NCBI GenBank assembly: GCA_902761365.1
Contig: CACWJZ010000026.1
Location: 1 to 45,556 of the forward strand
Length of the DNA stretch: 45,556 bases
Direction: 5' to 3'
Source: an uncultured Eubacteriales bacterium
GTDB lineage: Bacteria; Bacillota; Clostridia; Christensenellales; CAG-138
Position numbers and translations under genes: made by a program. Shown here one piece after another: positions 1 through 45,556 of the stretch (the stretch's first letter is position 1; every line of letters starts with the position of its first letter). The notes beneath the pieces were generated by a model, which worked only from the letters and a program-made list of their open reading frames with translations, had not been told where the DNA came from and did no database searches.

Positions 1-1
1 G

Positions 2-919
2 CGGGTGGTGGACCGGGGGGACATCGCCGTCCTCTACCCCGAGGCCCGGTACTCCCTCTGCGGCACCACGGCGGTGCTGCCGGAATCCCTGGGGAAGCTG
101 TGCAAGCTCCTGAAGGTGCCGGTGGTGACGCTCATGTGTCACGGCCACCATGTGAACTCTCCCTTTTGGAACCTGCATGACAGAGGCGTGAAGCCCACCG
201 AGGCGGAGATGACCTGCCTGCTCACCAAAGAGGATTTGGAGAAGGCCACCGTGGACGAGGTCAACGCGGCCATCGTCCGCGCCTTCCAATACGACGACTT
301 CGCCTGGCAGAAGGCGCGGGGCATTCGCATCACCTACGAGGGCCGGGCCGAGGGGCTCCACAAGGTCCTCTACCAGTGCCCCCACTGCGGCGCGGAGTCC
401 AGGATGAACACCAAGGGCACCCGCCTCTTCTGCGAGAGCTGCGGGAAACAATGGGAGATGGACGAGCTAAGTGAGCTCCACGCGGTGGAAGGGGAGACCG
501 AGTTTTCCCACATCCCCGACTGGTACGAGTGGGAGCGCTCGAACGTCCGCCGGGAGGTGGAAGAGGGGACCTATGCCTTCACCTGCCAGGCCCGGGTGGA
601 CGCCCTGCCCAACGCCAAGGGGTATATGGATCTCGGGACGGCCACCCTCACCCACGACATGACCGGCTTCACCGTGGACGGGACCTACCAGGGGGAGGCC
701 TACCACGTCCACATCCCCGCGGCCTCCCAGTATTCCGTTCATATCGAGTACGAATACCTGGGCAAGTACGGGGACTGCGTGGATCTGAACACGGACAGGG
801 ACACCCTGTACGTCTATCCCAAGGACTGCCGCTTTGCCGTGACCAAGATGGCCTTAGCCACGGAGGAGCTGTATGAGATGTATGCGCGACAGCGCCAAAC
901 CGCGGAAAGGGAGGCCTGA
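2..919 (+). CDS. Lysophospholipid acyltransferase-like protein with C-terminal zinc ribbon (5' partial)
   Basis: The frame is open to the left edge, so the N-terminus lies outside the window. The visible part begins near a YPEARYS motif, which corresponds to the FPEGTRS substrate-binding block of PlsC-type 1-acylglycerol-3-phosphate acyltransferases. It is followed by a VPVVTLMCHGHH stretch like the next conserved block. The HX4D block expected further upstream is not visible. About 120 residues into the fragment a four-cysteine zinc ribbon (CPHC...CESC) follows, then a C-terminal region I do not recognise. The family transfers acyl groups to lysophospholipids at the inner membrane face; substrate here is unknown. 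It is the first visible gene of a packed operon; the next start codon follows its stop after 1 nt. Confidence 0.7.
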   Translation, partial: RVVDRGDIAVLYPEARYSLCGTTAVLPESLGKLCKLLKVPVVTLMCHGHHVNSPFWNLHDRGVKPTEAEMTCLLTKEDLEKATVDEVNAAIVRAFQYDDFAWQKARGIRITYEGRAEGLHKVLYQCPHCGAESRMNTKGTRLFCESCGKQWEMDELSELHAVEGETEFSHIPDWYEWERSNVRREVEEGTYAFTCQARVDALPNAKGYMDLGTATLTHDMTGFTVDGTYQGEAYHVHIPAASQYSVHIEYEYLGKYGDCVDLNTDRDTLYVYPKDCRFAVTKMALATEELYEMYARQRQTAEREA

Positions 920-920
920 C

Positions 921-1715
921 ATGGGCGAGCTGGAAAAACGCATCCTGGGGGATCCCCGGCGGGGCATGGACCGGATACAGGACCTGCTGCCGGCGGATTT
1001 CTGCACCCAGGCGGGGCAGTTCGTGCTCACCTGGCCCCGGGGCCGGGTGTTGCTGGTCACTGGCTTCTACGTGGACGGCCAGGGCGAGACCGATGGCCCG
1101 CCGGGGACCAGGCTCCTGTTCGACGCCCTGTCTCGGCTGGGTTTTGCACCCCTGGTGGTGACGGACCCCTTCTGTGCCGCCTATTTCACGGCGGCGGGCC
1201 TGCCCTTCGTGACCTTCGGTCCGGAGGCGGGGGAGGGGGAGCTGCTCTCTTTGCTGGAACGGGAGCAGCCCGTGGGCCTCATCGCCGTGGAGCGCTGCGG
1301 CCGGGCGGCGGACGGCCGGTACATCAATTCCCGGGGCGAGAGCATCGGCGCGCATATGGCGCCCCTGGACGGGCTGTTCCTTCGGTTCGACGGGCCCACC
1401 GTGGGCATCGGCGACGGGGGCAACGAGATCGGCATGGGCAACGTGGCGGCGGGCGTGGCGGAGCGGCTGGGCCTGGTCCCCTGCGCCGTGAAGACGGACC
1501 GGCTCATCATCGCCACCGTGTCCAACTGGGGCGCGTTGGGCCTGTGCGCGGCCCTGGGACAGCTGCCCTCCGAGGCGGAGCTTTTGGCGGCCTACGCCCT
1601 GTGCCCCCAGGTGGGGCTGCTGGACGGCATCACCTGTGAGCCCACCCTCAGCGAGGACGGGTTCCCGGTGGCATACGTGCAGAGACTGCGGAACGATTTG
1701 GAGAGATTGACATGA
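921..1715 (+). CDS. DUF4392 / D-glutamate cyclase-like C-terminal domain protein
   Basis: A 264-residue soluble protein. The ATG at 921 is chosen because an AAGGAGG-like site lies directly upstream and the previous gene stops at 919; an upstream in-frame ATG at 873 would overlap that gene. The sequence shows the features of the DUF4392 family: an early nucleotide-like GFYVDGQGETDGPPG stretch, a central VERCGRAADGRY segment and the hallmark GDGGNEIGMGN motif. In mammals this domain forms the D-glutamate cyclase (5-oxo-D-prolinase direction) enzyme; bacterial stand-alone versions are mostly uncharacterised. It overlaps the next gene (radC) by ATGA, so the two are probably translationally coupled. 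The family call is firm, the reaction is not. Confidence 0.75.
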   Translation: MGELEKRILGDPRRGMDRIQDLLPADFCTQAGQFVLTWPRGRVLLVTGFYVDGQGETDGPPGTRLLFDALSRLGFAPLVVTDPFCAAYFTAAGLPFVTFGPEAGEGELLSLLEREQPVGLIAVERCGRAADGRYINSRGESIGAHMAPLDGLFLRFDGPTVGIGDGGNEIGMGNVAAGVAERLGLVPCAVKTDRLIIATVSNWGALGLCAALGQLPSEAELLAAYALCPQVGLLDGITCEPTLSEDGFPVAYVQRLRNDLERLT

Positions 1716-2461
1716 ACGAGCACGCGGGACACAGGGCCCGGCTCCGGGAGAGCTATAGGGAGAAGGGCATCGAGGGCATGGCGGACCACCAGGTCCTGGA
1801 GCTGCTGCTGACCTACGCCCTGCCGCGGGTGGACGTGAACCCCCTGGCCCACCGGCTGTTGGACCGGTTCGGCTCCCTCAATGAGGTGCTCTCGGCCCGG
1901 CCCGACCAGCTTCAGCAGGTCCAGGGCGTGGGGGAGTCCGCCGCGGTGTTTCTGAGCCTGCTCGGCCAGGTGGACCGGCGGATGCTCCTGCAGCGGTTCT
2001 CCGGCCATACTAAGCGGCCCATCCTGGGCACGCCCTCCACCTTAGGCGGCTACATGCTGGCCCTGGGCCTGCAGGACCGGTACGAGACGCTGCGGCTGGT
2101 CTGCCTCAATAAGAAGTATGAACTCATCTACGAGGGTGTCGTCTCCTCCGGGTCCCTCACCGAGGTGTTGGCGGACCCACGGCCCGTTCTGGAGACGGCC
2201 CTGGTCCACAAGGCCTGCTTTATCGCCCTCAGCCACAACCACCCCTCGGGGGATCTGACCCCCTCCCGGGAGGACGAGGCGGCGGCGCTGCGCATCGAGA
2301 CCGCGGCGGAGGCCGTGGGCATCGGGGTCCTGGACCAGTTCATACTGGGCCGTGACGCCCTGTACAGCTTCCGCAGCCAGCGGGTCCTGCTCTTTTCCGC
2401 CCCCGACCTGGTCACGGACATGACCCTGGGGGAGTACGGCCAGCGGGGCAGGGGATCATGA
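1712..2461 (+). CDS. radC: RadC family JAB/MPN-domain protein
   Basis: A 249-residue protein of typical RadC (UPF0758) length. The N-terminal half carries a helix-hairpin-helix-like segment (LQQVQGVGESAAVFL). The C-terminal half carries the JAB metalloprotease signature HNHPSGDLTPSREDE, in which two histidines, serine and aspartate are the expected zinc ligands and active-site residues. RadC was named for a repair phenotype in E. coli that later proved to lie in recG, so its cellular role remains unclear. The ATG overlaps the upstream stop (ATGA), and its own stop overlaps the next start. Confidence 0.92.
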   Translation: MNEHAGHRARLRESYREKGIEGMADHQVLELLLTYALPRVDVNPLAHRLLDRFGSLNEVLSARPDQLQQVQGVGESAAVFLSLLGQVDRRMLLQRFSGHTKRPILGTPSTLGGYMLALGLQDRYETLRLVCLNKKYELIYEGVVSSGSLTEVLADPRPVLETALVHKACFIALSHNHPSGDLTPSREDEAAALRIETAAEAVGIGVLDQFILGRDALYSFRSQRVLLFSAPDLVTDMTLGEYGQRGRGS

Positions 2462-4029
2462 GCACGGGTGCCTGGGGAAAGCGAGCGGGCTGGCTCCTTG
2501 TCTGCCTGCTGTTGCTGCTTTCGCCTCTGCCGGCCATGGCGGATTCAGAGGAGCCTGTGGCGGAGGAGCTGACGGGCCGATGTACCTTAACGTGGATCGG
2601 CGCGGAGCCGAAGCGGGCCTACAACCTGACGGACGGGCGGATCAACACCTCCTGCCATATGAAAGCGGACGACGGGCTGATCGTGACGGTCGACGAGGAC
2701 ATGGGCACCCTGATTCTGCGGTTCTATCAACAGGAGAACGCCTTTTTGCTGCTGGAACGGGGGGACGAGGGACAGCTTCTGCGTATGCGGGCACTGCGGA
2801 CCGCCGTCTGCCTGACCGTTCCCCTGCAAACGGGCTGCCGTCAGGTGCAGCTCCTGGCCCTGCGGGAGGAACTGCGCATCTGTGAGGCGGCGATCTACGG
2901 CCCCGGGCCCCTGCCGGAGGACGTGCCCCATCCTACCGCACCTCTTGAAAAAACGGATTTTCTGCTGGTCGCCACCCATCCCGACGACGAATGGGTCTTT
3001 TTGGGCGGCGTATACCCCCTTTACGGAAGCGAGCGAGGCTATGCGGGCACCGTGGTCTACGTGACGCGGCCCACCTGGGAACGGGCCCAGGAGGCCGTCA
3101 ACGGCCTGTGGATCGGCGGCGTCCGCACCCATCCCTTCCTCCTGGGGTTCCCGGACGTGCCTCAGGGCGCGTCACAGCGGGAGAGGGACACCTGTAAACG
3201 GGAGGACGTGACGCGGGAGCTGGTGCGGCTGTATCGACGCATCCGCCCCCTGGTGGTGGTCACCCAGGACCCGGATCACGGGGAATACGGCCACTGGCAG
3301 CATCGGCTCTCCGCCCATGCGGCCAGTGACGCTGTGCAGCTGGCGGCGGACCCGGCCTATGACCCCCCGTCGGCGGAACAGTACGGCACCTGGGCCGTGC
3401 AGAAGCTCTATCAGCACTTTGCCGAGGGCCTGAGCACCCTGGAGCTGGACGTGGACACGCCTCTGGCGAGCTATGGGGGACGGTCCGCCCTGGAGGTGGC
3501 CAAGGCCGCCTTCCAGGCCCACCGGACCCAGCTCCAAACGCCCTTCCGGCCCGGGTCAGCCAATCCCAAACGGGGCGACATCCGCCATTTCGGGCTCACC
3601 TGGTCCGCGGTGGGACCGGACACAGGGAACGACCTCTTCGAGCACCTTCTTGAGGCGGACCTGGCGGCCAACTGGAAGCCCACACCGCCGCCTCCCACGC
3701 CCACGCCCGTGCCAACGCCCACCGTGCCGCCCACGCCATCCCCCACACCCACCGTGCCGCCCACGCCGTCCCCGTCGCCCACGCCCACCCCATCGCCCGT
3801 GCCTACGGCGGTCCCCACGCCGTCGCCCACCGCTACCCCCTCCGCCTGGGATCGGGCGGAGGAAAAGGCCGTCTGGGCGGCGGACCACGCCGCGCCCCTG
3901 TCGGCGGGGATCGTGGTACTGCTGGCAGCGGCCGTGGCGGGAAAGCAGCTCGCTCGCGCCCACCATCGTCGTCGGCGGCTCCCGGCGGTACAGGACCGGG
4001 CGGAGCATCAGGAAGGAGAGACCCCATGA
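2458..4029 (+). CDS. Exported PIG-L family deacetylase with Thr/Pro-rich stalk and C-terminal membrane anchor
   Basis: A 523-residue protein with an N-terminal signal peptide (hydrophobic core LLVCLLLLLSPLPAMA). A PIG-L/LmbE deacetylase domain is marked by HPDDE at residues 174-178 and a second metal-ligand pair in GHWQH (His279, His282). This zinc-dependent family removes N-acetyl groups from GlcNAc-type sugars. Residues about 407-462 are an alternating Pro/Thr/Ser/Val stalk, followed by a single hydrophobic segment (about 480-498) and a basic tail, an arrangement expected for a surface enzyme anchored at its C-terminus. About 140 residues before the catalytic domain are unassigned. It overlaps radC by 4 nt and the next gene by 4 nt. 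Its sugar substrate is unknown; a wall or capsule polymer is a guess. Confidence 0.85.
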   Translation: MSTGAWGKRAGWLLVCLLLLLSPLPAMADSEEPVAEELTGRCTLTWIGAEPKRAYNLTDGRINTSCHMKADDGLIVTVDEDMGTLILRFYQQENAFLLLERGDEGQLLRMRALRTAVCLTVPLQTGCRQVQLLALREELRICEAAIYGPGPLPEDVPHPTAPLEKTDFLLVATHPDDEWVFLGGVYPLYGSERGYAGTVVYVTRPTWERAQEAVNGLWIGGVRTHPFLLGFPDVPQGASQRERDTCKREDVTRELVRLYRRIRPLVVVTQDPDHGEYGHWQHRLSAHAASDAVQLAADPAYDPPSAEQYGTWAVQKLYQHFAEGLSTLELDVDTPLASYGGRSALEVAKAAFQAHRTQLQTPFRPGSANPKRGDIRHFGLTWSAVGPDTGNDLFEHLLEADLAANWKPTPPPPTPTPVPTPTVPPTPSPTPTVPPTPSPSPTPTPSPVPTAVPTPSPTATPSAWDRAEEKAVWAADHAAPLSAGIVVLLAAAVAGKQLARAHHRRRRLPAVQDRAEHQEGETP

Positions 4030-4814
4030 ACACCCGCTATCCCATCATCCTGGTCCACGGCCTTGCCATGAAGGACACCTTTTTCCTGCGGTCCTGGGGG
4101 CGGATCGATCGCATCCTGCGCAGCCAGGGGTATACGGTATACAAGAGCAACGTGGATGGCTTCGGCACCGTGGAGGGGAACGCGGCCCAGCTCAAGGCGG
4201 AGATCGACGGCATCCTGCAGGAGACCGGCGCCGAGAAGGTGAATCTCATCGCCCATTCCAAAGGCGGTCTGGACGCCAAGTACATGATCCAGCAGCTGGA
4301 CATGGCCCATAAGGTGGCCTCTCTGACCACCCTCTGCACCCCCCACCGGGGCACGCCCATCGCCTCCTTCATCCTGCGCTTCCCAACCTTCGCAGTGAAG
4401 TACGCGGCGTTCTGGGTGAACACCGCTTACCGGATGTTGGGCGACCGAGCCCCGGACAGCTTCACCGCCTGCCAGCAGCTCCAGCGCACCGAGGATCTGG
4501 CCCAGGAGACCATGAACGTGGGGCCGGGGGTCATGTGCCAGAGCTTCTCCGCCGCCATGCGGCCGGGGAGCGGGGACGCCGATTTCGTCATGACCGTGCC
4601 CCTGATCTTCTCCCGGTTTCTGGAGAAGGATAAGCTCACGGACGGCATGGTGCCCCAGGACTCTGCCATCTTCGGCACCTACCGGGGCGACTGTCTGGAC
4701 GGGTCCGTGTCCCACACGGAGATCGTGGACTTCATGGTGCGGCACAGGAAGCGGGACAAGATCTACGCCTTCTACTCCACCCTGTGCGAGGAGCTGGTCC
4801 GGGCAGGGTTTTGA
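4026..4814 (+). CDS. Triacylglycerol lipase-like alpha/beta hydrolase
   Basis: A 262-residue protein without signal peptide. It begins almost at once with the lipase strand and oxyanion motif YPIILVHGLA. The nucleophile elbow is AHSKGG with Ser78 as probable catalytic serine, replacing the more common GHSMGG. A candidate acid lies in KLTDGMVPQDSA and a candidate histidine in SVSHTEIVDF. The fold resembles the esterases/lipases that act on acylglycerols; substrate is unknown. It is the last gene of the five-gene operon, overlaps the PIG-L gene by ATGA, and is followed by a bidirectional terminator. The company of an acyltransferase and a glycan deacetylase suggests envelope lipid or glycan processing, which is inference. 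Confidence 0.78.
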   Translation: MNTRYPIILVHGLAMKDTFFLRSWGRIDRILRSQGYTVYKSNVDGFGTVEGNAAQLKAEIDGILQETGAEKVNLIAHSKGGLDAKYMIQQLDMAHKVASLTTLCTPHRGTPIASFILRFPTFAVKYAAFWVNTAYRMLGDRAPDSFTACQQLQRTEDLAQETMNVGPGVMCQSFSAAMRPGSGDADFVMTVPLIFSRFLEKDKLTDGMVPQDSAIFGTYRGDCLDGSVSHTEIVDFMVRHRKRDKIYAFYSTLCEELVRAGF

Positions 4815-4843
4815 TGTGGTAAATGACAAATGCGTATACAAAA

Positions 4844-4880
4844 GGGCGCACCCTCAAGGGTGCGCTCATTTCTGTTTTTG
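4844..4880. terminator. Bidirectional intrinsic terminator
   Basis: An 8-bp perfect GC-rich stem (GCGCACCC / GGGTGCGC at 4846-4853 and 4858-4865) closes a TCAA loop. T-rich sequence follows on the plus side (to 4879) and A-rich sequence precedes it (T-rich on the minus strand). It sits between two convergent genes and can serve both. Confidence 0.85.
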
Positions 4881-4883
4881 GCA

Positions 4884-5948
4884 TCACCAGGCGTCCGCCA
4901 GGGTGAAGGTGTCCCGGGTCTCGTCCTTGTAATAGTTGTAGTCGTCGAACCAGGGGGAGTACGTGGTCACGTGGAGGGACCGGTCCAGGGGGTCGAAGGT
5001 CAGTATGCGCAGATACCCCAACCCCCATTTCTTGTCGTCCTGGAAGTTATAGAGGAGGGCGTTCACGGTGTGGCCGTCCTCGTAGGCCTTTTGCCAGCGG
5101 GCGGAGCCGTCGTTGTGACCGCAGAGGACCAGGCGGATGTTGGGGTAGGCTGAAAGGAGCTCCCGCTCCAGGTTCTTGCCCGTGCCGGTGAGGCCTCCTC
5201 TGTCCGTCAGGAAGCTGTGGACTAGGAGGATGACCGGATGGTCGGGATAGGTCTCCAGCACGGCCTTGACCCAGGGCAGGTAATGGCTGTCGGTCTGCCA
5301 GCCGATGCCCAGCAGCAAGAAGTCCTGACCGCCCGCCGTGAGGGTATCATACCAGCAGATCCCGTCCCGGTAGAGCTGGTCCCCCTCCTCGGCGGCGCAG
5401 AAGCCGTAGGAGAGGTAGGTCTTGTAGTCCGCCGTATCGGCCCCCACGTCGTGGTTCCCCGCCACGGACCACAGGGGGAGCTTGCCCTCGATGAGGCCGA
5501 TGGCGGCCTTGGCGTTGTCCCAATGGCGGCGCTCGTTGCGGTTGTCCACCAGATCCCCGGTCATGACCACGCCCAGGGCGTTCTGCTCTTGGCAGCTGTT
5601 GGCAATGTAGGCGAAGATCTTGTTGAACACGCGGGGATTCCGATAGGCATAGACCTGGGTATCGCTGACCCAGTACAGGGAGAAGGGCGTGGGCACCGGC
5701 GTGGGCGAGGGCGTGGGCGTCGGGGTGGGCGTAGGCGTGGCGGTGGGCGTAGCCGTGGGCGTGGCCGTAGGCACGAGGGTGGGCTGGCCGGCGTTCTGGA
5801 GCCGGACCTCCACCTTCATCCGGGGCGAGGGGCCGCCCAGCTGCTCGCTGTTGGCGGGGGCGATGGCCGGTTGGGCGTCGCAGCGGAGCGCCGGCAGCGA
5901 CAATGACACCAGGATGGTGAGGAGCAAAACGCGCAGGGAACGAAGCAT
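4884..5948 (-). CDS. Exported calcineurin-like metallophosphoesterase with Thr/Pro repeat linker
   Basis: A 354-residue protein read from ATG at 5948, chosen because a GGGGG-rich ribosome site lies about 10 nt upstream and a clean signal peptide (LRVLLLTILVSLSLPALRCDA) follows at once. An in-frame extension upstream is unlikely to be translated. After about 35 residues comes an alternating Thr/Ala/Pro linker. Then the metallophosphoesterase core carries SDTQ, GDLVDN, GNHD, VHSF and GHND, in the order of the family's metal-binding motifs. The last block is usually GHxH; here its final histidine is Asp. The family hydrolyses phosphomono- or diesters; the substrate is unknown. It is convergent with the lipase operon. 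Confidence 0.85.
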   Translation of the reverse strand: MLRSLRVLLLTILVSLSLPALRCDAQPAIAPANSEQLGGPSPRMKVEVRLQNAGQPTLVPTATPTATPTATPTPTPTPTPSPTPVPTPFSLYWVSDTQVYAYRNPRVFNKIFAYIANSCQEQNALGVVMTGDLVDNRNERRHWDNAKAAIGLIEGKLPLWSVAGNHDVGADTADYKTYLSYGFCAAEEGDQLYRDGICWYDTLTAGGQDFLLLGIGWQTDSHYLPWVKAVLETYPDHPVILLVHSFLTDRGGLTGTGKNLERELLSAYPNIRLVLCGHNDGSARWQKAYEDGHTVNALLYNFQDDKKWGLGYLRILTFDPLDRSLHVTTYSPWFDDYNYYKDETRDTFTLADAW

Positions 5949-6133
5949 GGATCGAAGGACCCCCTTTCTTTCTATGTGATCGGGGCAAAGCATAGCACAC
6001 GAAAAAAAGGGAAGGATGGTTTCGTCAGAGGAAGTCAGGGTCGCCACAAAGAAGACAGAAAAGTTTCGTGGGACCCTGCCGCAGAGCCTGGAGATGCTTT
6101 TGCAGCGTTTCTCCACTTTTTTGCATTCCCCCC

Positions 6134-6162
6134 TTGTGCAACAGGGCAATTTGTGTCATAAA
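6134..6162 (+). promoter_or_regulatory. Possible sigma-A promoter of the UMF1 transporter
   Basis: TTGTGC and CATAAA are separated by 17 nt, about 45 nt before the start codon. Both boxes deviate from consensus, so this is only a candidate. Confidence 0.35.
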
Positions 6163-6207
6163 TAAAAGAAGGGACTTCCCGAATTCTTTTCCAAAGGGGA
6201 ATGGATC

Positions 6208-7527
6208 ATGAAAGGCTTTTTCAACTGGCTGAACAAGACAAAGGTCTTCCGCGACCTGTCGCCGCAGGAGTTCTCCTGGGTGCTGTACGACGTGGGCAAC
6301 TCGGCCTACACCATGCTGGCCTGCTCGCTGATCCCGATCTGGTTCAAAGAGCTGGCCATCGGCACCAACCCGGGGCAGATCACCGGCGACCAGGCCACGG
6401 CCTACTACTCCATCGCCATCTCGGTGGTGACGGTCATCGTGGCCCTGCTGGGGCCGATCCTGGGGGCGCTCGCGGACCGGAAGGAGTCCAAGAAGATCTT
6501 CTTCCAGACCACCGTGGCCGCCGGCGTCATCGGCTGCGTCCTCAACAGCTTTACCTGGAGCTGGATGCTGTTCCTCATCGTCTACGTGCTGACCAAGGTG
6601 TTCTACCAGGCCTCCCTGACCTTCTACGACTCCATGCTCAACGACGTGACCACCGAGGAGCGCATGGACGAGGTCTCCTCCTACGGCTACGCCTGGGGCT
6701 ACATCGGCTCCTGCATCCCCTTCATCATCGCCATGGTGGCCTACATCCTGAGCGGCGGGCTGTCCGAGAGCCTGATGCTGTTCTCGCCCCTGGTGGGCAA
6801 GATCATCGGCTTCGGCGTCACGGCCATCTGGTGGCTGCTGGTCACCCTGCCCCTGATCCGGAACTACGAGCAGAAGAACTACGTGGAGCACACCCACACC
6901 ACCGTGGGCCAGGTGTTCAAGAAGATCTTCGGCACCCTCAAGAAGATCGCCGTCCGGGACAAGAAGGTCCTCTTCTTCCTCATCGCCTTCTTCCTCTATA
7001 TCGACGGCGTGGGAACCATCATCGACAACTGCATCAACATCGGCACGGATCTGGGCCTGCCCACCGTGGGCCAGGTGGTGTTCCTGCTGGCCACTCAGGT
7101 GGTGGCCTGGATCGGCTCCCTCGTCTTTGCCAAGCTTAGCAAGAAATATCACACGGTACCCCTGATCCTGGTCTGCATCGCGGGTTACTTCGCCGTCTGC
7201 CTCTACGCCCTGACCTTGAAGACCCTGCTGCACTTCGGCATCCTCGCTTTCGGCGTGGGCTGCTTCCAGGGCTCCATCCAGTCCCTGTCCCGGTCCTACT
7301 ACTCCAAAATCATCCCGCCTGAGAACTCCGGCGAATACTTCGGCATCTACGACATCTTCTGCAAGGGCGCGTCCTTCCTGGGTTCGGCGGTAATCGCCTG
7401 GGTCAAGCTGGCGGGCGGCACCATCAACATCGCCGTGGCCTCCCTGGCCATCTTCTTCGCCCTGGGCTTCGTGTTCCTGATCCTCTCTTCCAAGCAAAAG
7501 AGCCTGAACAAGGCTTCCGACGAATGA
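6208..7527 (+). CDS. UMF1 (Atg22-like) family MFS transporter
   Basis: A 439-residue polytopic membrane protein with about 12 hydrophobic segments. The start at 6208 is preceded by AAAGGGGA at a good distance. The N-terminal WVLYDVGNSAYTML motif and the first cytoplasmic loop GPILGALADRKESKK are characteristic of the UMF1 family, which is related to yeast Atg22 vacuolar amino-acid effluxers. Long, unusually hydrophilic central loop residues (KIFGTLKKIAVRDKK) separate the two halves as in other MFS proteins. Substrates in bacteria are unknown; the neighbouring aminopeptidase makes amino acid or peptide movement a reasonable guess. Confidence 0.85.
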   Translation: MKGFFNWLNKTKVFRDLSPQEFSWVLYDVGNSAYTMLACSLIPIWFKELAIGTNPGQITGDQATAYYSIAISVVTVIVALLGPILGALADRKESKKIFFQTTVAAGVIGCVLNSFTWSWMLFLIVYVLTKVFYQASLTFYDSMLNDVTTEERMDEVSSYGYAWGYIGSCIPFIIAMVAYILSGGLSESLMLFSPLVGKIIGFGVTAIWWLLVTLPLIRNYEQKNYVEHTHTTVGQVFKKIFGTLKKIAVRDKKVLFFLIAFFLYIDGVGTIIDNCINIGTDLGLPTVGQVVFLLATQVVAWIGSLVFAKLSKKYHTVPLILVCIAGYFAVCLYALTLKTLLHFGILAFGVGCFQGSIQSLSRSYYSKIIPPENSGEYFGIYDIFCKGASFLGSAVIAWVKLAGGTINIAVASLAIFFALGFVFLILSSKQKSLNKASDE

Positions 7528-7537
7528 TTCCGTCTGT

Positions 7538-7602
7538 CGAAGCCGAAGGCTTCGCCAGGCGGAGGCTCCGCCTTCGCTCCGTGCGCGCGGCTGCACCGCG
7601 CG
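7538..7602. repeat. Three consecutive short GC-rich hairpins
   Basis: In the gap between transporter and aminopeptidase three small palindromes follow one another: CGAAGCC/GGCTTCG (7538-7554), GGCGGA/TCCGCC (7558-7572) and CGCGCGG/CCGCGCG (7584-7602). None has a T tract, so they are not standard terminators; they may stabilise mRNA ends or be a degenerate intergenic repeat. Confidence 0.6.
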
Positions 7603-7627
7603 TAAGCAACAGAAAGGAAATGAAAAA

Positions 7628-8866
7628 ATGTACACCTTTGAAGATAAGCTTTGTGAATACGCTCAGCTCCTGGTCCGGGTGGGCGTGAACGTGCAGAAGG
7701 GCCAGAATCTGGTCATCACCAGTCAGGTGGACCAGGCGCCCTTCGCCCGGCTCTGCTCCCAGGCGGCCTACGACGCCGGCGCGCGGCTGGTGGATATGGC
7801 CTGGTCCGACGACGCCATGAGCCGCATGAACTACCTGTATGCGGCGGACGACACCTTTGACGTGATCCCCGAGTACCGCATCCGGTTCAACACGGACTAC
7901 GCCGAGGGCAACGCCTGCTTCCTGCACCTCATCTCCTCCGACCCGGAGAATCTGAAGGGCGTGGACCCCAGCCGCCTGGAGCGGGCCCAGCGGGCCTATG
8001 GCAAGTACATGAAGCGGTATCGGGAGCTGGGCATGGGGAGCTTCTTCCCCTGGAGCATCGGGGCGCTGGCGTCCCCCTCCTGGGCCAAGCGGGTGTTCCC
8101 GGACCTGCCCGCCGACGAGGCCGTGGCCGCCCTGTGGGAGAAGATCTTCATGGCCGTCCGGGTCACCGGCGACGGCACCGCCGTGGAGAAGTGGCAGCGG
8201 CATCAGGAGAATCTGCAGCACCACGTGGAGGTGTTGAACGGCTACGCCTTCGACCGGCTCCACTACTACAACGCCCTCGGCTCTGACTTCACCGTGGGCC
8301 TCTGCAAGGGCCACATTTGGTGCGCGGGCGGCGAGAAGACCCCCAAGGGCCAGTTCTTCATGCCCAACATGCCCACGGAGGAGGTGTTCACCGCCCCCGA
8401 CCGGGCCCGCTGCGACGGCGTCATCTGCGCGGCCCTGCCCCTCAGCAAGGATGGGAACGTGATCCGGGACATCCGCTTCGTGGTGAAGGAGGGCAGGATC
8501 GTGGAGGCCACGGCGTCCACCGCGGAGGAGATATTGCAAAAGTCCATCGCCGTGGACGAGGGCGCGTCCCGCTTCGGGGAGGTGGCCCTGGTGCCCTACG
8601 ATTCCCCCATCAGCAACGCCAAGACCCTCTTCTACAACACCCTTTTCGACGAGAACGCCGCCTGCCACCTGGCCTTTGGCGAGGCGTACCCCATGACCGT
8701 GGCGGGGGCCATGGACATGACCGAGACGGAGCGTTTGGCCGCGGGCCTCAACAAGTCCATCACCCATGTGGACTTCATGGTGGGCACCGCCGATCTGAGC
8801 ATCGACGGCTACACCGCGGATGGCCGCTGCGTCCCCGTCTTTAGGAACGGCAACTTCGTCTTTTGA
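7628..8866 (+). CDS. M29 family aminopeptidase
   Basis: A 412-residue cytosolic enzyme matching the length of the M29 (AmpS/PepS/AmpT) metallo-aminopeptidases, which use two metal ions to release N-terminal amino acids from peptides. The N-terminal domain (LVRVGVNVQKGQNLVI) is typical. The catalytic half shows the conserved Glu pair in MPTEEVFTAPD, a second Glu in DENAACHLAFGEAYP, and the His/Asp ligands in ITHVDFMVGTADLSIDG. A GAAAGGAAA ribosome site precedes the ATG. It follows the transporter by 100 nt and may be cotranscribed with it and with the secreted protein downstream. Confidence 0.92.
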   Translation: MYTFEDKLCEYAQLLVRVGVNVQKGQNLVITSQVDQAPFARLCSQAAYDAGARLVDMAWSDDAMSRMNYLYAADDTFDVIPEYRIRFNTDYAEGNACFLHLISSDPENLKGVDPSRLERAQRAYGKYMKRYRELGMGSFFPWSIGALASPSWAKRVFPDLPADEAVAALWEKIFMAVRVTGDGTAVEKWQRHQENLQHHVEVLNGYAFDRLHYYNALGSDFTVGLCKGHIWCAGGEKTPKGQFFMPNMPTEEVFTAPDRARCDGVICAALPLSKDGNVIRDIRFVVKEGRIVEATASTAEEILQKSIAVDEGASRFGEVALVPYDSPISNAKTLFYNTLFDENAACHLAFGEAYPMTVAGAMDMTETERLAAGLNKSITHVDFMVGTADLSIDGYTADGRCVPVFRNGNFVF

Positions 8867-8894
8867 TACCACAGACAACAGGAGGAAAAACAGG

Positions 8895-9764
8895 ATGAAA
8901 AAGACCATTGCATTGATGTTGGCGCTGCTGATGCTGTGCACGGCGTCCGTGGCCCTGGCGGAGGAGGACGGGAAGCTGGAGCCCCTGTTCGCCACCGTGG
9001 GTGACGCCCTGGCAGCGGCGGGGGAGAATCCCATCGCCGGCGGCGAGGAAGGCTATTATGCCGTCATCACGGAGCAGGATGGGAAGTACTACCGCTCCGT
9101 GGCCGAGCTGGACGAGAAGGCCCAGGCGCTGGAGCAGGCCATCTGGGAAGCGGACATAGATCATATAGAGGAGGCCTTTGCGGCGCGGGATGAGTATCTC
9201 AAGACCCTGCCCATCGCCTACAGCGAGATGTTCACGGTCGAACCCATGACTGAAGCTGAGATGGACGACCTGGTGGGACAGACCATCGGGGAGCTCCGCG
9301 AGGCGGGCTATGAGGACCGGGAGAGCGGCACGGACGGGGGCGAGAACGAGGAGATGGTCATCGCCTACGTGCTGCAGATCGGCTTCTTCGAGTATCGCTG
9401 CGTGGTGGACGCGGACTTTGAAGCCTATGAGAAGGCCATGGAGGGCGAGCTGGACGACGGCGATTTCGTCGTTCAGGCCGTGCAGGTCCGGGGCATCGCC
9501 AGGGAGGCCTGCTTCAAGCGGTACCATGCGGACGGAACCATCGAAGAGCCCGAGGACCCCTTTGCGGGCCTGGACGAGCTCACCGCGGAGATCATGGACA
9601 TGCTGCAGATGGCCATGGCCGGGGAGCAGGTCGATGTGGAGGCATTCTTTGCCGAGCTGAAGACGCTGTACCCGAACCTTGTGGATTCCATCGATTTCTA
9701 TTGGGAGATGTTTAAGCTGGTCGGGATGGAGAAGCTGGCCTCCATGCTGACGCCCACCGAGTAA
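8895..9764 (+). CDS. Small acidic secreted protein of unknown function
   Basis: A 289-residue protein. The ATG at 8895 is chosen because it follows a GGAGGAAAAACAGG ribosome site and opens directly into a signal peptide (KKTIALMLALLMLCTASVALA with cleavage after ALA). The mature part is strongly acidic, helical in appearance, and contains no motif I recognise. There is no lipobox, so it is probably released or loosely wall-associated. It starts 28 nt after the aminopeptidase and ends before a clear terminator. Alternative functions cannot be argued from sequence. Confidence 0.8.
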   Translation: MKKTIALMLALLMLCTASVALAEEDGKLEPLFATVGDALAAAGENPIAGGEEGYYAVITEQDGKYYRSVAELDEKAQALEQAIWEADIDHIEEAFAARDEYLKTLPIAYSEMFTVEPMTEAEMDDLVGQTIGELREAGYEDRESGTDGGENEEMVIAYVLQIGFFEYRCVVDADFEAYEKAMEGELDDGDFVVQAVQVRGIAREACFKRYHADGTIEEPEDPFAGLDELTAEIMDMLQMAMAGEQVDVEAFFAELKTLYPNLVDSIDFYWEMFKLVGMEKLASMLTPTE

Positions 9765-9792
9765 GGGCGCCCGCCACACCTTCCGACACACA

Positions 9793-9831
9793 AAGGCAAC
9801 TGACTCACGCAAGGAGCCGGTTGCCTTTTTT
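9793..9831 (+). terminator. Intrinsic terminator
   Basis: AAGGCAAC (9793-9800) pairs with GTTGCCTT (9820-9827) and is followed by a T run. It closes the transcription unit ending with the secreted protein. Confidence 0.85.
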
Positions 9832-10292
9832 GCATAGGGGTGATTGTTCTGAAGCCGTTCCCGCGGCGGATGGGCAAGGCATTGGCGAAAGCTTTCCTCT
9901 GCAGCGCGTGCACTGCGAGAGGGGAAGTGGGGATATGGGGATGCTTCGCAACCCCATGCTTGCGGTGGATGAGGTGTTTTCCCCCGGCCCGCCCCCCCTA
10001 TTTTGTCATCCTGAGCGAGGGAGCGTACCGCAAGGTAGAAGAGTGCGTGAGGAACACAAGCGACCGAGTCAAAGGATCTCTGAGCGGCGCTGGACGTGGT
10101 GAGTTGCTTTCACGTGTATAAGCTTTTCCGTTCAGAGGTCCTTCGACTCGGCCTGCGGCCTCGCTCAGGATGACAAGCTTTTTTCGTTGGGGCGTGACGA
10201 GGCGCAGTGGTGTTTTGCGGCGAAGCCGCCTTTCCTATTTGTTAAGGAACCTTTAACTTTTTCGTATTTCTGCCCGACGGGGCGGGGGTTTC
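9832..10292. other. Gene-poor intergenic region
   Basis: No convincing gene is seen here: the short open frames lack ribosome sites and family resemblance. The stretch holds a palindromic repeat element (10003-10176), a GCGGCGAAGCCGC mini-hairpin near 10216, and leads into the promoter of the YARHG gene. Confidence 0.6.
10003..10176. repeat. 174-bp element with long imperfect terminal inverted repeats
   Basis: The left end reads TTGTCATCCTGAGCGAGG and the right end is its reverse complement (CCTCGCTCAGGATGACAA). Internal to both ends a second matching block, CGAGTC(A/G)AAGGA(T/C)CTCTGA, is found near 10064-10085 and again inverted near 10132-10148. The middle is unrelated sequence. It encodes nothing. 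The TGTCATCCTGAGCGA motif is a familiar dispersed intergenic sequence in bacterial genomes; a MITE- or REP-like element is the likeliest reading. Confidence 0.75.
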
Positions 10293-10321
10293 TTGAATTT
10301 GCCGCACCGTTCGCGTATAAT
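10293..10321 (+). promoter_or_regulatory. Sigma-A promoter of the YARHG cluster
   Basis: TTGAAT (10293-10298) and TATAAT (10316-10321) are separated by exactly 17 nt and lie 35 nt before the start codon at 10356. This is the best housekeeping promoter in this part of the window. Confidence 0.8.
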
Positions 10322-10355
10322 AGTGCCAAACCAGCATTATGCGCAGGAGGGGCCA

Positions 10356-11618
10356 ATGGAGCAGGACAGGAGAGTAACGTTTACCGTGAAGCACCCGGGC
10401 CGACTGGCCGTCGTCGTGGTCGTGTCCGTGGGCATCATCCTGCTGGCCGTGGCTTGGGCCCTGTTTTTGGGCAAGGTGACGCGGCAGGTGGCGGACCTGA
10501 GCGCCTATACCACCCTGACCCGCACGGGGGAGACCGTGACGGCGGTGCTGGACCTGGATAGCCTGCTCACGGAGCTGGAGCTCCCCAACCCCCGCACCGA
10601 GCCCAAGGCCGCCCGCAACGGGGCGGTGAAGGCCCTGCTGAACATGAAGCTGGAGCTGGCGTTCACCGAGGAGCCGGACGTGATGACCGTGACCGCGGAC
10701 GTGAACGAGCGGGCCCTGCAGCGGCGGGGCATCGGCCTCAAGGCGCGGACCTGGACCGGCGCGGTGAAGGTGCTGCCCCGGACCACGGCCCAGGAGGAGG
10801 TCGTGGAGGCGCCCCCGGAGGTGGAGAAGCCCCGGACCGTGCTGGCGGAGGGGTATCTCACCTCCCTGCTGGACGAGGAGCTGAAGGGGCTGAACCTGAG
10901 AAAGGTGTGCGAGCAGGTGCACTTTGAGCGGGACCGGCTGGCAAAAGAGATATTTGGTAACAGCTATGTTGCCAAAAAGACGAATCTGTGGTTTATCGTA
11001 TACCCGGAGGGCAGCGAGCACAAAAACTGCTACCGGGCGGTGTATACCCTCGCCGAGACCGGGGCCCCGGAGGGCTGGTCCATCGGCAGCTGCTGCTTCA
11101 CCGTGGACGTGCTGGACCTCAGCTATCGGGCCGGGCTCGTGGGGTTCGCTCGGTCGGAGGCAGCCATGTACGACACCCTGGCGGAGGCCCAGGACCTGTC
11201 CGCTGAATTCGGGGGCTGCACCGTGTACGAGCTCACGGGCGGCAGCGTCATCACCGTGGGGCGGCCCAGCTTCGACTACAACGGCTTCGTCCGCTTCGTG
11301 GGCCTGCCCATGAGCCACCCCCTGCCCGACGGGAGCCTGTGGTCCCCCAGCTGCGACCCCCTGGACGAGGACGACCTGTGGCGGCTGGTGGGCAACGGGG
11401 AGTACACCATGGCGGAGTTTTTGGCGTTTGTCCGCATGGAAATATACGCCCGCCACGGCTACACATTCCCCGAACCGGAGCAGGCGGCCCTGCGGGAGCA
11501 CTTCGCCGCCTGCAGCTGGTATACGGCCACAGAGGACGCCCCGGAGCGGTTTATGACCCCCACGGAGCGCCGAAACCTGGATTTGGTGCGGGAGCTGGAA
11601 GCCCTGCTGGAATCTTAA
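10356..11618 (+). CDS. Membrane-anchored YARHG-domain protein (first paralog)
   Basis: A 420-residue protein starting at ATG 10356 after GCAGGAGGGG. One membrane segment (about residues 17-38) follows a short basic cytoplasmic tail, so the bulk should be extracytoplasmic. The outer part contains one copy of a beta-rich module (about 55-130), a middle domain, and a C-terminal YARHG domain with YARHGY at 364-369 followed by aromatic WY. YARHG domains occur in cell-wall or surface proteins of Firmicutes and their ligand is not known. The second paralog (12379-13932) shares the architecture. Together with the zinc-ribbon protein between them they form one operon. Confidence 0.75.
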   Translation: MEQDRRVTFTVKHPGRLAVVVVVSVGIILLAVAWALFLGKVTRQVADLSAYTTLTRTGETVTAVLDLDSLLTELELPNPRTEPKAARNGAVKALLNMKLELAFTEEPDVMTVTADVNERALQRRGIGLKARTWTGAVKVLPRTTAQEEVVEAPPEVEKPRTVLAEGYLTSLLDEELKGLNLRKVCEQVHFERDRLAKEIFGNSYVAKKTNLWFIVYPEGSEHKNCYRAVYTLAETGAPEGWSIGSCCFTVDVLDLSYRAGLVGFARSEAAMYDTLAEAQDLSAEFGGCTVYELTGGSVITVGRPSFDYNGFVRFVGLPMSHPLPDGSLWSPSCDPLDEDDLWRLVGNGEYTMAEFLAFVRMEIYARHGYTFPEPEQAALREHFAACSWYTATEDAPERFMTPTERRNLDLVRELEALLES

Positions 11619-11637
11619 AACGGAGGTAGATGTACAC

Positions 11638-12366
11638 ATGAAAACGATCCGCACGATCATCGCGACCCTGTCTGCGGTCCTGCTGACCTACGCCCTGGTG
11701 GCCTGGTTCAGCGTCCGCCGGAGCGCAGCCTTTATTCAGCGCACCATCTATCAGGGCTTTGACCAGACCTTCGTGGTGGCCCTGGTCATGGGCAGCGCCT
11801 TTCTGCTCATCGCCGTCATCCTCACCGTGGCCATCTTCAGCACCGACGAGGACGACGACGAGGAGGACGAGGAGCGATACAGGCCCCGGCCGCGGACGAG
11901 GCCGATCCCCCGGGAGGAGCAGGCCTATCGTCGGGTGAGCCGGGATCGGACCCAGGACCAGGGTCGTCCTGCCCGTCGGGAGGACAGCAACTTTGTCCGC
12001 CCCAGGACCCGGGCGGAGGAAACACCCAAACCCCGGAAGCGGATGGCTGACCGGACGGAAGAGCTCGCCTTCCGTGAGGAGGAGGCGCCCGTGAAGCGGG
12101 AAAAGAAAGCCCCCAAGCCCGCGCCCAAGCCTGTGGCGGAGCCGGAGGAGGAGTTTGAAGAGGTCCTGGAGCCCGTGGCGGAGGCCCCCGCGGCGGAGCC
12201 GGAGGAGGTCGAAGAGGTCCAGGAGCCCGTTCCTGAAGCGGAGCCCCAGGCAGCGCCCGACGAAGCCCAGGCGGCGACCGGGGAGGACACCGTCCGCTGC
12301 GTCTATTGCGGCAGCGTCATCAGCCGGGACAGCCTGTTCTGTTCCCACTGCGGGAAGAAACGGTAA
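11638..12366 (+). CDS. Two-TM membrane protein with acidic linker and C-terminal zinc ribbon
   Basis: A 242-residue protein. Two hydrophobic segments (about 5-27 and 42-65) are separated by a short loop. A very acidic patch (DEDDDEEDEE) follows, then about 130 residues of charged, proline- and Glu-rich low-complexity sequence. A C-terminal zinc ribbon at about 220-239 has the spacing C-X2-C-X10-C-X2-C. Topology suggests both ends in the cytoplasm with the zinc ribbon facing inside. The role is unknown; location between two YARHG proteins 19 nt after the first and 12 nt before the second suggests a shared envelope complex. Confidence 0.75.
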   Translation: MKTIRTIIATLSAVLLTYALVAWFSVRRSAAFIQRTIYQGFDQTFVVALVMGSAFLLIAVILTVAIFSTDEDDDEEDEERYRPRPRTRPIPREEQAYRRVSRDRTQDQGRPARREDSNFVRPRTRAEETPKPRKRMADRTEELAFREEEAPVKREKKAPKPAPKPVAEPEEEFEEVLEPVAEAPAAEPEEVEEVQEPVPEAEPQAAPDEAQAATGEDTVRCVYCGSVISRDSLFCSHCGKKR

Positions 12367-12378
12367 GGGGTATCGCCC

Positions 12379-13932
12379 ATGGATGCGAAAGGAAGACAGA
12401 CCCTGTTCACGGTCCTGACGGTGCTGCTGTGCCTGGCCGTGCTGGCCGCGGGGGTGGTGCTGAGCGTCGGCTACTACTCCCAGGGCAAGAACCTGCGGGC
12501 CGTGGATATGAAGAAATACGCCAAGGTGGAGATGGAGGACGAGGTGTACACCGTGTCCGTGGACGCGGATGCCATCGTGAAGGATCATCACCTGCCCAAT
12601 CCCAAAAACACCACTTTGGATTTGAGCCGCTACCCAGACGTGGAGACGGTCTATTCCCTCACCTTCCTGGTGACCCCCCGGGAGGAGGGCGGCTGGCTCA
12701 TCCAGACCGGCAGCGATCGGGCCACTGCGGCCGCCGACCTGCGAAAGGGCGGATTGAAGCTGGTGAACACGGAGTGGATCTGGACCGAGCAGGACATGAA
12801 GAACGCCTACCGGGTCGGGCTCGAATACCCCCGGAAGCTCAGCATGAAGAAGTACGTGCTCTGCGGCAAGAACAGCATGGGGGGCTATGTGCTCACGGTG
12901 GACCACGAGCGGCTGCTCAGGGCCACTGGCTGGGACCTGCCCGCCGACGAGGCCGCCCGCAAGGCCCACACGGGCTACAAGGCGGTGCTGAGCTTGGGGT
13001 ATTATGTGACGCCCCTGATGGAAGGCTTCCTGGTGGAGACCAGCAGCACCCTGGAAAACGTGTACGCCATGCTTCTCGATAACGGGGTGCGGCTCACGGA
13101 CACCACCTGGGTCTACACCCTGGCGGAGGTGGCGGAGCTCTATGATGAGCAGCATCCGCCCGCCCCGGAGCCCACGGCTTTGCCTGAGGCCCCCGCTGAC
13201 CCCACCTGGGAGGCCAGCGCATCCCAGGACAGCCATGGATTTCTGACAAGCCTCCATGGAGTGGACCAGACCCCCATCCGCACGGCCATCCGTGAAGCCA
13301 AGGTGCAGCAGTACGGCAACCGGCTCAAGAGCAGCGAGGTGGCCGCGGCCTGGTTCATCACCGCCAAGGTTGACGAGGCGGCCCATCGGAACTGCTTCCG
13401 CCTGGCGTACACCATCACCACCTCTGGCGGCAAGGAGTATCTGGTGGCGGACGTTTTCGACCTGGTGGCGGATGTGCGGCCCACGGCATCGGACGTGCGG
13501 CTGGTGAAGAAGGGTTCCATCGACGAAGCGGTGCGGACGGACGACTTCGGTCCCGCCCAGTACACCGTGCGCGGTCTCACGGACGGGGCCATGGTCTATG
13601 CTGAGGACAACGGTGCCTCGCCCTTCAACGGCAACGGGCTTCTGTTCCCCGACAGTCTGACGGAGCGGATCACCGATGCGGACGTGTGGCGCTTGGCCGT
13701 GCCTGCGGACAAGACCCTGCTGCAGCTGCTGGGCTTTGGGCGCAATGAGATCTTTGCCCGCTGCGGGAACCGATTCCCGGACAGCAGCGTATACACCAAG
13801 TTTTATTCCAACTATCCCTGGTATCAGCCCAAGGGCAGCGTCAGCTTCGAGACCATCAAAAAGAAGTACCCGGTGGCCGCCGAGAACATCGAGTTTCTCA
13901 AGGCCATGGAGCAATTGATCAAGGAAGGCTAA
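12379..13932 (+). CDS. Membrane-anchored protein with duplicated module and divergent YARHG domain (second paralog)
   Basis: A 517-residue protein with one N-terminal membrane segment (about 10-30). Two tandem copies of a beta-rich module can be aligned by eye: about residues 52-145 (VYTVSVDADAIV ... VNTEWIWTEQDM) and about 170-255 (GYVLTVDHERLL ... LTDTTWVYTLAEV). The first paralog has only one. A middle domain is followed by a C-terminal YARHG-like domain in which the signature is altered to FARCGN (459-464), though the downstream YPWYQ aromatic pair remains. It starts 12 nt after the zinc-ribbon gene. Exported or envelope function is inferred from topology only. Confidence 0.72.
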   Translation: MDAKGRQTLFTVLTVLLCLAVLAAGVVLSVGYYSQGKNLRAVDMKKYAKVEMEDEVYTVSVDADAIVKDHHLPNPKNTTLDLSRYPDVETVYSLTFLVTPREEGGWLIQTGSDRATAAADLRKGGLKLVNTEWIWTEQDMKNAYRVGLEYPRKLSMKKYVLCGKNSMGGYVLTVDHERLLRATGWDLPADEAARKAHTGYKAVLSLGYYVTPLMEGFLVETSSTLENVYAMLLDNGVRLTDTTWVYTLAEVAELYDEQHPPAPEPTALPEAPADPTWEASASQDSHGFLTSLHGVDQTPIRTAIREAKVQQYGNRLKSSEVAAAWFITAKVDEAAHRNCFRLAYTITTSGGKEYLVADVFDLVADVRPTASDVRLVKKGSIDEAVRTDDFGPAQYTVRGLTDGAMVYAEDNGASPFNGNGLLFPDSLTERITDADVWRLAVPADKTLLQLLGFGRNEIFARCGNRFPDSSVYTKFYSNYPWYQPKGSVSFETIKKKYPVAAENIEFLKAMEQLIKEG

Positions 13933-13950
13933 AAAATCGTCATCCCCCGC

Positions 13951-13980
13951 TGCAACCGGGACACCGGCTGCAAGGTGTTG
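13951..13980 (+). promoter_or_regulatory. Candidate ECF-sigma promoter for the first sigma/anti-sigma module
   Basis: TGCAACC (13951-13957) and GGTGTTG (13974-13980) are separated by 16 nt, 22 nt before the GTG start. The AAC-containing -35 box is typical of ECF sigma factors, many of which drive their own operons. The -10 part is uncertain. Confidence 0.4.
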
Positions 13981-14002
13981 TAGATGAAGAAGGGAGCATG
14001 GG

Positions 14003-14515
14003 GTGGAAGAAAGGATCATACCCACAGCGAATTCTCCCATACCGCTGGAGCTGGGCGCTCTCTACGAGGCCTACGCCGATATGATCTATCGGCTGGCCCT
14101 GGTACGCACCCGCAACCGGGCGGACGCGGAGGACGTGCTGCAGGACGTGTTCTTTCGGTGCCTGCGCCGTCAGCCGGTCTTTCGGGACGAGGAACATCAG
14201 AAGGCCTGGCTCATCACGGCCGCCATCAACTCCAGCAAGAGCCTGCTGAGCCGCGCCGACCGCCGTCATGGGGCCGGGGCCGAGGCGCTGGAGTTCCTGT
14301 CCACGGAGGACGATACGGACGCCACCGTGTACAACGCCGTCATGCAGCTGCCGGACAAGTACCGCACCGCCGTGCACCTGTTCTATTATGAAGGATATTC
14401 CGTGGAGGAGATCGGACGAATGACGGAGACCAAACCCTCCACCGTGAAATCCCACCTGCATCGGGCTCGGGAGGCCCTGCGCAAGGTGCTGAAGGAGGAT
14501 GAGCCGGATGTTTGA
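14003..14515 (+). CDS. ECF-type RNA polymerase sigma factor (first module)
   Basis: A 170-residue protein with sigma region 2 (LYEAYADMIYRLALVRTRNR followed by DAEDVLQDVFFRCL) and region 4 (LPDKYRTAVHLFYYEGYSVEEIG, then TVKSHLHRAREALRK), without region 3, as in ECF factors. The start is a GTG at 14003, six nt after AGGGAG; a nearby ATG at 13998 is out of frame and the next in-frame ATG would cut into region 2. It overlaps the anti-sigma gene by 8 nt, indicating coupled synthesis. Its target promoters are unknown; a candidate autoregulatory site lies upstream. Confidence 0.9.
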   Translation: MEERIIPTANSPIPLELGALYEAYADMIYRLALVRTRNRADAEDVLQDVFFRCLRRQPVFRDEEHQKAWLITAAINSSKSLLSRADRRHGAGAEALEFLSTEDDTDATVYNAVMQLPDKYRTAVHLFYYEGYSVEEIGRMTETKPSTVKSHLHRAREALRKVLKEDEPDV

Positions 14516-16379
14516 ACAAAAGTATACTCGTGCCAACGACCGGATTCATCCCCGGAAGGACCTGTTGCAGGAATTGGAAGCTAAATGGGCCGCTGAGGAA
14601 GCCCATGCCGCCGAGGAGGAGCAGAAGGTGGTCCGCCTGCGCACCTGGCCCCGATACGTGGGCATGGCCGCGGGGATCGTGCTCTGCGTGGGCCTGGGCA
14701 TGGGCTCCGTGCTGCTGCTTAGCCGCAGCCGGGGCATGCAGAACAAGATGGCCGCCGCCGAAGCGTCCACGACCATGGACAGCATGATGGCGGAGGAGGA
14801 GCCCAGGATCATCACCGAACCTGCCGACGCGGCGCCGAACGAGTCCGAGATTGAGGACATGGCCGCGGCGGGTGCCCTCCCAGAGGCGGAGAAAGCCGTT
14901 TCCGCCTATGAGCTGTCGGAGCCGCCCAAGGGCTCGCACGTTGCTTTGGACGAGGCGGAGGTGGAGAACACCATTCGTCACGGGGAACTGGAGCGGGTCG
15001 CACAGGAGGCCGGCAACAAGTCGGTACAAATGGCACCCCAGCGAGAGTCGGACGAGGGGCTCGCCGCCCAGCCGGCCGCCACCGGCGCCCCCACCCAAGC
15101 GCCCCAGGCGATGGCTGAGGTCACCGAGACCCAGTACCCCCGGGGAGAGCTCCTGCGGCGGGACGATCTGATCACCGTGTTCCAGCCCACCAGCGAGCAG
15201 GCCCATGTGGTCCGGTACGCCGATAAACAGCTGACCGACGTGTTTTCCCTGAACCTGCGGGAGCGTGACGCCCAGGTGAAGCGGTTCTTCTGGATGGGCA
15301 GCGAGCTGTTGGCCGTCCGCGAAAGGGACGGCGAGACGGAGCTGCTGCGCTTCGACGTGGCCGATTGGAACGCTCCCAAACATCGTAAGAACCTCACTCA
15401 AAGCGGCACCTTCCTGGACGCCGGAGAGATGGACGGGCGGCTCTGCGTCCTGTCCCTCTATCGGGCCACCGAGGAGGAACCCCTGCCCTGGGTAGATGGA
15501 GAGCGGATGGATTATGACCGCGTGCTGCTGGACGACGAGCGGCCTGGCGACACCTTCACTGTGATCACGGTGTACGATCCTGCCCAGGACGGGCTCGCTG
15601 CCCAGACGGCGCTGCTGGCGCAGGGCGACGGCGTGGCCTTCGGGCCAGACGACCTGCTGGTGTGGGCCGAGGGGGAGGACACCGCCCTGTACAGCTTCGC
15701 CTGGGGCCCCGAGGGGCTGCATCTGGCGGCTGAGATCATCCGGGAGGAGACCGTCGTGTCCGCAACGGCCAGGCAGGAGGGCTATGACCTGCTGCTGCAG
15801 GCCGGCGAGAAGGTGGCGCTCCTGACTCTGGACACAGCTTTGCAGGAGCAGGCTCGTACCGCCGGGCCCACGGGGAGCGTGGTGTGCGGCCAGGTGTTTG
15901 AGGATGAAGCCGTGTATCTGACCGCGGACGCCCTTCACGTGATGACGGCGGCGAAGACCCGCGCCCTGCCCCTGGTTGGCGATGGGTTCCGGCGGCTAAG
16001 TGCGGACCGGCTGCTGGTCATATCGGCGGCGGGACAGCTGCAGCTGGTAGCCTTGGACCGTGACGCGCTGGAGGTGGTGAGCGTCATGGAGGTGAAGGAG
16101 GATCTCTCGCTCCTGGTGGAGGACCCCACGTGCCTCGATTACGACCCGGACACGGGCCGCCTGGTGTTCCCGGCAGAGCAAAAGGCCTATCAGTTCCGTA
16201 TCGACGAGGGGAGCGGCGCTGCGCCGCGAGGCTCATCCATGAGCTTCACCGATCACAAGGCGGCGGAGCAACGGGAGCTTCGGTGCCTGCTGCTGCCGGA
16301 GCGGGCCCTGATCTTCACCAAGGACGGCATCGTCATTTGTAATGAGAACTTTGTGCGCCAGCGCACCGAGAAATACTGA
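14508..16379 (+). CDS. Membrane anti-sigma-like protein with extracytoplasmic beta-propeller
   Basis: A 623-residue protein. ATG 14508 is preferred over ATG 14499 because GAAGGAGG ends at 14498 and needs the longer spacing. The N-terminal 48 residues are charged and should lie in the cytoplasm where they could bind the cotranslated sigma factor. One membrane segment follows (about 50-71), then an acidic low-complexity linker to about 215. A long C-terminal region of repeated beta strands (from RDDLITVFQPTSEQ onward) resembles the secreted beta-propeller family (PF09826-like). The predicted role is membrane sequestration of the sigma factor with a sensory propeller outside. The anti-sigma role is inferred from position and topology; no ZAS zinc motif is visible. 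Confidence 0.72.
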   Translation: MFEQKYTRANDRIHPRKDLLQELEAKWAAEEAHAAEEEQKVVRLRTWPRYVGMAAGIVLCVGLGMGSVLLLSRSRGMQNKMAAAEASTTMDSMMAEEEPRIITEPADAAPNESEIEDMAAAGALPEAEKAVSAYELSEPPKGSHVALDEAEVENTIRHGELERVAQEAGNKSVQMAPQRESDEGLAAQPAATGAPTQAPQAMAEVTETQYPRGELLRRDDLITVFQPTSEQAHVVRYADKQLTDVFSLNLRERDAQVKRFFWMGSELLAVRERDGETELLRFDVADWNAPKHRKNLTQSGTFLDAGEMDGRLCVLSLYRATEEEPLPWVDGERMDYDRVLLDDERPGDTFTVITVYDPAQDGLAAQTALLAQGDGVAFGPDDLLVWAEGEDTALYSFAWGPEGLHLAAEIIREETVVSATARQEGYDLLLQAGEKVALLTLDTALQEQARTAGPTGSVVCGQVFEDEAVYLTADALHVMTAAKTRALPLVGDGFRRLSADRLLVISAAGQLQLVALDRDALEVVSVMEVKEDLSLLVEDPTCLDYDPDTGRLVFPAEQKAYQFRIDEGSGAAPRGSSMSFTDHKAAEQRELRCLLLPERALIFTKDGIVICNENFVRQRTEKY

Positions 16380-16386
16380 TTTTCCG

Positions 16387-16414
16387 AAAACCGATCCGCC
16401 AGGATCGGTTTTTC
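16387..16414 (+). terminator. Intrinsic terminator after the first sigma module
   Basis: AAAACCGATCC (16387-16397) pairs with GGATCGGTTTT (from 16402) across a GCCA loop, ending in a T run. Confidence 0.9.
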
Positions 16415-16415
16415 G

Positions 16416-16443
16416 TTGCAATCCCGTCGAATCGTGGTACAAT
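16416..16443 (+). promoter_or_regulatory. Sigma-A promoter of uridine kinase
   Basis: TTGCAA (16416-16421) and TACAAT (16438-16443) are spaced by 16 nt and lie 29 nt before the start codon, directly behind the previous terminator. Confidence 0.7.
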
Positions 16444-16472
16444 GTAACAAATGGACACAGGGGGAAAAGAGT

Positions 16473-17117
16473 ATGATCATCGTAGGCGTATGCGGCGCGT
16501 CCGGCAGCGGCAAGAGCACGCTGGCAAGGCGGATCAAGGAGGCCCTGTCCTGCAGCTGTGAGATCATCGGCCAGGACTGCTACTACAAGAGTTTTCCGGA
16601 GATACCCTTTGAGGAGCGGGTGCACCTCAATTACGACGAGCCCACCATCTTCAATTACGACGAGATGATCGAGGACTTGAACACCCTGTCCGAGGGGAAG
16701 CCCATCACCCGCAAGGGGTATAACTATGCCCGGCATTTGAGGGAGGACTCGGATGAGCTCATCTATCCCCCGGAGGTGCTGATCCTGGAGGGCATCCACA
16801 TCTTCTACGACAAGCGGCTTTGCGACATGATGGCCCTGAAGGTGTACATGCACGTGGACATCGACATGTGCTTGCTGCGCCGCATCTTCCGGGACATCAA
16901 GAGCCGGGGCCGGACCATCGAGAACATCTCGGAGCAGTATCTCTCCACGGTCAAGCCCATGTTCGAGAAGTACATCAAGGAGTATATCAACGACGCGGAC
17001 TTCGCCATCATGCGGGGCGGCAAGAACCGCATGGCCATCGACGCCATCACGGCCTACCTCACCACCAAGGTCCTGGCCGAGCGCTTCGAGAAGGAGAAGG
17101 CGGAGAAGGCGGAGTAG
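16473..17117 (+). CDS. udk: Uridine kinase
   Basis: A 214-residue cytosolic enzyme. The ATG at 16473 is preferred to an upstream in-frame start because it lies after GGGGGAAAAGAG and gives the normal N-terminus. The P-loop GASGSGKS is at residues 8-15. It is followed by QDCYYKSF and NYDEP (nucleoside-binding region), the LEGIHIFYD strand and the RDIKSRGRT lid segment with catalytic arginines. The family phosphorylates uridine and cytidine to UMP/CMP in pyrimidine salvage. It appears monocistronic, with its own promoter, and is followed by a hairpin repeat. It separates the two sigma modules and has no obvious link to either. Confidence 0.88.
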   Translation: MIIVGVCGASGSGKSTLARRIKEALSCSCEIIGQDCYYKSFPEIPFEERVHLNYDEPTIFNYDEMIEDLNTLSEGKPITRKGYNYARHLREDSDELIYPPEVLILEGIHIFYDKRLCDMMALKVYMHVDIDMCLLRRIFRDIKSRGRTIENISEQYLSTVKPMFEKYIKEYINDADFAIMRGGKNRMAIDAITAYLTTKVLAERFEKEKAEKAE

Positions 17118-17119
17118 AG

Positions 17120-17275
17120 TTTTTCTCTTTATACAAAGAGAAAAAGCGGCGGAAAAAGAGAAACTCAGAATGGATAAATAGTATTGTTGACCATCAGCTA
17201 ATCCCTATCAAAGCTCTTTGGGCCTGAACCCTTTCTTTCAAGAAAGGGTTCGTGCTTTATTTACTTCCTCTTCTA
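17120..17275 (+). repeat. Hairpin-bounded intergenic repeat, copy 1
   Basis: It opens with an 11-bp perfect hairpin (TTTTTCTCTTT/AAAGAGAAAAA, 17120-17145), continues with GCGGCGGAAAAAGAGAAA and a unique spacer, and closes with a second hairpin (AACCCTTTCTT/AAGAAAGGGTT, 17227-17250) followed by CGTGCTTTATTT. The same arrangement recurs at 26791 and, in expanded form, at 19518. The closing hairpin may terminate udk. Confidence 0.75.
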
Positions 17276-17277
17276 AA

Positions 17278-17307
17278 TGCAAGGAAACGGCTCGCTTAGG
17301 CGTATTA
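17278..17307 (+). promoter_or_regulatory. Candidate ECF-sigma promoter for the second sigma/anti-sigma module
   Basis: TGCAAGG (17278-17284) and CGTATTA (17301-17307) are separated by 16 nt, 19 nt before the start codon; GGAAAC overlaps the upstream box. The CGTA -10 is typical of ECF promoters, which suggests autoregulation. Confidence 0.45.
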
Positions 17308-17326
17308 GTGGTGAAAGGAGGCGGAC

Positions 17327-17845
17327 ATGGAAAGAAGAAAAGACACCTATCTGAGCGACAGCGACATCGTCCGCATCGTGGAGACCTATTCGGATATGCT
17401 GCTCAGGATCGCCCTCAATCGGGTGAAGAGCATCCCGGCGGCGGAGGACATCGTCCAGGGCGTGTTTGAGCGGCTCATGCGCCGACGGCCCATCTTCGAG
17501 AACCGGGAGCACGAGAAGGCCTGGCTCATCCGCACGGCGGTGAACCTGTGTTTGACGGACCTCAGGGCGGAGAGCCGCCACGGGGAGCTGCCCCTGGACG
17601 AGAACATCGCCCAAGATTACGGGGAGGACACATTCGATGTCCTGGACGCGGTGCAGACCCTGCCCACGCCGGATCGGTACGCGGTGTATCTCTACTACTA
17701 CGAGGGCTACGGCGTGAAGGACATCGGCAAGCTCCTCAAGGAGCCCGAGGGTACCATCAGCTCCCGGCTCTCCCGGGCGAGGAAGAAACTCAAGACCATC
17801 TTGGAAGGAGGCAACCATGGAAGACAGATACAGCAGCGCCTTTGA
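17327..17845 (+). CDS. ECF-type RNA polymerase sigma factor (second module)
   Basis: A 172-residue protein with region 2 (YSDMLLRIALNRVKSIPAAE and DIVQGVFERLMRRRP) and region 4 (LPTPDRYAVYLYYYEGYGVKDIG, then TISSRLSRARKKLKTIL). It is about the same length as the first sigma factor and shares the phrase pattern HEKAWLIRTAVN, so the two are probably related ECF subgroup members. AAAGGAGG precedes the ATG. The 3' end overlaps the next gene by 29 nt, tying synthesis of sigma to its presumed anti-sigma. Confidence 0.9.
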   Translation: MERRKDTYLSDSDIVRIVETYSDMLLRIALNRVKSIPAAEDIVQGVFERLMRRRPIFENREHEKAWLIRTAVNLCLTDLRAESRHGELPLDENIAQDYGEDTFDVLDAVQTLPTPDRYAVYLYYYEGYGVKDIGKLLKEPEGTISSRLSRARKKLKTILEGGNHGRQIQQRL

Positions 17846-19502
17846 CGAAGTGCGCGCTTCCGATACATTCAAGGCCCGCATGGTATCGCGCATGCGGGAG
17901 CTGAACGAAGCGGAACCGGAGGAACGGCCCCATCGCACCGTCAGCGTGCCCCGGCGGCTGAAGAAGCGGACGCTGACGGTCCTCATCGCGGCGGCCATCC
18001 TGCTCATCGGCGGCACGGCGTTGGCCATCGGCCTCAGCGCCATGATCGGCGCCCGGGACCGGGCCCAAACGGCCATCGCCTCCTACCAGGCGGTGCTGGA
18101 GGGGAAGGGGCTGCCGGAGGATGGGGCGAACCTGCCCGAAAACAGCGTACCCGCGCCGTCGCCCTACATCACCTACGCCCAGTTCCAGGCCGACGAGGAG
18201 GGCAAGTGGCTGCCTAACACCCTGCCGGACGTCAACGTGACCGCCCAGGCAGGCGGGCTCACGGTGCGGCTGGATGCATTGATCTTCCGAACGGAGTTCG
18301 ACCAGCTGGCTTGCTACCTGCTGGTGGAGGGGGAGCGGCCCGTGCCCTACGCCCTGACCGAGCTTCGCCTGTCCATCAACGGCGGGGAGCCCCTGAAGAC
18401 CCGTTCGGAGCTGGAATGGGAACAGAATCACAGGAGCTCTCGCGCCACGCCCCAGCCGGTGGCGGACTGGAACACGGACACCAGCGACACCAACTACCTG
18501 ACCTTCCCCCTGGCGGAGAATCCATTCCGGGCCGGGAACACCTTCACCCTGACGGGCAAGCTCAACGGCGAAGCCTTCACCCTGACCTACACCTTCACCG
18601 AGGAACGGTATGAGGAGCTCCGCCAGACCCAGCTCCAGGAGGTCAACGCCATCGGCGCGGTGATCAACGCCATCCCCGACGAGACCATCCCCGTGAACGT
18701 GACCGGCTGCGGGTACATGGTGGAGGAGATCGCCCTGGTGGACCACTTCATCTACTTCACGGTGACATTGGACCCCGCCTGGCCTGCGGGCAAGGACCAT
18801 CCCGGCGCGCCCTACGACACCTACGACCAGGGCCTTTGGATGGCGGTGGACGGCATGCTCTATGAGGACGAGTTCGTCAGCGCTGCCGACGACGAGAACG
18901 GAGTCAACCACGCTATCTACCGGGCTTACTTCCCCTATGATGAGACCAACCTGCCCACCACATCCCTGCTGTCCATGAGCCGGGTCATCTTCCGGATCGA
19001 GTGGGCCACGGGGAAGGTCACCGCGCCGGTGGAGGACGTGGAGTACAACGAGTGGCGCAAGGAGAGCATGGAACTCTCCAGCCTCGATTACAGCACGGAC
19101 TATATCGCCAAGGTGAACGAGAAGGCCGACACCTTCACAGTCAGCCAGGTGGTCTATCTCAACGCCTGGGCCGGATACTTCGCCCTGGTGGTGGAGACGG
19201 ACCAGGCGGTGGAGAAGCCCCTCTACGGCATGGACCGGCAGCCCGTGGTCACGGTGAACGGCGTGAAGCTCAACAACCACACCAACTACATCCAGACCCC
19301 CAACGACTTCATGGGCGGCTCCGATCAAGGCGGCAAGCGGGTGGGCTTCTGGCTGGACGCCCCGGCCTTTAGGCTCCTTCCCGACACCTTCGACGTGACC
19401 GTCAGCTGGAACGGCAGCTCCGTCACCTTCCCCCTGCACAAGGCGGACTTCCAGCCCGGCGACGCCCAGCACGGGGAGTACCATAAGCTGTTCGGGTTCT
19501 GA
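17817..19502 (+). CDS. Membrane anti-sigma-like protein with large extracytoplasmic domain
   Basis: A 561-residue protein starting at ATG 17817 after GAAGGAGG. The N-terminal 50 residues (with DEVRASDTFKARMVSRM, similar to the cytoplasmic helices of DUF4179-type anti-sigma proteins) precede one membrane segment (about 52-74). The remaining 480 residues are outside and look like several immunoglobulin-like beta domains rich in acidic and aromatic residues; no catalytic motif is visible. The predicted role is anchoring and inhibiting the sigma factor encoded just upstream. The assignment as anti-sigma relies on gene order, overlap and topology. Confidence 0.72.
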   Translation: MEDRYSSAFDEVRASDTFKARMVSRMRELNEAEPEERPHRTVSVPRRLKKRTLTVLIAAAILLIGGTALAIGLSAMIGARDRAQTAIASYQAVLEGKGLPEDGANLPENSVPAPSPYITYAQFQADEEGKWLPNTLPDVNVTAQAGGLTVRLDALIFRTEFDQLACYLLVEGERPVPYALTELRLSINGGEPLKTRSELEWEQNHRSSRATPQPVADWNTDTSDTNYLTFPLAENPFRAGNTFTLTGKLNGEAFTLTYTFTEERYEELRQTQLQEVNAIGAVINAIPDETIPVNVTGCGYMVEEIALVDHFIYFTVTLDPAWPAGKDHPGAPYDTYDQGLWMAVDGMLYEDEFVSAADDENGVNHAIYRAYFPYDETNLPTTSLLSMSRVIFRIEWATGKVTAPVEDVEYNEWRKESMELSSLDYSTDYIAKVNEKADTFTVSQVVYLNAWAGYFALVVETDQAVEKPLYGMDRQPVVTVNGVKLNNHTNYIQTPNDFMGGSDQGGKRVGFWLDAPAFRLLPDTFDVTVSWNGSSVTFPLHKADFQPGDAQHGEYHKLFGF

Positions 19503-19517
19503 GAAGGATATATATTT

Positions 19518-19665
19518 GCCGCCTTTTCTCTTTAGACAAAGAGAAAAGGCGGCGGGAAAAGAGAAACTTAAGAAGGGGACTGGCTTTTCTTGCGAGAGCC
19601 AAATCCCCTTCTTTGTTTCTCTTTTCGGTTCCTTTTTTCTCTTCTCATGAAGAGAAAAAAGGAAC
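19518..19665. repeat. Large nested inverted repeat between convergent genes, copy 2 of the hairpin family
   Basis: A perfect 16-bp hairpin (GCCGCCTTTTCTCTTT and its complement, 19518-19553) and a perfect 17-bp hairpin (GTTCCTTTTTTCTCTTC and its complement, 19628-19665) face each other. Between them GAAAAGAGAAAC and AAGAAGGGGA are mirrored by TCCCCTTCTT and GTTTCTCTTTTC, so the whole unit is one nested palindrome. It probably terminates transcription from both sides. The first hairpin and the following purine tract match copies at 17120 and 26791. Confidence 0.8.
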
Positions 19666-19671
19666 AACAAA

Positions 19672-20442
19672 TCACTTCGCGTACAATAAACTGATGAGCT
19701 TGTTGGCCGCGCCGCTGGGCAATATCCGCATGAGGACGTTGACCAGGTTGTAGGAGAAGCCGGGGATGTAGAGGGGCTTCACGCGGCGTTTCAGGGCCAC
19801 GCGGGCGATGAGGGCGCCCACGGTCTCGGCCGGGACGCCGTGTTGCTCGTCGTGCTCCATGCGCGTCACGGACCGCTCTATCCGGCCGCCGTAGAGGCCC
19901 TCCGGGTCGTCGATCTTCTCTCGGGCGGCGGTGAAACCGGTCTTGGTGTCCCCGGGGAGCACGGCGGCGAGGGTGATGCCGAAGGGCGAAAGCTCATTCC
20001 CCATGGCCATGGTGTAGGACTGGACGGCGGCCTTGGAGGCGGAGTACCAGGTCTGGAAGGGGATGGGCACGAACCCGGCCACAGAGCCGGTGTTCACGAT
20101 CCGCCCGCCTCCCTGCTTGCGCATGGCGGGGATCACCGCGTTCACCATATTGGCCGTGCCGAAAAGGTTCACGTCCAGTTGCTTCTTGGCGGCCTCCAAA
20201 GAGGTGAGCTCCGCGGCACCGGAGATGCCGAACCCTGCGCAGTTTACCAGGATATCGATATGGCCCTCCCTATCAAGGACCGTCTGCACGGCGGCTCGGA
20301 CGCTTGCCTCGTCCGACACGTCGCAGGGGATCTCCCCGTGGCGGCTCAGGGCGTAGACCGTGCAGCCCTTCTCCCGCAGGGCCCGCACCGCGGCCAGGCC
20401 GATGCCGCTGGTGCCGCCGGTGACGATGGCTACCTTATTCAT
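19672..20442 (-). CDS. Short-chain dehydrogenase/reductase next to a serine palmitoyltransferase-like gene
   Basis: A 256-residue classical SDR. The cofactor motif TGGTSGIG is at residues 8-15, NCAG near 67-70, and the catalytic Ser120, Tyr133 and Lys137 (YSASK) have canonical spacing. A hydrophobic C-terminal part (ILPSGAANKLISLLY) suggests membrane or lipid contact. Its start overlaps the end of the upstream aminotransferase-fold gene by 8 nt. Because the partner resembles serine palmitoyltransferase, reduction of a 3-keto sphingoid base (as done by eukaryotic KDSR/Tsc10, also an SDR) is a plausible role. The SDR family alone does not fix the substrate; another ketone or alcohol is possible. 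Confidence 0.82.
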   Translation of the reverse strand: MNKVAIVTGGTSGIGLAAVRALREKGCTVYALSRHGEIPCDVSDEASVRAAVQTVLDREGHIDILVNCAGFGISGAAELTSLEAAKKQLDVNLFGTANMVNAVIPAMRKQGGGRIVNTGSVAGFVPIPFQTWYSASKAAVQSYTMAMGNELSPFGITLAAVLPGDTKTGFTAAREKIDDPEGLYGGRIERSVTRMEHDEQHGVPAETVGALIARVALKRRVKPLYIPGFSYNLVNVLMRILPSGAANKLISLLYAK

Positions 20443-21613
20443 GGTCGGCCTCCAAGACCCGCTGCAGCACGTCCGCCGCCTCGTCCAGCAGCGGCTCCGT
20501 ATGGGTGGCCATCAGGCTGGTCCGGAGCATGCACCCGTCCGCAGGAGCGGCAGGGGGCAGGACCGTGTTCACGTAGACCCCGTTCTCGTACAGGCCTCTG
20601 GCGATGTGCAGCGTCCGCTCCGCCTGGTAGGTGAAGATGGGCACGATGGGGGTCTTGCTCTCCCGGATGACCAGGCCCCGGGCCTTCAGCGCGCCGCGGA
20701 AATGGTCGCTGAGGTCGCTGAGCCGCCGGGGGAGCTCCGGGTGCGCTTCCAGATGCCGCAGGGCCGCCAGGGCCGTGGCGCAGCTGGCGGGCGGGATGGA
20801 GGCGGAGAAGATGAAGGGACGGGAGTTATGGCGCACGTAGTCCACCACCCGTTCGTCCGCGGCCATGTATCCCCCCAGGCTGGCCAGGGACTTGGAGAAG
20901 GTGCCCATGTACACGTCCACCTCCTGCTCGAGACCGAAGTGGCTGGCGGTGCCCCGGCCGCCCTCGCCGATGGTGCCCAGACCGTGGGCGTCGTCCACCA
21001 TGACCCGGGCCCCGTATTGCTTGGCCAGCCGAACGATGCTGGGCAGGTCTGCGATGTCGCCGCCCATGGAGAACACGCCGTCGGTGATGATGAGGGCGCC
21101 GGCGGTGTCCGGCACCTGCTTGAGACACCGCTCCAGGTCCTCCATGTCGCTGTGCCGATAGCGGAGCATCTTGCCGAAGCTCAGCCGGGTGCCGTCATAG
21201 ATGCTGGCGTGGTTCTCCCGGTCCAGGATCATATAGTCGCTGCGGCCCACCAGGGCGCTGATGATGCCCAGATTGGACTGGAATCCGGTGGAGAAGGTCA
21301 TGGCCGCCTCCTTGCGGAGAAACCGGGCCAGCTCATGTTCCAGCTCCAGATGCATGGACAGCGTCCCGTTCAGGAACCGGGAGCCGGAGCAGCCCGTGCC
21401 GAATTCCTCCAGGGCGCGAACGCCCGCTTCCACCACCTCGGGGCAGCTGGTGAGGCCCAGGTAGTTGTTGGAGCCCAGCATGATCCGGCGCTTGCCCTCC
21501 ATGACCACTTCGGGTCCCTGCCGGGTCTCCAAGGCGTGAAAATAGGGGTAGATGCCCTTTTCCCGGAACCCGTCGGCTATGGACGGGACGTAACATTTTG
21601 CGAAAAGGTCCAT
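20435..21613 (-). CDS. Alpha-oxoamine synthase resembling serine palmitoyltransferase
   Basis: A 392-residue PLP enzyme of the alpha-oxoamine synthase family, which condenses an amino acid with an acyl-thioester. Features include GIYPYF near residue 20, GSNNYLGL, GTGCSGSRFLNGT, His135 in ENHAS (ring stacking on PLP), VDDAHG and the Schiff-base Lys241 in TFSKSLASLGG. The last motif and the GIYPYF/GSRFLNGT blocks match bacterial serine palmitoyltransferases better than BioF (TLGKAFG) or glycine C-acetyltransferase (TLGKALGG), judging from remembered family sequences. It is the first gene of a two-gene operon with an SDR and has its own promoter. The main alternative is a BioF-like or other oxoamine synthase of unknown acyl donor. 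Confidence 0.8.
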   Translation of the reverse strand: MDLFAKCYVPSIADGFREKGIYPYFHALETRQGPEVVMEGKRRIMLGSNNYLGLTSCPEVVEAGVRALEEFGTGCSGSRFLNGTLSMHLELEHELARFLRKEAAMTFSTGFQSNLGIISALVGRSDYMILDRENHASIYDGTRLSFGKMLRYRHSDMEDLERCLKQVPDTAGALIITDGVFSMGGDIADLPSIVRLAKQYGARVMVDDAHGLGTIGEGGRGTASHFGLEQEVDVYMGTFSKSLASLGGYMAADERVVDYVRHNSRPFIFSASIPPASCATALAALRHLEAHPELPRRLSDLSDHFRGALKARGLVIRESKTPIVPIFTYQAERTLHIARGLYENGVYVNTVLPPAAPADGCMLRTSLMATHTEPLLDEAADVLQRVLEADHE

Positions 21614-21659
21614 TGGTTCTCTCTCCTTCAGATTCGTTCAAAATTTTAAATTATATCAT

Positions 21660-21688
21660 AGTATACAGTCGCGGGCTCCATCTGTCAA
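21660..21688 (-). promoter_or_regulatory. Sigma-A promoter of the oxoamine synthase-SDR operon
   Basis: On the minus strand TTGACA (21688-21683) and TATACT (21665-21660) are spaced by 17 nt, about 47 nt before the start codon. A consensus -35 and near-consensus -10 suggest good expression. Confidence 0.8.
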
Positions 21689-21750
21689 ACAAAACATGGA
21701 CGCGGCATGGCATCCTGTCGAATCAAATCGTATTATATTTCCCTAAACCA

Positions 21751-21779
21751 TTGACAAATGGGGGTACAGATGATATAAA
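21751..21779 (+). promoter_or_regulatory. Sigma-A promoter of the regulator-potABCD operon
   Basis: TTGACA (21751-21756) and TATAAA (21774-21779) are spaced by 17 nt. It diverges from the oxoamine synthase promoter about 60 nt away. Confidence 0.82.
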
Positions 21780-21791
21780 CAGTATGATTTC

Positions 21792-21818
21792 GTTTAGTGA
21801 TTGTAAACTTGAAGTTTA
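21792..21818 (+). promoter_or_regulatory. Candidate operator with three GTTTA/TAAAC half-sites
   Basis: TAAACTTGAAGTTTA (21804-21818) is a perfect 7-bp inverted repeat about a central G, and GTTTA at 21792-21796 forms a second dyad with TAAAC at 21804. The sites lie just after the predicted transcription start of the regulator gene, where a repressor would block its own operon. Confidence 0.5.
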
Positions 21819-21831
21819 GAAAGGCTAACGC

Positions 21832-22372
21832 ATGGAGATCGGGAGCAAGATCAAGCGATTGCGGGTGCGGCTGGGCCTCACCCAGGAGGAGCTGGCGGCC
21901 CGGACGGAGCACCAAGGGGTTCATCTCCCAGCTGGAGCGGGACATCACCTCGCCCTCCATCGCCACGCTGATGGACATCCTGGAGGCGTTGGGCACCAAC
22001 GTCAGCGAGTTCTTCAGCGACAGGGAGGAGGACGCCCTGGCCGTCTACTCCGCGGACGATATGTTCCTCAAAGAGGACGAGGAGGCGGGGGTAACCATCC
22101 GCTGGCTGGTGACCAACGCCCAGCGGAACGCCCTGGAGCCCATTTTGGTGACCCTGGCCCCCGGCGCGTCCACGGAGGCAGACGATCCCCACGAGGGGGA
22201 GGAGTTCGGCTACGTGCTCTCGGGCACCGTCACCCTCATCTGCGGGGACCAGAAGCGCAAGGTCCGGCGGGGGGACGCCTTTTATTTTCACCCCACCGGG
22301 GTACACTATTTGACCAACAGCGGCAAATCGGAGGGGAAGGTGCTCTGGGTGAGCACGCCCCCTTCCTTCTAA
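21832..22372 (+). pseudogene. XRE-cupin transcriptional regulator of the pot operon, frameshifted
   Basis: The first frame from ATG 21832 encodes a helix-turn-helix start (MEIGSKIKRLRVRLGLTQEE, LAARTE) and then runs into nonsense-like sequence at about 21910. The continuation (TKGFISQLERDITSPSIATL, then a C-terminal cupin with GEEFGYVLSGTVTL) is in another frame. Restoring a codon such as CTC or CTG before the Thr-Lys pair, that is adding 2 nt after 21909, gives a normal protein of about 180 residues. Proteins of this type commonly control adjacent polyamine transporters. If the lesion is real the protein lacks half its DNA-binding domain and the pot operon may be derepressed; a sequencing error is the main alternative. 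No slippery sequence for programmed frameshifting is seen. Confidence 0.8.
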
Positions 22373-22394
22373 GAAACAGCGGGAGGAGAGAATC

Positions 22395-23768
22395 ATGGGC
22401 AAAAGACTGATCGAGCTCAGGGACGTTTCCAAGGAGTACGACGGCGACCTCGCCTTGGACCACGTGAACCTGTATATCAACGACGGGGAGTTTTTGACGC
22501 TGCTGGGTCCCTCCGGCTGCGGCAAGACCACCATGCTGCGGCTCATCGCGGGCTTCATTATGCCCACCACCGGCCAGATCCTGATGAACGGCACGGACAT
22601 CGCCAAGGTCCCCCCCTACAAGCGGGAGATCAACACCGTGTTCCAGAAGTACGCCCTGTTCCCCCATCTCAACGTCTTTGACAACATCGCCTTCGGTCTG
22701 CGCATCAAGAAGACCCCCAAGGACCAGATCGAGCAGAAGGTCAACGCCATGCTGAAGCTGGTGAACCTGGAGGGCTACGGGAAGCGCTGGATCGACCAGC
22801 TTTCCGGCGGCCAGCAGCAGCGGGTGGCCATCGCCCGGGCCTTGGTGAATCAGCCCAAGGTGCTGCTCCTGGATGAGCCCCTGGGGGCTCTCGATCTGAA
22901 GCTCCGCAAGGAGATGCAGGTGGAGTTGAAGCGCATGCAGCAGCAGCTGGGCATCACCTTCATCTACGTGACCCACGACCAGGAGGAAGCATTGACCATG
23001 TCGGACACCATCGTGGTCATGAAGGACGGGGTCATCCAGCAGATCGGCAAGCCCACCGACATCTATAACGAGCCCAAAAACCCATTCGTGGCGGACTTCA
23101 TCGGCGAGAGCAACATCGTCCCCGCCGTCATGATGGACGACTACAAGGTCCGTTTCAAGGGCCTGAACTTCAAGTGCGTGGACGCAGGCTTCGGCAAGAA
23201 CGTGGAGGTGGACGTGGTCATCCGCCCCGAGGACATCGACATCGTGGCCCCCGAGAAGGCTCGGGTGGTAGGCAAGGTGGTGTCCGTGGTGTTCATGGGT
23301 GTCCACTACGAGATCGATGTGGACTGTGGTGGCTACGAATGGGTGGTCCATTCCACGGACTTTGCCGCTGTGGGCGATACCGTGGGCATATCCATTCCTC
23401 CCGACGCCATCCATGTCATGAAGAAGACCCGGGCCACCAATCTGTTCGACGCCGAGGTCTGGCCCAGCGAGGGCATGATCTACATCGACGACGTGGGCTT
23501 CGCGGCCAACGATCTCGAGGGTTACGAAAAGAAGGAGATCGCCATGGTGGAGATCGATCCCGCCAAGGTGAAGATCGTGAAGCCCCAGGATGCCAAGCTC
23601 ACCGGCACCATCAAGAGCTGTATGTTCCTGGGTACTCACTACCAGATCACCGTCTCCTGCGAGGAGAACGACTGGATCGCCCATTCCGAGGAGTTCATGG
23701 AGGACGGCGAGGAGGTGGGCATCCTGGTGGACGCCCAGGACCTCATTCTGACGGACAAGAAGGAGTAA
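22395..23768 (+). CDS. potA: Spermidine/putrescine ABC transporter ATP-binding protein with two TOBE domains
   Basis: A 457-residue ABC ATPase. Walker A GPSGCGKT is at 38-45, followed by the Q-loop region FQKYALFPH, the signature LSGGQQQR, Walker [13 protein letters not shown] and the switch histidine in VTHDQEEAL. The usual PotA is about 350-380 residues; the extra length comes from a second C-terminal TOBE-like module. [19 protein letters not shown] and [19 protein letters not shown] are clearly repeats of each other. It energises uptake of polyamines together with the two permeases and binding protein encoded next. It starts 22 nt after the regulator and 6 nt before potB. Confidence 0.93.
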
Positions 23769-23774
23769 GGGCCC

Positions 23775-24587
23775 ATGAAGCGCAAGGTCTTTGCCTATCC
23801 CTATATCGTGTGGATGATCCTTTTCATCGTGGCGCCCATGCTGTTCATCCTGTATTATTCGGTGAACGTGGGCGGTGAATGGACCATCACCAAGGCATGG
23901 GCCACCCTCACCGACACGGGCAAGTGGAACATCCTTTGGACCAGCGTGGTCATGGCATTCAAGACCACGCTCATCTGCCTGCTGCTGGGGTATCCCATCG
24001 CCTATATCCTGTCCAACATGAAGAAGACCGTGGCAGGGTTTTTGTCGATCCTCTTTTTCGTGCCCATGTGGATGAACTTCGTGCTCCGCACCTACGCCTG
24101 GCAGGCCATTTTGGAGTACTTTTTGCCGAATCTGCTGGGCATGAAGGACGGCACCCTCACCGGCACAGAGGCGGCAGTGCTCATGGTGCTGGTCTACAAC
24201 TTTCTGCCGTTCATGATCATGCCGCTCTATAACACCCTGGCGAAGCTCGACAAATCCCTGTTGGAAGCCGCAAGGGATTTGGGGGCCAACAGCTTTGTCA
24301 CCTTCACGAAGGTGGTGCTGCCCCTGTCCGTGCCCGGCATCGTGTCCGGCATCACCATGGTGTTCATTCCCGCCATCACGGCCTTCACCGTGCCTGCCCT
24401 CATCGGCAACGGGAAGTACTACCTGTACGGCAACGAGATCGAGCTGGCCTTCAAGACCCTGTCCGGCCAGGGGGACTACGCCGTGGGCTCCACGCTGAGC
24501 ATCATCCTGCTCATCTGCGTGCTGGTATCCACGATCATCATGAACTACTTTGACAAGGACCAGAAGCAGGGAGGGCAGATGTGGTGA
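23775..24587 (+). CDS. potB: Spermidine/putrescine ABC transporter permease
   Basis: A 270-residue integral membrane protein with six predicted membrane segments. The cytoplasmic EAA loop EAARDLGANSFVTFTKVVLP couples to the ATPase. The early FVPMWMNFVLRTYAW segment is typical of PotB. It overlaps potC by 7 nt, so the two permease subunits are probably made together in a 1:1 complex. Confidence 0.93.
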   Translation: MKRKVFAYPYIVWMILFIVAPMLFILYYSVNVGGEWTITKAWATLTDTGKWNILWTSVVMAFKTTLICLLLGYPIAYILSNMKKTVAGFLSILFFVPMWMNFVLRTYAWQAILEYFLPNLLGMKDGTLTGTEAAVLMVLVYNFLPFMIMPLYNTLAKLDKSLLEAARDLGANSFVTFTKVVLPLSVPGIVSGITMVFIPAITAFTVPALIGNGKYYLYGNEIELAFKTLSGQGDYAVGSTLSIILLICVLVSTIIMNYFDKDQKQGGQMW

Positions 24588-25456
24588 AAAAGGTATCTCG
24601 CTCCTTCAAATATGTATATCTCGCGTTGATGATCCTCTTCCTCTATATCCCCATCCTGTACTTGATCGTGTTCTCCTTCAACGATTTTTCCACGGGACGG
24701 CGGATCAGCTACGCGAATCTGGGCGCATGGAAGGGCTTCACACTCCATAATTACACCACCCTGTTCACCGGCGAGGCGGGCCAGGCTCTGCTGCTCACCC
24801 TGGAGGTGGCAGGCATCACCAGCGTCCTCGCCACCCTGATCGGAACCGCGGCGGCCATCGGCATCTACAGCATGAAGAAGCGGCCCCGGAACCTGATTTT
24901 GAACGCGTCCCAGCTGCCCATGGTGAATCCCGATCTCGTTACGGGCATCACGTTTATGATGCTCTTCGCCTTCGTGAACACCCTGCTGGTGCGCCTGAGC
25001 CTGAAGCAGGTGGGGGACATTACAAAGCTCCTGATCGCCCACATCTCCTTCAGCATCCCCTATGTGATCTTCTCGGTGATGCCCCGGCTCCGGCAGAGCT
25101 CGGACCTCCTCTACGAGGCGGCCATGGATCTGGGGTGCTCGCCCATGCAGGCCCTCTTTAAGGCGGTGATCCCGGACATCATGCCGGGCATCACTTCTGG
25201 CTTCGTCATGGCTTTGACCATGAGCTTGGACGACTTCGTGGTGAGCTACTTCGTCAGCGACTTGAAGAGTGTCCTGTCCGTTTACATCTATTCCGCGGCC
25301 CGAGGCGCCAAGGGTGTGAACCCGGCTCTGGCTACGGTGATATTCATCCCCCTGGTGACGTTGCTGCTCATCGTGAACCTGCGGCGCATCGCCAAGGAGC
25401 GGGAGTATGAGATCCAAAACAAAAAGGTAAAACTGAAGGATAAGGGAGGAAAATGA
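24581..25456 (+). CDS. potC: Spermidine/putrescine ABC transporter permease
   Basis: A 291-residue membrane protein with six predicted segments and the EAA loop EAAMDLGCSPMQALFKAVIP. It begins with GTG codons at 24581 and 24584 behind GGGAGGG; the first is used here. The DDFVVSYF stretch is characteristic of PotC. The protein ends 1 nt before the binding-protein gene, with a strongly basic cytoplasmic tail. Confidence 0.92.
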   Translation: MVKKVSRSFKYVYLALMILFLYIPILYLIVFSFNDFSTGRRISYANLGAWKGFTLHNYTTLFTGEAGQALLLTLEVAGITSVLATLIGTAAAIGIYSMKKRPRNLILNASQLPMVNPDLVTGITFMMLFAFVNTLLVRLSLKQVGDITKLLIAHISFSIPYVIFSVMPRLRQSSDLLYEAAMDLGCSPMQALFKAVIPDIMPGITSGFVMALTMSLDDFVVSYFVSDLKSVLSVYIYSAARGAKGVNPALATVIFIPLVTLLLIVNLRRIAKEREYEIQNKKVKLKDKGGK

Positions 25457-25457
25457 A

Positions 25458-26567
25458 ATGAAAAAATGGATCGCTTTGCTGTTGTGCGCCCTCATGGTGC
25501 TTTCCTGCGTGGCCTGCAAAAAGGAGAAGGCGGCTGAGGAAGAGGAAGCGGATTACAGCTTCGCCGACGGGGACCAGTACGACAAGATCGGCGGTGAGCT
25601 GAACGTGCTGAACTGGGGCGAGTACATCGATCCCAAACTCATTGAGATATTTGAAAAGGAGACCGGTGTCAAGGTGAATTACACCGAGATGACCAGCAAC
25701 GAGGAGATGCTCATCAAGCTCCGCTCCGCGGACAACCCCTACGACATGTGCTTCCCTTCCGACTACATCATCGAAAAGCTCGTCAAGGACGATCTTTTGA
25801 TGCCCCTCGACATGAGCAAGATCCCCAACAGGAAGAATATCGCCGACCGCATGTTCGAGGTGACCAACACATTTGATCCCGGCAACAAGTACTCCCTGCC
25901 CTACATGTGGGGCACCGTGGGCATCCTCTACAACACCAAGATGGTGGACGAGGCCGTGGACAGCTGGGACATCCTCTGGAACGAGAAGTACACCGGGAAG
26001 ATCTGGCAGTATGACTCCGTCCGCGACGCTCTGGCCGTGTCGTTGTTGCGCCTTGGCTACGACATGAACAGCACCAATCCGAACGAAGTGAACCAGGCCA
26101 AGGAGGAGCTCATCAAGCAGATCCCGCTTCTGAAGGGCCTGGGCACCGATAACATCCGTGCCTCCATGATCAACAACAAAGCGGCCCTGGCCGTGATCTA
26201 CGCCGGTGACGCCATCCTCTGCATGGAGGAGAACGAGGACCTTGCCTACGTGATCCCCAAGGAGGGCAGCAACGTTTGGTTCGACAACGTGGTCATTCCC
26301 AAGACCGCCAAGAACGTGGAGGCGGCCCTGGCCTTCATCAACTTCCTGAACGACGCCAACTTGGCCGCCCGGAACACGGAGTTCATCTATTACTCCACCC
26401 CCAACCAGGGCGCTATGGACCGGATGGACGAGGAGCTGGCAGCCAACGAGACCTTCAACCCCACGGACGAGACCCTGGCCCGCTGCAACGTGTACCACGA
26501 CCTCGGCGCCGCCATTGAGCTCTACAACAGCGCCTGGGAAGAGTTCAAGACCGCCATGGGCAACTGA
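25458..26567 (+). CDS. potD: Polyamine-binding lipoprotein of the ABC transporter
   Basis: A 369-residue extracytoplasmic binding protein. The signal peptide ends in a lipobox-like VLSC (Cys17) or CVAC (Cys20), so it is anchored to the membrane by lipid. The mature part starts with an acidic spacer, then LNVLNWGEYIDP, a signature of the PotD/PotF family, followed by YDMCFPSDYIIEKL and YMWGTVGILYN. Conserved acidic and aromatic residues in these blocks hold spermidine or putrescine in relatives. Which polyamine is preferred cannot be decided. It starts 1 nt after potC. Confidence 0.93.
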   Translation: MKKWIALLLCALMVLSCVACKKEKAAEEEEADYSFADGDQYDKIGGELNVLNWGEYIDPKLIEIFEKETGVKVNYTEMTSNEEMLIKLRSADNPYDMCFPSDYIIEKLVKDDLLMPLDMSKIPNRKNIADRMFEVTNTFDPGNKYSLPYMWGTVGILYNTKMVDEAVDSWDILWNEKYTGKIWQYDSVRDALAVSLLRLGYDMNSTNPNEVNQAKEELIKQIPLLKGLGTDNIRASMINNKAALAVIYAGDAILCMEENEDLAYVIPKEGSNVWFDNVVIPKTAKNVEAALAFINFLNDANLAARNTEFIYYSTPNQGAMDRMDEELAANETFNPTDETLARCNVYHDLGAAIELYNSAWEEFKTAMGN

Positions 26568-26570
26568 GCC

Positions 26571-26780
26571 ATGACCGACGAACGTATCCTCCGGCTCAAC
26601 GAGCTGGCGAAGAAGTATAAGAGCGGCGTGCCTCTCACCGAAGCGGAGCATGCCGAGCGGGACGCCCTGCGCAAGGAGTACGTGTCTGCCTTCCGGGAGA
26701 GCTTGCGGGCGCAGCTGGACAACACCTACATCCAGACCCCCGACGGCCGCCGCACGAAGCTGACGCCGAAGAGGAAATAG
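26571..26780 (+). CDS. DUF896 / YnzC family small protein
   Basis: A 69-residue protein that starts 3 nt after the potD stop. The pattern RLNELAKKYKSGVPLTEAE, then RDALRKEYVSAFRESL and the terminal YIQTPDGRR is characteristic of the DUF896 (UPF0291, B. subtilis YnzC) family of small three-helix proteins. Function is unclear; B. subtilis relatives are linked to the SOS operon of yneA. It is the last gene of the pot operon and is followed by a hairpin repeat. Confidence 0.88.
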   Translation: MTDERILRLNELAKKYKSGVPLTEAEHAERDALRKEYVSAFRESLRAQLDNTYIQTPDGRRTKLTPKRK

Positions 26781-26790
26781 TGTATCTTTT

Positions 26791-26936
26791 GCCGCTTTTT
26801 CTTTTCGGGTGAAAAGAAAAAACGGCGGAAAAAGAAAAGCCAAAAAGAGAAAAGGGAAGGTGCACATTGCATCTTCTCTTTCTTATAGTTTTTTGGGTGC
26901 ACCTTTTTTACAAAAAAGGTGCGTGCTTTATTCTCT
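26791..26936 (+). repeat. Hairpin-bounded intergenic repeat, copy 3
   Basis: A 16-bp hairpin with one mismatch (26791-26826) is followed by GGCGGAAAAAGAAAAG, a spacer containing GGTGCAC, and a second hairpin (GCACCTTTTTT/AAAAAAGGTGC, 26899-26922) followed by CGTGCTTTATT. This is the same order as at 17120. It separates convergent genes and probably terminates both. Confidence 0.75.
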
Positions 26937-27713
26937 TCCGTTAAAAAAATCCAAAATATCTTTGATCGCCTCGTCCATGGCCCGGGGGTCCTGGAAGCGG
27001 TGGTCGGCGTGCTCGATGGGCACGAACTCCATGAGCTGGTCGTCCGCAAAGGCCTGGACCATATCCAAGGGCACGATCTCGTCCCGGGTGCCGTGGAGGA
27101 TCAGCACGTCGTCCATATAGGCCGTGAGGTCCGCATGGAGCAGATCCACGGCTCGGATCTCCTCCAGATACGTCCGGTCGATGGCCACCTTCCGATCGAA
27201 GCCCGCCAGCACCTCCTTGCCCTTGTGCAGCTTTTCCAGCTCCTCCGGCGTGAGGATGCGCTCGGTCTGGACCCGATAGAGGTCCACGGCAGGGCAGCGT
27301 AGGGCAATCTTCTGGAAAGGATTCCCGTGCTCCAACAGGTACTTGAGGAACAGGAACCCGCCGAAGCTGGTGGCGTAGGCATAAAGCTTGGGGGCGCCGT
27401 ACCGCGCTCGAATATCCTCGATCACGGCGGTCAGATACCCGTCGCAGTCGTCGAGCCGCAGCTTTTTGCGCACGTCGTCCCCGTGGCAGGGCCAGTTGAA
27501 GGTCACCGTGGCGAAGTGGAGCTTATCGAGAGCTCGCTGAGCGAACCGTTCCGCCGCCTTGTTGTCCTTGTGCCCGCCGAAACCGTGGCCGAAGAGGACC
27601 ACCGCATGGATGGTCTTCTTGTCCTCATAATAGAGCTTGCAGCTCACGTTGTACCCGTTGTGGGAGACGATGTAATCCTGACTCTTCATGTGCCTCAAAA
27701 AGCGCCCTGCCAT
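26928..27713 (-). CDS. Alpha/beta hydrolase (serine aminopeptidase/S33-like)
   Basis: A 261-residue protein from ATG 27713; ATG 27689 (MKSQDY) is an equally possible start because GAGG lies just upstream of it. The fold is marked by LFGHGFGGHKD (oxyanion strand), a nucleophile elbow ATSFGG, an acid in HGTRDEIVP and the catalytic histidine in EHADHRF. This resembles monoacylglycerol-lipase/cinnamoyl-esterase type hydrolases; substrate unknown. It is the last gene of the ftsK-to-recA run. Confidence 0.82.
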   Translation of the reverse strand: MAGRFLRHMKSQDYIVSHNGYNVSCKLYYEDKKTIHAVVLFGHGFGGHKDNKAAERFAQRALDKLHFATVTFNWPCHGDDVRKKLRLDDCDGYLTAVIEDIRARYGAPKLYAYATSFGGFLFLKYLLEHGNPFQKIALRCPAVDLYRVQTERILTPEELEKLHKGKEVLAGFDRKVAIDRTYLEEIRAVDLLHADLTAYMDDVLILHGTRDEIVPLDMVQAFADDQLMEFVPIEHADHRFQDPRAMDEAIKDILDFFNGRE

Positions 27714-27739
27714 ACAGCAGAGCGCCGGTCTTACCTATC

Positions 27740-28713
27740 TCACGCCTGGGGCGCGTCGTTCTTGGCGTCCAGCATGGCGCGCCGGGCGGCCCGCCGCATC
27801 TCGGCTTCGGCCTGGGCCTTCTGCTTCTCCTCCTCCACCTGGGCGCGGATCTTCGCTTCGATCTCGTCGCAGAGCTCGGGGTTGTCCTTCAGGAACTGGC
27901 GGGCGTTGTCCCGGCCCTGGGCCACGCGCATCTCGCCGTAGTTGAACCAGGCGCCGGACTTGGTCATGATCTTCCGGGCCACGGCCTGGTCGATGATGCT
28001 GCCCTCGCGGGAGATGCCCTCGCCGTAGAGCATGTCGAACTCCGCCGTGCGGAAGGGCGGGGCCACCTTGTTCTTGACCACCTTCACCTTGGTGCGGCTG
28101 CCCACGCGAACATGACGCCCACCTTTTCCCGGAGCTGGTTGATGAAGATGACCACGCAGTTGGACTTGTTGATGGCGCCGGTGAGCTTCCTGAGGGCCTG
28201 GCTCATAAGCCGGGCCTGGAGCCCCACGTGGGAGTCGCCCATGTCGCCCTCGATCTCCGCCTTGGGCACCAGGGCCGCCACGGAGTCCACCACCACCACG
28301 TCGATGGCGCCGGACCGGACCAGGGCCTCACAGATCTCCAACGCCTGCTCGCCGGTGTCGGGCTGGGACACATACAAATCGTCCACGTTGACGCCCAGGC
28401 TCTCGGCATAGACCGGGTCCAGGGCGTGCTCCGCGTCGATGAAGGCCGCCGTGCCGCCCATCTTTTGGGCCTGGGCCACCACGTGCAGGGCGATGGTGGT
28501 CTTGCCGGAGGATTCGGGCCCGAAGATCTCCACGATCCGGCCCCGAGGGATGCCGCCCACGCCCAGAGCGATGTCCAAATCGATGCAGCCCGTGGGGATG
28601 GCGGAGATGTTCAGATTGGCGGAGCTGTCTCCCAGCTTCATGATGGCCCCCTTGCCGAACTGCTTCTCGATCTGCGCAAGGGCTATTTCCAGGGCTTTTT
28701 CCTTATCCAGCAT
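27740..28713 (-). pseudogene. recA: recA, internal deletion with frameshift
   Basis: The first 202 residues read as normal RecA: Walker A GPESSGKT at 65-72, [22 protein letters not shown] and [12 protein letters not shown]. Directly after MF, where GNPETTTGG and about 25 more residues are expected, the sequence jumps to [13 protein letters not shown], which is the normal continuation but in a different frame. Only 2 nt (28106-28107) remain of about 34 codons, so roughly 100 nt are missing and the frame is lost; translation ends after AWAAAPR. The missing part contains loop L2, which binds DNA, so neither half should be active. The C-terminal remainder (27740-28105) is otherwise intact. A collapsed or misassembled read is the main alternative to a true mutation. 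Confidence 0.88.
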
Positions 28714-28744
28714 AGCGATACCGTCCTTCTTGATTCTTTCTTTC

Positions 28745-28773
28745 AGTATACCATAGATCGGTCATTTCGTACA
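28745..28773 (-). promoter_or_regulatory. Possible recA promoter
   Basis: On the minus strand TATACT (28750-28745) lies 32 nt before the start codon. The -35 region (TGTACG) is weak. No GAAC-N4-GTTC LexA box is seen in the gap. Confidence 0.4.
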
Positions 28774-28806
28774 GAGGTTTCTACAGGGAAGGGTCCTATA
28801 AACCGC

Positions 28807-30033
28807 TCATTTTGCGCAGAGCTTCCGGCGCAGCAGGTCCAGGGCGTGGAGGACGGCCAGGCGCCGTATGCGGCTCCGCTCCCCGGTGAGGTGCAGCTCC
28901 TTCACCTGTACGCCGTCGCGGCTGGCCAGGGCCACGTAGACCAGGCCCACCTGCTCCCCGTCGGGGCCGGCATAGCCCGTGGTGGCCAGGGCGTAGTCCG
29001 TGCCCGCCTTCTGCCGCATGCCCGCGGCCATCTCCTCGGCGCATTCCCGGGACACGGCGGTGAACCGGTCCAGCGTCGACCGCTTCACGCCCAGGGAGCC
29101 CATCTTGGCCTCGTTGGCGTAGGTCACGTCCCCCTCGATGAAGTAGGCGGAGCTGCCGCCCATATCGATGAAGGCGGAGGACAGGAGCCCGCCCGTGCAG
29201 CTTTCGGCGCAGGACAGGGTGGCACCTTGCTCGATCAGCAGCCGGTGGCACACCGCCGCCAGCTCCTCGTCGTTCTCGGAGTAGACCACGTCCCCGAAGC
29301 GGTGCTCCACCTCGGCAACGATGGGGGAGAGGAGGGCTTCGCCCTCTTCGTCGGTCTTCGCCTGGGCGGTGATCCTCAGCTTCACCTCGCCGGTCTCGCA
29401 GTAGGTGGCCAAGGTGGGGTTGGTCTGGCCGTCGAAGAGGTCCTTCAGTTCATACTCCACGTCGCTCTCGCCCTTGCCGAAGATGCGGAGCATGTGGGTG
29501 TAGAGCCTGTGGCCGCTGCGCTGCTCCAGGTAGGGCATCACGTAGTCCGTGAACATGGGTCTGAGCTCCCGGGGCGGCCCGGGCATCAAAATGGCGGCCT
29601 TGCCGTCCTTCTCCATGAGGCAGCCGGGGGCGGTGCCCCGGGGGTTGGGGAGGATGGTGCAGTGGGTGGCGGGGAACATGGCCTGCTTCCGGTTGTTGGG
29701 TGCTGGCGCTCGGCCCCGGCCCTGGAAGTAGCCCACGATCCGGTCCCATTCCTCGGGATAGAGGACCAGATCGAGCCCCAGGGCGGCGGCCACGGTCTCC
29801 TTGGTGAGGTCGTCCTCCGTGGGCCCCAGGCCTCCGGAGAACAGCACCACGTCCGACCGGTCCAGGGCGGTCAAAACCGCCTCCGTGAGCCGCTGGGGAT
29901 TGTCGCCCACCACCTGCTGCCGGTACAGGTCCACGCCCAGAGGAGCCAGCTTCTCGGCCATGAACTGGGCGTTGGTGTTCAAGATCTGCCCCATGAGGAG
30001 CTCGGTGCCCACACAAATGATTTCCGCGATCAT
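28807..30033 (-). CDS. cinA: CinA: nicotinamide-nucleotide amidohydrolase / competence-damage protein
   Basis: A 408-residue protein of normal two-domain length. The N-terminal molybdopterin-binding-like domain (COG1058) shows GTELLMGQ, FSGGLGPTEDD and MPGPPRE. The C-terminal domain carries AESCTGGLL and TTGYAGPDG, typical of the PncC-type NMN deamidase. The family recycles NMN and hydrolyses ADP-ribose; in naturally competent Firmicutes it is coexpressed with recA. It starts 3 nt after pgsA and lies upstream of recA as is common. Confidence 0.93.
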   Translation of the reverse strand: MIAEIICVGTELLMGQILNTNAQFMAEKLAPLGVDLYRQQVVGDNPQRLTEAVLTALDRSDVVLFSGGLGPTEDDLTKETVAAALGLDLVLYPEEWDRIVGYFQGRGRAPAPNNRKQAMFPATHCTILPNPRGTAPGCLMEKDGKAAILMPGPPRELRPMFTDYVMPYLEQRSGHRLYTHMLRIFGKGESDVEYELKDLFDGQTNPTLATYCETGEVKLRITAQAKTDEEGEALLSPIVAEVEHRFGDVVYSENDEELAAVCHRLLIEQGATLSCAESCTGGLLSSAFIDMGGSSAYFIEGDVTYANEAKMGSLGVKRSTLDRFTAVSRECAEEMAAGMRQKAGTDYALATTGYAGPDGEQVGLVYVALASRDGVQVKELHLTGERSRIRRLAVLHALDLLRRKLCAK

Positions 30034-30036
30034 AGG

Positions 30037-30579
30037 TTACTCCTGCTTGATCAATTCTCGATTTTTATACACATAGTCCCAGCCGGACCACACGGACATG
30101 ACGAGGGAGGCGTAGAGGAGGACGAGCCCCACGATCCGGAAGCCTTTCCACACGTGGCCCACCATCAGGAAGGGCAGGGCGATGTCCTGCAATGTGGTCT
30201 TGATCTTGCCCAGGTTCCCCGCGGCCAAAACCACGCCCTTGCCAGCCGCCACCAGCCGAAGGCCGGAAATCACGAACTCCCGGGCGATGAACAGGATGGT
30301 CACCACCGGATGGACCTTTCCCTGGGCCGTAAGCATGACCAGCACGGAATTCACCAGGAGCTTGTCAGCGATGGGGTCCATGAACTTGCCGAAGTCCGTG
30401 ACCATGTTGTGAGCCCGGGCATAGCGGCCGTCCACGGTGTCCGTGACGGAGGCGCCGATGAACAGCACCACCGCCACCCACATGCCCCAGGAGGCAGGCA
30501 GATAAAAGCACAGGAGGATGAAGGGCACCAGCAGGATGCGCAGCATGGTCAGCCGGTTGGGCAGGTTCATGTGTTTCAT
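30037..30579 (-). CDS. pgsA: CDP-diacylglycerol-glycerol-3-phosphate 3-phosphatidyltransferase
   Basis: A 180-residue membrane enzyme of phospholipid synthesis that makes phosphatidylglycerol-phosphate. The CDP-alcohol phosphatidyltransferase signature D-G-x2-A-R-x8-G-x3-D-x3-D is present (DGRYAR ... DFGKFMDPIAD). Several hydrophobic segments surround it. The ATG at 30579 overlaps the rimO stop (ATGA); an alternative ATG nine nt downstream exists. Neighbours match the usual Firmicutes order. Confidence 0.94.
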   Translation of the reverse strand: MKHMNLPNRLTMLRILLVPFILLCFYLPASWGMWVAVVLFIGASVTDTVDGRYARAHNMVTDFGKFMDPIADKLLVNSVLVMLTAQGKVHPVVTILFIAREFVISGLRLVAAGKGVVLAAGNLGKIKTTLQDIALPFLMVGHVWKGFRIVGLVLLYASLVMSVWSGWDYVYKNRELIKQE

Positions 30580-31871
30580 ACGGACACCCCTTTCATGTCG
30601 TACTCGCCGGCCTGAGTCAGGCGGATGGGCTCATAATCGCCGATGGCGTGATAGCTCTTGCGGGGGATGCGGACCTTGCCGTCCACGTCCGGGGCCTCCC
30701 GGGGGGTCCGGCCGACGGCGTGGGTGCGGGTCAATTCTTCGATGAGCAGCTCCGTCTGCCGGCCCACCCAGCGGCGGTTGCGCTCCAGGGAGATGGGCCG
30801 CTGCTGGGCCATGAGGGAGGAGAGGCGCGCTTGCTTCACCTCCTCCGGCACCTGGTCCGGCATCTGAGCGGCTTTCGTGCCCTCCTCGGGGGAGAAGGCG
30901 AAGGCCCCCACCCGGTCGAAGGGATAGTCCCGCAGGAAAGCGAGCAGGGTCTCGAACTGCCCGTCCGTCTCCCCGGGGAAGCCCACCATCATGGTGGTGC
31001 GCAAGGTGAAGTCAGGATAATTCTTGTAGAGATAGTCCAGGAGGCTGCGGATGTAGGCGCCGCTGCCCCGCCGGTGCATACGCTGTAAAATATCGTCGTC
31101 GATGTGCTGCAGGGGAATGTCCAGATACGGGATCAGCTTCTCGCCCGCAGCCAGGGTGTCCAGCAGCGCTTCGTTCACCGTGTCGGGGTAGGTGTAGAGG
31201 ACCCGGACCCAGTGAAGGCCGTCGATGCCGTTCAGCTCCTTCAAAAGAGGCACCAGCATGGATCTGCCGTACCGGTCCACTCCGTAGCCCGAGGTGTCCT
31301 GGGCGATGACGGTCAGCTCCGTCACGCCCCCGTCGGCCAGACGCTTCGCCTCGTCCACCAGCTCCTCCATGGGCTCCGACACCAGGTTCCCCCGGATGAG
31401 GGGGATGGCGCAGTAGGTGCAGCGGTTGTTGCACCCGTCGCCGGTCCGCAAAAACGCCCGGTAGGGGGGCGTGGTCAATACCCGGTCCGTGAGTCCGCAG
31501 TTAAGCTTGGGCAGGGGAGCGCCCAGCTTCTCGGCCAGGAGCCCCGGCAGCTTCTCATACTCCCGGACTCCCAGCAGGATGTCGATCTCCGGCAGCTCTT
31601 TCGCCAGCTCCTGCCGATACCGCTCCGTGAGGCAGCCCGTGGCCACCAGCACCCGACAGCGGCCCCGCTCCTTGTACTGGGCCATCTCCAGGATGGTGTC
31701 GATGCTCTCCTCCTTGGCCGGGTCGATGAAGCCGCAGGTGTTCACGATCAGCACCTCCGCCTCCTGGGGGTCGGGGGTGAACTCATAGCCGGACCGCCGC
31801 AGCAGGCCCAGCATCCGCTCCGTGTCCACCTGGTTCTTGGCACAGCCAAGGCTGACGACGCCTACGTTCAT
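30576..31871 (-). CDS. rimO: Ribosomal protein S12 methylthiotransferase
   Basis: A 431-residue radical-SAM enzyme that methylthiolates Asp of ribosomal protein S12. The N-terminal MTTase domain has its three cluster cysteines in SLGCAKN, NTCGF and ATGCL. The radical-SAM motif is GCNNRCTYC (C-X3-C-X2-C), and a TRAM domain ends the protein. The ATG at 31871 overlaps the ftsK stop (ATGA); longer upstream reading would run into ftsK. RimO rather than MiaB is indicated by VSLGCAKNQVDTE and the RTGDGCNNRC context. Confidence 0.93.
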   Translation of the reverse strand: MNVGVVSLGCAKNQVDTERMLGLLRRSGYEFTPDPQEAEVLIVNTCGFIDPAKEESIDTILEMAQYKERGRCRVLVATGCLTERYRQELAKELPEIDILLGVREYEKLPGLLAEKLGAPLPKLNCGLTDRVLTTPPYRAFLRTGDGCNNRCTYCAIPLIRGNLVSEPMEELVDEAKRLADGGVTELTVIAQDTSGYGVDRYGRSMLVPLLKELNGIDGLHWVRVLYTYPDTVNEALLDTLAAGEKLIPYLDIPLQHIDDDILQRMHRRGSGAYIRSLLDYLYKNYPDFTLRTTMMVGFPGETDGQFETLLAFLRDYPFDRVGAFAFSPEEGTKAAQMPDQVPEEVKQARLSSLMAQQRPISLERNRRWVGRQTELLIEELTRTHAVGRTPREAPDVDGKVRIPRKSYHAIGDYEPIRLTQAGEYDMKGVSV

Positions 31872-34800
31872 GCCTTCTCCTCGTCTTCGCTGTCCCAGGG
31901 TGCCTCGTCGTCCATGGCCTCGTCCGACGCGGCCTCGTCTCCCTCGGGCACATAGCTGCCGTCGCCGAAGAGGGCCTCCCATTGGGCGCGCTTGATGAGC
32001 ACCTTCCGGGGCTTGCTGCCGTCGAAGCCGGACACGTATCCTTCCTCCTCCATCATGTCCACCAGCCGGGCCGCCCGGGCGTAGCCCACCCGAAGCTTCC
32101 GCTGGATCATGGAGATGGAGGCCTGGCCGGAGTCGAGGACGATCCGGACCGCTTCGCCCAACAGCTCGTCCTCCTGCTTGCCTTCACCGAAGACGCCGCC
32201 CTTGGCGCCGCCGGTGGCCCCAGACATGGCCTGTTCCGCCTCGCTGTCGAATTTCTGCTCGCCGCCGTTCTGGGCCTTGATGTCGTTCACCACCGCCTCC
32301 ACCTCCTCGTCGGAGACGAAGGCCGCCTGGAGCCGGGTGGGCTTGGCCGCGCCGTTGGGGTGGAAGAGGCAGTCGCCGCGACCGAGAAGCTTCTCGGCGC
32401 CGGTGCAGTCCAGGATGATGCGGGAGTCGATGGCCGAGCTCACGGCGAAGGCCGCGCGGCTGGGGATGTTGGCCTTGATGAGGCCCGTGATGACATCGGC
32501 CGAGGGCCGCTGGGTGGCCACGATCAGGTGGATGGCTGCGGCACGGCCCAGCTGGGCGATGCGGCAGATGCAGTCCTCCACCTCGTCGGGGGCCACCATC
32601 ATCAGGTCGGCGAGCTCGTCGATGATGACCACGATCCGCGGGAGCTTGTTCTTGGGGTCCTCCTGCATCTCGTTGTACCGGGTGATCTCCCGGGCGCCGA
32701 TGTCGCTGAACTTTTTATACCGCAGGGTCATCTCGTTCACGGCCCAGCGGAGGGCGCTGGCGGCCTTCTTGGGATCGGTGACCACGGGGATCAGCAGATG
32801 GGGCAGGGTGCTGTACACGCTGAGCTCCACCTGCTTGGGGTCCACCATGATGAGCCGCAGATCCTCGGGCCCGGACTTGTAGACCATGGAGAGGATGATG
32901 TCGTTGATGCACACGGATTTGCCGGAGCCGGTGGAGCCGGCGATCAGCATGTGGGGCATCTTGGAGAGGTCCGCCACCACGATCTTGCCGCCGATGTCCT
33001 TGCCGATGGCCATGGTCACGGGGGATTTGGCGTTGCGGAACTCGTCGGTGTCGATGATCTCCTTCAACAGCACCGTGGCGGCGGTCTTATTGGGCACCTC
33101 CACGCCCACGGCGGCCTTGCCGGGGATGGGCGCTTCGATGCGCACCCGGGGGGCGGCCAGGGCTAAAGCCAGGTCGTTGCTGAGGGTGGTGATCCGGTTC
33201 ACCCGCACGCCCCGGGCGGGCTGCAGCTCGTACCGGGTGACCACGGGGCCCACGGACCAGCCCAGGGGCCGGCATTCAATGTTGAAGCTGGCCAGGGTCT
33301 CGATGAGCAGCTCCATGGTCTTCTCCGGGGTCTCGGAGGCCGTGCGGTAGTTCTTCTCCGGGGTCTTCAGCACGTCCAGACTGGGCCGCTGATATTCGAT
33401 CTTCGGGGCCTCCATGGGCTCCGGCAGCGCTTCGCCGGTGGCCTCGTCGTGGTAGACGAACTTCTTGTCGGGGGCCCGCTCCGGCTCGGGCAGGGGCGCC
33501 TGACCCTCCTCGTAGGGGGTGGCCTCGGTGAAGGCCTTGAGGTCGTCCATGGTCATGTTCGAGGGGTCGGCAGGACGGGCCTTGGTCTCGTTCGTGCGAT
33601 CATGGGGGTCAGCAGGCCGGGCAGCGGGGGGCGCGACCACCGGGGCGGGGGCCTCCTCCGGGGATTCCTGGCCGAAGACGGACAGATCCTCCAGGGGATG
33701 CGGCGCCGGGGCGGGCTTGGTCTCCGCAGGCCGGGCGGCCATCTTGGACCGGCGGGGCGGGAGCTTGAACAGCTCCTCCTTGGGCGGCTCGGGGCTCAGA
33801 TCCGGCACGGGCTTGTTGGCGGGCAGGGGCTCGTCTCCGGGGAGCCGCAGCACGTCGTCCAGGGGCTCGTCCAGGAAGGCGGGGCCAGAGGGCTTGGGCT
33901 TGCGGGCCAGGGGCCCGGTGGCGGGGAAGAAGCTCAGACTGTCCTCGCCCTGAGGCCGCTTTTTGGGCTCCTCGGCCTGGGGCACGAAGAAGGCCTCGTC
34001 GAAGGGGACCTTGCCCTTCTTCTTGGGGGGCGGCTCCTCCGTTTTCGCGCGGACCCGGCCGCCGGGCTGGGGGATGTTCTCCAGGTGTCCCAGCTCATTC
34101 GGGTCGATGTCCGGCACGGAGGGGGGCTGCTTCTGTTCGTCCACGGACTGGATGAACAAAGGCTTCTGCTTTTTAGCGGGCAGGGCGTTGGATTCCGAGG
34201 CCACCTCGTCATAATCCTCGTCGGCGGCCTCCGCGTCCAGCCGCTCGATGGTCTCCACCATCTTGTTCTTCAACAGCTCCGGGAAGGTCTTGAGGCTGAT
34301 GCGGGTGATGCACAGCAGGCACACCACGATGCCCGCGATGACCACCACGGCGCACAGGGTCCTGCCGCCGATCAGCTCCAGCACGTAGCAGATGAGGCCG
34401 CCGATGACGCCGCCGCCGGCCTTCTCCGAGGCCTTCATGGCGGGGGTGGCGGCGTGGTCGAAGGACTCCACGATGAACTGGACCGGGGGGATGGCCTTGC
34501 CGTCAGCGCCCCGGGCGCTGTAGTGGCTCAATAGCTGCATCAGCGCCGCCACGCACACCACCAGCAGCACCGTCACCAGCACCCGGCCGGAGGCGGGGCT
34601 CCGCTTGCGCCCGGCGATGGCGAAGGCGCCCAGCAGCATCAGGAACGGGGGCAGCCCAAAGGCAACCACGCCAACGGCCCCGAAGAGCACCTTCTGCAGG
34701 GCCACGCCCAAAGGCTCGTCCGTGACCCGATAGAGGTACAGGGCCAGCAAAATGCCCAGGGCGATGAGCACCACGCCCAGGACCTCCGCGCCCACCCGCT

Positions 34801-34945
34801 GCCGCACGGTGGCCTCGCGGATGGCCTCCTCCTTCTGCTCTTTGCGCTCCGCTGCGGTGAGCTTAGGCGCGGCCGGCTTCTTGGCCGCAGCCTTTTTCTT
34901 ATTCTTTTTTGTACCGCTGGAAGCGGTTTTCTTCTTCTGTGCCAA
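31868..34945 (-). CDS. ftsK: FtsK/SpoIIIE DNA translocase
   Basis: A 1025-residue membrane-anchored DNA pump that moves chromosomes through the closing septum. The start is taken as TTG 34945 because AGGAG lies 9 nt upstream; no ATG with a ribosome site is available. A Lys/Ala-rich basic tail is followed by four hydrophobic segments, a long Pro/acid-rich linker, and the motor with Walker A AGSTGSGKS (Lys676) and Walker B-like VVIIDELADL. The C-terminal winged-helix gamma domain (SISMIQRKLRVGYARAARL) reads KOPS-like sequences. It heads the rimO-pgsA-cinA-recA run and has its own promoter. Confidence 0.94.
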   Translation of the reverse strand: MAQKKKTASSGTKKNKKKAAAKKPAAPKLTAAERKEQKEEAIREATVRQRVGAEVLGVVLIALGILLALYLYRVTDEPLGVALQKVLFGAVGVVAFGLPPFLMLLGAFAIAGRKRSPASGRVLVTVLLVVCVAALMQLLSHYSARGADGKAIPPVQFIVESFDHAATPAMKASEKAGGGVIGGLICYVLELIGGRTLCAVVVIAGIVVCLLCITRISLKTFPELLKNKMVETIERLDAEAADEDYDEVASESNALPAKKQKPLFIQSVDEQKQPPSVPDIDPNELGHLENIPQPGGRVRAKTEEPPPKKKGKVPFDEAFFVPQAEEPKKRPQGEDSLSFFPATGPLARKPKPSGPAFLDEPLDDVLRLPGDEPLPANKPVPDLSPEPPKEELFKLPPRRSKMAARPAETKPAPAPHPLEDLSVFGQESPEEAPAPVVAPPAARPADPHDRTNETKARPADPSNMTMDDLKAFTEATPYEEGQAPLPEPERAPDKKFVYHDEATGEALPEPMEAPKIEYQRPSLDVLKTPEKNYRTASETPEKTMELLIETLASFNIECRPLGWSVGPVVTRYELQPARGVRVNRITTLSNDLALALAAPRVRIEAPIPGKAAVGVEVPNKTAATVLLKEIIDTDEFRNAKSPVTMAIGKDIGGKIVVADLSKMPHMLIAGSTGSGKSVCINDIILSMVYKSGPEDLRLIMVDPKQVELSVYSTLPHLLIPVVTDPKKAASALRWAVNEMTLRYKKFSDIGAREITRYNEMQEDPKNKLPRIVVIIDELADLMMVAPDEVEDCICRIAQLGRAAAIHLIVATQRPSADVITGLIKANIPSRAAFAVSSAIDSRIILDCTGAEKLLGRGDCLFHPNGAAKPTRLQAAFVSDEEVEAVVNDIKAQNGGEQKFDSEAEQAMSGATGGAKGGVFGEGKQEDELLGEAVRIVLDSGQASISMIQRKLRVGYARAARLVDMMEEEGYVSGFDGSKPRKVLIKRAQWEALFGDGSYVPEGDEAASDEAMDDEAPWDSEDEEKA

Positions 34946-34996
34946 TGCGTTTTTCTCCTGTGAACGGGGATGCCACCCCATACTATTTCAATTATA

Positions 34997-35025
34997 AGTA
35001 TACACCCGTCCCCATATCTTGGCAA
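34997..35025 (-). promoter_or_regulatory. Sigma-A promoter of ftsK operon
   Basis: On the minus strand TTGCCA (35025-35020) and TATACT (35002-34997) are spaced by 17 nt; an overlapping TATAAT lies a few nt downstream. It is 52 nt before the TTG start. Confidence 0.65.
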
Positions 35026-35067
35026 GGGCGACAGCTTCCCCCAGGCCATGAAAAGACTGTGAATAAA

Positions 35068-35097
35068 TCAGCTTGTCAAAAACGTTTGACAAGCTGA
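35068..35097. terminator. Perfect inverted repeat, probable terminator of the permease gene
   Basis: CAGCTTGTCAAA (35069-35080) and TTTGACAAGCTG (35085-35096) form a 12-bp stem with an AACG loop. The following T tract is short and interrupted on the minus strand, so termination strength is uncertain. Confidence 0.55.
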
Positions 35098-35205
35098 ATC
35101 AGACTGTTGGGAAGGATGGCAGAGACCGTTTATCTTCGCCCCGAAGCTGGACTAAGCACCGCAAGATGGTGCGGCGAAGTGCGGCTGAAATGCTGTCTGT
35201 CGCTT

Positions 35206-36498
35206 TTAGTAGCAGGGGTACAGGGTCATGCCCACTAGGACGGTGATGAGGCCCATGAGGAGGGCCGGGAGCCAGCCCATTTTGATGAGGGACTTCTGGT
35301 CGTAGCCGCCGGCGCCCATCATCATGGGGACCACGGAGGTGGCCATGGGGGTCATCACGGAGCACATGGAGCCGATATAGCACATCTCCATGAGGCCCCG
35401 GGGATCACACTTGAGGGACATGGAGGTGAGGATCACCAGAGGGATCAATATCTTGCTGACCGCCCGGTTGTACAGGAGGGAGGTCATGACGAAGGCCGCC
35501 AGGAAGAAGATGGCGCCCAGAAGGTAGCTGTTTTGCACACCGCCCAGGAGGCCCGCCACCGCGTCCCCCACCAGCTCGCCCGCGCCGGTGTTGGCAAAGG
35601 CGCTGCCCAGGGTGACCACGCCCACGTAGAGCAGGACGATGTCCAGGCACATGCTGCCGATGGCCTCCTTCTCGGAGAGCACGCCGGTCAGCACCAGGAA
35701 GGCGGCGCCGCAGGCGGGGATGATCCAGGAGGGCAGGCCGAAGGACTGGAAGATCAGGCAAAGGATGACGCCGAAGAAGACCGCATAGCCGATGATCTCC
35801 CGGATCGGCGAGAGGGGCTCCCGCTGGGCCTTCTTCCGGGCCTCCACCATGCTGATGGGGACCAGGGGCTGGTCGGGGGCGAACTTGGGGGCGAAGAAGA
35901 TGGCCCAGATGAGGACGAACAGAGCCACGAAGACCTTGATGTTCATCTGGGTGAACATGGTGAACTGGAAGTCCTTGATGCCGTACTCCATAAGGTAGCC
36001 GTTGTCCTCGATGAAGGTGGCGGCGTAGGGGCCGATGGGCATGATGGTGTAGGAGGTGGCCACGGTGACCAGGCCGATGGAGTACATCATCTTGGAGGGA
36101 CTCACCTTCATCTCCTCGCACATGGCGATGACCAGGGGGCACACCAGAGCGAAGAGAGCCGTGATGCTGGGGATGAACTGGCCCAGGATAAAGGTCACCA
36201 GCACGTAACCGGCCAGGACCTTGGTGAAGGAGCCCTTGGAGACCCGGTAGACCAGCTTGGAGAGCTTTTCCACCATCTGGGTCCGGCCCAGGCCCGCCGC
36301 GATGATGAACATGGAGATCATGGTGACGACCGTGCTGCTGCCCAGGTTGGAGAGGGCGGTCTTGGGGTCCACGCAGCCCGTGACCACCAGCACCAGCAAG
36401 CCGATGACGGAGGTCAGGGCCATGGGGATCCTGTGGCGGGAGAAGCTGACGATCATAAAGAGAAACACGATCAGCGTGATGAGCATGGGTGCATCCAT
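35206..36498 (-). CDS. SLC13-type (ArsB/NhaD superfamily) permease
   Basis: A 430-residue integral membrane protein with about ten to twelve hydrophobic segments. The pattern (GLLVLVVTGCVDPKTALSNL near the start, FIIAAGLGRTQM, MPIGPYAATF, and the C-terminal repeat region SLKCDPRGLMEMCYIGSMCS) fits the citrate/dicarboxylate SLC13 and related ion-transporter superfamily. The two repeated halves are visible as two conserved stretches. Substrate is not determinable. Its own promoter and a downstream hairpin indicate a single-gene unit. Confidence 0.82.
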   Translation of the reverse strand: MDAPMLITLIVFLFMIVSFSRHRIPMALTSVIGLLVLVVTGCVDPKTALSNLGSSTVVTMISMFIIAAGLGRTQMVEKLSKLVYRVSKGSFTKVLAGYVLVTFILGQFIPSITALFALVCPLVIAMCEEMKVSPSKMMYSIGLVTVATSYTIMPIGPYAATFIEDNGYLMEYGIKDFQFTMFTQMNIKVFVALFVLIWAIFFAPKFAPDQPLVPISMVEARKKAQREPLSPIREIIGYAVFFGVILCLIFQSFGLPSWIIPACGAAFLVLTGVLSEKEAIGSMCLDIVLLYVGVVTLGSAFANTGAGELVGDAVAGLLGGVQNSYLLGAIFFLAAFVMTSLLYNRAVSKILIPLVILTSMSLKCDPRGLMEMCYIGSMCSVMTPMATSVVPMMMGAGGYDQKSLIKMGWLPALLMGLITVLVGMTLYPCY

Positions 36499-36574
36499 TG
36501 GTTTTATTCCTTATCGATGGGTATGGTGCGGGCCTGCCGCAAAGCTGCCCGCGAATGCTTTCGCACAGTTTGAT

Positions 36575-36602
36575 ACTATATGCTCGCCCGGGCGATTGTC
36601 AA
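36575..36602 (-). promoter_or_regulatory. Sigma-A promoter of the SLC13-type permease
   Basis: On the minus strand TTGACA (36602-36597) and TATAGT (36580-36575) are spaced by 16 nt, about 77 nt before the start codon. Confidence 0.7.
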
Positions 36603-36615
36603 GAGAGGCCCCGCC

Positions 36616-37383
36616 TCAAAAGGGCTTTTTGAGGGCGATCTCCGGCTCTGCGGTCAGCTGGAAGCGGGCGGCGTAGGCGAGGGCACGGGCCAGCTGCTCC
36701 GGCTCGGCCACGTCCTGGGGGTCGTGGGCGTCGCAGCCCAGCACCACCCGGCAGCCCTGCTCCTTGGCGATGGGCCAGAACTGGTCACAGGGGTAATTGC
36801 GCCCCTCCCGAAGGCCCAGGACGTTGATCTCCAGGGGCACGTCCAGGGCTTTCGCCCGCTCGCACAGGCGGGTCATCTCCCACCGGTAGATCCGCTCCGG
36901 CCCCGCGTAATGAAACAGGTCCGGGTGGGCCACATAGGTGTACTTCCCCGTCTCCATGCCCTCAATGATCCGGTCCACATAGGTCCTCAGGGCATCATGG
37001 CTGAACTGGGTCTGGGGGTTGTAGACGGTCTCCCGGCTGTCGTTGAAGTGCCCGGCCAGGAGCAGGTAGTCCACGGGATAGGGCGAAAGGACCTGCAGCA
37101 TCCCTTCAAACAGATCCGGATAGTACTCCGCCTCGAAGCCCAGGCGGATGTCGATGTCCTCCCTGTACTCCGCCCGCAGGCCCAGGACGCTGCTCACGTA
37201 GTCGTCCAACAGCCGCAGGGGCACCCGAAACCTGGACTCGTGGCCGTCGGGAAAGGGCATGGGCACGTGGTCCGAAAACCCCAGCACCTTCAGCCCCCGC
37301 TCGATGGCCTTCTCCACGTATTCCCGGTCCTCCCCCACGGCGTGCCCGCAGCGGCAGGTATGGGTGTGATAGTTGGCGATCAT
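36616..37383 (-). CDS. PHP-domain histidinol-phosphatase-like protein
   Basis: A 255-residue enzyme from ATG 37383, chosen because AAAGGAA sequences precede it and it opens directly with the metal-binding block NYHTHTCRCGHA. Upstream in-frame ATGs lack a ribosome site. Further ligands are in GFSDHVP, FEAEYY, LLAGHFND, YVAHPDLF and LGCDAHDP, the series expected for the HisK-type PHP phosphatases that remove phosphate from histidinol-phosphate. No other his genes are visible, so a different phosphoester is possible. Confidence 0.85.
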   Translation of the reverse strand: MIANYHTHTCRCGHAVGEDREYVEKAIERGLKVLGFSDHVPMPFPDGHESRFRVPLRLLDDYVSSVLGLRAEYREDIDIRLGFEAEYYPDLFEGMLQVLSPYPVDYLLLAGHFNDSRETVYNPQTQFSHDALRTYVDRIIEGMETGKYTYVAHPDLFHYAGPERIYRWEMTRLCERAKALDVPLEINVLGLREGRNYPCDQFWPIAKEQGCRVVLGCDAHDPQDVAEPEQLARALAYAARFQLTAEPEIALKKPF

Positions 37384-37574
37384 CTTTCCTTTGCTTCCTT
37401 TATCCATCATTTGCCCCATTATATCAGGTCACGAAAAAAGCGCAAGGGAGGAACGTGGTGCAAAAAAATAGTTCCCTAACGGTTCTTGGTATGGTATAGT
37501 AAAAAAAAAGATCTCTTTCGTCAGATACTGCCGTCCTGAAGGGAAAGGTGTAGATATTTAGGAGGAATAAGATT

Positions 37575-39416
37575 ATGCCTTTTAAAACAGAAGACCAAGT
37601 AAGAAACGAAGCGGGCATCACACTGGGATTTATTGATGAGAACGGCAACAACGTCGAGACTGCCGATTATTTGTCTGGAGTTGGACAGTTAACCACGTTT
37701 ATTCAATTGGGCAACCGTTTAGGAACAACTGACTTTGCGGGAATAAGTGATAAACCAGATGGCTGGTTGCTCCCGTATAATCAAAATGGCGTAGCAATTG
37801 TGTTGGAGACAAAATCTGAAAAAACAGATATTTCCAAAAAGAAATGGAAAGATGAGTTAATTAAAAATATTGATATTCTTCAAAAACATTACTCAAAAAT
37901 TGCTGGTATTTTATATAATGGAAAAGATTGTAGGGTTTTTATGAACCACAACGAAGTCCCGAAACCTGCTATAACTCTTCAGCAACTTGAGTATTATACT
38001 AAGCTTTTTGTTCCCGATACCATCGATAAGGGAAGAATTTATGATTTAACAAAGAAAATAAATAACTGCTTGCATAAAGAATTTGGGGTCAAAAATCTCA
38101 ACCATAGGATGATTTTTACCGCTTGTGCATTGGTTGCTGTTAAAGAAGGTGCAATCCTTCATAAAGGGACAGAGTATTCTCTTTTTCATCAGACAATTCT
38201 AAATCAACTATCCAAGTCATTAAAAGATGCAAAACGGCAGAACGAAAAATTGGATTTGCTTTGCGAAGTGTATTCAGAAATAAAGATGAATACGACCAAC
38301 AATCAAGAAGCAATCGATAGCTTTATTGATTGGGTGACAGAAATATCGAATCTCATTAATTCCGACAAATGGAATGGTGAGGATGTAATGGCAATATTCT
38401 TTAACGAATTTAACAGATACAAAGGTAAATCAGAACGCGGACAAGTATTTACACCAGATCATATTACTTCCTTCATGTATCGTTTAATTGATGTGTCTCA
38501 AAACGATGTAATACTAGATGCAGCATGTGGATCAGGTGCTTTTCTAGTAAAATCAATGTGCAATATGATAAAGGATGCAGGTGGAATCAATACGAGGAAG
38601 GCAAAAGAAATAAAAGCAAAACAGTTATATGGTATTGAGTTTGATAGAGAGATTTATGCGCTCGCGTGTGCGAATATGTTGATTCATAAAGATGGGAAAA
38701 CTAACCTTGAGCAATTAGATTCTAGAAAAGAAGATGCATCAAAATGGATAAAGGGTATTAGCGTAAAACTTGAAGGAGAATCTCATATCAAGGGTGTTAC
38801 AAAGGTTTTAATGAATCCACCATTTGAAAAAGCCTATGGATGTATGACAATTGTTAAAAACGTGTTGGATAGTGTTCCAGCAGGTACAACTTGTGCCTTT
38901 ATATTACCAGACAAAAAACTTGAAAAGGACTTGACGGATAAAAAATTCGGCAATAAGGTTTTGAAGGATCATAAGCTTCTGACAATCGTCAAACTACCGG
39001 AAAAGATTTTCTCAGGAGTAACGGCATCAGTATTCGTATTCGAATCTGGGAAGCCACAAAACGGTCAGAATATTATTGGTTATTACATTGAGGAAGATGG
39101 ACTTGAAACCGTAAAAAACCAGGGAAGACAAGATATAAAAAATCGATGGCCATCTATTGAAGATTATTGGATTAGATCGATACAAGATGGAATTGATACA
39201 AGATACAACACCCGACAAGTTATCAATCCTTCTGAACATCTTTCCTATCAAATGCCAGAAAAGCCTTTTGAAGTTTATGAGGAAGATTTCATAAAGGCAA
39301 TGATGGATTATGAAATGTATCAACAAGGGATTGATGTAAAAAGTTTTAAAGAAAAAATAGCGCTAAAAACTCTATATGGTAATCAGTTTGGAAAAAAGGG
39401 CGAAAAAGGTGAATAA
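37575..39416 (+). CDS. Type IIB (BcgI-like) restriction nuclease-methyltransferase subunit
   Basis: A 613-residue protein with nuclease and methyltransferase in one chain. The N-terminal domain has a PD-(D/E)XK pattern: Pro61-Asp62 and Glu78-Thr-Lys80. The central gamma-class N6-adenine methyltransferase has motif I LDAACGSGAF (about residue 315) and motif IV NPPF at 414-417. A separate HsdR is absent, and the partner gene encodes a specificity subunit 1 nt downstream, so it resembles BcgI-type enzymes that cut on both sides of their site. A strong TAGGAGGAATAAG ribosome site precedes the ATG. Codon use is AT-rich, unlike the neighbours, indicating recent transfer. A plain type I methyltransferase is the alternative. 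Confidence 0.82.
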   Translation: MPFKTEDQVRNEAGITLGFIDENGNNVETADYLSGVGQLTTFIQLGNRLGTTDFAGISDKPDGWLLPYNQNGVAIVLETKSEKTDISKKKWKDELIKNIDILQKHYSKIAGILYNGKDCRVFMNHNEVPKPAITLQQLEYYTKLFVPDTIDKGRIYDLTKKINNCLHKEFGVKNLNHRMIFTACALVAVKEGAILHKGTEYSLFHQTILNQLSKSLKDAKRQNEKLDLLCEVYSEIKMNTTNNQEAIDSFIDWVTEISNLINSDKWNGEDVMAIFFNEFNRYKGKSERGQVFTPDHITSFMYRLIDVSQNDVILDAACGSGAFLVKSMCNMIKDAGGINTRKAKEIKAKQLYGIEFDREIYALACANMLIHKDGKTNLEQLDSRKEDASKWIKGISVKLEGESHIKGVTKVLMNPPFEKAYGCMTIVKNVLDSVPAGTTCAFILPDKKLEKDLTDKKFGNKVLKDHKLLTIVKLPEKIFSGVTASVFVFESGKPQNGQNIIGYYIEEDGLETVKNQGRQDIKNRWPSIEDYWIRSIQDGIDTRYNTRQVINPSEHLSYQMPEKPFEVYEEDFIKAMMDYEMYQQGIDVKSFKEKIALKTLYGNQFGKKGEKGE

Positions 39417-39417
39417 T

Positions 39418-40503
39418 ATGAAAGCTGTAAATAATGCCGATTGGAAGCCTTTCCAAATTGGTGGGGCACGTGGTCTATTTAAAATAATAAAAGGAAAGAG
39501 ATTGACTAGAGCTAATATGAGGGATGGAGATATAAACTTCATTGGCTCAAGCGCTGAAAACAACGGCATTACGAATCGAATTAGTAATCGTGCAAATATG
39601 CATCCGGGAAACTTACTTACGGTTGCATATAATGGATCAGTCGGAGAGACATTCTATCAAGAAAAAGAGTTTGTGGCTTCGGATGATGTCAACGTACTAT
39701 ATCCGAAGTTTGCAATGAATAAATACATCGGCTTATTTCTTTGCCCCATTCTTAGAGAAGCAGGAAAAAAATATGTGTTTATAGATAAGTGGAAAAAAGA
39801 GGACATGGAAAATGATTATATTTATCTGCCCATAGCTTCTGATGGTAATCCGGATTGGGGATATATGGAATCATATATGCAGACGCTTGAAAAAAAGGTG
39901 CAAAAATCCATTAATGATTTGCAAACAGGTGGGGATGAGAAGACGAAGAAAGAAGATATTTCTGGTTGGAAAGAGTTTGTAGTTTCAAGACTTTTCGAAA
40001 TAAAGTCGCCAGCTACTAGAAGCATAAAGTCCTATGATGAAGGAGATATCCCCTATGTTTCGTCTGGTAGTGTTAATAATGGGATCATTTCATATTTGAA
40101 ACCGAAAAATGGTGAGGATCTTGAAAAAGGGAGGTGTATAACAGTGAGTCCTTTGGATGGTTCATCTTTTTATCAAGAAGAAGACTTCCTAGGACGAGGC
40201 GGGGCTGGATCAGCTATTTCTTTGTTGTACAATGAGAACTTAACAAAGCTCAATTCATTATTCATTTGCACAATAATAAAACTCTCTGCGCAAAAATATA
40301 GTTATAATGATGCATTAACTAGTGATAATCTGAAAAATCTAGTATTAAGGCTTCCTGCTTCTACAAATAGCGAAGGATCCTACATTATCGATGTTGACAA
40401 GAAGTATTCGGAAGACGGATTTGTACCGGATTGGAATGGTATGGAGAAATATATGAAAGGAATTAGTATAATAGCGCGAGATAAAATAGCTGAATTATTG
40501 TAA
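39418..40503 (+). CDS. Specificity (S) subunit of the type IIB restriction-modification system
   Basis: A 361-residue DNA-recognition subunit. ATG 39418 is preferred over upstream in-frame codons because AAGG lies 8 nt before it. Two target-recognition halves are visible, each opening with a related phrase (DWKPFQIGG ... LFKIIKG and GWKEFVVSRLFEIKS) and each containing a glycine/asparagine-rich GSSAENNG or GSVNNG turn. Each half ends in a similar conserved helix (DWGYMESYMQTLEKKVQ and DWNGMEKYMKGISII). The two halves read the two parts of a split target sequence. The sequence recognised cannot be predicted by eye. Confidence 0.82.
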   Translation: MKAVNNADWKPFQIGGARGLFKIIKGKRLTRANMRDGDINFIGSSAENNGITNRISNRANMHPGNLLTVAYNGSVGETFYQEKEFVASDDVNVLYPKFAMNKYIGLFLCPILREAGKKYVFIDKWKKEDMENDYIYLPIASDGNPDWGYMESYMQTLEKKVQKSINDLQTGGDEKTKKEDISGWKEFVVSRLFEIKSPATRSIKSYDEGDIPYVSSGSVNNGIISYLKPKNGEDLEKGRCITVSPLDGSSFYQEEDFLGRGGAGSAISLLYNENLTKLNSLFICTIIKLSAQKYSYNDALTSDNLKNLVLRLPASTNSEGSYIIDVDKKYSEDGFVPDWNGMEKYMKGISIIARDKIAELL

Positions 40504-40578
40504 AAATCATTTTTATCAAAACTAAAAAAAGTATAATAGCGAGATGAAGAAAAAAGCAGGGAACAGCGCATCTGCTTC

Positions 40579-40607
40579 TTGCGGGATGCTGAATATCATG
40601 GTATCAT
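40579..40607 (+). promoter_or_regulatory. Possible guaA promoter
   Basis: TTGCGG and TATCAT are separated by 17 nt, 31 nt upstream of the start codon. Both deviate from consensus. No purine riboswitch-like fold was recognised in the short leader. Confidence 0.4.
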
Positions 40608-40638
40608 GTGTCATTATTGGAGGTTTGGAGGTAAGCCC

Positions 40639-41625
40639 ATGCAGCAGCTTTTGGTACGTCCTAAGGATATGAAGAGGATCGATTCGCCGGAATTGGCGAA
40701 GGCGTATATCGACGAACAGGTGGCCGCCATTCAGGAGCAGGTGGGCGACGGCAAGGTGCTGCTGGCCCTCTCCGGCGGCGTGGATTCCTCCGTGGTGGCC
40801 GCGCTCCTCATCAAGGCCATCGGGGACAGGCTGGTGGCGGTCCATGTGAACCACGGCCTCCTCCGCAAAGGCGAGCCCGAGCAGGTCATCGAGGTGTTCC
40901 GCAACCAGATGCACGCGAATTTGATCTATGTGGACGCCACGGACCGGTTTTTGGACAAGCTGGCCGGCGTCAGCGACCCCGAGACCAAGCGGAAGATCAT
41001 CGGCAAGGAGTTCATCGACGTGTTCGCCGAGGAAGCCCGCAAGCTCCAGGGCATCCGGTTCCTGGCGCAGGGCACCATCTGGCCCGACATTTTGGAGAGC
41101 GAAGCGGGCATCAAGGCCCACCACAACGCGGGCGGCCTGCCCGCCGACCTGAGCTTCGAGCTGGTGGAGCCGGTCCGCATCCTCTTCAAGGACGAGGTGC
41201 GCATGGTGGGCAAGACTCTGGGCCTGCCCGACGGCATGGTCTATCGGCAGCCCTTCCCCGGCCCGGGCCTGGGCGTGCGGTGCGTGGGCGCCATCACCCG
41301 GGATCGACTGGAGGCGGTGCGGGAGTCCGACGCCATCCTGCGGGAGGAGTTCGCCGCGGCGGGCCTGCAGGGCAAGGTGTGGCAGTACTTCACCGTGGTC
41401 CCCGACATGAAGAGCACGGGCATCCGGGACGGCAAGCGGACCGACGACTGGATGGTCATCATCCGGGCGGTGAACTCCGTGGACGCCACCTCCGCCACCA
41501 TCGAGGAGGTGCCCTACCCGCTGCTGCTCAAGATCCGCGACCGCATCTTCAAGGAGGTCAAGGGCGTGAACCGGGTCCTCTACGACCTTTCCAGCAAGCC
41601 CCTCGCCACCATAGAGTGGGAATGA
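40639..41625 (+). CDS. guaA: GMP synthase ATP-pyrophosphatase subunit (stand-alone)
   Basis: A 328-residue protein that aligns only with the C-terminal two thirds of GuaA. The start at 40639 follows TTGGAGG. It has the PP-loop LALSGGVDSSV, the FPGPGLGVRC block and the dimerisation domain ending in ATIEWE. The N-terminal glutamine amidotransferase domain (about 190 residues) is absent and the upstream DNA shows no sign of it. The enzyme activates XMP with ATP and needs ammonia, either free or from a separate amidotransferase subunit encoded elsewhere, as in archaea. The last codons use ATA-GAG-TGG-GAA; ATA is rare in this GC-rich gene, consistent with its 3' end having been supplied by the inserted element. 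Confidence 0.88.
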   Translation: MQQLLVRPKDMKRIDSPELAKAYIDEQVAAIQEQVGDGKVLLALSGGVDSSVVAALLIKAIGDRLVAVHVNHGLLRKGEPEQVIEVFRNQMHANLIYVDATDRFLDKLAGVSDPETKRKIIGKEFIDVFAEEARKLQGIRFLAQGTIWPDILESEAGIKAHHNAGGLPADLSFELVEPVRILFKDEVRMVGKTLGLPDGMVYRQPFPGPGLGVRCVGAITRDRLEAVRESDAILREEFAAAGLQGKVWQYFTVVPDMKSTGIRDGKRTDDWMVIIRAVNSVDATSATIEEVPYPLLLKIRDRIFKEVKGVNRVLYDLSSKPLATIEWE

Positions 41626-41723
41626 CGCTCGAAACGGCGAAAACCCGCATGAATACAGGCTTTTTTGCCCGTCCATACTGCTCTTGATACTGGATTGATA
41701 CTATTTGTGTCCAAAGGACAAGC

Positions 41724-41767
41724 AAAACCGCCCTGCTGAACGACAAATTCAGCAGGGCGGTTTTTTT
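41724..41767. terminator. Strong bidirectional intrinsic terminator
   Basis: AAAACCGCCCTGCTGAA (41724-41740) and TTCAGCAGGGCGGTTTT (from 41748) form a 17-bp stem with a CGACAAA loop and a T run. It separates guaA from the convergent repressor gene. Confidence 0.92.
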
Positions 41768-41774
41768 GCTTGTC

Positions 41775-42332
41775 TTATTTATTTTTCCGCCAAGGGATAT
41801 AATATTCGCTTTCCAGGCCATCGTCGCAGGTATGGGGCCAGTTGAGTTTCCATTCAAAATACTCTTCCCTGGTGATCTCCCCGGCGTGTAACTCCTGCTG
41901 ACGAAAAAGCCATTCCCGCATGAACTCGTCCACAAGGCCATACTGGAAGTACATACCCACGGGAGGGTGTGCGGGCCAGTCATCGCTATCATTGTACCGT
42001 ACAGCGGTATCATCAGCGGCCCCTGCTCTGCCCGGATTGCGGACAAGTTGGAACAGGCGGATAGCGCCAGGGCTGTCCTCGTCCAGCCAGAAGAATGTCC
42101 GCATGAAGTCCTCGGCAGAGCCGGGGGCGATGGTGTAGAAGTTCTGGCGGTCTACCCGCAGCGCCTCGGCCATCTTGTCCAGCAGTTCCCGTTTCGGAAC
42201 ACGGTAATTCGTCTCATACTGGGCGATCCGGTTGTCCGCTCCCTTTTCCTCAAAGCCGATAGCAAGCCCCAATTCCTTTTGTGTCATGCCTCGAAAGGTG
42301 CGGATTTTCTTTATCTTGTCTCCGACTGTCAT
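41775..42332 (-). CDS. XRE-family repressor-like regulator of the mobile element
   Basis: A 185-residue protein with an N-terminal helix-turn-helix (IKKIRTFRGMTQKELGLAIG, then NRIAQYETNYRVPK). The C-terminal part is an acidic, tryptophan-rich domain I do not recognise by name; it contains EEYFEWKLNWP. It is transcribed away from the excisionase-integrase genes and has its own promoter, the usual layout of a mobile-element repressor. The palindromic operator in the divergent promoter is its likely target, which is inference. Confidence 0.85.
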   Translation of the reverse strand: MTVGDKIKKIRTFRGMTQKELGLAIGFEEKGADNRIAQYETNYRVPKRELLDKMAEALRVDRQNFYTIAPGSAEDFMRTFFWLDEDSPGAIRLFQLVRNPGRAGAADDTAVRYNDSDDWPAHPPVGMYFQYGLVDEFMREWLFRQQELHAGEITREEYFEWKLNWPHTCDDGLESEYYIPWRKNK

Positions 42333-42355
42333 AATATCCCACCGCCTTTGCCAAT

Positions 42356-42384
42356 AGTATAGCGCAAAAAAGCGAAAGATGCAA
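42356..42384 (-). promoter_or_regulatory. Promoter of the XRE regulator
   Basis: On the minus strand TTGCAT (42384-42379) and TATACT (42361-42356) are spaced by 17 nt, 23 nt before the start codon. Confidence 0.75.
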
Positions 42385-42416
42385 GATAATCTTTAACAAA
42401 AATGCGAAATAAATTC

Positions 42417-42446
42417 TTGACATTAACACTTATGTTAATGTATAAT
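42417..42446 (+). promoter_or_regulatory. Promoter of the excisionase-integrase operon
   Basis: TTGACA (42417-42422) and TATAAT (42441-42446), both perfect consensus, are separated by 18 nt. It drives the excisionase-like gene at 42499 and the genes behind it. Confidence 0.85.
42421..42440 (+). promoter_or_regulatory. Palindromic operator inside the integrase promoter
   Basis: CATTAACACTTATGTTAATG is a 20-bp palindrome with two perfect 8-bp arms that fills almost the whole space between the -35 and -10 boxes. A third half-site, CATTAACA, lies at 42458-42465. Binding here would exclude RNA polymerase. Confidence 0.7.
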
Positions 42447-42498
42447 GAAGATGGTGACATTAACATATTTGCGAAACTAAAATAAGGAGGTGCTGACC

Positions 42499-42687
42499 AT
42501 GGAAAAGGAGCTGTTTGTGAGAGCAGAGGAGGTCGCCAGGGAGCTGGGCATTTCCAAGCCCTACGCCTACAAGCTGGTGCGGGAGATGAACGAGGAGCTG
42601 AAGAAAAAAGGCTTTCTCACCATTCCCGGACGGGTAAGCAGGCGCTACTTCGAGGAAAAATTCTATGGGCTGCGGGACAGACAATAA
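42499..42687 (+). CDS. Excisionase-like helix-turn-helix protein
   Basis: A 62-residue DNA-binding protein. ATG 42499 is chosen because AAGGAGG lies 8 nt upstream; an in-frame GTG nine nt earlier is less well placed. The sequence VRAEEVARELGISKPYAYKL is a MerR/excisionase-like helix-turn-helix, followed by a basic beta-hairpin (KKGFLTIPGRVSRRYFEEKF). Similar small proteins precede integrases in Clostridia elements and probably assist excision or control int. The integrase follows after 13 nt. Confidence 0.78.
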   Translation: MEKELFVRAEEVARELGISKPYAYKLVREMNEELKKKGFLTIPGRVSRRYFEEKFYGLRDRQ

Positions 42688-42700
42688 GGAGGGAACCACA

Positions 42701-43675
42701 ATGCCGGCATACAAAGACAAGGCAAAGGGCACATGGTATGCGTCCTTTTACTACGAGGACTGGACGGGCAAGAAAGTAAAGAAAATGAAACGGGGCTTTC
42801 CCACCAAGCGGGAGGCTCTGGAGTGGGAGCGGACATTCCTGCAACAACAGACCGCCGACCTGGAAATGACCTTTGAAAACTTCGTGGCGATGTGCGACAT
42901 TCACTCCAAGGAGGTCATCGCCTGGCAGAATGAAATGCTGGGTTACCGGGACAAGAACGGCAAGCCCTACTCTCCGGTGTACTTAAAAACGCTGCACAAT
43001 CAGTTGAGCGCCGTGTTCAACCATGCGGTACGGCACTACAATCTAAAGGTCAATCCCGCTGCCCAGGCGGGCAATATGGGAAAGCCAAAGGGACGGGAAA
43101 TGCTGTTCTGGACAAAGGCGGAGTATCTGAAATTCGCCGAGGCCATGATGGACAAGCCCCTTTCCTATTACGCCTTTGAAATGCTCTACTGGTGCGGCGT
43201 CCGGGAGGGGGAGCTGCTGGCCCTCACTCCTGGCGACTTCGACTTTGAGAAACAGACCGTCACCATCTCCAAGTCCTACCAGCGGATTAAGGGCAAGGAT
43301 GTGATTACCGACCCCAAGACCCCTAAGAGCAACCGGGTCATTCAAATGCCCGCTTTCCTCTGTGAAGAAATGCGAGACTATATCAAGAGCCTGTATGGGG
43401 TGAAGCCCACCGACCGCATTTTCACGGTGACAAAATCCTACCTCCACCGGGAGATGGACAGGGGTGCGAAAGAGGCCGGGGTAAAGCGGATCAGAATACA
43501 CGACCTGAGGCACTCCCACATTTCGCTGCTCATTGACATGGGCTTTACGGCCCTGGCAATCGCTGACCGGGTGGGACATGAAAGCATTGATATTACCTAC
43601 CGCTACGCCCACCTGTTCCCCACCCGGCAGGCGGAGATGGCGGACAAACTGGACATGGAGCGAAAGGGGGCCTAA
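42701..43675 (+). CDS. int: Tyrosine recombinase/integrase with probable internal deletion
   Basis: A 324-residue site-specific recombinase. The N-terminal arm-binding part (WYASFYYEDWTGKKVKKMK) is followed by a core-binding domain and a complete catalytic domain: Arg168 (VREGELL), Lys209, His267-x2-Arg270 (HDLR), His293 and nucleophile Tyr302 (TYRYAH). Relatives I remember have about 35 more residues between the FENFV start of the core-binding domain and the KEVIAWQNEM helix; here only AMCDIHS joins them (residues 63-69), in frame. Catalytic residues are intact but core DNA binding may be lost. It starts after AAGGAGGG and is 3 nt before the mobC-like gene. Confidence 0.85.
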   Translation: MPAYKDKAKGTWYASFYYEDWTGKKVKKMKRGFPTKREALEWERTFLQQQTADLEMTFENFVAMCDIHSKEVIAWQNEMLGYRDKNGKPYSPVYLKTLHNQLSAVFNHAVRHYNLKVNPAAQAGNMGKPKGREMLFWTKAEYLKFAEAMMDKPLSYYAFEMLYWCGVREGELLALTPGDFDFEKQTVTISKSYQRIKGKDVITDPKTPKSNRVIQMPAFLCEEMRDYIKSLYGVKPTDRIFTVTKSYLHREMDRGAKEAGVKRIRIHDLRHSHISLLIDMGFTALAIADRVGHESIDITYRYAHLFPTRQAEMADKLDMERKGA

Positions 43676-43678
43676 ATC

Positions 43679-43999
43679 ATGTCAGTGAAAAATCTTGACC
43701 GACACAACCGCTGGAGAAACAAAACTGTGGCTTTCCGGGTGTCCCCGGATGAGGACAGGGAAATTGAAACCGCTGTGCGGCTCTCCGGCCTTACCAAACA
43801 GGACTACATCACCCGACGGCTGCTGTGCCGGGATGTGGTGGTACAGGGCAACCCCAGGGTGTATAAGGCCCTGCGGAACGAGCTGGCCGCCGTTCTGGAA
43901 GAACTGGAGCGTATCGAGGCCGGGAATGGCGTGGATGGGGAGTTGCTGGACACCATCCGGCTGATCGCCGCCATCATGGACGGCATGAGGGAGGATTGA
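43679..43999 (+). CDS. MobC-like relaxosome accessory protein
   Basis: A 106-residue protein with an N-terminal ribbon-helix-helix-like DNA-binding start (KTVAFRVSPDEDREIETAV, then RLSGLTKQDYITRRLL), as in MobC/relaxosome proteins that help relaxases open oriT. The C-terminal part is helical. It lies between int and the RepA-like gene, both within a few nt. No relaxase gene is in the window; it would be expected further right. Confidence 0.68.
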   Translation: MSVKNLDRHNRWRNKTVAFRVSPDEDREIETAVRLSGLTKQDYITRRLLCRDVVVQGNPRVYKALRNELAAVLEELERIEAGNGVDGELLDTIRLIAAIMDGMRED

Positions 44000-44002
44000 T
44001 AG

Positions 44003-45148
44003 ATGGATAGATTGCAAGAGAAAACGACTGCCCCATATCCGCCTGTTGGCGCAGACGGGGGACAGTCGCTCTCACAAAAACCTAACCAAAGTATAGCAGA
44101 GGGCGTGACAGAACACAAGCCCCCGGAAAGAGATTTGGAGGAAATCCTGCGGCAGATAAGCCGGGTCAATGACCCGGCCTATCTGCCTACCGTGTCTATG
44201 AATGACCTCTACGAACAGGTGTACCCCGGCAGACCTCCTGTGGTAGACGGTCTGCTCTATGCGGGGACATATCTCTTTGTGGGCGCTCCCAAGGTGGGCA
44301 AGTCCTTTCTCATGGCCCAGCTTGCCTATCATGTGAGTATGGGCCTTTCCCTGTGGGGGTATGAGGTGCGCCAGGGCTATCTGGCCCTGGAGGACAACCA
44401 CCGTCGCTTACAGGAGCGGTTGTACCGGATGTTTGGAGTAGAGAGTACCGGAAACCTGTTCTTTGCCATCGGAGCTAAGCAGCTCGGCGGTGGCCTGGAG
44501 GAGCAGCTAAAGGGCTTTGTCCGGGAACACACGGACACCCGGCTTATTATCATCGACACCCTGCAAAAAATCCGGGAGGCCGGGGCAGAGAAGTACAGCT
44601 ATGCCAACGACTATGAGGTAATCACCAAACTGAAACGGTTTGCCGATATAAGCGGGGTTTGCCTCCTGGTTGTACATCACACCCGCAAGCAGCAGGCCGA
44701 TGATAAGTTTGATATGATCTCCGGCACCAACGGCTTATTGGGTGCGGCAGACGGGGCCTTTCTGCTCCAAAAGGAGCGGCGGGCAGACAACGCCGCCACC
44801 CTGGACATTTCTGGGCGGGATCAGCAAGACCAGCGCCTCTACCTCAAGCGGGACGAGGAACGGCTTGTGTGGGAGCTGGAGCGGCGGGAAACGGAGCTGC
44901 GGCAGGAGCCGCCTGACCCGGTGTTGGAGGCTGTTGCCGCCCTGGTAACGGCGGAACGGCCAGAGTGGAGAGGGACGGCCACGGAACTTGTCGCCGCCCT
45001 GGGGCTGGATATGAAACCCAATGCCCTGGCTATGCGGCTGAATGTCCGGGCGTGGCGGCTGTCCTATGAGTACCACATCCACTATGAAAGCGCCCGAACC
45101 CATGCCGGGCGGAGTATCAAGCTCACGTTGGAGGAACCCCAGGCGTGA
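44003..45148 (+). CDS. RepA-like AAA/RecA-fold ATPase of the mobile element
   Basis: A 381-residue protein with a RecA-type hexameric helicase-like core. Walker A is GAPKVGKS (about residue 94-101), an aspartate-containing Walker B-like strand is TRLIIIDTLQKI, and a sensor-like VVHHTRKQ follows. The first 60 residues are an unstructured leader and the C-terminal 90 residues resemble a winged-helix DNA-binding region (EWRGTATELVAALG). Proteins of this AAA_25/RepA type occur in integrative elements and plasmids and can unwind DNA at an origin. It starts 3 nt after the mobC-like gene and ends inside the first 9-bp iteron array. Confidence 0.78.
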   Translation: MDRLQEKTTAPYPPVGADGGQSLSQKPNQSIAEGVTEHKPPERDLEEILRQISRVNDPAYLPTVSMNDLYEQVYPGRPPVVDGLLYAGTYLFVGAPKVGKSFLMAQLAYHVSMGLSLWGYEVRQGYLALEDNHRRLQERLYRMFGVESTGNLFFAIGAKQLGGGLEEQLKGFVREHTDTRLIIIDTLQKIREAGAEKYSYANDYEVITKLKRFADISGVCLLVVHHTRKQQADDKFDMISGTNGLLGAADGAFLLQKERRADNAATLDISGRDQQDQRLYLKRDEERLVWELERRETELRQEPPDPVLEAVAALVTAERPEWRGTATELVAALGLDMKPNALAMRLNVRAWRLSYEYHIHYESARTHAGRSIKLTLEEPQA

Positions 45149-45227
45149 CGACCGTGACAGCTGTGACAGCTTTTCGGAGTGCGGAGGCGGTGTGTAAAAC
45201 ATCGTCACGGTCGTCACGGCTGTCACG
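45144..45227. repeat. Two inverted blocks of three 9-bp iterons
   Basis: Block 1 (45144-45170) has CGTGACGAC, CGTGACAGC and TGTGACAGC end to end. Block 2 (45201-45227) has ATCGTCACG, GTCGTCACG and GCTGTCACG, the reverse complements of the same unit. A 30-nt spacer separates them. The first block overlaps the stop codon of the RepA-like gene. The exact 9-bp phasing and inversion suggest a protein-binding array such as an origin or relaxosome site. Confidence 0.75.
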
Positions 45228-45239
45228 GGGAGCGGGGGC

Positions 45240-45310
45240 GAAAGTCAAGGGGGGCATACCTGCGGGTGGAGATTGCCGCAAGTCAATACAACCCGTACCC
45301 CTTGACTTTC
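45240..45310. repeat. 13-bp perfect inverted repeat, oriT/origin-like
   Basis: GAAAGTCAAGGGG (45240-45252) and CCCCTTGACTTTC (45298-45310) are perfect complements separated by 45 nt. Inverted repeats of this kind often flank nick sites in mobilizable elements. Confidence 0.65.
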
Positions 45311-45556
45311 GGCCCACGGAAAACACTTGCCGGGCGGTGGAAAGGCCCCTGGCCTTTCCACCCTGCCCAACGGCGAGTGACAAAGTTTAGGCGGGGTGCA
45401 GGGTGCCCTTTTCAAAGGGCGGCCCTGCTGGGGGAGGCAACCGCAGTTGCCGGGGGCAAAGCCCCCACACCACCCCGTAGGGCGCAAATGCGCTTTTGAT
45501 GGCCGTCAGGCTGTCAAAAGTGCTTTTGCGTTACTTTCGCAGAAAGTAACAAAGGC
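45311..45556. other. Hairpin-rich noncoding end of the window
   Basis: No gene with a ribosome site was recognised between the RepA-like gene and the window edge. The stretch contains GCCCTTT/AAAGGGC (near 45410), GCGC-AAAT-GCGC (45482-45493), TTTTGA...TCAAAA (45494-45519) and a perfect GTTACTTTC/GAAAGTAAC hairpin (45530-45550). These probably belong to the transfer or replication region of the element. Confidence 0.55.

Follow-up and report, generated by a model that had tools for sequence, protein, structure and literature searches.

In the window, the whole stretch of DNA analyzed here (45,556 nt), recA is divided into two parts that lie in different frames (Table 1). The N-terminal frame (28713-28084, 209 aa) matched positions 1-200 of the 321 positions of the NCBIfam profile TIGR02012, and the C-terminal frame (28105-27740, 121 aa), which happens to start with GTG, matched positions 234-320. 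The Pfam RecA profile (PF00154) likewise matched in two frames, at positions 1-197 and 230-262 of 262. The first piece alone scored 372.9 bits, above the TIGR02012 cut-off of 325.3, and the contig copy gave no full-length single-frame match to either profile. Both frames are open, and neither part contains an internal stop. An earlier note on this DNA had described both sides of the split as good RecA, and each part was indeed clear by TIGR02012 and PF00154. The flanking cinA, which had been called intact, proved to be an open frame in which the three Pfam CinA-type domains are all present.

Table 1. Features of the window, with positions and strands as recorded
Feature	Position	Strand	Remarks
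recA (whole)	28713 down to 27740	minus	between cinA and alpha/beta-hydrolase gene
recA 5' part, in frame over about 202 codons	28107..28713	-	profile matches; dN/dS 0.02-0.13 vs nine genus mates
recA 3' part, different frame	27740..28106	-	profile matches; 98.9% identity to equivalent G005 part
Junction	28106..28107	-	exactly 100 nt absent vs nine genus mates
99-nt stretch identical to G003	28008..28106	-	junction to first window-private base
cinA	30033-28807		flanks recA
alpha/beta-hydrolase gene	27713-26928		flanks recA on the other side from cinA
Regulator gene with C-terminal cupin domain	21797-22410	+	before ABC-transporter genes
Second frame-breaking loss, in the cupin-domain regulator	21910..21911	+	2 nt fewer than four mates
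N6 DNA methylase-type and type I specificity-type protein pair	37575-40503	+	AT-rich
GMP synthase C-terminal-type gene	40579-41625		no amidotransferase domain found
Integrase, NikA-like mobilisation protein, AAA protein, HTH regulator	within 41775-45148		contig end

Anchors that abut at 28107/28106 stand exactly 100 nt further apart in all nine genus mates (other genomes of the genus) with a readable copy. For one of these, G005, the copy to the left of its N run was used; the copy to the right lies 104 nt further on, as a result of duplicated ends. The loss, which had been put at about 100 nt, is thus confirmed and exact, and the 2 nt reported between VGVMF and VGSRTKVKV were found as described. 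As 100 cannot be divided by 3, the recA frame is lost as well. The missing residues, about 33 in all, start after MF and stop before VGS. Alignment to E. coli RecA chains indicated that the earlier description of a lost loop-L2 region holds in part: the loss takes the end of L2, which we take to be residues 195-209 of RecA, and about 27 residues after it, and L2 is not entirely removed. The complete DNA-binding loop with its following stretch is absent as assembled. Reading of the alignment revealed no microhomology at the break and no flanking repeat that would favor a real deletion.

We compared recA across the genus (12 genomes including that of the window, G000, with one genome per species) and the family. 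A RecA match was present in 92 of 103 family genomes and in 50/50 of those of good quality, defined by a completeness of 90% or more and a contamination of 5% or less. By eye, 84 of the 92 matched genomes covered profile positions 1-262, and in G009 the match ran from 1 to 261, up to the contig end. Split or partial RecA was counted, also by eye, in seven genomes (G000, G004, G005, G046, G075, G089, and G097), all of them 61-78% complete and none in the good-quality group. Given these counts, recA is general in the family, and broken copies track draft quality. Within the genus, 10/12 genomes matched: six had the whole profile (G001, G002, G003, G006, G007, and G008) in open frames of 357-364 aa, and the copies of G000, G004, and G005 were split. 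RecA matches were absent in G010 (93% complete, 6% contamination) and G011 (70% complete), both of which are drafts. Over the initial portion of RecA, the top identities among 80 loci from named genomes were 74-80%. Nothing indicated that the window itself is a two-species chimera, and its identities to mates on both sides of the break were in line with those of other pairs.

To describe selection on the two parts, dN/dS was calculated. For the 5' part, the values among mates covered the same range of 0.02-0.13 as those of the window against the mates. For the 3' part, the window gave 0.09-0.36 against eight mates, with the highest values against G006 and G003; the G005 copy gave 0.29-0.30 against the same two genomes. 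The window did not differ from the short 3' end of G009. Relaxed selection, which is expected of a true pseudogene, was not found on the remnant. The recA remnant bears no sign of decay, though a very recent loss would look the same.

The earlier note had suggested searching for a second recA elsewhere in the genome. None was found in the readable contigs by family profile. A DNA search of the same contigs for the missing segment returned 31 matches (E ≤ 10), the best of which (E 0.003 over 27 nt) was read, like the rest, as noise. A search with SMC_N revealed open frames of recN-like, recF-like, and SMC size without stops; the names recN and recF follow from size, and for recF also from a gyrase-type match on the same contig. 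LexA was uninformative as a test of the SOS system, as Pfam LexA_DNA_bind matched 2/12 genus genomes and 10/14 control genomes.

Breaks around the same spot were observed in other assemblies. Four of the seven split or partial genomes break within profile positions 197-247, namely the window, G005 (at NNNNN), G075, and G097; in the latter two, recA is divided between two contigs, at profile positions 227-242 and 226, respectively. The contig of G009 stops 94 nt beyond the point of the window's junction, and its sequence there is identical to that of the window. The spot is thus fragile in G005, G075, G097, and G009. G004 (L115, G004:C25; 77% complete) has a separate, out-of-frame loss of 32 nt, and its recA frame stops at 220 aa, versus 357-364 aa in six mates. 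Near the 5' end, G004 recA also differs from that of G007 by 42 nt, where G007 has a repeated unit.

In G005 (L114, G005:C23), a run of NNNNN lies inside recA around 15161, and the ends that flank it overlap by exactly 99 nt. To the right of recA this contig was 98.1% identical to G003, whereas to the left it was 83.0% identical to G003 and 96.7% to the window. Judged from its sequence, the G005 contig is a chimera of two species joined inside recA. By length, the 99-nt overlap consists of 57 of the window's 100 missing nt and 42 nt past the junction. The window-like part of G005 opens with these 57 + 42 nt, after which comes a base that sets it apart from G003, and its recA 3' part, to which the 57 nt are attached, is the one closely identical to that of the window (Table 1). 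At least those 57 nt thus seem to be in place in a strain closely related to that of the window, provided that one assembler word is trusted; the evidence hinges on this word because its 99 nt also occur on the contig across the N run.

To relate the junction to contig ends, the source assembly (69% complete, 116 contigs, 2.3 Mb) was examined. Eighty contig ends were sampled, and 10 of them gave N; adding the two ends of the window made 72 of 232 ends comparable. Exact end-to-end overlaps among the 72 ends were found in 10 pairs, with a length of 99 nt in three and 41-91 nt in seven and none longer; two further pairs shared words without an end-to-end overlap. The 99 nt after the junction were the longest exact match between the window and G003 in the stretches compared, and base 28007 differs from every mate readable there. 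This flank is exactly as long as the longest of the overlaps among those 72 ends. For 0.7% of random points in the 20-34 kb region, the next private base on that side lay 98-100 nt away, in a test picked after the pattern had been seen. On this side, the break abuts a stretch of contig-overlap length shared exactly with a relative, and the flank looks like a contig end at a branch of the assembly graph. The other side is not clean: window-private bases come closest to the junction at position 28126, 20 nt away, and at 101 nt. This flank would fit a 99-nt contig end only if a co-occurring strain shared the nearer base, and it would then be one base off.

A second frame-breaking loss was found in the cupin-domain regulator, which is a 180-aa open frame in 4/4 mates compared. 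The 99-nt pattern was not seen at 21910/21911, where the nearest private bases were at 21859 and 22003. This 2-nt loss is probably a second assembly error. In the comparison of frames, 21 mate frames each matched two or more frames of the window; the real breaks, judged by eye, were recA and the regulator at 21.9 kb, and the remaining multi-frame matches were set aside, also by eye, as variable stretches or as frames that overlap or run antisense. No stops were present in seven other long-gene loci of the genome (matches to PF00133 and PF00521), indicating that errors are not everywhere in the assembly.

Other features lie toward the end of the contig. The G+C content at 38-40 kb, where the methylase and specificity pair is located, was 0.35, versus 0.61 for the contig. 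In the stretches of the mates that were compared, the region of this pair had no match longer than 300 nt, and no separate restriction subunit was recognized by eye in the frames near it. The cluster beside the GMP synthase-type gene may possibly be an integrative mobilisable element. An active mobile element had been placed next door to recA; an integrase and mobilisation cluster is present at 42.7-45.1 kb, but about 14 kb away from recA.

These results suggest that the recA deletion is very probably an artefact of short-read, metagenome-type assembly, in which the joining of two contigs left out sequence shared between strains, and that recA is most likely ordinary and intact in the living cell. 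This reading draws on the draft state of the assembly, the RecA matches across the family, the clustering of breaks, the two-species join in G005, the 99-nt lengths, the low dN/dS and open frames of the two parts, the second frame break on the contig together with the separate loss in G004, and the recN- and recF-like frames. Observed are the break with its exact size, the stretch shared with G003, overlaps of 99 nt in this assembly, and breaks around the same spot elsewhere. The genome itself would be a metagenome bin, a relative would have been present in the same sample, and a software step would lie behind the join. The window's species and a related one would be identical in a part of recA over about the assembler word length, and the assembly graph holding both would branch at this shared stretch. 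Two contigs of the window's species would end there and be joined directly, and the 100 nt of shared sequence between them would be left out. Against the artefact, the missing segment was unseen elsewhere in the readable genome, so that no leftover fragment shows that it was sequenced. The lack of the 99-nt pattern at the second frame break also speaks against it, as do the imperfect fit of the other flank, the seven of ten end overlaps shorter than 99 nt and the two further pairs with shared words, the absence of chimera signs in the window, the seven long-gene loci free of stops, and the two genus genomes without a RecA match.

A real and very recent 100-nt deletion would inactivate recA and leave the cell without homologous recombination or SOS induction. 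Such a deletion is unlikely, at a small fraction of the probability that we assign to the artefact, although the loss lies within a contig without any N, the readable contigs of the genome yielded neither a second recA nor a RecA fragment, the low dN/dS is also compatible with very recent loss, and two other genus genomes, both drafts, had no RecA match. It is opposed by the RecA match in every good-quality family genome, by surroundings that are a breakpoint in other assemblies, by the 99-nt coincidence at the junction, and by the close relative's 3' part joined to part of the missing segment in G005. True recA loss is described, in the available portion of PMC3202245, for reduced symbionts such as those of Calyptogena clams, which are intracellular, have genomes of about 1 Mb, and lose the gene in whole clades. 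The window resembles them in having a recA remnant in a bacterial genome, but it differs from them in that 92/103 family genomes match RecA and that the assembly is 2.3 Mb. We consider it improbable that a Clostridia-type bacterium with a genome of 2.3 Mb or larger has just lost RecA through a 100-nt deletion and survives in nature without homologous recombination while keeping recN- and recF-like genes. The free-living cell without RecA raised in the earlier note was not borne out, since all 50 good-quality family genomes match RecA, the seven copies that are split or partial all fall outside that group, other assemblies break around the same place, and the junction flank has the longest contig-end overlap length found. 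The earlier note had held this reading and an assembly collapse to be equally possible; the collapse is favored, and the RecA-less cell is unsupported.

A mixed population, in which most cells have an intact recA and a minority deletion haplotype was assembled, is very improbable, because a second allele was unseen in the genome's readable contigs and the 99-nt pattern needs no real deletion. That the gene works as two pieces or through frame-changing decoding, without the end of loop L2, would agree with two open, conserved frames and with the GTG that happens to begin the 3' frame. We regard this as close to negligible, since about 33 residues are gone, including the end of the DNA-binding loop, and the profile is complete in 84/92 matched family genomes and complete in G009 but for the last position. 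A join that lost sequence common to several strains accounts for the break by ordinary means, whereas several coincidences would be required for recA to be truly lost.

Comparable assembly effects are described in the available portions of two publications. Spurious pseudogenes arising from genome assembly, with frameshifts and internal stops in single-strain assemblies, are reported in PMC11017572; the window is similar in that a gene intact in relatives looks broken in an assembly, but here the loss is 100 nt and the draft is of probable metagenome origin, unlike the cases in that portion. The review PMC7299287 describes chimeric contigs in de Bruijn assemblies, where words common to related species tangle the graph. 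G005 is such a chimera at the recA spot, whereas the window shows no species switch and would have lost shared sequence instead. Strongly conserved genes such as recA are where short-read assemblies of related strains can break, misjoin, or lose bases, and a recA that seems to be missing from a draft genome should be weighed against completeness and contig-overlap length. As biology, the recA break is most likely of no consequence.
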